Of a DNA stretch of 25,349 bases, positions 1 to 25,349 are shown piece by piece. The notes beneath the pieces were generated by a model. It worked only from the letters and a program-made list of their open reading frames with translations, did no database searches and was not told where the DNA came from. The DNA lies in IMG/VR virus record IMGVR_UViG_3300021335_000082, positions 1 through 25,349 of that record. One strand, given 5' to 3'. Within the stretch, counting starts at the first letter, position 1. Each line of letters starts with the position of its first letter. The translations under genes and the position numbers were made by a program. The stretch is from a virus.

Positions 1-109
1 AAGATGATGCTGTTAGTTTTTTAATAAACGTCATGCTACCTAAAGAAGTAATGCTACCAAAAGCTGTTGCGTTAGATACTGCTTTGTTATTTAATTTTAT
101 AAGTGCCAT
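1..109 (-). CDS. Fibre-tip paralogue, 3' end cut by window edge
   Basis: Thirty-six codons from an ATG at 109 run off the left edge with no stop. The protein starts MALIKLNNKAVSNATAFGS and reaches KKLTASS, the same plan as the next gene (MALVKYNNNS...KTLTASS), so it is a further copy of the tandem fibre-tip family. Its ATG overlaps the upstream stop as TAATG, which suggests translational coupling. It is very probably a virion tip or receptor-contact protein, but only the N-terminus is visible. Confidence 0.7.
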   Translation of the reverse strand, partial: MALIKLNNKAVSNATAFGSITSLGSMTFIKKLTASS

Positions 110-747
110 TAACTATCCTTTATTCCATAGAGTTTAATTTTTCCAGCATCTATGTTGCCAGAACTCATTTGAAATCTAATAGCATCTACAGCACTTGTTG
201 TATTTCCATAACCAGCAATAAAAGCATTAACAGACCAAGGTGTAGAATAATAACTCATGTGATTTCCATTATATAAAAAATGTTTTACAAATGTTGTAGA
301 ACTAGGATTAAATAAATACATACTACCACAAGCACTTGCATCATCATCAACGCCTAATTCAATTTCTGGTGTTAGATTTTGAAATGCTGTACTTTGTGCT
401 AAATCTTGTGAACTATTGTATCCTACTCCTACACTTGTATCATTTTCTCTGTGGTAAGCATCAAATACAGTAGTTGTTTTTGTTACATTATAGTTAGAAC
501 CACTATCTGTACTTAAATTAAATCCTAATGTTTGTTCTGAACCACTTGCTCTATGAATATTTATTAAATCTAATCTATAAATAGGATATGTGCTATCCAA
601 GACTACTCCATCAGTTCCATGTACGAATGACAATGTTGCAGAACTACTAGCAGTTAAAGTTTTAATTGGTACTAAAGAACCACTAGGTATTGAAGCAGCA
701 GCAGTTACAGCACTTATGCTATTGTTGTTGTATTTAACTAATGCCAT
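109..747 (-). CDS. Putative fibre-tip protein (tandem paralogue)
   Basis: This 212-aa protein is rich in Ser, Thr, Asn and Gly and has the look of a beta-structured phage fibre head. It is clearly paralogous to the gene at 734-1336: both carry TASSSAT near residue 35, DLAQST followed by FQ, a PSSTTFVKHF block, and a C-terminus of the form SSGN-x-D-x-G-x-IKLYGI. That C-terminal motif is typical of fibre tips in marine phages. The start lies 14 nt inside the upstream gene, with GGAG about 12 nt before the ATG. No enzyme motif is visible. Role in receptor contact is inferred from position at the end of the fibre cluster. Confidence 0.72.
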   Translation of the reverse strand: MALVKYNNNSISAVTAAASIPSGSLVPIKTLTASSSATLSFVHGTDGVVLDSTYPIYRLDLINIHRASGSEQTLGFNLSTDSGSNYNVTKTTTVFDAYHRENDTSVGVGYNSSQDLAQSTAFQNLTPEIELGVDDDASACGSMYLFNPSSTTFVKHFLYNGNHMSYYSTPWSVNAFIAGYGNTTSAVDAIRFQMSSGNIDAGKIKLYGIKDS

Positions 748-1336
748 ATAATTTTATTACTCCACTATCCATGTTGCCAGATGACATTTTAAATTGAACT
801 CCATCAATGGCTGTTGTGGTATTACAATAACCAGCCATAGAACAATCAAAAGTATAATCACCACTATAATACATATTTACTCTTGAATAAAAATGTTTTA
901 CGAAAGTTGTACTGCTTGGCGAAAATAAATGTAAAGTTCCAGCACAGCTTTCATCATTACCATTACCTATTGTTTTTGTTACTGGTTGAAAAGATGTTGA
1001 TTGTGCTAAATCATCACCTGAACCATATCCTAATGAAGCACCAGCTCCACCTTCTCCATGCTCTGCAGTAAAAAAAGTTGTAGTTTTAACAGCATCATAA
1101 GCTGTACTTCCATCTCTAAAACCTACTGTTAATTTTACATCATTAGTTGCTGGGTGTATGTCATAAAACTTAAACACATAAGAATCATAAGTAGAATCTA
1201 TGCCAGATGTAAAAGATATTGTAGCTGAACTAGATGCAGTTTGTGTAGCTAATAAAGTCATACCACCACCACTAATACTTGATGGTAATGCAGTTATATT
1301 TGCAAGAGAGGAGTTGTTGGCAAGGTTAATAGCCAT
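734..1336 (-). CDS. Putative fibre-tip protein (tandem paralogue)
   Basis: A 200-aa low-complexity, beta-rich protein with AGGAG upstream of its ATG. It shares the blocks TASSSAT, DLAQSTSFQ, PSSTTFVKHF and MSSGN-x-D-x-G-x-IKLYGI with the gene just downstream. The middle regions differ greatly in sequence, as expected if exposed loops diverge while a scaffold is conserved. The C-terminal domain of the 312-aa gene at 1561-2499 belongs to the same group. It probably assembles at the distal end of the tail fibres. The exact receptor and the oligomeric state cannot be read from sequence. Confidence 0.72.
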   Translation of the reverse strand: MAINLANNSSLANITALPSSISGGGMTLLATQTASSSATISFTSGIDSTYDSYVFKFYDIHPATNDVKLTVGFRDGSTAYDAVKTTTFFTAEHGEGGAGASLGYGSGDDLAQSTSFQPVTKTIGNGNDESCAGTLHLFSPSSTTFVKHFYSRVNMYYSGDYTFDCSMAGYCNTTTAIDGVQFKMSSGNMDSGVIKLYGIS

Positions 1337-1339
1337 TGA

Positions 1340-1552
1340 TTAAACTCCTATTAGTGCTTTAACTTCTTCTTCGGATAATCCTAAGTCTAGTAACTTTTGT
1401 TTGCCAGATGCTTTTTTAGTTATAGCGTTTGCCTTTGCATCTATCTCTGCTTGTTTTTCAATAGCAAATTGTGCTTCTTCATTATCTCTTGCAGTTTCTT
1501 CTGCTGCTGTGAATTGTACTTTTGTTCCGTTTATTAAATTATATCTTGTCAT
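1340..1552 (-). CDS. Small fibre-associated protein, possible fibre assembly chaperone
   Basis: A 70-aa charged, helical protein with AAAGGA before its ATG. The middle is Ala/Glu-rich (ETARDNEEAQFAIEKQAEID). The C-terminus LLDLGLSEEEVKALIG resembles the C-terminus of the 89-aa protein at 2502-2771 (KLKALGLTDAEIEAFRG). Both sit directly next to a fibre gene. Small acidic helical proteins in this position are often fibre assembly or attachment factors in tailed phages, so that role is a reasonable inference but unproven. Confidence 0.6.
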   Translation of the reverse strand: MTRYNLINGTKVQFTAAEETARDNEEAQFAIEKQAEIDAKANAITKKASGKQKLLDLGLSEEEVKALIGV

Positions 1553-1560
1553 AAATTCCT

Positions 1561-2499
1561 TTAATGTTTTAATCCGTATAATGTTATTGTTCCAGCATCA
1601 AAATTTCCAGCCGATGGATAAATTGTAAATCCTGTCAAAGCAGCTGCACTAGCTGAATATGTTCCAGCAATATGATGATGATAAAACCATGTGTCACTTC
1701 CATTGTCATAAATATTATGAGCAGAACCAAAAAAATATTTTGCATAAGAAGTGTTTAATGGGTCATGTAAATGAAAATTAAAGTAAACGGCTCTTTTTGC
1801 TGCATTACTATCAGTATTATTACTTATGGATACAGTTGAAGCTAATTTAAAAAATGCTGATCTATCTGCATTATTATCTTCTTCCATAGCACCATTTGAA
1901 TTTTGAAGTCTAATTGTGTTTTGAGTCCAAATATAATTACTGGCTGTTACATCTGAATTACTTTCTCTAAATCTCATGTATATACTGGTATCAGCGTCTG
2001 GTCTTATAGATGAACCTATAATAAAATAATTTTTATAAGTAGATGAAAAAAGACCATTAAAAGTTACTGCAGTTGTATTTGCTGATATAGTTGATGTTGA
2101 AAGTTTAACCATATCACCACCACCAGGAGCTGCAAAAGTATTATCTCCTCTTAAAAAAGTTGTAGCATCTTTAGTTCCTGTTGCTGTTAGTTTAGCAAGT
2201 GAAACTGTACTGTCAGATGGTACACCAAGATCAAGAACTGAACCTAGTATCTGAATAAAATTTATAACATCTCCTGTAACTAAGTTAGATGCAAAGGTAA
2301 TTGTAGAACCAGATACAGTATAAGAACTGCCTGGTGCTTGTAAAATACCATTCAAACTAACTAGCATATGATTAGCAGTTTCTGGTACTACATTAACTCC
2401 ACCTACTTGCATAGTGTATGCTGCTTGACCATTTACAACACTTATTGCATCACAAACTTGAAAGTTTCCTACTGTTGGTTCTCTGCCTATATATGCCAT
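1561..2499 (-). CDS. Fibre protein with MAYIG N-terminus and tip-like C-terminal domain
   Basis: A 312-aa protein with GAGG upstream of its ATG. Residues 1-130 form a typical marine-phage fibre N-terminal module: MAYIGREPTVGNFQ, then a beta-rich stretch with an SLNGILQ motif, then TKDATTFLRGDNTFAAPGGG. The C-terminal half ends SAGNFDAGTITLYGLK, matching the LYGI terminus of the tip paralogues at 1-1336. The gene therefore reads as an attachment module fused to the tip domain that its downstream neighbours carry alone. Virion attachment through the N-terminus and host contact through the C-terminus are inferred. Confidence 0.75.
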   Translation of the reverse strand: MAYIGREPTVGNFQVCDAISVVNGQAAYTMQVGGVNVVPETANHMLVSLNGILQAPGSSYTVSGSTITFASNLVTGDVINFIQILGSVLDLGVPSDSTVSLAKLTATGTKDATTFLRGDNTFAAPGGGDMVKLSTSTISANTTAVTFNGLFSSTYKNYFIIGSSIRPDADTSIYMRFRESNSDVTASNYIWTQNTIRLQNSNGAMEEDNNADRSAFFKLASTVSISNNTDSNAAKRAVYFNFHLHDPLNTSYAKYFFGSAHNIYDNGSDTWFYHHHIAGTYSASAAALTGFTIYPSAGNFDAGTITLYGLKH

Positions 2500-2501
2500 A
2501 A

Positions 2502-2771
2502 TTATTTTCCTCTAAATGCTTCTATTTCAGCATCAGTTAATCCTAATGCTTTTAATTTGTTTTGTGCTGATGTTTTGTTATCTATAACTGCTTGTGCTTC
2601 TGCATCTAACTCATTTTGTGCTTGTGTTAATTTAGCTTCTATATCGGATTTAGAAATAGCACTTGTTCCATCTTCCCAAGTAATACTATCTAAATCATTT
2701 CCAGAAATAGAAAGTCTTGCATCTGAATTTATAATTTTTACTGCTCTAATTATTGCGTCTGTTGTTGCCAT
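2502..2771 (-). CDS. Small fibre-associated protein, possible fibre assembly chaperone
   Basis: An 89-aa acidic protein with AGGAG before its ATG, placed between the two MAYIG fibre genes with gaps of 2 nt or less. It has a predicted helical middle (AKLTQAQNELDAEAQAVID) and ends LKALGLTDAEIEAFRG, the motif shared with the 70-aa protein at 1340-1552. The N-terminal 45 residues (MATTDAIIRAVKIINSDARL) are different from that paralogue. Function as an assembly factor for the adjoining fibre is inferred from position and size only. Confidence 0.6.
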   Translation of the reverse strand: MATTDAIIRAVKIINSDARLSISGNDLDSITWEDGTSAISKSDIEAKLTQAQNELDAEAQAVIDNKTSAQNKLKALGLTDAEIEAFRGK

Positions 2772-2772
2772 A

Positions 2773-3351
2773 TTATGCTCCTATCTCAAATGCTGTTATT
2801 ACTGCGTGTGGACCATTTGCAGAAACTTTTGCTGTATTTCCATTAGTGCCTCTCATATATACTTGATACGTTAATTCTGAAGTAGAATTTGGACTATCTA
2901 AAAATGTCATAGTTATATTTGTATAAACATTAGGCATTTGTACTGCAAGACCAGATGAACTATCTCCTAAATTTGTACTATCTCTAAATATTGTATAGTA
3001 TGCATTTTCGCCAGTTCCTGTATTTTGAACAGGAGTATGGCATATAACAAAAATTTTACTTGAAGTTGCTGATGGTGTTATATCAACTGATAAAGTGTTT
3101 GAACCAGTTGCAAAAGAAGTAGAGCTTGTTGTTCTTGTTGTGCCATCTTCAGCAGTAACAACTTGTAAAAGTTTTCCACCACCACCAATTAAACTAGCAT
3201 CTAATCTTTTTAAAACACCAGCATCACTAATTAAAAATTCATCTGTATCAGCAGGAGCTACTGCTAAAGCTGTTTGACCAGTAATAACTGTTGGATCAAG
3301 ATCACTTGCTACAACTGGTTTGTTAGCTGGTTTAGAACCTATATATGCCAT
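2773..3351 (-). CDS. Fibre protein with MAYIG N-terminus
   Basis: A 192-aa protein starting MAYIGSKPANKPVVASDLDP, the same N-terminal signature as the gene at 1561-2499, followed by VITGQTALAVAPADTDEFLI, a module common in phage fibre and collar proteins. A GGGG linker near residue 58 leads into a C-terminal beta-rich domain (SVDITPSATSSKIFV, then TVYMRG-like strands). It lacks the LYGI terminus. The start has GGAT as a weak ribosome site. It is probably a short fibre or a fibre connector. Confidence 0.7.
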   Translation of the reverse strand: MAYIGSKPANKPVVASDLDPTVITGQTALAVAPADTDEFLISDAGVLKRLDASLIGGGGKLLQVVTAEDGTTRTTSSTSFATGSNTLSVDITPSATSSKIFVICHTPVQNTGTGENAYYTIFRDSTNLGDSSSGLAVQMPNVYTNITMTFLDSPNSTSELTYQVYMRGTNGNTAKVSANGPHAVITAFEIGA

Positions 3352-3360
3352 AAATTAATC

Positions 3361-3726
3361 CTATGTAATTTCCATTATTGATAGTGTTCCAGAAAGTTTG
3401 TCTGCTACTGAACAATCTATTTGAATTTTGTCTCCAGCTTCTAATACAACTTTTCCACCAGATAAAAGCTCTAATGAACTTCCAGATGGAATTGTTACAT
3501 CTTTAACTAACATTGATGTGCCATTAGCTACATTGTTAGCTCCACCTCTATTAGATGTTGTAGAAACTAATTCTACTTCAGCAGTAACTGCTGTTGAGTG
3601 AATATTTGCAAGTACCAATCCTAATACAACTGTTGTCGTACTAGATGCTACTGTGTACATAACATAAGGAGTCCCAGCACTAGCTGGTTCTGCTGCAAAT
3701 GTTACTGTCTTAAATGTGTTTGCCAT
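3361..3726 (-). CDS. Small beta-rich virion protein
   Basis: A 121-aa protein with AAGGAG upstream of its ATG, between the 601-aa fibre and the MAYIG genes. It reads as alternating beta strands with conserved-looking blocks VVLGLVLANIHSTAVTAEVE, VKDVTIPSGSSLELLSG and GDKIQIDCS. Proteins of this pattern occur in tail gene clusters of marine phages and are annotated as virion structural, without a precise role. A collar, fibre-connector or decoration role is possible. Confidence 0.6.
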   Translation of the reverse strand: MANTFKTVTFAAEPASAGTPYVMYTVASSTTTVVLGLVLANIHSTAVTAEVELVSTTSNRGGANNVANGTSMLVKDVTIPSGSSLELLSGGKVVLEAGDKIQIDCSVADKLSGTLSIMEIT

Positions 3727-3751
3727 TTATTATTTTCTCCTTATTATTAAT

Positions 3752-5557
3752 TTATCCAAGTGCAATTGCAAGTGCTGTTGGGTCGTCTATATTAGCTTGT
3801 ACTAATGTTATCATTCTAGATAATGCAGCTTTTCTATTTGTGCCACCAGCTCCATCATCAACTATTATTAAATCACTTGTAGTTAGATCTGCACCTATAT
3901 CAGTTCCACCATCAATATTTAATGCTGTTAAAGAAACTTTATTTGCTGTTCCAATAGTTCCTAATTTTGTATCTGCAATACTATTAATTGCAAGAGTAAT
4001 ATTTCCATTAGATGTAATAGGTGTGTTACCAACTGTAATTTCACCAGCACCTGCATCTGCTATACCTATGCTAGTTACTGTACCAACATTTGATGGTGTA
4101 ATAACATTGTAAGTAATTGAGTCAGAACCTAATGAAGCTGTGTTATTTGTTGTGCAAAGAAATATTTTATTATCATTTGCAGTACCTTGATTAACTACAA
4201 TCATTTGTCCTGATAGCTCATCAATAGTATTAAATTGTGTATCTCTACTTGCAGTACCACTAGATACAACAGTATATAAACCATTTTGTGATGCTGTAGA
4301 TTGATCTTTAACTAATACTCTATCTCCAGTTACAAGAGTTACTCCATCAATAGTATCACCATTTTGTAAATCTGCTGTTAAATCTATATTAGCTGTAGTT
4401 GCAGCTTCTGCAATAATTCTAGTTCTTAGTCCTGCAACTGCATCATTAACATATGTTGTTGCTGCTTTAGTATCTATTTGTGTTTGGATTGCTGAAGATA
4501 CTCCATTAAGATAACCAAACTCTGTATTAGAAATAGATCCATCATGAATTTTAGTAGCTGCAATTGCTGCACTAGAATTAATATCTGCATTAACAATTGA
4601 ATCATCTACAATTTTAGATGAGTTTACTGAGTTACTTGCAAGTTTAGCAAGAGTAATATTAGCATCTGCTATATGAGCAGTATCAATTGAGCCATCAGTA
4701 TAATGTTCTGAGTCAATAGCATCATCAGCAATTTTGGCCCCATTAATTGAATCTGCTGCTAAATGAGCATTGTCTATACTTCCATCAACATATTGATCTG
4801 AGTCTATAGAGTTAGCTGCCATCTTAGCAACTGTAATTTGTGAATCTGCAATGTGTGCTGTGTCTATTGAACCATCAACGTAATGTTCTGAATCTATACT
4901 ATCATCTGCAATTTTACTTCCATTTACAGAGTCTGCAGATAAATGTGCAAGATCAATTGATCCATCAACATATTGATCGCTATCAATACTGTTTACAGAC
5001 ATATGAGCTAAGTCAATACTTCCATCTACGTATGAATCTGAATCTACTGAATTGGCTGCCATTTTTGCAGTTGTAATTGCATCATCAGCTATATTAGCTG
5101 TTCCAATTACACCAGTAGGTATTGAGTTATTTGTTTTTGCTAATACACCAATATGTACACTTGTAATAGCTTCACTAGATAATGAACCTGAATCCCAAGT
5201 TACATTAACTGTAGTATTTGTTGAAAAAGATGTACTAGATATAGTACCATATATTGTGCCTGGAGTTGATGCTACAACTTTAACTCTACGTCCAGCATGA
5301 TAAATAGCTGTTACATTTGCTCCATCAATAGTAAATGATGAACTTGATGCATAAGTAGCTGTGTAAGTACCTGCACCATCACCATACTCAATCCATTCAG
5401 CAGTATTGTAATGCTGTCTAATATCTGCCATAACACTTCTAAAAGCATTATTAATATTTGATGGTAACATTCCTTCAGCAACTGAAACTGAATTAGTTCC
5501 TGTAGCTGTATTGTTTGCTGATGTTGTATCGTATTTACCTAAAAATGTTCCTGCCAT
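3752..5557 (-). CDS. Long tail fibre with decapeptide-repeat shaft
   Basis: A 601-aa fibre with AAGGAT before the ATG. Residues 1-150 form the attachment end: MAGTFLGKYDTTSANN, then EGMLPSNINNAFRSVMADIR, a motif common in marine phage fibres. Residues 151-330 are 18 consecutive ten-residue repeats of the form ID-S-x-x-Y-V-D-G-S alternating with ID-x-AH-x-x-x-x-S. Residues about 375-450 match the common fibre domain with TIDGVTLVTGDRVLVKDQ and NGLYTV. The rest is beta-rich with no obvious catalytic site. It is the first fibre gene after the nozzle gene, which suggests it attaches to the tail itself, while the downstream array supplies other fibres or tips. Confidence 0.85.
   Translation of the reverse strand: MAGTFLGKYDTTSANNTATGTNSVSVAEGMLPSNINNAFRSVMADIRQHYNTAEWIEYGDGAGTYTATYASSSSFTIDGANVTAIYHAGRRVKVVASTPGTIYGTISSTSFSTNTTVNVTWDSGSLSSEAITSVHIGVLAKTNNSIPTGVIGTANIADDAITTAKMAANSVDSDSYVDGSIDLAHMSVNSIDSDQYVDGSIDLAHLSADSVNGSKIADDSIDSEHYVDGSIDTAHIADSQITVAKMAANSIDSDQYVDGSIDNAHLAADSINGAKIADDAIDSEHYTDGSIDTAHIADANITLAKLASNSVNSSKIVDDSIVNADINSSAAIAATKIHDGSISNTEFGYLNGVSSAIQTQIDTKAATTYVNDAVAGLRTRIIAEAATTANIDLTADLQNGDTIDGVTLVTGDRVLVKDQSTASQNGLYTVVSSGTASRDTQFNTIDELSGQMIVVNQGTANDNKIFLCTTNNTASLGSDSITYNVITPSNVGTVTSIGIADAGAGEITVGNTPITSNGNITLAINSIADTKLGTIGTANKVSLTALNIDGGTDIGADLTTSDLIIVDDGAGGTNRKAALSRMITLVQANIDDPTALAIALG
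4568..5107 (-). repeat. 18 tandem decapeptide codon repeats in the fibre shaft
   Basis: Within the 601-aa fibre, codons 151-330 fall into 18 units of exactly 30 nt with no indel. Units alternate among types such as IDSDQYVDGS, IDLAHLSADS, INGAKIADDA and ITVAKMAANS. There is also a higher-order repeat: the six-unit block at 4658-4837 matches the eight-unit block at 4838-5077 if one 20-residue pair in the latter is treated as an internal duplication. A tandem array like this can expand or contract by slippage and would set shaft length. Confidence 0.9.
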
Positions 5558-5566
5558 AATTTATCC

Positions 5567-5713
5567 TTACTCCATAAACCAAACGAAAGCTTTATCGCTT
5601 TCACTATTATTTTTATTTACTAATGTATTAATTGCTTCTTCAATTTGTCTTTGAAAAAATTCTTGTGTCTCCATAGAATATCTAACATTATCTATATCTG
5701 TTGAATCACTCAT
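5567..5713 (-). CDS. 48-aa conserved-looking small protein between nozzle and fibre
   Basis: An ORF of 48 codons starts at 5713, where its ATG overlaps the stop of the nozzle gene as TAATG, and ends at 5567, ten bases before the fibre start. The protein begins MSDSTDIDNVRYSMETQEFF, continues with an amphipathic helix (QRQIEEAINTLVNK) and ends KAFVWFME. It fills exactly the gap between two long genes and carries the fibre gene's ribosome site just after its stop. Small helical proteins here may help tail or fibre assembly, but I do not recognise the family. Confidence 0.65.
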   Translation of the reverse strand: MSDSTDIDNVRYSMETQEFFQRQIEEAINTLVNKNNSESDKAFVWFME

Positions 5714-7176
5714 TATCTATATCCTGCTTTTGATGCAACAATATCAATTCCTTGTGCATGTTTAAATGTTATTCCTGAAGCTATTTTTACATTAGCTCTT
5801 ATGTATCTACCTGATTGTCTAACAGGATTAATACCACTATCTACCATAGAAGATGAACTAGACTCTGTTTCTGTGTCTGCTAATCTTTCTCTAGTTTTTA
5901 CAGTAACTGTTGCTTCTGCATCTACTATTGGTCTAACTCCTTGAATATTTGTTCTAGCTCCTGGAAATCCTTCTATCTCAGCTGTTTCTATTTCACATTC
6001 ATTTGAGTTTCCTGAAAAGATTGCAGCTTTAAATTCGTTATCTATTCCACCTAAAAACATTTGTCCACCATCCCAATAATCTGTATCTAAAGCAGCATTA
6101 ATATCTTCAAGATTTTGAGATATAATATCCATTAATTCTACTGTATAAGCTCCTACAAATTGTGGAAAAATTTGACTAGCATTTGTTTTTGCTAAAGACC
6201 ATTTTTGTGTAGCATAATTATATATAATCATTCTATCACAAGTACCTGTTGTATTAGAAGTATTATTAACTGATGGGTACAACCACATAGCTAATGTATT
6301 AAAAGGGTCTGTTGCTGCTACTATTCTATCAGCATATGCTTTATTTAAATCAGCATCAAAAAATCTATTAACTTTTTCTACTCCAATACCTACTACGTTA
6401 TCACCTTGTATTTCATAAAATCCATCATCAGCATAAAAAAATACACGTCTATTATCTTGACAAACTGTTCTTCCGTATACTGCTCCTCTGTTTGGAGATA
6501 TAACTGACAGTCTAAATACTGTTGCTCCACCAACATAGTCCATACGAACTATTTGATTTTGTCTAAATACATAACCTACTTCTCCAGAAGTTATAGCTAC
6601 AATTTTACCACCTGATCCTGGAAGGTCTTGGAAGTCTGATTGTTTACCTGACCATACTGTTATGTCATTAATACCAGACCATTGAATTCTGTTTGTTGCT
6701 CCACTAATATTACCTGTAACTAAGAAATCCCTAATAACTCCAGAGACTCTAAACAAAGGACAAGTTCCTGCAGTTTGAATTGATGTAAGATCAGCAAAAT
6801 TAGTTGATGTTCCCATTAAAAAAAATTGAGCTGCATCTACTCCATTACTTGCAATTACGTATTCACCAAACTGTGTAAATGTCCAATAGTCATCATCATC
6901 TCCTGTTAAACTTCCTTTACGAGAAGTAAAAGATCCTGATGCTAATTGATATATATCTGTTTTAGTTGCTACAAAATTAAATACAGCATTAGAGTTATCT
7001 CTAAATGAACCTGAACCATGTGCATCTTTACCAGTTGTTGATGTACCTGAATATGATACCAATGATGGAAATCTTTTATAAGATCCTAAAGCATGGTAAA
7101 CATTAGTTGCTATGTTAGCTCCTTTCATACCATGTGCTGGTTGATCAGGTAGCCATTCTCCAAAAGGTATTTGCAT
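5713..7176 (-). CDS. Tail nozzle / gp10-like tail protein
   Basis: A 487-aa protein beginning MQIPFGEWLPDQPAHGMKGA, with a rich series of beta blades (DYWTFTQFGEYVIASNG, IRDFLVTGNI, WSGKQSDFQDLPGSGGKI). This matches the podovirus tail hub/nozzle group that includes P22 gp10-like packaged-DNA stabilisation proteins and the nozzle of SU10-type phages, usually about 450-500 aa. The start follows the adaptor stop as TAATG, giving the adaptor-nozzle order expected for a short tail. It likely closes the portal channel after packaging and forms the ejection conduit. Confidence 0.75.
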   Translation of the reverse strand: MQIPFGEWLPDQPAHGMKGANIATNVYHALGSYKRFPSLVSYSGTSTTGKDAHGSGSFRDNSNAVFNFVATKTDIYQLASGSFTSRKGSLTGDDDDYWTFTQFGEYVIASNGVDAAQFFLMGTSTNFADLTSIQTAGTCPLFRVSGVIRDFLVTGNISGATNRIQWSGINDITVWSGKQSDFQDLPGSGGKIVAITSGEVGYVFRQNQIVRMDYVGGATVFRLSVISPNRGAVYGRTVCQDNRRVFFYADDGFYEIQGDNVVGIGVEKVNRFFDADLNKAYADRIVAATDPFNTLAMWLYPSVNNTSNTTGTCDRMIIYNYATQKWSLAKTNASQIFPQFVGAYTVELMDIISQNLEDINAALDTDYWDGGQMFLGGIDNEFKAAIFSGNSNECEIETAEIEGFPGARTNIQGVRPIVDAEATVTVKTRERLADTETESSSSSMVDSGINPVRQSGRYIRANVKIASGITFKHAQGIDIVASKAGYR

Positions 7177-7838
7177 TATCTAGCCCTATAAAATGATAAA
7201 TCTGTTTGTACGTCTGTTCTTTGTGATACTGGTGCTCCACCATATGAATCTTGTTTGTCGTTATTTTCACATCTTTCTAATGCAGATATATACATTTGTA
7301 ACCATTGTTGAACTTGGTTAGGATCTATACCACCTAAGAAGTTTGCTGCATGGTATAAAGAACCATACAAATATATTCCAGGATGATTAGTTAATATGTA
7401 ATTAGATGTAGATGTATCGCTTAATGCTGGAAATCTTTTATAATATGATAAGTAACCAGTATAAGCTGAGTCTGGTGCAGGGCCAAATCTTAAAGATTCA
7501 GCTGCGTTATCACTTTCAATTGTATAAACTCTAGGTCTAGCAGTTGTAGATCCTGCTTTAATTTCAAACATATTATGAGGTGTAATATATTCTAATGCAT
7601 ATTTAGTACCAGCAGATAATATATAAAATGATCTTACTCCAATAAAACCAGTAGGAACTGTTTCAGTTTCTGAGTCTACTGTAATAGCATCAATTTGTTC
7701 CATTTGTCTTATTCTTAACTTAGCATTAAAATCAGCTTCTGCTAATCCAATGAAATCGTCAATTTGATTTGTTAAATCAGATCTATTAAGCCAATCTGCT
7801 ATAGATGCTTTTAGTCCTGAATATGTTGTTAATGCCAT
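7176..7838 (-). CDS. Head-to-tail adaptor (tail tubular A-like)
   Basis: A 220-aa protein starting MALTTYSGLKASIADWLNRS, followed by an IDDFIGLAEADFNAKLRIRQ helix-rich block and a C-terminal helix with YISALERCENNDKQ. This layout is that of podovirus adaptors (T7 gp11-like, SU10 adaptor family, about 190-230 aa), which form the dodecameric ring below the portal. It lies between a small connector-region gene and the nozzle and overlaps both by TAATG junctions, indicating coupled translation. Confidence 0.8.
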   Translation of the reverse strand: MALTTYSGLKASIADWLNRSDLTNQIDDFIGLAEADFNAKLRIRQMEQIDAITVDSETETVPTGFIGVRSFYILSAGTKYALEYITPHNMFEIKAGSTTARPRVYTIESDNAAESLRFGPAPDSAYTGYLSYYKRFPALSDTSTSNYILTNHPGIYLYGSLYHAANFLGGIDPNQVQQWLQMYISALERCENNDKQDSYGGAPVSQRTDVQTDLSFYRAR

Positions 7839-8176
7839 TATAAATTTCCTTCAGCTGTTCTGAAATATCTAAACTCATTACTATTAAGTTTAGTTCTCAT
7901 AATTTTTTTTTGAATTTCTTTGGGTAATTGAAACCAGTTATTTGTTCCATTGTATTCTTTAGCCCATATTGAAAGTATTAAAGGTGGAATACTTGCCACT
8001 CTTTTCATTTCTTTAGCACCAGATATATAACCAGAGTCATGATTATAAAGAGCTTTGTTTCTTTTTAACAAAGGGTTTACATCTTGAGAGTTATTAATAG
8101 TTAATTGACCATTAGACTCTTGGATGTACTTAGTCTTTATTCCAGCATCATATTCAACTGATCTTACTTTACCCAT
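7838..8176 (-). CDS. Conserved connector-region protein
   Basis: A 112-aa protein with DVNPLLKRNKALYNHD near residue 32, a middle block VASIPPLILSIWAKE, and FRYFRTAEG at its end. Proteins with this LxxNKALYN ... RFFRT signature are frequent in environmental podovirus genomes directly upstream of the adaptor gene, so its position fits. A head-completion or connector-assembly role is inferred; no biochemical role is assigned here. It ends in a TAATG overlap with the adaptor gene. Confidence 0.65.
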   Translation of the reverse strand: MGKVRSVEYDAGIKTKYIQESNGQLTINNSQDVNPLLKRNKALYNHDSGYISGAKEMKRVASIPPLILSIWAKEYNGTNNWFQLPKEIQKKIMRTKLNSNEFRYFRTAEGNL

Positions 8177-8177
8177 A

Positions 8178-8444
8178 CTATTCTGATAGTTCTGTTACGT
8201 ATAAATTTACTGATCCAATTACAGCTACTTTTTCTCCAGCTGATATTTTAAAACATTCAGAAGTTTTAGCTTCTAAAAATATTTTAGATGTAGTTGCTGT
8301 AGGATTAACTCCAAATTCTATATGACAATCAGCATCAGGTATTACTCTAATATATTCTATATTATCATTAAATGCAGATGATTGTGCAGAAGAACCAGAA
8401 GATGTAACTTTTTCTGTAGTTAAAGGTCTCATTGCGTAATTCAT
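8178..8444 (-). CDS. Small beta-rich head protein (decoration or head-fibre candidate)
   Basis: An 88-aa protein starting MNYAMRPLTTEKVTSSGSSA. I chose the ATG at 8444 because AAGGA lies eight bases before it; an in-frame upstream ATG at 8483 would run through the intergenic hairpin and has no such site. The sequence contains IEYIRVIPDADCHIEFG, NPTATTSKIFL and GEKVAVIGSVNLYVTEL, a small beta-sandwich-like pattern. It lies three genes from the capsid and probably decorates the head, though this is inferred. Confidence 0.62.
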   Translation of the reverse strand: MNYAMRPLTTEKVTSSGSSAQSSAFNDNIEYIRVIPDADCHIEFGVNPTATTSKIFLEAKTSECFKISAGEKVAVIGSVNLYVTELSE

Positions 8445-8462
8445 GTTTTGTTCCTTATTGTT

Positions 8463-8482
8463 TGGGGATGTTGCCACCCCCA
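8463..8482 (-). other. RNA hairpin with GCAA tetraloop between head genes
   Basis: On the minus strand, TGGGGGTG pairs with CATCCCCA around a GCAA loop (eight pairs, one G-U). It lies just after the stop of the 113-aa head gene and just before the ribosome site of the 88-aa gene. No T-run follows, so it looks more like an mRNA stability or processing hairpin than an intrinsic terminator. Confidence 0.65.
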
Positions 8483-8489
8483 TAATTAA

Positions 8490-8831
8490 TTATCTTCTAA
8501 TAACGTAAGTGATTTCCATTTTAGATGTATTTGTAGAACCACCATTAGTGATTGCTTCAATTACAGATCCTTCAAGGACATCGTTAGTTGCAGAAGGTTC
8601 TACTGAATATTTCTTACCTGCAGATCCTGATGCTACATGACTAATAGCTGCACTAGCACAAGCTACGCCATCTATTTCAAAAGTAATAGCTGCTGTTCCT
8701 GTAGTAGTTGCTTTGTTATGTGCAAAGATTTTAATAATTTTTCCACCATCTGGTACATTTACAAATGTTGATGATGCTGTTGATACATCTGGTATTGCTG
8801 ATGTTAAAAAATAGTCGTTAAGTGTTCTCAT
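8490..8831 (-). CDS. Small beta-rich head protein (decoration or head-fibre candidate)
   Basis: A 113-aa protein starting MRTLNDYFLTSAIPDVSTAS, followed by VNVPDGGKIIKIFA and an Ala/Thr-rich C-terminal half ending KMEITYVIRR. The MRTLNDYF ... PxGGKIxK pattern recurs in genes just downstream of the capsid gene in marine podoviruses. GAGGAAAC precedes the ATG. A capsid decoration or head-fibre role is likely from position, pattern and small size; there are no cysteines or basic patches suggesting DNA binding. Confidence 0.65.
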   Translation of the reverse strand: MRTLNDYFLTSAIPDVSTASSTFVNVPDGGKIIKIFAHNKATTTGTAAITFEIDGVACASAAISHVASGSAGKKYSVEPSATNDVLEGSVIEAITNGGSTNTSKMEITYVIRR

Positions 8832-8890
8832 TTTGTTTCCTCATTGTTCCGATCTTAACCCCTCTCAGATCTTCAATGTTAAAATTATAC

Positions 8891-8920
8891 TAGGGGAGCA
8901 GTATTGAGGTTGCCCCCCTA
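8891..8920 (-). terminator. Hairpin directly after the capsid gene
   Basis: Thirteen bases past the capsid stop, minus-strand TAGGGGGGCA pairs with TGCTCCCCTA over a ten-base loop (ten pairs including one G-U). It is followed by GTATAATTTTAAC, a weak T-rich tail. It could be a leaky intrinsic terminator, or a 3' stabiliser that keeps capsid mRNA abundant relative to downstream tail mRNA. The gap 8832-8933 otherwise holds only ribosome-site sequence for the next gene. Confidence 0.65.
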
Positions 8921-8933
8921 AGTATTTAATCTA

Positions 8934-9878
8934 TTAAGATGTTGTTAAGTCAGCTACTAAGCCTGAAGCTGCTTCGTTTCTAGATTCCAGAGTTGCTTCA
9001 ACAAGAAGTTGTCTTTTCTCTGAGTCACCAGTCTTAGCAAGTTCATGCATAGAGAAGTCTCTTAAGAACGCAATTCCCCAGTATTCCATGTCTAGTACAT
9101 AAGCATCTCTATCTCTAGAGAATCTATTAGGTACTACTTGCAATTGACCAAAGTCAGATGCGTACACGTCTACTGAAGTGTATAAAGTAGCGTCTGCACC
9201 AGCGTCAAATCTAGTAGAATTACCAGTAAATCCTGATAATTTTTGCTTGTTGAAAGGCCCACACATAATCATAGATGGGTCTCCACCAGCATTCCAAACT
9301 GATTTAATAACTGATTTTAATTGAGACTCTGTGAAAGCTCTTTGAGTACCATCAGTTCTAGCAGTGTTTCCAACACCAGATCCTGTAGTACCATCAGATG
9401 CTTTGTCATCATTACTAATAACCCAAGCTCCAAGAGTTCCCATTTTTCTTGCAGTTGATGAATTTCCACCTACTTCTGCAATGTTACCTGTAAGAGTAGC
9501 TTCCATATCTCTTTTAAGCTCTTTAGCTCTTTTAGCGATTTGGTATGCTAATTCAGATGCTCTACCTGCTTTGTCTACAGATTCTTGAGTACCAGTAATA
9601 ACTACAGTTTTATCCATAATTTGTGTACTGTTAGAAAGTCTAGTAGTTGCAGTTGATGCATCTAAAGTTGCTTCATCGCCTTCGATAACAGCATTACTTG
9701 ATGATGCTGCTGCAAGTGCGTCTGTTTGCCATTCGTGAAGAACTGCAGTTGCTTTTGTTTTAGCTGCAGAACTTAGGAAAGGCGTATCTGTTGGTGAGAT
9801 ACTGTAGATAACGTCAGAAAGATCTTCTCTTTCACCGACTGAATCATAGGTATCAAACGTGTTAGTTGGTTGTGCCAT
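8934..9878 (-). CDS. Major capsid protein, SU10/DUF5309 type
   Basis: A 314-aa protein starting MAQPTNTFDTYDSVGEREDL, then SDVIYSISPTDTPFLS, VLHEWQTDALAA and TQIMDKTVVITGTQESVDKA. These blocks are characteristic of the SU10-type (DUF5309) HK97-fold capsid family; length is close to the family's usual 300-350 aa. Late motifs include MIMCGPFNKQKLSGF, DVYASDFGQLQVVPNRF and EYWGIAFLRDF. AAAGGA lies before the ATG. The gene follows the scaffold gene, and a strong hairpin follows its stop, both fitting a highly expressed capsid gene. Confidence 0.88.
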   Translation of the reverse strand: MAQPTNTFDTYDSVGEREDLSDVIYSISPTDTPFLSSAAKTKATAVLHEWQTDALAAASSSNAVIEGDEATLDASTATTRLSNSTQIMDKTVVITGTQESVDKAGRASELAYQIAKRAKELKRDMEATLTGNIAEVGGNSSTARKMGTLGAWVISNDDKASDGTTGSGVGNTARTDGTQRAFTESQLKSVIKSVWNAGGDPSMIMCGPFNKQKLSGFTGNSTRFDAGADATLYTSVDVYASDFGQLQVVPNRFSRDRDAYVLDMEYWGIAFLRDFSMHELAKTGDSEKRQLLVEATLESRNEAASGLVADLTTS

Positions 9879-9882
9879 TGTA

Positions 9883-10863
9883 TTATTTCCTTTGTTGAGA
9901 TTTAAGATTAATCATATCTGCTATTGCTGACTGAGCATCTCTTATGTGACCAGTCTTTCTTAGCGTCTTGATTTTATTTCTTACTTCCTCTCTACCTGAA
10001 CTAATATTCGATTTAGCAACACCAGCTTTTAAAACTTTAGGAGCATTAGCAACTTTTTTAGAAACTATAGGTCTTTTGTCTTTTTGAGACTTAAAACTCA
10101 TAGCATCTTTTGCTACCATTAAAAATCTATGGTCTGCAAGGCTACCTATCTCTTGGTCATTAAAACCATAATCACGTAACGTAGTACGTAAATTAAGTTT
10201 AAAAGAGTCAGCTTTATTTGGATCGCTAAACTCTGGTATTTTTGTTGCAGCTAATTCTTTTTGTGTTTCAAGATAAGACTCATATTGTTGAGTTTGGATT
10301 TCTCTTGCTTTGCTTTTTAAAGATTCAATGTGTTGCTTTTCTTGTCTTAATTGAAAGTCAAGTCTAGCAGCTTCAGTTGGATCTTCTTGGTAAAGTTTTG
10401 CAAGATCTTGTCCACCTTGTTTTTGTTCAACAAATTGATTAGCTGTCGAAATTAAATCGTTTAGTTCATTTAAACGAGTATCGTAAGTTTGACGCAAACT
10501 ATTCTTTTGGCTTTCAAGATCTCTCTTTTCCATTCCTAAAGTATGAGTTTTTTGTCTATAATCCGAGTCTCTAGAATATCCTGCCTTCAGTTCATCGAGG
10601 CTCACCTCAAGCTCTTGACCACTAACTTTAACTCGGTGGAGCTCTGGTGTCTCTAATTCTGTTGGTGTTTCTTCTGTTGTCTCAGTATTTTCAGATGCCT
10701 GTTCAATAGGAGCTTCTTTCGACTCTGTGCTTTCTTGAACTTCCTGTGTCTCAGGAGTTGGTTCTGAAGGTTCAGTATTAGTTTCTGGTTGTTGATTGTC
10801 CTGTTTAGGATTCAGTAATCCAGAAATTTTTTCTGCTGCACCTTGTATATTTTCTTCTGCCAT
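9883..10863 (-). CDS. Capsid scaffolding protein
   Basis: A 326-aa hydrophilic protein immediately upstream of the capsid gene. Residues 1-75 are very acidic and Glu/Thr/Pro-rich. A short ordered block follows (VKVSGQELEVSLDELKAGYS, then DYRQKTHTL), and then a long coiled coil from about 110 to 215. The C-terminus is basic (KVLKAGVAKSNISSGREEVR, then LRKTGHIRDAQSAI), as expected for a capsid-binding helix-turn-helix in scaffolds. No protease motif is seen. AAAGGAACG precedes the ATG. Assignment rests on composition, architecture and position. Confidence 0.8.
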   Translation of the reverse strand: MAEENIQGAAEKISGLLNPKQDNQQPETNTEPSEPTPETQEVQESTESKEAPIEQASENTETTEETPTELETPELHRVKVSGQELEVSLDELKAGYSRDSDYRQKTHTLGMEKRDLESQKNSLRQTYDTRLNELNDLISTANQFVEQKQGGQDLAKLYQEDPTEAARLDFQLRQEKQHIESLKSKAREIQTQQYESYLETQKELAATKIPEFSDPNKADSFKLNLRTTLRDYGFNDQEIGSLADHRFLMVAKDAMSFKSQKDKRPIVSKKVANAPKVLKAGVAKSNISSGREEVRNKIKTLRKTGHIRDAQSAIADMINLKSQQRK

Positions 10864-10904
10864 ATCGTTCCTTTCATGGTTGACGAATTTGAAGTTTCGT
10901 TAGA

Positions 10905-11165
10905 TTAACTTCGTTTGTTTAATTGCTCTATATCTGCTTGAGCTAGCCTTCCACTTGACATAACACTTAGTAAATGTCCTTTGATTTTGTCCACCATATT
11001 AAAGGCTACCCAAAGGTTTCTACGAGTATCATCGTCTGCGAAACTTGTATTAAAGATCTCTAGTCTGTAAATTTCAGAAAGATCTTCAAATGCTTTCTTT
11101 AGAAGGGGATCGTCCAGCAGTTGCTGAGCTCTCTTGCCCTCCCTGATTAGTATTTCCTTGTCCAT
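10905..11165 (-). CDS. Small conserved helical protein overlapping the portal gene
   Basis: An 86-aa mostly helical protein: MDKEILIREGKRAQQLLDDP, AFEDLSEIYRLEIFNTSF, DTRRNLWVAFNMVDKIKGHL, ending RLAQADIEQLNKR. Similar small proteins occur between portal and scaffold genes in many tailed phages, but their function is not established. The first 80 bases lie inside the 3' end of the portal gene in another frame. It may be a packaging or procapsid accessory. Confidence 0.6.
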   Translation of the reverse strand: MDKEILIREGKRAQQLLDDPLLKKAFEDLSEIYRLEIFNTSFADDDTRRNLWVAFNMVDKIKGHLLSVMSSGRLAQADIEQLNKRS

Positions 11166-13242
11166 TATTAAAGAATTGCTTCTGTCCTCTCACTATTTGT
11201 CCCATTAGATCTCCTGATTTTTGTAGATCAGTTTGTTCTAACATGGATCTTCGTTTAAGTTCTAGTTCATCAATTTTGGTATTGTATTTCAATTCCATTT
11301 CTTTGATGGCTAGTTCATAGTCTAGAAGTGCTTGTCTCATTTTGCCTTCTAATCCTTTAGCTTCCGTTTCTGCCTTTAATTGTGCACGTTGGTTTTCACC
11401 TTGTACTTGGGCTAACGTCACCTTCTCAAATTCAGTAGGTGGCTTAGGAGGAATAGGTGGCATTTGAGCTGCTCCCACTTCTGGATCCATGAAGTATGGT
11501 TCTATACTATTTAGACCTGCATTTTCAACTAATTTTTTCAAAGAGTTGTAAATATTTCTCAGATTAACCATTGGGCCATGAACATTCTGTTGTAAATTGA
11601 TTGCTGACATTTGTCTTTCTAATATAGCATTCATCAATATTAACTGCTGTTCTTTTGATCCAGTACCTAATCCTACTTGTACTGTAATATTAACTCTGTC
11701 TTTCCATTCGTAAGGTCTCATAGGAATATACTTTCCTCTAATTCTTACTATTTGTTCTTTATTCTGATACTTGCAAGTAAGCTCAAACATTTTTAAGGCT
11801 AAATCTTTTACACCAGTTTCAGCAAAAATTCTGGCAATTAACTCCATTCTCATTTGCGATTGTGTTAGACTTTGGTTTTGACCAGTTGCTGTACTACTTA
11901 ATGCATTTGAATCTAGCCCTTGTGATTGTCTTGTTACGCCTGTTCTAGTTTCTTTAACAGAATCTAAATAAGCTAACATACCACTTGCCTGTTCTGTAAT
12001 GGGTTGAGCCTGAATAGGCATCATTACATTTTGAGGAGGTTGTTTCGTTCTCACGATTCCTCCAGGACGATTAGTTAATAAGTCGTCCATAGACACTTGT
12101 CCATCTTGTACTGCAACTCTGTTGTTATTTGTTAGATACATATTGTCTAACATCTGTCGCATTACAGTTGATTTTATTAATTGTATATCTTCTACTAATT
12201 CAGCTACACTTCTTCCATAGAATCTGTGTGGCATAATAACTGGAGTCATAGATATAAAAGGCATTGTATCTATTTCTTCCATATCAAGAAATTTCTTACC
12301 ATCACCTGCAACAGTGATTTTTAATAACTCTGCTTTACCATCACCATCTACATCCATTCTTACATAGCATTCGTGAATTAAAACATCTTGTGTACTTTTA
12401 TCTCCATCTGTTTCTCCATGAGAAAAGTCTACATTTTGATGTCTAGTAAATTTATCTTCTGTATAATAATCACCATCACCAGTTGGTAATGACGCTACTA
12501 AATCTTTATCATAACCCATCTCTATTAATTCTGTTCTTGTTTTGTTCACTCTGTGACAAACAAAATTAGCAGTATCAATAGATTTGCATCTACGTTCAAT
12601 TAAAAATTCTTCTGGTGGTACTGGTTCTATTTTAACCTTACCATGTATTTCTATTCTATTTATAACTACATCATGTAGTTTAATAGAATCTATTTCTTTA
12701 CCAGATTCATCAGTTATTTTTTCTTCATATTCAGTATGATTTTTAACTTTGATTTGATCCATAGAAACCAAATCATTAAACTCATCATCTGTTAATCTAG
12801 AATATTCTTCTCTTTCAATTTTTTGTGCATCATCCCAATATACTTTTAGTATTCCATTCTTTTGGATTAGTGCATCTTTAAATGCTGTATATAACGCTAA
12901 AAAACCATCATTCTGTTTATAAAATATATAGTTTAAATAATCAGAACATTGTCTAGCCATTTCTTCATCTTCTGGCCCCATGCCTTCACAATTAAATACA
13001 TTATCACCTGATGTAAAAATTCTCATCAATGATGGCATTAAACTTTCTACTGTATCTAAAACATCATTAGAAACAACTTGAGATCTACCTTCTTGTTCAT
13101 TACCAAGAGGTTCTCCTAAATAATATTCTAATGATTTTTTTCTTCTAGCTACAAGTTCTCCACCAATATAACCTGATGCGTTATGTATCTCTCTACTTAC
13201 TACTGATAATATTTCTTGTTGTGATTTTTCTTTATTTTTCAT
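11086..13242 (-). CDS. Portal protein, P22-like
   Basis: A 718-aa protein of the long podovirus portal family (P22 portal is 725 aa). Visible landmarks: GRSQVVSNDVLDTVESLMPS near residue 57, RIFTSGDNVFNCEGMGPEDE, FKDALIQKNGILKVYWDD, PPEEFLIERRCKSIDTANF, and the stem/crown region MRQMLDNMYLTNNN followed by TRQSQGLD. The C-terminal 130 residues form a charged coiled coil and a Gln/Gly/Asn-rich tail, like the barrel of P22-type portals. The ATG at 13242 overlaps the last codon of the terminase gene. It forms the dodecameric packaging vertex and binds the terminase and adaptor. Confidence 0.88.
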   Translation of the reverse strand: MKNKEKSQQEILSVVSREIHNASGYIGGELVARRKKSLEYYLGEPLGNEQEGRSQVVSNDVLDTVESLMPSLMRIFTSGDNVFNCEGMGPEDEEMARQCSDYLNYIFYKQNDGFLALYTAFKDALIQKNGILKVYWDDAQKIEREEYSRLTDDEFNDLVSMDQIKVKNHTEYEEKITDESGKEIDSIKLHDVVINRIEIHGKVKIEPVPPEEFLIERRCKSIDTANFVCHRVNKTRTELIEMGYDKDLVASLPTGDGDYYTEDKFTRHQNVDFSHGETDGDKSTQDVLIHECYVRMDVDGDGKAELLKITVAGDGKKFLDMEEIDTMPFISMTPVIMPHRFYGRSVAELVEDIQLIKSTVMRQMLDNMYLTNNNRVAVQDGQVSMDDLLTNRPGGIVRTKQPPQNVMMPIQAQPITEQASGMLAYLDSVKETRTGVTRQSQGLDSNALSSTATGQNQSLTQSQMRMELIARIFAETGVKDLALKMFELTCKYQNKEQIVRIRGKYIPMRPYEWKDRVNITVQVGLGTGSKEQQLILMNAILERQMSAINLQQNVHGPMVNLRNIYNSLKKLVENAGLNSIEPYFMDPEVGAAQMPPIPPKPPTEFEKVTLAQVQGENQRAQLKAETEAKGLEGKMRQALLDYELAIKEMELKYNTKIDELELKRRSMLEQTDLQKSGDLMGQIVRGQKQFFNNGQGNTNQGGQESSATAGRSPSKESI

Positions 13243-14552
13243 ACTACGTATTTTGTATCTATATTAATTGGTTTATCCCAGTCTGATGTATCAATTGGGT
13301 CGTGTACACATCCATATCTAAATGCATCACTTGCGTGTGAACACCAGTCATGAAGTGGTTTGTTTTTAAATACTTGATTCTTATCGTCCCATTGTTTTCT
13401 ATACTGTCTTAAAGCATCTAATCCTGTTTTACATTTTACTCTATCAAAATAACAATTTGGTAAAGTATTTCTTACAGATTCAATTCCATGATCTACTTCT
13501 AACTTAGGTGCTACCTCAAAGTCAATACCAAGTTCTTGTGAAACTTCTAATCTTGACTTACCTGTTCCAAGCTCTCTCGCCATAATATCGTGAGGTGCTA
13601 TATGTCGACTATATGCATAGTCTTTTTCAGTTAGTATATCAGCATAGTGTGCTAATGATTCACCTGAAGTTTCGTAATAATCTATTAAATGAATTTCAGT
13701 TCCTACTCTTTGTGCAAACCATATTGCAGTTGAATCTCCAATACCTAAGTCCCACCAAGTTTCTACACCTACTGATTCATCATAAGGTACTTCACCAATT
13801 CTATTTTGTTTATCTGCTTTAGTTATTAATCTTCCGTAATAACTTCCTGATACTGCTGCAGTAAATGAACATTCAAATTCCTGTTCATACTGTTCAGGAC
13901 TCATAATGGCTTTGGCTTGTTCTAATTCTTCATCTGGTATTACTTGTGTTTCAGATGCTCTGTATAGTTTTCCATACCAATCTTTATGACCACGTTTTGC
14001 AAAGTCAAATACTTCCCAGAACTGATTGTGTCCCATAGGAGTTCCAATAAATAAAACTGATCCTAGTTTATCAGATACTGCTGGTCTTACAATTTCGGTC
14101 CACACTCTAGGGGACATAATTGCGTATTCGTCCATAACAACTTTATCAAATCCCATACCACGAATACTATCTGGATTGTCTGCTCCAAAAATTTGAATAC
14201 GTGATTGATTAAATAAATCTATTCTTAATTCTGTTTCATTTCTACTACCACCAAATTTCATTAAAGGTTCTGTGTAGAATTTTAAATATTCCCAAGCGAT
14301 TGATTTACCTTGTCGGTAAGTCGGAGCTATGAATGCACACAAAGATCTTGGTTTGTCTGCTGCTGTTTTAATTAATTCGTTAATTGCTAGTACTGATTTA
14401 CCAAATCTTCTGTGACATACTAGAACACTAAATCTTTTAAGTGAGTTATGTACGTCTAATTGATAAGGTCTTGGCTTGTAAGGTATTTCTACTTTAGCAA
14501 CTTTTTTATTAGTCGTCTTTTTGCCAAGAGACTTTGATTGCGATTGGTTCAT
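13239..14552 (-). CDS. terL: Terminase large subunit
   Basis: A 437-aa packaging motor. The ATPase half has a Walker A-like loop CHRRFGKS at residues 46-53, a Walker B VVMDE at 138-142 and a coupling-type IGTPMG at 169-174. The nuclease half carries likely metal-binding acidic residues in WWDLGIGDS (Asp268), LIDYYE (Asp291) and HASDAFRYG (Asp409). Length is normal for this family. It overlaps the small subunit gene by 44 nt and the portal gene by 4 nt, the usual packaging-gene order. Confidence 0.93.
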   Translation of the reverse strand: MNQSQSKSLGKKTTNKKVAKVEIPYKPRPYQLDVHNSLKRFSVLVCHRRFGKSVLAINELIKTAADKPRSLCAFIAPTYRQGKSIAWEYLKFYTEPLMKFGGSRNETELRIDLFNQSRIQIFGADNPDSIRGMGFDKVVMDEYAIMSPRVWTEIVRPAVSDKLGSVLFIGTPMGHNQFWEVFDFAKRGHKDWYGKLYRASETQVIPDEELEQAKAIMSPEQYEQEFECSFTAAVSGSYYGRLITKADKQNRIGEVPYDESVGVETWWDLGIGDSTAIWFAQRVGTEIHLIDYYETSGESLAHYADILTEKDYAYSRHIAPHDIMARELGTGKSRLEVSQELGIDFEVAPKLEVDHGIESVRNTLPNCYFDRVKCKTGLDALRQYRKQWDDKNQVFKNKPLHDWCSHASDAFRYGCVHDPIDTSDWDKPINIDTKYVV

Positions 14553-14832
14553 CTGTTCCTATTTTAGATGTTGTTGACGCTAACCTTGGATGAACAAATG
14601 GAGCTGCTTTTTCGGCTGCATACATTTTACGTTCAGGTGAGCTCATAGGATTGTTTAACACAGCTAAGAGATAATCCAAAGGAGAATGTTGATATTTCTC
14701 TGCCATCTCTTGCATAGATTTCCAATTTTTTTTAGTTTTAGCACCTAAAGGTCTACCAGAACCTGGTCTTTTACCACCATGGTTATCTGATGTTTTGTCC
14801 TCTTGATCTGGTAATTTATTATCTTCAACCAT
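14509..14832 (-). CDS. terS: Probable terminase small subunit
   Basis: A 107-aa protein directly upstream of the large subunit. It has a GGKRPGSGRPLGAKTKK basic, AT-hook-like stretch at residues 19-35, then helices with SPLDYLLAVLNNP and a KMYAAEKAAPFVHPRLAS block that is common in small terminase-like proteins of environmental phages. These features and position fit DNA recognition for packaging. The start overlaps the stop of the previous small gene as TAATG. Confidence 0.75.
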   Translation of the reverse strand: MVEDNKLPDQEDKTSDNHGGKRPGSGRPLGAKTKKNWKSMQEMAEKYQHSPLDYLLAVLNNPMSSPERKMYAAEKAAPFVHPRLASTTSKIGTDEPIAIKVSWQKDD

Positions 14833-15068
14833 TAAATTATCTTTCTTGCTCTTTTATCAAATTGTCTATATTCAGAAAATTTTATACCAGGAGCATTACC
14901 AGCTTTTTTAATACCTTTAAAAGCTACAGTACCAGCAGCTAATCCAATACTTAATGGACTAAATGCAAATTTAATTCCTTTTTTTATTATAGTTTTAGAA
15001 GCTTTTTTAAATACAGAAGGTTTCTTCTTTGGTGTTTTAGTAAAACCTATATCTCCACCTTTAACCAT
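14832..15068 (-). CDS. Lysine-rich small protein with hydrophobic segment
   Basis: A 78-aa very basic protein. The N-terminus is Lys-rich (TPKKKPSVFKKASKTIIKKG), the middle has a short hydrophobic Gly/Ala stretch (FSPLSIGLAAGTVAFKG), and the end is basic (FDKRARKII). It is joined to both neighbours by TAATG overlaps. I do not recognise the family. Basic plus hydrophobic composition would suit a packaged or membrane-touching virion protein, but this is inference. Confidence 0.6.
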   Translation of the reverse strand: MVKGGDIGFTKTPKKKPSVFKKASKTIIKKGIKFAFSPLSIGLAAGTVAFKGIKKAGNAPGIKFSEYRQFDKRARKII

Positions 15069-15172
15069 TAGTAACCTTTCTTAACTTTCTTGCCACTTTT
15101 CTTAGCAGCCATCTTAGCTTTCTTTTTACCAGCTTTAGTATATGGGTATTTTTTCTTTCCAACCATTGGCAT
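15068..15172 (-). CDS. 34-aa lysine-rich microprotein
   Basis: An ORF of 34 codons with AAGGAGA seven bases before its ATG at 15172, ending in a TAATG overlap with the next gene. The protein is MPMVGKKKYPYTKAGKKKAK followed by another Ala/Lys/Gly stretch ending KKVKKGY, so about half its residues are Lys. The MPMVGKKKYPYT start recurs in small genes near the terminase in marine phage genomes. It probably binds nucleic acid or is packaged; function is unproven. Confidence 0.7.
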   Translation of the reverse strand: MPMVGKKKYPYTKAGKKKAKMAAKKSGKKVKKGY

Positions 15173-15175
15173 AAG

Positions 15176-15427
15176 TTATCTCCTTAATAATCCTTGTTGA
15201 GCAGCTTGTTGTACGTTAGGCATAGGTGTTTGACCTTGTGGTCTTTTACCCATCATAGCCATTTGTTGCTGAGCTTGAGGATTCTGCTGCTGTAATAATC
15301 CTTGTTGCTGTTGTTGTTTAGCCATCTCTGGCATAACCTTTGCTTTAATGATTAATGCTAGTTGCTCTCCTTCTTGTGGAGACAATCTAATCATTTCATC
15401 AGCTAATTTTTCTAATTTTTTAGACAT
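15176..15427 (-). CDS. Glutamine-rich small protein
   Basis: An 83-aa protein. Residues 1-35 are a charged helix (MSKKLEKLADEMIRLSPQEG then EQLALIIKAKVMPEM), and the rest is Gln/Met/Pro-rich with runs of Gln around residues 38-55. It is the only member of the small-gene cluster that is not Lys-rich throughout. It starts in a TAATG overlap at 15427. Low-complexity tails of this sort occur in structural accessory proteins, but the role is unknown. Confidence 0.6.
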   Translation of the reverse strand: MSKKLEKLADEMIRLSPQEGEQLALIIKAKVMPEMAKQQQQQGLLQQQNPQAQQQMAMMGKRPQGQTPMPNVQQAAQQGLLRR

Positions 15428-15702
15428 TATGGATAGCTCCTCATTTTACCTGCTTCTGACATTCTTTTATACTTATCTTTAAAAGATAATTTTTTACCAG
15501 ATTTTAATTCTTTTCTAATTGCTGCTGCTTCTATTTTCATTCTTTGTCTAGATTTAACAGTTTCTGTATTTTTAACTAAAGGATATGAAGCAGCTGAAAC
15601 ACCAATTACTGTTTTTATTGGATTTTTAGAAACAAAATTAAAAACTTTTTTCTTAGTTTTTTTTGCTGCTACTATACCTTTTCTTACCATTCTTGATTTC
15701 AT
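15427..15702 (-). CDS. Lysine-rich small protein with hydrophobic segment
   Basis: A 91-aa basic protein: MKSRMVRKGIVAAKKTKKKV, then a mildly hydrophobic block (NPIKTVIGVSAASYPLV), then a Lys/Arg-rich C-terminus ending KYKRMSEAGKMRSYP. Overall architecture (basic, hydrophobic, basic) resembles the proteins at 14832-15068 and 16387-16650, although I cannot claim homology by eye. It is coupled to the next gene by TAATG. Confidence 0.6.
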   Translation of the reverse strand: MKSRMVRKGIVAAKKTKKKVFNFVSKNPIKTVIGVSAASYPLVKNTETVKSRQRMKIEAAAIRKELKSGKKLSFKDKYKRMSEAGKMRSYP

Positions 15703-15703
15703 A

Positions 15704-15955
15704 TTAACAATTCCATGCTCTTAGTGATTTATTTATTCTACTATTAGGATCATTTGCAGTCTTAGCAGAAGTTAGTTTACGTTTCATACCTTTCATTCTA
15801 GCACAAAACGATGCTCTACGTTTGTTTCCTACTTTTTTACTAGGAGCTTTTAACGTTCCCCCAGTCTGTCTCTTGTAACTAGCACGACCTTTAGCGTTTA
15901 AACCCCCCTTTGGGTTCTTGCCTTCTTTACGCTGCCATGCTGCTGTCTTTGCCAT
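15704..15955 (-). CDS. DUF6321-like small basic protein
   Basis: An 83-aa basic protein with AWQRKEGKNPKGGLNAKGRA at residues 5-24, a TGGTLKAPSKKV stretch, a central SFCARMKGMKRKL block and a C-terminal LRAWNC. This pattern (KNPxGGLNxKGRASY ... RR-x-SFCARM-x-GM ... W-N-C) is the signature of the DUF6321 family as I know it, found in phages near the packaging genes. Three cysteine-bearing conserved sites hint at structure or metal binding, but no function is known. It starts in a TAATG overlap. Confidence 0.8.
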   Translation of the reverse strand: MAKTAAWQRKEGKNPKGGLNAKGRASYKRQTGGTLKAPSKKVGNKRRASFCARMKGMKRKLTSAKTANDPNSRINKSLRAWNC

Positions 15956-16104
15956 TATCTTTTCTTAGCAGTTTTAGCTGCTTGTTTAAATTGTTTAGCA
16001 GTTGGTGCACCTTTGGCCCCTCTTTTTCTCATTTTTTCTTTTGATCCTGCTTTGATTCTTTTTCGCTTTGCGTGAATGTTAGCGTATAATCCCTTTTTAG
16101 CCAT
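15955..16104 (-). CDS. 49-aa conserved basic microprotein
   Basis: The ORF runs from ATG at 16104 to a TAA overlapping the next ATG. The protein begins MAKKGLYANIHAKRKRIKAG, then MRKRGAKGAPTAKQF and ends with an Ala/Lys helix. The MAKKGLYANIHAKR-x-RIKAGS ... G-x-KGAPTA pattern is widespread in small genes of marine phages. It is strongly basic with no cysteines. Function is unknown; packaged DNA binding is plausible. Confidence 0.78.
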   Translation of the reverse strand: MAKKGLYANIHAKRKRIKAGSKEKMRKRGAKGAPTAKQFKQAAKTAKKR

Positions 16105-16106
16105 AA

Positions 16107-16253
16107 TTATATAAACCTTTTAGTGTAATCTATTATTTTAGTCGATTTTCGAAATTTTTTAGATTTTAAATCTTTACTAAACTGCTTTCTTTTATCCAAT
16201 TGCTTCTTAATGTCAATTTTAAACATTGGTAATTTAAGATAATTAGTTTTCAT
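16107..16253 (-). CDS. 48-aa basic microprotein
   Basis: An ORF from ATG at 16253 (overlapping the previous stop as ATGA) to TAA at 16107. The product starts MKTNYLKLPMFKIDIKKQL and is rich in Lys, Phe and Ser, with SKKFRKSTKIIDYTKRF at its end. I do not recognise it. The gene fits the gap between two conserved microproteins, so it is probably expressed, though its start has only AAGGCAG as a weak ribosome site. Confidence 0.6.
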   Translation of the reverse strand: MKTNYLKLPMFKIDIKKQLDKRKQFSKDLKSKKFRKSTKIIDYTKRFI

Positions 16254-16384
16254 CTGCCTTGTCCCTTATATCTTGTTAGCTTTTGCTGTAGTTTTTCCGA
16301 TTTCGATTTCGATTTTTTGTGGATTCCACGTCTTTTTTTTGGTTTTTCCCTAGGTACGAAATGAGTAAACTTTTGCTTAGCCAT
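16250..16384 (-). CDS. 44-aa conserved basic microprotein
   Basis: ATG at 16384 and TGA at 16250. The protein has FVPREKPKKRRGIHKKSKSK at residues 9-28 and ends RYKGQGR. The FVPR ... RRPxxHxKS ... YRGQG pattern recurs in small phage proteins of cyanophages and pelagiphages, which supports it being a real gene. It is almost entirely basic and probably binds nucleic acid or is packaged. Confidence 0.78.
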   Translation of the reverse strand: MAKQKFTHFVPREKPKKRRGIHKKSKSKSEKLQQKLTRYKGQGR

Positions 16385-16386
16385 TA

Positions 16387-16650
16387 TTAATCGTCAAGGA
16401 AGGATATAGTCGCTACACCACCTGCGAATGCTGATGATTTAGGATATTTCTTAATAGTTTTACCTACTTGTCTAGATCCTGAATGAATTTTTTTAGAAGC
16501 ACCTGTAATTGCTTTAGATGTTCCTATAAATCCTGCTTTTCCTGCTTTGTCAGCTGCCATTTTAGACGCTGCACCTATCTTTTTTTTGCCTTTATATAGG
16601 GTTTTAAGGATTCTTAATCCCATAGTCCCTGCTGCTACTGCTGGTATCAT
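16387..16650 (-). CDS. First gene of the late operon: basic protein with Gly/Ala segments
   Basis: An 87-aa protein starting MIPAVAAGTMGLRILKTLYK, with GKKKIGAASKMAADKAGKAG in the middle and a C-terminal AFAGGVATISFLDD stretch. It is Lys/Gly/Ala-rich with weak hydrophobic ends and no catalytic motif. GAAGGGG lies before the ATG. As the first gene after a roughly 200-base leader it would be the first late product made. It could be a small ejection or internal virion protein, by analogy of composition only. Confidence 0.6.
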   Translation of the reverse strand: MIPAVAAGTMGLRILKTLYKGKKKIGAASKMAADKAGKAGFIGTSKAITGASKKIHSGSRQVGKTIKKYPKSSAFAGGVATISFLDD

Positions 16651-16688
16651 AATGATAACCCCTTCTTGTTATGGTGCTGTACAAAACC

Positions 16689-16746
16689 CCCCTATTGTCA
16701 GATTGTTCTACGACAATCATGACTTAGGGGTGATTGTAAAACCCCT
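16689..16746 (-). promoter_or_regulatory. Alternative hairpins in the late leader (attenuator-like)
   Basis: In the minus-strand leader, AGGGGT (16746-16741... read leftwards) can pair with ACCCCT (16731-16726) over a nine-base loop. The same ACCCCT block can instead join AGGGG at 16694-16689, reinforced by ATTGTC/GACAAT (16717-16712 with 16699-16694), followed by TTTT. The two folds exclude each other. On the plus strand the first hairpin is followed by GGTTTTTCTTT and would act as a terminator. Confidence 0.45.
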
Positions 16747-16810
16747 GGTTTTTCTTTGTTGTTTACAATTGTCAGCTCACTGTTGTTCGCTGTCTTTTAT
16801 TTGTTGTTGT

Positions 16811-16846
16811 CGATTTATTGCTGTTGCTAGTAGCAACAATAAATCG
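16811..16846. repeat. Long inverted repeat (operator or hairpin)
   Basis: CGATTTATTG and TTGCT on the left pair with AGCAA and CAATAAATCG on the right, a 15-pair stem with a CTG bulge and an AGT loop. Its core TTGCTA-G-TAGCAA recurs as a wider-spaced pair at 16951-16972. It would lie at the 5' end of a late transcript started from the TATAAT near 16860. It may be a repressor operator, a 5' mRNA stabiliser or part of an origin. Confidence 0.7.
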
Positions 16847-16950
16847 CTGTTGTTTATATTATATATTGGTAGTCAGTTAACTCTCGCTTGTCGATTGATT
16901 AATTGATTACCGATAATGATTTAACCTATTGATATTACTAGACATCTTGA

Positions 16951-16980
16951 TTGCTAGTGTAATTGATAGCAACGTATAAA
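16951..16980 (+). promoter_or_regulatory. Candidate early promoter with overlapping operator
   Basis: TTGCTA (16951-16956) and TATAAA (16975-16980) lie 18 bases apart, a reasonable sigma-70 layout with an imperfect -35. The inverted pair TTGCTA ... TAGCAA (16951-16956, 16967-16972) covers the -35 and spacer, where a bound regulator would block transcription. The first early ATG is at 17047, giving a leader of roughly 60 bases that includes a TGTGTGTGTAG tract. Confidence 0.5.
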
Positions 16981-17046
16981 GTACCTATATCCATACATTA
17001 TTAGATGTGTGTGTGTAGGTATATTAACCAATAAAGGAGATAAGAT

Positions 17047-17169
17047 ATGTTAAGTACTATAATGATAAGCTTACTATGTATATGGTTAGCTATAATGATA
17101 ATGGGTCAAGTGATAAGTGGTGTAGTAGCATACAATCTATACAATACTTTCAAGGAAGCCCAGAAATAA
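17047..17169 (+). CDS. 40-aa membrane microprotein
   Basis: An ORF of 40 codons with AAAGGAGATAAG just before its ATG. Residues 3-29 form one hydrophobic segment (STIMISLLCIWLAIMIMG, VISGVVAY), and the C-terminus NTFKEAQK is charged. It is the first gene of the early operon and so probably abundant soon after infection. It most likely sits in the host inner membrane. Holin-like action cannot be excluded, but an early position argues for another role, such as superinfection exclusion. Confidence 0.65.
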   Translation: MLSTIMISLLCIWLAIMIMGQVISGVVAYNLYNTFKEAQK

Positions 17170-17170
17170 T

Positions 17171-17341
17171 ATGACATTTCACATATGGATAGGACTACTA
17201 GCTATATTAAGTAGCTTTGTTATGTCCTTTTTAGGTGTAATCTTAATGATACATCTAGACTTTTGGACTGGCATTTTATTAACAATAACAGGTATGGTTT
17301 GTTTACTAAGAGCTCTACCACGAATCAACGAGGAGATATGA
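17171..17341 (+). CDS. 56-aa two-segment membrane protein
   Basis: The ORF starts one base after the previous stop and ends in an ATGA overlap with the next gene. It has two hydrophobic stretches, about residues 4-27 (IWIGLLAILSSFVMSFLGVI) and 31-48 (FWTGILLTITGMVCLL), separated by a short HLD loop, then a polar tail ending RINEEI. It has no clear Shine-Dalgarno, so it is probably translated by coupling. Small early inner-membrane protein; family not recognised. Confidence 0.6.
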   Translation: MTFHIWIGLLAILSSFVMSFLGVILMIHLDFWTGILLTITGMVCLLRALPRINEEI

Positions 17342-17526
17342 TAACATACGAAGTTATGCAAAGAATAGAGGGAGATACAGATAAGCATAGTAATTATCAG
17401 CTTATACAGTATGAGTTCCCTTTTCCAGAAAATTCTGTTCTAATCGAGAGAGATAAAGAAATGAATAGAATATTAAATAAACCAATTATTATTACAACGA
17501 GTAATAATAATAATTGTCAACAATAG
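17338..17526 (+). CDS. Small early protein of unknown function
   Basis: A 62-aa protein from ATG at 17338, preceded by GAGGAG five bases back; a further in-frame ATG at 17263 is inside the membrane gene and has no ribosome site. The sequence has QYEFPFPENSVLIERDKEMN in the middle and an Asn/Gln-rich end (TTSNNNNCQQ). No known fold is visible. Confidence 0.62.
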   Translation: MITYEVMQRIEGDTDKHSNYQLIQYEFPFPENSVLIERDKEMNRILNKPIIITTSNNNNCQQ

Positions 17527-17535
17527 GAGTTAATT

Positions 17536-17721
17536 ATGACAACTGAACAACAATCGTTTGTACCATATACTGAATCTAAATCAGTTGAGGACAGAATAGC
17601 TTACGTTAAAGCTAATCCTCACAAGTATATGCCTAAAGCACAGTATGATCTTGTTAAAAGTTTACATAACAAGATTGAAGCTTTAGATAGCAAGATGAAT
17701 GAAATCTTAGCTAAGAAGTAG
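17536..17721 (+). CDS. Small early protein of unknown function
   Basis: A 61-aa protein with AGGAG before its ATG. The N-terminus is polar (MTTEQQSFVPYTESKSVEDR), followed by KANPHKYMPKAQYDLVKSL and a short amphipathic helix (HNKIEALDSKMNEILAKK) that could dimerise as a coiled coil. Composition and codon use resemble neighbouring genes. No function can be assigned. Confidence 0.62.
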   Translation: MTTEQQSFVPYTESKSVEDRIAYVKANPHKYMPKAQYDLVKSLHNKIEALDSKMNEILAKK

Positions 17722-17734
17722 ATAATTGGGTACA

Positions 17735-17760
17735 CCCCCTCGTAATGAGGGGTTACCCCT
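17735..17760 (+). promoter_or_regulatory. C4-G4-C4 alternative hairpins before the gene at 17783
   Basis: CCCCTC (17736-17741) can pair with GAGGGG (17747-17752) over GTAAT. Alternatively AGGGG (17748-17752) can pair with CCCCT (17756-17760) over TTA. The two folds share the G block, so only one can form at a time. No T-run follows. The pattern repeats the logic of the late-leader hairpins, in front of a ribosome site at 17773-17778. Confidence 0.5.
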
Positions 17761-17782
17761 AATAATTAATATAGGAGAGTAT

Positions 17783-18016
17783 ATGAGTGATAAACCAATA
17801 ATGAGAGACCCTATGGACTCTGAAGAAGCTAAAGAAATGCAATTAAGATATAAATTAATGGAGTCTATAGAGTATGACTTTACAGATTGGGAATGTAAAA
17901 AATTATACGATTTAGCTATGTATGATTTATTAACATCTAGCGAGTGTAAGATAGCTATAATGTTAATGGCTCAAAAACTAGGCAATATACCAATACCAAA
18001 GGAGGACAATGAGTAA
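17783..18016 (+). CDS. Small acidic early protein of unknown function
   Basis: A 77-aa protein beginning MSDKPIMRDPMDSEEAKEMQ. I place the start at 17783, which has AGGAGAG five bases before it; an in-frame TTG at 17726 would force translation through the hairpins. The middle contains YDFTDWECKKLYDLAMYDLL and a hydrophobic helix (CKIAIMLMAQKLG). It overlaps the next start by 8 nt. Confidence 0.65.
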   Translation: MSDKPIMRDPMDSEEAKEMQLRYKLMESIEYDFTDWECKKLYDLAMYDLLTSSECKIAIMLMAQKLGNIPIPKEDNE

Positions 18017-18251
18017 AAACTTAATAGTATATAAAGTTGATTATGTTAATAGACACGAAGATTATAACACCCAGACAGGTAGATTTGTTAGAACTAAAAG
18101 AATAGTTATGACACCTGATGAGGTTAATCAGACAGATGGCTATTGGCGTAATCACAGAAATGTAGAAAAGAAATTTGCTATGCAAATGATGGGCAAAGAA
18201 GATGCCTGTTGGGATAACAAATATAGAGTAATGAGAGTGAGGAAAGCATGA
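18009..18251 (+). CDS. Small basic early protein of unknown function
   Basis: An 80-aa protein with GGAGGA before its ATG. It contains YKVDYVNRHEDYNTQTGRFV, then KRIVMTPDEVNQTDGYW and ends with a basic RVMRVRKA. Its Trp/Tyr/Arg content suggests a compact, perhaps nucleic-acid-binding protein, but there is no recognised domain. Confidence 0.65.
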   Translation: MSKNLIVYKVDYVNRHEDYNTQTGRFVRTKRIVMTPDEVNQTDGYWRNHRNVEKKFAMQMMGKEDACWDNKYRVMRVRKA

Positions 18252-18415
18252 AAAAAACACCTAAACATTGGACAGCTAAAGCATGGGCAGAACATATGCT
18301 ATGGATAAGTGGATTTACTAACAATAAAGAGGTTAATTATGTTCAGAGTAATACTAGAAAACAAGTTCAGAGAAAATCCAATAAATCTAAGCAGAGCAGT
18401 AAAGCTGCTGTATAA
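18248..18415 (+). CDS. 55-aa basic early protein overlapping the next gene
   Basis: ATG at 18248 overlaps the previous stop as ATGA. The product begins MKKTPKHWTAKAWAEHMLWI and ends in a Lys/Ser/Gln-rich tail (KSKQSSKAAV). Its last 77 bases are shared, in another frame, with the gene starting at 18339. The N-terminal part has a convincing gene-like composition; the C-terminal tail may simply be the alternative frame of the next gene. Confidence 0.5.
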   Translation: MKKTPKHWTAKAWAEHMLWISGFTNNKEVNYVQSNTRKQVQRKSNKSKQSSKAAV

Positions 18416-18641
18416 CCAAGACTTTACAGGTTCAATAAGAAAAGAGAACATACTGTGGTGGAAAAAATACTTTCTTAAAGTAATCCACCTACCAATATTA
18501 TATCCAAAAACAGGATATATACAGATAGTTAAAATATACAGAGATAAGAAACCATCAATAAGAGTAGTAACCATACCATCAGGCTCCGACAAGCGTGAGC
18601 TGTTGGTATTAAATAAAATATATGGAGGTAACAATGGGTAA
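18339..18641 (+). CDS. Early protein of unknown function
   Basis: A 100-aa protein starting MFRVILENKFRENPINLSRA, from an ATG with AAAGAGG upstream. Later blocks include IRKENILWWKKYFLKVIHLP and GYIQIVKIYRDKKPSIRVV. It is basic and mixed alpha/beta by eye. It ends eight bases inside the next gene. No family recognised. Confidence 0.6.
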   Translation: MFRVILENKFRENPINLSRAVKLLYNQDFTGSIRKENILWWKKYFLKVIHLPILYPKTGYIQIVKIYRDKKPSIRVVTIPSGSDKRELLVLNKIYGGNNG

Positions 18642-19059
18642 ATGTAAACGTACACCACACAAAAGTAATATAAATGCTAATATTGCTAAAATATTGACAT
18701 TACATAGAGTGTGGAATGGTTATACACAAAGAAATATAGCACAATGTATAGAAGTAACATTTCAACAAATACAAAAATATGAAAGATGTATTAACAGATT
18801 ACCTGGTGATCATCTTGTAGATATATGTAATCAAAAACGTTGGGATTTAAATTTGTTTGCTGTAACAAAACCAGAAGCAATATTTGATGAGTGGATGAAA
18901 ACTATAGATCCTTTTGAAGATGATAGTCCATACCCATTACGTATATCTCAGATAACAAGAGCTTGGGAAAAAATAGATAATGTAGGTAAACATAACTACT
19001 TAACTAGACAAACTAATCCTAAATATAAAATACTATTAAACCAAATGAGAGGAGATTAA
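18634..19059 (+). CDS. XRE-family HTH transcription regulator
   Basis: A 141-aa protein with GGAGG eight bases before the ATG at 18634. Residues about 18-70 form an XRE/Cro-like helix-turn-helix: NIAKILTLHRVWNGYTQRNI, then AQCIEVTFQQIQKYERCINR, with the usual Gln and Tyr-Glu positions, and LPGDHLVDICNQK closing the fold. The C-terminal half (PEAIFDEWMKTIDPF onward) has no clear domain and may mediate dimerisation. It is a natural candidate to bind the TTGCTA/TAGCAA sites near 16824-16836 and 16951-16972, but this is inference. Confidence 0.78.
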   Translation: MGKCKRTPHKSNINANIAKILTLHRVWNGYTQRNIAQCIEVTFQQIQKYERCINRLPGDHLVDICNQKRWDLNLFAVTKPEAIFDEWMKTIDPFEDDSPYPLRISQITRAWEKIDNVGKHNYLTRQTNPKYKILLNQMRGD

Positions 19060-19265
19060 TGAATGGAATTATTTCTGTTGTTAGATTTGTTACTTATACT
19101 GTTGGTGGTTTAGCCATCAGGAAAGCTTGGAATTGGCTCATCGAAGATGTCGATCCAATTCCTGGAAGTCAAGAATTTGATAATGAATATTATCAGACAA
19201 AAAGTAAATACATACGATTAACTAAACTAAAGGAAAAACATGAAGCGTATAGAAAAAATAGGTGA
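19059..19265 (+). CDS. Small early protein with hydrophobic N-terminus
   Basis: A 68-aa protein whose ATG overlaps the regulator's stop as TAATG. Residues 3-20 are moderately hydrophobic (GIISVVRFVTYTVGGLAI), followed by KAWNWLIEDVDPIPG and a charged, helical C-terminus (SKYIRLTKLKEKHEAYRK). It could be membrane-associated. Function unknown. Confidence 0.58.
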   Translation: MNGIISVVRFVTYTVGGLAIRKAWNWLIEDVDPIPGSQEFDNEYYQTKSKYIRLTKLKEKHEAYRKNR

Positions 19266-19410
19266 AGTAATAGTAAAATCAATAACATTCCCATTAAGAA
19301 TGGCGATAGGAATATGTAAGGCTGTTGAACAAAATATGCCTGACAAATTAGAAATGCCAATCGAAATAAAAATAAAGGAGGATAAAAATGCAGACAAAAC
19401 TGCCAGTTAA
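19240..19410 (+). CDS. 56-aa early protein overlapping both neighbours
   Basis: ATG at 19240 with AAAGGAAA upstream; it overlaps the previous gene by 26 nt and the next by 23 nt. The protein starts MKRIEKIGEVIVKSITFPLR, with an amphipathic helix, then MAIGICKAVEQNMPDKLEMP, and ends in a Lys/Asp-rich tail. No known family. Confidence 0.58.
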   Translation: MKRIEKIGEVIVKSITFPLRMAIGICKAVEQNMPDKLEMPIEIKIKEDKNADKTAS

Positions 19411-19660
19411 ATCTAGAGTAGCAGATAAGTATCAACCAATGCTTACATACTATGCAGAACTTATAGGACTATGTCATGAGACTGTTACAAAAACAGAATC
19501 ATTAAAAATGTTAGACCCTATGGGTAAGAAAACTACTGCAACATCGTTGTTTATTAGAGTTTGTCAAAGAATGGACAAGTCAATAGACGCTAAAGAAATT
19601 GCAGATAAATTAGAAACTGTAAGTAAATCAACTGAACAAAGGAGTGCAGTCAATGAGTAG
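19388..19660 (+). CDS. Small early protein of unknown function
   Basis: A 90-aa protein with AAAGGAGG before its ATG. It begins MQTKLPVKSRVADKYQPMLT and contains YYAELIGLCHETVTKTESLK and a helical segment (SIDAKEIADKLETVSK). Mostly helical by eye. No recognisable domain. Confidence 0.62.
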   Translation: MQTKLPVKSRVADKYQPMLTYYAELIGLCHETVTKTESLKMLDPMGKKTTATSLFIRVCQRMDKSIDAKEIADKLETVSKSTEQRSAVNE

Positions 19661-20252
19661 TAGTAAAACACCTATACGACAAGATGAGAAAGACTATCTT
19701 GATCATTTTATTGAAACAAAATATGACGATAGAAAAAATGTTTTAAAAACTGAAATGCAAGATACCATTGATAAAGAAGCAGAAGATAACTTCGAAGCAT
19801 TTAAAAATAAACTTAAAATTAATAAATTGCACGAAGATATTAGAGCTTTATATAACGATCACAAAAAGTTTGCAAACGAAATGGATTCTATTTTACTTGA
19901 GAAAAAAGGTAAATTAGATAATGCAATCAATGTGTTAGAAGATAAACTTGATCAATGGAAAAAAGTTAGAAAATGGAAAAACGATATAGAAAGATCGTTG
20001 ATTAAAGAACCTGATGAGTTAGATAGGCTGCTTAAAAAGTTATGTCATGAAGAAACAGAACGTGACTATTATTCAGGCCCAAGAGGTAAAGCAATACAAA
20101 TGTTAGATATGTCTAAAGAGTATTGTAAAAACTTGCTTAACGCAGGTCAATCTCTGTCTACTGTATGGGGTGTGCTCGATCAAGAAATGGGTAAGGAAAA
20201 GATTAATACTAATACTATTCCTAAACCAGAGTTCTTATCAATTACTAAATAA
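19653..20252 (+). CDS. Coiled-coil early protein, largest of the early operon
   Basis: A 199-aa highly charged helical protein. I use ATG at 19653 because AAGGAG lies about ten bases before it; an in-frame GTG at 19644 is too close to that site. Residues 20-115 are rich in Lys/Asp/Glu heptads (KNVLKTEMQDTIDKEAEDNF, LDNAINVLEDKLDQWKKVRK), suggesting a long coiled coil. The C-terminal part has GPRGKAIQMLDMSKEYCKNL and LSTVWGVLDQEMGK. It may oligomerise or bind a host complex; no family is recognised. Confidence 0.68.
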   Translation: MSSSKTPIRQDEKDYLDHFIETKYDDRKNVLKTEMQDTIDKEAEDNFEAFKNKLKINKLHEDIRALYNDHKKFANEMDSILLEKKGKLDNAINVLEDKLDQWKKVRKWKNDIERSLIKEPDELDRLLKKLCHEETERDYYSGPRGKAIQMLDMSKEYCKNLLNAGQSLSTVWGVLDQEMGKEKINTNTIPKPEFLSITK

Positions 20253-20266
20253 TAATAAACATGGTA

Positions 20267-20294
20267 AATGCCCGGTACTTTGTAACTGGGCATT
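20267..20294 (+). other. Intercistronic hairpin
   Basis: AATGCCCGGT and ACTGGGCATT form a ten-pair stem with one G-U, around an ACTTTGTA loop. It lies 15 bases after a stop and 20 bases before the next gene. No T-run follows, so it is more likely an mRNA processing or stability element. The short frame 20261-20296 (11 codons, MVNARYFVTGH) covers it exactly. Confidence 0.55.
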
Positions 20295-20314
20295 AACCCA
20301 ATAGAAAGATAATT

Positions 20315-20599
20315 ATGGTAGATCAATCATTATACTACTTCGAACAAGATGTAGGTAAAAAAGTATACGAAATGGAATATGAAGTAACTTATGTAACTAA
20401 ATGGCAAGTACTTGCTGAAGATAGAGACAAAGCTACTGATATTTGGATTGAAAATTCTAAAATGGATTTGTCAACCGAAGATGGTAAAGACTGTGTATGT
20501 TCTTATGTAAAAGATTATTCACAAGTAGGCAGTACAAAAGTTATTGCAGAAATTAAATACAACAAAGAAGATGATGAGGTATATGCAGATGAATCTTAA
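20315..20599 (+). CDS. Small acidic early protein of unknown function
   Basis: A 94-aa protein, very acidic at its C-terminus (KYNKEDDEVYADES). It contains MEYEVTYVTKWQVLAEDRDK, a beta-strand pattern followed by a helix (ATDIWIENSKMD), then KDCVCSYVKDYS. The pattern of strand-helix-strand resembles small phage proteins that carry an AE-x-x-x-x-A motif, but no precise family is assigned. The ribosome site is weak (GAAAG). Confidence 0.6.
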   Translation: MVDQSLYYFEQDVGKKVYEMEYEVTYVTKWQVLAEDRDKATDIWIENSKMDLSTEDGKDCVCSYVKDYSQVGSTKVIAEIKYNKEDDEVYADES

Positions 20600-20747
20600 A
20601 GAACAAACAGAGTTACTCGACAAAGCAACTAATAAAGCTATCAAACAAGTCACTAAAGAACGTGCAGGTAAAAAACGTAACTTTATATTAGAGTGGTTTA
20701 GATACGTAGAATTAGTAAGCAAACAATTAACCAAATGGATAAACTAA
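20589..20747 (+). CDS. 52-aa basic early protein
   Basis: ATG at 20589 with GAGG nine bases before it; ATG at 20583 is in the same frame but too near that site. The product starts MNLKEQTELLDKATNKAIKQ, a charged helix, and continues with Lys/Arg-rich ERAGKKRNFILEWFRY and ends KQLTKWIN. No family recognised. Confidence 0.58.
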   Translation: MNLKEQTELLDKATNKAIKQVTKERAGKKRNFILEWFRYVELVSKQLTKWIN

Positions 20748-20959
20748 TGCATATAGATAAATATAAAATATTTTCCATGGATTATACTTGGAAAAATCAA
20801 AAAAGAAGTAAAGACACATCAGTAAAACAAATGCTTACATCAGATGAATGTATTCAAAGTAAAGATTTTATATCTTTAATAGATAATTTAGATGATGTTT
20901 GGCATAAACATGAAGGTAAAACTTGTAAAATAGAAGTTACCTTTGAACCTTATGAGTAA
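20735..20959 (+). CDS. Small early protein of unknown function
   Basis: A 74-aa protein with MHIDKYKIFSMDYTWKNQKR near the start, then QMLTSDECIQSKDFISLIDN and a C-terminal CKIEVTFEPYE strand. The start is uncertain: ATG at 20735 or the in-frame ATG at 20747, which overlaps the previous stop as TAATG. No strong ribosome site is seen, so coupling is likely. Confidence 0.55.
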   Translation: MDKLMHIDKYKIFSMDYTWKNQKRSKDTSVKQMLTSDECIQSKDFISLIDNLDDVWHKHEGKTCKIEVTFEPYE

Positions 20960-20964
20960 GAATA

Positions 20965-21138
20965 ATGGATAAAATGAAAGAAATGTTTGAATTACGTAAT
21001 GCAATTAAAAACTTTTTAGAAAATACTTTAGAAGCAGATATTCAAGGTGCTGGAATGAGTGTAACAGAACCTTCTTCTGCAGATATATCTTTTAAAATAG
21101 ACAATATTAATTATACATTAACAATAGATGAGGAATAA
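20965..21138 (+). CDS. 57-aa acidic early protein
   Basis: An ORF of 57 codons filling the gap between two other genes, ending directly before the ATG at 21139. The product is MDKMKEMFELRNAIKNFLEN, then LEADIQGAGMSVTEPSSADI and an acidic SFKIDNINYTLTIDEE. It has a helix followed by two or three strands. Composition and spacing match the neighbours; function unknown. Confidence 0.6.
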   Translation: MDKMKEMFELRNAIKNFLENTLEADIQGAGMSVTEPSSADISFKIDNINYTLTIDEE

Positions 21139-21468
21139 ATGTATTTATTACACATAATAAAATCAGATGGTACTGTTGAAACAGTAAATAATAAAACAAA
21201 ACCTACATTTGAACAAATGTATAAACATATAGGTTGTGACATGATTGAAATGTCTAAAGCTTATTACCCTAAATATTCTAATAGAAAAGATGGGTATGTA
21301 GATATATATTTTGATGAAGAATTTCTTATGAAAGATTCAGAACCAAATGTAGAAGCTACAATAGCTTGGAAAACATGGCAAGATAAAACAGGTCATATGG
21401 CATTGCCAGGATCCTTATTACATGGTACAATATGTGTTATACAAAAGGAGGAAAATGAAACTACGTGA
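21139..21468 (+). CDS. DUF3846-like small protein
   Basis: A 109-aa protein with GAGG before the ATG. It reads IGCDMIEMSKAYYP, DGYVDIYFDEEFLMKDSEPN, EATIAWKTWQ and ends LHGTICVIQ. This succession (G-x-IE ... DEE-x-x-x-K ... P-N-x-x-AT ... I-x-G-x-x-V) is the outline of the DUF3846 family as I know it, a small phage/plasmid protein of unknown role. The match is by pattern only. Its last 14 bases overlap the next gene. Confidence 0.6.
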   Translation: MYLLHIIKSDGTVETVNNKTKPTFEQMYKHIGCDMIEMSKAYYPKYSNRKDGYVDIYFDEEFLMKDSEPNVEATIAWKTWQDKTGHMALPGSLLHGTICVIQKEENETT

Positions 21469-21718
21469 CGATAAAGAAATAAAATTAGATACTATGTTAA
21501 AAGAATGTAACCAATTAGTAGAAGATTTAAGAGTAAAACTTAAACTACAAATTGATGAAGTATTAAAACTTCGTAAAGATTTAGATTTAGAAAAAGAAGA
21601 ACATCAGTTAACTCAATTAAAATATGATTCTATAAAAAGTAATTTAGATAAATTAATGACTGATAAATTAAATGCAGCAAGAGCTGCTGTAGAGGAGATC
21701 AAAAATGACAGAACTTAA
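21455..21718 (+). CDS. Coiled-coil early protein
   Basis: An 87-aa protein from ATG at 21455, with AAAGGAGGAAA directly before it. Nearly all of residues 10-80 are heptads of Lys/Leu/Glu/Asp (LVEDLRVKLKLQIDEVLKLR, KDLDLEKEEHQLTQLKYDS), so it should form a coiled coil. No other domain is visible. It overlaps the next start by 14 nt. Confidence 0.65.
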   Translation: MKLRDDKEIKLDTMLKECNQLVEDLRVKLKLQIDEVLKLRKDLDLEKEEHQLTQLKYDSIKSNLDKLMTDKLNAARAAVEEIKNDRT

Positions 21719-21950
21719 AGATGAACATCTAGAAGTTATATCTAAAAATAAGTCTAAAAAATATGAAATAGATAAAATGGTAGAACAATTATCTGATGCT
21801 AAAGAATCAGTTGCAGTTCTAAGTAATGCTATTGAATGTGGTTTTTTACATGATAAACATTCCTTGATTTTACAAGAATGGATTGTAGAATATGAAGAAT
21901 TGTCTCAACAATTAGACACACACTTAACGGAGGTAAGAGACCATGGATGA
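21705..21950 (+). CDS. Coiled-coil-like early protein
   Basis: An 81-aa helical protein starting MTELKDEHLEVISKNKSKKY and continuing with EQLSDAKESVAVLSNAIECG and EWIVEYEELSQQLDTHLTEV. Charged heptads resemble those of the gene upstream, so the two may interact. GAGG lies upstream of the ATG. Function unknown. Confidence 0.62.
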   Translation: MTELKDEHLEVISKNKSKKYEIDKMVEQLSDAKESVAVLSNAIECGFLHDKHSLILQEWIVEYEELSQQLDTHLTEVRDHG

Positions 21951-22107
21951 AAGAGCACTTAAAATGTTACTTGCTGGAAAGCAATTAGAAATAGATAAAT
22001 TAAAACGTACAATAAAGGAGATGGAAGAAAATGATAATGCCAGACAGCGAGATTCTGAGACTAGAAAAACGTCAAAGAGGACTACAAAGAGTAGCAACAG
22101 CAATTAA
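21943..22107 (+). CDS. 54-aa basic early protein overlapping the next gene
   Basis: ATG at 21943 follows GGAGGT with a good spacing. The protein has MDERALKMLLAGKQLEIDKL, a leucine-rich helix, then a Lys/Arg/Ser/Thr tail (RKTSKRTTKSSNSN). Its last 77 bases lie in another frame of the gene starting at 22031. The N-terminal helix and strong ribosome site favour a real gene. Confidence 0.55.
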   Translation: MDERALKMLLAGKQLEIDKLKRTIKEMEENDNARQRDSETRKTSKRTTKSSNSN

Positions 22108-22330
22108 CGATCTAAGTATATATGGTATATACCCAACTAACTTTCCAAAGTTAATTCAGGTATTAGAACACGCTAAAGACCATGTTAAAGCTGAGATAAC
22201 AGCTACTAGAAAACGTATAATAGAACACTCTGCAATTAAAGTAGAAGAAGTATATACAGACCCATTAAAAACAGAAGCTCAAAAAGATTCTGATAATATT
22301 AATGATATGTATTCTACAAAAGGTATTTAA
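22031..22330 (+). CDS. Last gene of the early operon, unknown function
   Basis: A 99-aa protein from ATG at 22031, with AAGGAG about eleven bases before it. The first half is helical and basic (EILRLEKRQRGLQRVATAIN), then YPTNFPKLIQVLEHAKDHVK, then ITATRKRIIEHSAIKVEEVY. The end is acidic. It looks like a small helical binding protein. No family recognised. Confidence 0.62.
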   Translation: MIMPDSEILRLEKRQRGLQRVATAINDLSIYGIYPTNFPKLIQVLEHAKDHVKAEITATRKRIIEHSAIKVEEVYTDPLKTEAQKDSDNINDMYSTKGI

Positions 22331-22334
22331 GAAT

Positions 22335-22421
22335 TCTACTATAAGACCCATGATCAGAAGTCATATAGCATTGAGGGAATGATTCTGTAGTAGATAGAGC
22401 TACCTGGGAGACTGGGTAGCT
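22335..22421 (+). ncRNA. Structured RNA element at the end of the early operon
   Basis: Two stems lie in series. The first joins TCTACTA (22335-22341) and CAGAAGTCAT (22355-22364) on the left to ATGATTCTGTAGTAGA (22379-22394) on the right, 16 pairs with a 13-base bulge and one bulged G. The second joins AGCTACC (22398-22404) to GGTAGCT (22415-22421). The operon's last stop is at 22330. The element could be a 3' UTR terminator complex or a small RNA; no T-run follows the second stem. Confidence 0.5.
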
Positions 22422-22443
22422 TGTTAAATAGTACTTAACTAAA

Positions 22444-22492
22444 ATTATGTCATGCATGGAGATGTTAAGCTAAGTTTATTCCAGGACATAAT
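22444..22492. repeat. Perfect 8-base inverted repeat in the convergent gap
   Basis: ATTATGTC (22444-22451) and GACATAAT (22485-22492) can pair across 33 bases. The pair encloses CATGCATG. The convergent 22331-22614 gap otherwise holds the upstream RNA element and a possible 22-codon frame at 22493. It may be part of bidirectional termination. Confidence 0.5.
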
Positions 22493-22561
22493 ATGAAAAA
22501 AAAGCTATTTATAAATTTAACCTGCTTATTCGGACTTGTAAACTTACAATGGTATTTCTAG
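22493..22561 (+). CDS. Possible 22-aa hydrophobic microprotein
   Basis: ATG at 22493 is preceded by CCAGGAC at a usable distance. The product, MKKKLFINLTCLFGLVNLQW then YF, has a basic start and a hydrophobic core like a signal or leader peptide. It is very short and lies between convergent operons, so it may be a chance frame. Confidence 0.28.
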   Translation: MKKKLFINLTCLFGLVNLQWYF

Positions 22562-22614
22562 TTTAAGATTCTGTAAGTGTACCTATACTAGATAAAGGCC
22601 CAAGGAGGAGTAGG

Positions 22615-22911
22615 TTAGATTTTAGTCATCTTTACAATCCAAGATGTAGGAATATTAGTACGATCTCCATAAGTATAAGATCCATCTTCTTCAATATATG
22701 CTGCAAACAATTTAATAGAATGTTTGTCTTTAGAAAATAGCCATCCTTCGTTTACTGGATGTGCTAGTTTCATGTTAGTAAATTCTTTGTGCTCAGCCCA
22801 ACCTGAATCACTTACACAGTCAACCCACTCAACTCTGTATTTGTCATAAGGTAATGTATGAGAATCTTTAGAAAAAGTAACTTTTTTTTTAGTGAAGCGT
22901 TTCTTTACCAT
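22615..22911 (-). CDS. Small phage protein of unknown function
   Basis: A 98-aa protein with a basic start (MVKKRFTKKKVTFSKDSH), then DKYRVEWVDCVSDSGWAEHK and NEGWLFSKDKHSIKLFAAYI, ending IPTSWIVKMTKI. The EW-x-D-x-x-SDSGW ... GWL ... IP-x-x-WI pattern recurs in small phage proteins that I cannot name. It overlaps the preceding gene by 23 nt and is the last gene of the minus-strand regulatory module. Confidence 0.65.
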   Translation of the reverse strand: MVKKRFTKKKVTFSKDSHTLPYDKYRVEWVDCVSDSGWAEHKEFTNMKLAHPVNEGWLFSKDKHSIKLFAAYIEEDGSYTYGDRTNIPTSWIVKMTKI

Positions 22912-23176
22912 CAGCAGCCCATATAAAAGTTGATCTATCGTTTTCTTCTAAAGCGTCCATAATGTTATCTGGAACATTGTGACCTTCTTCATCAAAAACT
23001 AATTGAAGATATGTACTGTAAATAATAGCTAAAGCCATTGCGTCTGCAGCTCTAATACACATATCAGGATTTTGACGTTTAATAAAATCGCCAATAGCTT
23101 CTGGTTTAACATTATCTAAAAATGTTTCAGAATAATTCTTTTTAGATTTTTTGGGAAATTTTAATATTTTATTCAT
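22889..23176 (-). CDS. Small protein of unknown function in the regulatory module
   Basis: A 95-aa protein starting MNKILKFPKKSKKNYSETFL, then KPEAIGDFIKRQNPDMCIRA, ADAMALAIIYSTYLQLVFDE and an acidic C-terminus. Mostly helical, one moderately hydrophobic helix (about residues 44-60). No ribosome site is strong. No family recognised. Confidence 0.6.
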   Translation of the reverse strand: MNKILKFPKKSKKNYSETFLDNVKPEAIGDFIKRQNPDMCIRAADAMALAIIYSTYLQLVFDEEGHNVPDNIMDALEENDRSTFIWAADGKETLH

Positions 23177-23210
23177 ATGTGCGTACTTCTAGTGAGGATA
23201 TCTATATTAA

Positions 23211-23633
23211 TTATTTGGGTTGCAGTAAAAAATCAATGTTATTCTGTATTTTAGGTACAAGTTTATCATAAACTGTACGCCAAAGCATAGAATCGTCATA
23301 AAAAAAGTTCTTATTTTTCCACATATCGTGGTAATGACTATAAAATTTAGAGCATATATCGACAGCATCTATATCTAATTTAATCCAAAAATCTTTTTCA
23401 CTCATACCATTAGTATGTAATAAATGATGATGAGGATAACAAAGAGGTACAGTAAATTGATCTCCAACTTTCTGTGAAAAACCTCTAGGCATAGCAAAAG
23501 TTATATGATGAGCTTGACATCTTGTGTCCTGGCAAAGTATACAAGGATTAGATGCTACCCACTTTAGGTATTCTTTGTCTTTGATTCTTTGTACCTTGTC
23601 CTCTGATAGTATTGTGCACTTTTTTATAGCCAT
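23211..23633 (-). CDS. HNH-type nuclease
   Basis: A 140-aa protein. Residues 17-36 read IKDKEYLKWVASNPCILCQD, with CILC and DTRC supplying possible zinc ligands; QAHHITFAMPRG gives the AHH core; VPLCYPHHHLLHTNG gives the second metal block. This is the layout of short phage HNH/DUF968-like endonucleases (P1 Ref-type and NinG-neighbour families). Both histidine blocks look intact. It overlaps the upstream regulator by 86 nt, a large overlap for this region. It may process recombination intermediates or cut host DNA; the exact role is inferred. Confidence 0.8.
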   Translation of the reverse strand: MAIKKCTILSEDKVQRIKDKEYLKWVASNPCILCQDTRCQAHHITFAMPRGFSQKVGDQFTVPLCYPHHHLLHTNGMSEKDFWIKLDIDAVDICSKFYSHYHDMWKNKNFFYDDSMLWRTVYDKLVPKIQNNIDFLLQPK

Positions 23634-24048
23634 AATATATTGCTAAACTAGATAGCCCTTCATGTACTTGGTTAGATGCTCTGCGTTCTGACATACTTAA
23701 CATATGTGCTATCTCAATGATACCAAAATTAAAATGACAAAACAACTTCATAATTACAGAAAGACGTTTTCCTATTTCATCATCTACATCTTTGACTGCA
23801 AGTGCAGCTCCAAGAGATGATGTAATAAAATCTGTATTAGTTCCATCAATACGTTCTTTTAAAACATTTCCAGTACCACCACCTTGAAGTTCACACATAA
23901 GACGATAACGAGAACCAGCTTCATATTCTTCTATAGATATAAGTTTACGATGAAACATATACATTAAACGAGATTCACGTATGTTTAACCATACTTTACG
24001 CTTGTCTAAAATAGTAGAAATAAGCTCTGGTTTTTCAATTTGACGCAT
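23548..24048 (-). CDS. DUF6456-like HTH regulator
   Basis: A 166-aa protein. Residues about 43-60 (EAGSRYRLMCELQGGGTG) match the AG-x-R-F/Y-R opening of DUF6456-type proteins. A C-terminal helix-turn-helix-like region around residues 110-140 reads FGIIEIAHMLSMSERRASNQ, then VHEGLSSLAIYYG, similar to a sigma-factor region 4 or late activator. The C-terminus is basic. It is a good candidate for a late-gene transcription regulator. It overlaps the DnaA-like gene by 14 nt, indicating co-expression. Confidence 0.6.
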   Translation of the reverse strand: MRQIEKPELISTILDKRKVWLNIRESRLMYMFHRKLISIEEYEAGSRYRLMCELQGGGTGNVLKERIDGTNTDFITSSLGAALAVKDVDDEIGKRLSVIMKLFCHFNFGIIEIAHMLSMSERRASNQVHEGLSSLAIYYGYKKVHNTIRGQGTKNQRQRIPKVGSI

Positions 24049-24334
24049 AATTTATTTTATAATTTTCTAAAGCTTTATCAACGAAAGATTTAAATTTTTC
24101 GTTTTTATTATACAAATTATATAATCTATAAACTCTATTTGGTTTACAATTATGCAAACGAGCAATAATGCTCTTACACCCATACACTTGTGTAGGGTGC
24201 AATAGCCAGGATAGTAAAATACATAGATTATATATCTTGTATTCTCTGCTATTATTAACAGTTCTTTTACCTTTTAATATATCTAAAGATACATTATAAG
24301 ATGAACTACAATACTTTTGAATATAACTAACCAT
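24035..24334 (-). CDS. DnaA domain IV-like DNA-binding protein
   Basis: A 99-aa protein from ATG at 24334. Its whole length aligns in outline with domain IV of bacterial DnaA: IQKYCSSSYNVSLDILKGKR for the first helix and basic loop, EYKIYNLCILLSWLLHPTQV for the long helix, and SIIARLHNCKPNRVYRLYNL where DnaA has IG-x-x-FGGRDHTTV. The GGRDH signature is replaced, so it may bind a different site. An in-frame ATG at 24508 lies inside the opposite-strand exonuclease gene and adds unconvincing sequence, so I did not use it. The start lies 9 bases from the divergent exonuclease start. The origin-like region near 16900 is one possible target. Confidence 0.55.
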   Translation of the reverse strand: MVSYIQKYCSSSYNVSLDILKGKRTVNNSREYKIYNLCILLSWLLHPTQVYGCKSIIARLHNCKPNRVYRLYNLYNKNEKFKSFVDKALENYKINYASN

Positions 24335-24343
24335 AGGATAAAA

Positions 24344-25111
24344 ATGAACATTGAATATAGACATAGTGCTTCTAAAACTAATAGCTTTATTGATTCTCCA
24401 CCTTATTGGATAATTAATAACTTGTATGATTTTAGTTCTGAAGCTAACGCAAGAATGATAATGGGCAGTACTGCTGAAGCTACAGCAGAACACGCTTTGC
24501 AAAACCAAATCACTGATGAAGAAGTTATCATAGATATTGCAAAAACTAAATACATAGAATTAAAAGGTGATGAGTCAGATGACGAATGCCTTTGGTCTGG
24601 TATAATTGCTAATCAGTTTGTTAAAGAACTACCTCAGTTTGGCAAAATTATTTCTTATCAAAAAGAAATTGTGTCGCCTGGCGAAAAATATGGTTTAAAA
24701 TTTGATGTTAAAGGTGTTACTGACTTTGAATTTGATGATGTAATCATAGATACTAAAGCTACTGCTTACATAAAAAGACTAAAATCTGGTGCTATTGATA
24801 GCAGATGGTACCCAAAAGACGCTGATTTGCGTCAACAAGCTCTGTACAAAGACCTTTTTAATAAACCGACAGCATTGCTGTATTGTTCTTACAAAGACGT
24901 TTACAGCGTGGATATGGAGGGCAGAGAGGGTCATTTAGAGACCATTATACAAGCTATGAAACATATAGAACATATCTTGGATATTGCTAAAACAAAAGAG
25001 GACATAGTTAAAATGTTTCCATTAACTATGGATAACTTTAGATGGGGTAAATCAGATAATGAGCCATCTAGAATATATGCAAAAAAGGTTTGGCAAGAAG
25101 CCTTTAAATAG
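24344..25111 (+). CDS. PD-(D/E)XK exonuclease, Cas4/RecB-like
   Basis: A 255-aa protein with AGGAT just before ATG at 24344. Landmarks in order: YRHSASKTNSFIDSPPYWII near the N-terminus, a GSTAEATAEHAL motif near residues 41-52, LKFDVKGVTDFEFDDVIIDT followed by K (the catalytic D ... DTK pair), and DLRQQALY (a QhxxY-like motif). These define a PD-(D/E)XK nuclease of the RecB/Cas4/lambda-exonuclease superfamily. No cysteine cluster for an iron-sulfur site is seen. It is the first gene of a plus-strand unit and probably serves phage recombination or end processing. Confidence 0.8.
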   Translation: MNIEYRHSASKTNSFIDSPPYWIINNLYDFSSEANARMIMGSTAEATAEHALQNQITDEEVIIDIAKTKYIELKGDESDDECLWSGIIANQFVKELPQFGKIISYQKEIVSPGEKYGLKFDVKGVTDFEFDDVIIDTKATAYIKRLKSGAIDSRWYPKDADLRQQALYKDLFNKPTALLYCSYKDVYSVDMEGREGHLETIIQAMKHIEHILDIAKTKEDIVKMFPLTMDNFRWGKSDNEPSRIYAKKVWQEAFK

Positions 25112-25172
25112 GTTATAATAACCAATGCAAAAATTTGGAAAAATAATAAAACAAATAAATAGGAGAACAAAC

Positions 25173-25349
25173 ATGGAACACGAAACATTTGAATGCTCAT
25201 TTAAAAAAGCATTTGAGAAAGAAGATGGTCAAGTTACTGTTTACATCACTAAAGATGATGGTACAGACATGACTGTATATGGTGAAGCTTTAGGCTCATC
25301 AAGATGGCCAAAGGGAGCAAGACTAAAAATTGATGCACAGCCAGTTAGA
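25173..25349 (+). CDS. Unidentified gene cut by the right edge
   Basis: Fifty-nine codons from an ATG with AGGAG upstream run off the window without a stop. The protein starts MEHETFECSFKKAFEKEDGQ and has TVYITKDDGTDMTVYGEALG and RWPKGARLKIDAQP, a beta-rich pattern of the sort seen in OB-fold-like or other small phage DNA-metabolism proteins. Placement after the exonuclease suggests a recombination or replication partner, but the family is not recognised. Confidence 0.6.
   Translation, partial: MEHETFECSFKKAFEKEDGQVTVYITKDDGTDMTVYGEALGSSRWPKGARLKIDAQPVR

Follow-up and report, generated by a model that had tools for sequence, protein, structure and literature searches.

A set of three adjacent paralogous genes at the left edge of the analysed viral DNA probably encodes three different subunits of one receptor-binding tip on a pelagiphage tail fibre, as judged from sequence comparison; the tip would be a hetero-oligomer and most likely a heterotrimer. 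In these proteins, ~60 residues at the N-terminus and ~10 at the C-terminus are locked to the position of the gene and co-inherited as a set, and the middle ~120 residues move singly between phages and sometimes between positions. The DNA analysed (hereafter the window) is an entire IMG/VR viral record of 25,349 bases, and its genes identify it as a fragment of an HTVC010P-group pelagiphage. The nearest relative of its large terminase was that of pelagiphage HTVC106P (51%), followed by other HTVC010P-group phages, and its capsid gene matched SU10_MCP in the Pfam scan. Pelagiphages of the HTVC010P type rank among the most abundant viruses of the sea (PMC10504331). The host is probably SAR11, which is supported by the presence of a complete triplet on a single contig (L238) recorded under Pelagibacteraceae (isolate AG-439-N16, which is probably a single-cell genome). 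We claim no narrower link between triplet and host: the three triplet-bearing isolates were all isolated on HTCC1062, yet other HTCC1062 phages do not carry the triplet. Another complete triplet lies on a contig (L237) that is assigned to a metagenome-assembled genome of Campylobacteraceae but is probably a mis-binned phage contig.

Table 1 Features at the left edge of the 25,349-base window.
Feature	Coordinates	Strand	Evidence or remark
Copy 3, position-3 frame, first 36 residues	2..109	-	Open-ended, cut by the contig end; position-3 N-terminal signature MALIKLNNKAVSNATAFGS
Copy 2, position-2 frame, 212 aa	109..747	-	PHROG 14820, E = 1.3e-86; 14-nt overlap with copy 1
Copy 2, exchangeable head	163..537	-	Head segment mapped approximately
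Copy 1, position-1 frame, 200 aa	734..1336	-	PHROG 14820, E = 1.6e-82; C-terminus SGVIKLYGIS
Copy 1, exchangeable head	788..1147	-	Head segment mapped approximately
Small gene between fused gene and triplet	1340..1552	-	First 30 residues tail-fibre-assembly-like
Fused fibre gene, 312 aa	1561..2499	-	PHROG 18673 tail fiber, E = 1e-67
Small gene upstream of fused gene	2502..2771	-	C-terminal block in common with the gene at 1340..1552

All open reading frames from which the preliminary description had deduced a tandem array of related tip domains were present, and their similarities were far above chance. Copies 1 and 2 were 46% identical across 211 aa (E = 8e-55), and both gave full-length matches to the PHROG 14820 profile. 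The 36-residue fragment of copy 3 was 58% identical to copy 2 (E = 1e-8) and 44% identical to copy 1 (E = 3e-6). We typed this fragment as the third copy because of its place and because its N-terminus was closest to position 3, with 67% identity to the nearest position-3 protein versus 44% and 39% to positions 1 and 2 (ungapped count). Its start lies within a TAATG stop/start overlap of copy 2. The PSSTTFVKHF block and LYG terminus that had been ascribed to it are not visible, as only the N-terminal 36 residues fall within the window. The C-terminal half of the fused gene showed 29% identity to copy 1 (E = 3e-15) and 26% to copy 2 (E = 1e-11). Of the four copies counted at the outset, three hold as stand-alone paralogues, and the fused one is a remote member rather than an equal.

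The fused gene consists of a conserved MAYIG module (residues 1–126) and a C-terminal domain (residues 127–312) with the fold of the copies. Between this gene and the triplet lies a small gene (1340–1552) whose product shared 67% identity with HTVC019P gp48 across 30 aa and 53% with HTVC010P gp33, both of which belong to phrog_4912, tail fiber assembly. A C-terminal block of the small gene recurs in the gene at 2502–2771 (KLLDLGLSEEEVKALIG / KLKALGLTDAEIEAFRG, 43.6% over 39 aa), and from its sequence the small gene looks as if it were a mosaic of an assembly-like N-terminus and the block of its neighbour. A second MAYIG gene at 2773–3351 bears a different head (LLQVVTAEDGTT...), which by eye resembles in type the heads that HTVC106P and HTVC203P carry on their single-gene adaptors.

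The AF2 single-chain model of copy 2 (pLDDT 87.8, pTM 0.82) contained 24 disordered N-terminal residues followed by a twelve-stranded beta fold. The C-terminal domain of the fused gene was modelled with a pLDDT mostly of 80–96 and the same strand order as copy 2, and the unrelated folds that would have spoken against a common domain were not the outcome. Its N-terminal module (residues 1–126) gave a pLDDT below 50 and no confident fold. The best solved folds in the VIA comparison, which bear on a concanavalin A-like or galectin-type lectin fold, were GH32 C-terminal domains and galectin sandwiches, at a modest Z of 7–8 for copy 2 and up to 9.4 for the fused domain, values near the level of a common arrangement. 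At E ≤ 0.001, structure comparison gave 108 matching predicted viral proteins and, with Foldseek, none in the PDB. A PDB sequence search with an 11-copy profile gave no match at E up to 1, and with the same cutoff Pfam scanning did not detect the collar domain PF07484. No Pfam family matched the stand-alone copies, and Pfam C1q was matched by none of the ten proteins scanned, a result that concerns sequence matches and not a relation at the level of the fold.

More than 200 viral loci were retrieved by searches with copies 1 and 2, with the fused gene and with a profile of 75 copies. After removal of duplicates, 134 unique arrays complete on both sides remained on public viral contigs. Results showed that the triplet is fixed: 126 of the 134 arrays contained three copies (125 before inclusion of L145, whose first copy has a long 5' open frame), three contained six and one contained four, and the remaining four 'singles' were fused or remote relatives. 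Two separate arrays were found on each of 20 contigs. Three copies in the same order were also present in the isolates HTVC010P and HTVC034P and in the autographivirus HTVC019P, i.e., in two phage groups, and in all three they were flanked by a MAYIG-type gene and a tail-fibre-assembly gene. A tail-fibre-assembly-like gene followed the last copy in 132 of the 154 arrays with room for it. When typed by frame, 136 of the 146 three-copy arrays ran 1-2-3 and ten had an atypical order. Copies 1 and 2 overlapped by 14 nt in 66 arrays and by 1 nt in 26, and copies 2 and 3 by 1 nt in 92; such conserved overlapping reading frames are as expected under coupled translation.

Larger arrays were also observed. 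The sole complete four-copy array (L247:2053-4601) has an extra copy with an N-terminus of its own before the triplet. Six-copy arrays (L103, L079, L045, L035, L063 and L082) consist of two abutting triplets, the first of which has other N-termini that typed poorly on the three standard frames; judged by these termini, it may represent a second set of position types.

We divided the copies into a 'frame' (residues 1–60 plus the last ten) and a 'head' (alignment columns 69–190, ~120 residues). When 399 unique copies were placed on a tree, the label for position changed 29 times, versus 192 times after shuffling. The separation was sharper in the frame tree (10 versus 218 changes) and largely lost in the head tree (170 versus 222). 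In 134 clean triplets, frame distances were correlated between positions (Mantel r 0.43, 0.48 and 0.70), whereas for head distances r was 0.05, 0.10 and 0.05, although this missing head signal may partly reflect saturation, the heads being ~46% identical, rather than exchange. These results indicate that the frames are locked to their positions and inherited together.

A different arrangement was found in the sister phages HTVC035P, HTVC203P and HTVC106P, in which the place of the triplet is taken by one gene with the adaptor MAIIKPNNNT-SAITALP and, among the three phages, two unrelated heads. A search with that gene recovered 62 loci with the adaptor MAIIKPNNNT, and every one of them had a single full gene. 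Eight of their heads clearly belonged to the present family, and the remainder were mostly of another type. A tail-fibre-assembly gene, sought by profile, followed 3 of 57 such loci. A lone gene of this kind is as expected where a homomer replaces a heteromer, and we infer that a trimeric tip would need a single gene to be a homomer and a set of three different genes to be a heteromer. Just upstream of the single-adaptor gene, four loci (L322, L323, L327 and L338) carry an identical 28-residue ORF (MAIIKPNNNTISASLNKFNKDEEILRCL), which repeats the start of the adaptor and then stops, and which overlaps the full adaptor gene. It may be an exchange remnant or a conserved short peptide.

The idea that the triplet works like a heterotrimeric tip draws on gene order and evolution. 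Trimerisation and receptor binding of its proteins are likewise deduced, and their location in the virion is suggested only by the neighbouring genes. In such a tip, the position-specific ends would form the assembly interfaces that place each subunit, and the loops of the middle beta-sandwich would touch the cell surface. The overlapping frames would keep the amounts of the subunits matched. Each tip would present three different heads, or six with two triplets, allowing combinatorial binding, and recombination in the conserved flanking sequence would trade heads and thereby change binding. The fuller version of this model, an obligate heterotrimer with end-coded assembly whose heads are freely traded across positions and phage families from a shared marine pool, we rate at somewhat under an even chance.

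The strongest competitor of the heterotrimeric tip, which we consider unlikely but well short of negligible, is that the genes encode three independent receptor-binding proteins, each forming a homotrimer on its own attachment site and together providing three specificities at once. Such an arrangement would also yield a fixed set of three; its position-specific N-termini could equally address three sockets, and the nearly independent evolution of the heads fits it. By itself, however, it gives no reason for threes instead of twos or fours, and it leaves unexplained both the tight co-inheritance of frames across the three positions and the fact that the single adaptor type always stands alone.

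Head exchange was evident between different phages. In comparisons of otherwise unrelated arrays, ≥72% head identity was reached by 74 pairs at the same position and by at least 27 pairs at different positions, the latter being 72–96% identical. De-duplication had dropped arrays that were identical over a C-terminal stretch of 120 residues, so that these numbers are counts rather than rates. In the aligned DNA of head-sharing pairs, identity was mostly 30–60% over the first ~60 codons, rose mostly to 80–100% through the head and dropped again in the last codons. For example, the nearest head to that of copy 2 in the window (74%) occupied position 1 in another phage (L097), and in HTVC010P the head of copy 3 was 82% identical to that of a copy 2 (L054) and the head of copy 2 was 75% identical to that of a copy 1 (L072). 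Exchange of whole heads does not resemble the adenine-directed mutation of the targets of diversity-generating retroelements. Head exchange may plausibly affect host range.

Within single genomes the outcome was different. None of 561 within-array head pairs exceeded 65% identity (maximum 64.8%); this null is close to the between-array rate, which means that frequent conversion is absent and does not imply active avoidance. The exchange between copies that had been proposed therefore holds between phages but not within one genome. Head sharing between the fused gene and the stand-alone copies was not found either, the best value among 116 fused proteins being 41.6%. The N-terminal module of the fused gene is up to ~90% identical across several phages and its C-terminal part is variable, and the gene appears, by sequence, to draw on a separate head pool. 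It is thus very improbable that the array is a cassette store from which gene conversion within one genome copies spare heads to the fused fibre or from one stand-alone gene to another, even though the paralogues are adjacent, their flanking blocks are conserved and cross-position exchanges do exist; full frames and overlapping start and stop codons are, moreover, kept in all three genes. Of the 'cassette store or multi-subunit tip' first suggested, the tip is the better half, with an ordered, seemingly obligate triplet and position-specific ends, and the store lacks support.

Slightly more doubtful still is the possibility that the head swaps are metagenome-assembly chimeras formed at conserved blocks. 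The data are mostly metagenomic contigs with conserved flanks, but the swapped heads are 72–96% and not 100% identical, which points to divergence after exchange, and the sequenced isolate HTVC010P was a partner in two cases; both observations make chimeras an unlikely cause. Ordinary tandem duplication of a tail-fibre gene, retained through chance or gene dosage and without any division into subunits, would account for homologous neighbours. It would not account for the strict typing by position, the gene order and the occurrence in multiples of three that hold in different phage families, and it is the least credible explanation of all.

The closest working analogue is the tripartite tail of the virophage DSLV2 (Dishui Lake virophage 2), for which the available text of the report describes three consecutive paralogous tail genes of ~200–250 aa whose co-expressed products form a 1:1:1 complex that binds cells (PMC12724248). 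As in the pelagiphage triplet, the genes are consecutive and same-position proteins cluster across genomes. The DSLV2 proteins, however, have a phage collar domain (PF07484) and are similar to T4 gp37, whereas the pelagiphage copies match no Pfam family; and that text describes parallel diversification but not the cross-position head exchange seen here (PMC12724248). Mizuno et al. reported, in the portion of the paper at hand, hypervariable heads of C1q-domain and T7-like tail-fibre proteins in metaviromic islands of HTVC010P-like pelagiphages (PMC3909814). These proteins share with the triplet the phage group, the host-recognition region, a conserved N-terminal part and a hypervariable head, and the same portion does not mention the triplet (PMC3909814). 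In Alteromonas phages, a host-recognition module with its cognate chaperone is common to distantly related phages, according to the accessible part of that study (PMC10579305). The triplet with its assembly gene in HTVC010P and HTVC019P is likewise common across phage families, but the Alteromonas module, as presented there, comprises one tail fibre with a chaperone rather than three position-locked subunits (PMC10579305). PHROG 14820 is an unannotated phage family of unknown function in which the three position types are not distinguished. We found no description of the triplet in the open-access papers searched.

The boundary between frame and head guides the choice of protein segments for expression and for comparison, and the heteromer question is directly testable with three small proteins. 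If the three-head tip is true, host specificity in these phages would have to be read from a combination of heads and not from one gene.

Follow-up and report, generated by a model that had tools for sequence, protein, structure and literature searches.

We found that the 396-base divergent gap at 16651-17046 of the window (the whole analysed stretch, 25,349 nucleotides), directly upstream of a block of 22 small genes, contains two tandem hairpins, E3 and E4, that very probably constitute an RNA structure of the plus strand. The predicted hairpin shape is kept across dozens of related phages while the letters are not, and this putative RNA is uncatalogued, with no match in Rfam. The source phage is related to pelagiphage HTVC106P and has not been cultured. 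It was considered slightly better than an even chance overall, and likely when taken as a single step, that E3-E4 would be a cis-acting structured 5' leader of this operon's transcript. The gap falls outside the coordinates covered by an earlier sequence-only reading, which had looked to the block's proteins as the best place for something undescribed; the RNA leader turned out to be the better one. The elements of the gap and its flank are as follows.

16387-16650, minus strand: divergent 87-aa gene (MIPAVAAG..LKTLYKGK), first gene of the opposite transcript
16685-16744, no assigned strand, slight lean to plus: E1, hairpin of fixed 60 nt, AACCCCCCTA-33 nt-GGGTGA-5 nt-AAACCC
16811-16846, no strand preference: E2, palindromic hairpin whose sequence differs among relatives
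16865-16914, plus strand: E3, 20-bp hairpin, core of the putative leader RNA
16926-16969, plus strand: E4, second hairpin of the putative leader RNA
16982-17023, plus strand: E5, third hairpin, directly before the gene 1 ribosome site, missing in some relatives

The E3 pairing was encountered in 99.2% of 500 cells, a value that none of 500 shuffles equalled and that dropped to 10-56% when the pairing was slid, and both sides had changed in 6 of the 20 pairs. The plus-strand wobbles of E3 were one-sided in two sets of loci, with 92 GU against 0 AC cells in one and 70 against 0 in the other, the latter comprising 25 distinct E3 sequences from 30 loci gathered via E1. The window together with 20 loci gathered via the gene 9 protein supplied 10 distinct sequences, in which the count was 24 GU against 0 AC. 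Both the gene 9-gathered and the E1-gathered sets were selected independently of E3's own sequence. Because its wobbles always appear as G-U on the plus strand and never in reverse, E3 most likely acts as plus-strand RNA. E4 was less well kept: pairing held in 83.3% of its cells, both partners had changed in 9 of 16 pairs (alignment A6, model-fitted), and two sets had 15 and 9 A-C cells; model-fitted alignments were used for its counts because MAFFT misaligned E4. Invariant letters were noted within and between E3 and E4. Folded alone, E3-E4 gave z-scores of -3.4 on the plus and -1.8 on the minus strand, and the entire gap gave -7.4 and -6.4, respectively. The pairing counts use distinct sequences, as some contigs are near-duplicate or identical (for example L019/L078 and L020/L109), and one of the 26 distinct E3 stretches (L041/L060), a chance match, was excluded before counting.

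E1 was found in 71 viral contigs as 41 distinct 60-mers, every one of them 60 nt long. Its distinct inner stems had a median identity of 0.36, and 36 of 37 were beaten in folding by at most 2 of 200 shuffles. E1 was rejected as an intrinsic terminator on either strand, since no conserved T/U run lies beside the stem across relatives. E2 was likewise rejected as an operator for the gene 9 repressor: L004 and L022 carry an identical E2, yet their gene 9 alleles differ (97% and 57%).

We assessed the distribution of the leader with a covariance model, R1, which gave one strong match each in 48 of 65 sources. Strong matches were present in 30 of the 36 E1-gathered contigs, and the remaining six contigs end 6-166 nt past E1; weak opposite-strand matches (21 of 69 and 12 of 42) were excluded from the counts. 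E1 and E3 occur together with their order kept. A small gene upstream of the leader was found in 59 loci, most of which carry one similar to the divergent 87-aa gene. The leader stays in position although the gene that follows it changes: a first gene was found in 54 of 61 loci, and sorting by eye gave six kinds, namely g1-like (32), MNI-type (12), ISYPKDCYD-type (4), MLNYNQ-type (3), KIDMD-type (2) and MTIKQ-type (1).

A blastn search with the leader DNA returned no match in named phages, and R1 found none in HTVC106P, HTVC010P, Baldr, HTVC112P or Venkman; the equivalent gap of HTVC106P folds no better than its shuffles (z 1.13). A known RNA was ruled out by Rfam searches of four related loci and of the window. 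Like the Rfam families, the putative leader is a conserved structured RNA, but no family reached its gathering score in the four loci, and the best E-values in the window (0.56 for 16000-23000 and 0.25 for the gap alone) belonged to matches all far under gathering scores. Within the collection of papers searched, none on a pelagiphage noncoding RNA was found.

The block behind the leader is one operon-like unit of 22 small genes. All 22 plus-strand frames of 40-199 aa that the sequence-only reading had placed at 17047-22330 are present.

17047-17169, plus strand: gene 1, 40-aa membrane-like peptide, replaced by five other gene kinds in relatives
17171-17341, plus strand: gene 2, 56 aa, hydrophobic, distant relative in phage Baldr (4.3e-6)
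17338-17526, plus strand: gene 3, frame and dN/dS
17536-17721, plus strand: gene 4, frame and dN/dS
17728-17758, plus strand: intercistronic hairpin before gene 5, from folding, in a stretch conserved in 17 loci
17783-18016, plus strand: gene 5, frame and dN/dS
18009-18251, plus strand: gene 6, frame and dN/dS
18248-18415, plus strand: gene 7, frame and dN/dS, overlaps gene 8 by 77 nt
18339-18641, plus strand: gene 8, median dN/dS 0.13, the block minimum
18634-19059, plus strand: gene 9, XRE/Cro-type HTH regulator, relatives in HTVC112P and HTVC106P
19059-19265, plus strand: gene 10, frame and dN/dS
19240-19410, plus strand: gene 11, frame and dN/dS
19388-19660, plus strand: gene 12, two allelic forms in relatives, 29-35% or 86-93% identical
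19653-20252, plus strand: gene 13, 199 aa, all-helical, related to pelagiphage Baldr gp45
20263-20298, plus strand: nested intercistronic hairpin after gene 13
20315-20599, plus strand: gene 14, frame and dN/dS
20583-20747, plus strand: gene 15, alternative start 20589, frame and dN/dS
20735-20959, plus strand: gene 16, frame and dN/dS
20965-21138, plus strand: gene 17, frame and dN/dS
21139-21468, plus strand: gene 18, DUF3846-like, PHROG 3777 match (7e-7)
21455-21718, plus strand: gene 19, coiled-coil-like from sequence, dN/dS
21705-21950, plus strand: gene 20, coiled-coil-like from sequence, dN/dS
21943-22107, plus strand: gene 21, frame and dN/dS, overlaps gene 22 by 77 nt
22031-22330, plus strand: gene 22, frame and dN/dS
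22398-22421, plus strand: 3' hairpin with a GAGA tetraloop, stem covaries, GGGAGACT kept

These 22 genes are almost certainly real. Coding sequence fills 5,146 of the block's 5,284 bases. The strong ribosome sites and many overlaps described earlier were borne out, with 15 of 21 junctions overlapping and a Shine-Dalgarno match (at least 4 contiguous bases of AAGGAGGT, correctly placed before the start) at 19 of 22 starts, whereas among 150 further plus-strand ATGs in that stretch 15 have one. We assigned the starts of genes 5, 9, 13 and 15 from the sequence. Conservation of the frames in close relatives, on which the earlier reading had staked its claim beforehand, was found: each frame has relatives in 10-34 of 35 loci (33 viral contigs, many fragmentary and some near-duplicate, plus HTVC106P and HTVC010P). 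All 22 are under purifying selection in related marine viral contigs, with median dN/dS per gene of 0.13-0.61 (40 loci searched). Only 2 of the 32 usable comparisons for gene 12 and 1 of the 21 for gene 19 failed to fall below 1; all others did, and 5 of the 28 alignments for gene 3 run through a stop. Two coiled-coil genes, at 21455 and 21705, had been singled out as neighbors that may interact; both genes are real, adjacent and conserved. It was also noted that GC skew and AT skew both change sign across the block.

The description of the proteins as mostly without known family held up against Pfam, PADLOC and NCBIfam (all 22 proteins) and PHROGs (20 of 22, genes 1 and 2 left aside), where only the gene 9 HTH and a weak DUF3846 match were recognisable. 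The former matched a Wmk-type HTH (2.5e-6) and RstR (0.0018) in NCBIfam, both under cutoffs, and the latter (PF12957, E 0.00068) was found by Pfam in one of the 22. PADLOC returned no convincing defense match among the 22 proteins, listing gene 9 HTH matches and one Cas7d (E = 0.032); as it catalogues defense rather than anti-defense proteins, this is a weak test for an anti-defense cluster. The host-takeover and anti-defense roles suggested in the earlier reading may hold, and these matches speak neither for nor against them. Gene 13 was the sole well-modelled block protein (AlphaFold2 pLDDT 83.6), and a function could not be taken from its fold: the structure search found only a marine virus protein that is itself uncharacterised, and no significant PDB match. 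The gene 8 model (pLDDT 64.7) was too poor for a structure search.

Further hairpins, which like the leader had escaped the sequence-only reading, were encountered inside and after the block. A GCCC/GGGC hairpin after gene 13 was present in 13 of 13 distinct relatives folded. All 17 distinct stretches have the GAGA hairpin behind gene 22, its 8 distinct stems comprising 61 Watson-Crick, 18 GU and 1 AC cells. The 3' gap (22331-22614) was rejected as a wholly structured RNA (z -0.8 and -0.5), the single hairpin alone being kept.

In the reading that we favor, the block transcript would start with a structured 5' leader, the plus-strand tandem hairpins E3 and E4 of about 105 nt together. The leader would be transcribed, with the RNA start near E3, and would act in cis on the block transcript, not in trans; the transcript would end near the GAGA-loop hairpin after gene 22. 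Judging from this anatomy, the leader may let host RNA polymerase traverse the long phage operon by anti-pausing or antitermination, in the manner of HK022 put. Such elongation control is proposed tentatively; among the mechanisms it is the most likely, with protection of the mRNA 5' end from decay as its nearest alternative. A more specific version appears unlikely, in which the E3-E4 RNA would travel on the host RNA polymerase without help from a protein and render it resistant to pausing or termination over the 5.3-kb block; it would be put-like in SAR11 phages and of an origin separate from lambdoid put, with E1 serving the opposite transcript. Should the leader indeed modify that polymerase, phages would have a second, independent instance of elongation control by RNA alone; put is, to our knowledge, the only one so far. 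No plus-strand intrinsic terminator was predicted within the block, which therefore shows no obvious need for antitermination. The candidate promoter region upstream of E3 is AT-rich and weak in information, and predicted promoters in the region were no commoner than in shuffles (32 versus 38.6).

The comparison with HK022 rests on layout. According to a passage in PMC9378689, put consists of two tandem stem-loops that head a long early operon and needs no dedicated protein, and the leader here likewise has a pair of stem-loops where a long unit of small genes presumably begins. The two differ in size (about 105 nt for E3-E4 versus about 70 nt for put) and in copies, with one here versus putL and putR in HK022. 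HK022 put sits just after an early promoter and acts in antitermination through the zinc-binding domain of the RNA polymerase beta' subunit; the leader lies upstream of the block, behind an AT-rich stretch in which no promoter was clearly recognised. A search of HK022 (24-33 kb) with R1, filters off, gave nothing significant (best 11.6 bits, E 0.96). Skadi, an isolate of HTVC010P type, is thought to depend on host polymerases, as a passage in PMC10504331 puts it. The leader offers an exactly defined element for deletion, exchange or tagging, and the covariance model can locate this unit in viromes.

Alternatively, E3-E4 might shield the 5' end of the operon mRNA against decay of the RNase E type, with the hairpins that follow genes 13 and 22 doing likewise for processed ends; the placing of hairpins at the unit's presumed 5' end, at its 3' end and between its cistrons fits this. 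This mRNA stability or translation role is possible, though well short of probable; the invariant letters of E3, of E4 and of the stretch between them would be superfluous in a plain stabiliser, and so would the conserved order relative to E1. It is rather improbable that the gap is instead a replication origin, with E3-E4 as primer RNA or a single-stranded origin structure and E1 and E2 as origin hairpins. The cumulative GC skew minimum does fall in the gap, the constant length of E1 around a freely changing stem sequence is odd for a plain regulatory site, and no DNA polymerase, helicase or primase match was found among the larger proteins scanned, a part of the genome's proteins. However, the switch in coding strand also accounts for the skew flip, and the wobble bias of E3 points to a transcript.

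Phages commonly carry small early genes whose function is unknown, and the block could be an ordinary early set of anti-defense or takeover proteins whose leader is a mere promoter region with incidental palindromes. A passage in PMC12753301 on pelagiphage HTVC027P, which suggests that functionally unknown early genes assist in the onset of phage transcription, fits this account, but compensatory change with one-sided wobbles is unexpected for DNA palindromes and the defense-related matches are limited to the HTH and the marginal Cas7d, and we regard it as quite unlikely. That the leader does not depend on which gene follows it would suit a stand-alone small RNA, excised from E3-E4 and acting in trans on host or competing phage RNA. 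This seems very unlikely: the leader stays at the head of this operon, with one strong R1 copy in five of six larger records and two in the other, dimer-like one, and its companion E1 has a pattern absent from the bacterial and archaeal genome collection.

Among isolates, Baldr EXVC032P has distant relatives of genes 13 and 2, but its gene order is different, it has its own primase and helicase, and it lacks an R1 match. HTVC106P, the closest named phage, is without the leader RNA and has a relative of gene 9 alone among the 22 block genes; it shares with the window partial DNA similarity over the head genes, a related terminase (51.4%), an HTH regulator and a divergent small-gene block.

The gap between divergent genes that lies immediately 5' of the block of 22 small plus-strand genes (genes 1-22; 17047-22330) spans 396 bases (16651-17046), and it was found to fold better than every one of 100 shuffles on both the plus strand (z -7.37) and the minus strand (z -6.37). 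The gap sequence is kept in relatives, and its alignment resolves four separate elements, E1 to E4, with E5 present in some relatives:

16685-16744, element E1, a paired motif with a variable inner sequence
16811-16846, element E2
16865-16914, plus strand, element E3, first hairpin of the putative leader RNA
16926-16969, plus strand, element E4, second hairpin of the putative leader RNA
16982-17023, plus strand, element E5

Rfam searches gave no match to the leader, and literature searches returned no description of the leader or its companion elements; as far as these searches show, both are undescribed.

The pairing of E3 was assessed in several sets. Among 21 sequences (the window and 20 loci collected by the gene 9 protein), 10 were distinct, and all 130 cells of their 13-bp stem were paired (106 Watson-Crick, 24 G-U, 0 A-C). 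A pattern scan located the E3 arm in 45 contigs, giving 26 distinct stretches with the window, from which one chance match was dropped. In the 25 counted, the 20-bp stem was 99.2% paired (415 Watson-Crick, 81 G-U, 0 A-C and 4 other among 500 cells), a level reached by 0/500 shuffles and falling to 10-56% with the partner slid. The covariance model of the E3-E4 leader RNA (R1) gave strong matches (84-134 bits), one each, in 48 of 65 sources and none in five named phages; opposite-strand matches were weak (up to 37.6 bits), arising because the stems are near-palindromic. In the 31 loci aligned to R1 (29 distinct), pairing was 99.0% for E3 and 83.3% for E4, and both sides had changed in 16 of the 36 pairs of E3 and E4, which 0/500 shuffles reach. 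A-C cells read on the plus strand are wobbles if the minus strand acts. For E4, 76 G-U against 15 A-C cells were recorded in one set and 64 against 9 in another; for E3, A-C cells were absent in all sets, so that the plus strand is likely its acting strand.

The E1 pattern, AACCCCCCTA-N(30-34)-GGGTGA-N5-AAACCC, was found in 71 viral contigs and not in a collection of bacterial and archaeal genomes. Although spacings of 30 to 34 bases were allowed (longer ones fall outside the pattern), the 41 distinct matches, window included, all have 33 inner bases. Across these matches, 37 inner sequences are distinct; their median identity is 0.36, yet 36 of them outfold all but at most two of 200 shuffles. 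G-U pairs (21/447 on the plus strand vs 6/420 on the minus) lean to the plus strand, short of proof because the sequences are related. R1 matches occur in 30 of the 36 contigs newly brought by E1, and the other six stop 6 to 166 bases past it. We surveyed 61 loci, some of them the same contig (the window, 30 known before the E1 scan and 30 from it). In 57 of these a match to the strict E1 pattern occurs within 1.2 kb, 93-342 bases before the start of the E3 model, and the first gene downstream, readable in 54, is of six kinds. The E1-leader pair therefore keeps its order while the genes behind it are swapped.

One possible comparison is the put RNA of the lambdoid phage HK022, which according to PMC9378689 is about 70 nt long, with two stem-loops after early promoters, and acts without a dedicated protein. 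The anatomy of E3-E4 resembles it: a pair of hairpins in tandem where a long operon presumably begins, independent of the gene that follows. By analogy the leader would work like put, a reading to which we give well below even odds; against it, no plus-strand intrinsic terminator was predicted inside the block, and the promoter upstream of E3 lacks a clear signature. An R1 search of HK022 (24-33 kb) did not find put (best E 0.96), so the leader was not filed as a put RNA. Alternatively, the leader may serve in stability, in replication or as a trans-acting RNA, and the mechanism is testable.

The sequence-only reading had claimed 22 frames in the block, and all 22 were present. Coding sequence covers 5,146 of its 5,284 bases, genes overlap at 15 of 21 junctions, and a Shine-Dalgarno match precedes 19/22 starts vs 15/150 other ATGs of the same stretch. 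Lack of conservation of most frames in close relatives had been named as a finding that would refute this reading; it was not refuted, since each gene was found to have relatives in at least 10 and at most 34 of 35 loci, with median dN/dS (computed with 40 loci) from 0.13 (gene 8, lowest) to 0.61 (gene 12, highest). On these grounds the block is real, and it is the ordinary type of block that such phages carry. It was noted that the overlap is exactly 77 nt in two gene pairs, 7/8 (18339-18415) and 21/22 (22031-22107), and that the upstream genes 7 and 21 have basic Ser/Lys-rich tails.

A hairpin 3' of gene 13 forms, with changed stems, in 13/13 distinct relatives. A GAGA-loop hairpin 3' of gene 22 is present in 17/17 distinct stretches, its eight distinct stems holding 61 Watson-Crick, 18 G-U and 1 A-C cells. 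Retention of both hairpins supports a single putative plus-strand unit extending from the leader as far as about 22.42 kb. A 22-codon frame (MKKKLFINLTCLFGLVNLQWYF; 22494-22562) was read by eye in the space that separates the 3' hairpin from the convergent genes. A 106-nt noncoding stretch (22509-22614) has 99% identity in four loci (L004, L005, L019 and L021, the first two near-duplicates) that differ more elsewhere, which suggests that sequence was recently exchanged where the block ends.

As had been proposed, only two block proteins were recognisable by profile, gene 9 as an HTH regulator and gene 18 as DUF3846-like. The profile search gave no clear defence match among the 22 proteins, though such functions may be present. 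When the block was compared with five named phages, relatives were found for gene 9 (HTVC112P, 5e-17; HTVC106P, 1e-10), gene 13 (Baldr, 2.4e-14) and gene 2 (Baldr, 4.3e-6), with a weak one for gene 20 (HTVC112P, 0.0034). The gene 2-like frame in Baldr (L075) is unannotated (38174-38329, minus strand) and lies near gp45, which bears the label 'trichohyalin' and is the relative of gene 13. The AlphaFold2 model of gene 13 is predicted as all-helical and is fairly confident (pLDDT 83.6), and a structural search with it gave no informative relatives; the gene 8 model was poor (pLDDT 64.7). Gene 12 (19388-19660) has two allelic forms in relatives, with 29-35% or 86-93% identity to the window and conserved neighbours, as if swapped by recombination. 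The gene 9 regulator (18634-19059) drops to 52-62% identity in many relatives, most of which keep the adjoining gene 8 above 85%, a pattern resembling the exchange of a repressor-type specificity gene.

The capsid (1.6e-102) and portal (5.4e-223) proteins of the 25,349-base viral record match SU10-type Pfam families, and its terminase matches Terminase_6N by profile. Pelagiphages are the nearest named phages, with partial megablast matches only and 51.4% identity between the terminases of the window and Pelagibacter phage HTVC106P. Related contigs reach 36.8-38.9 kb, and the window is probably a fragment. An 88,284-base contig (L112, G017) has two terminase genes and also two leaders, about 44 kb from each other, and is either two genome copies (a dimer) or two joined relatives. 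Elsewhere in the window, a minus-strand HNH/DUF968 match was recorded at 23211-23633 (Pfam 2.1e-13; PHROG HNH endonuclease 3.9e-14). A 264-aa plus-strand frame (24317-25111), antisense to minus-strand genes, is open at the same length in contig G010 (L115, 302-1096) and is probably a shadow frame.
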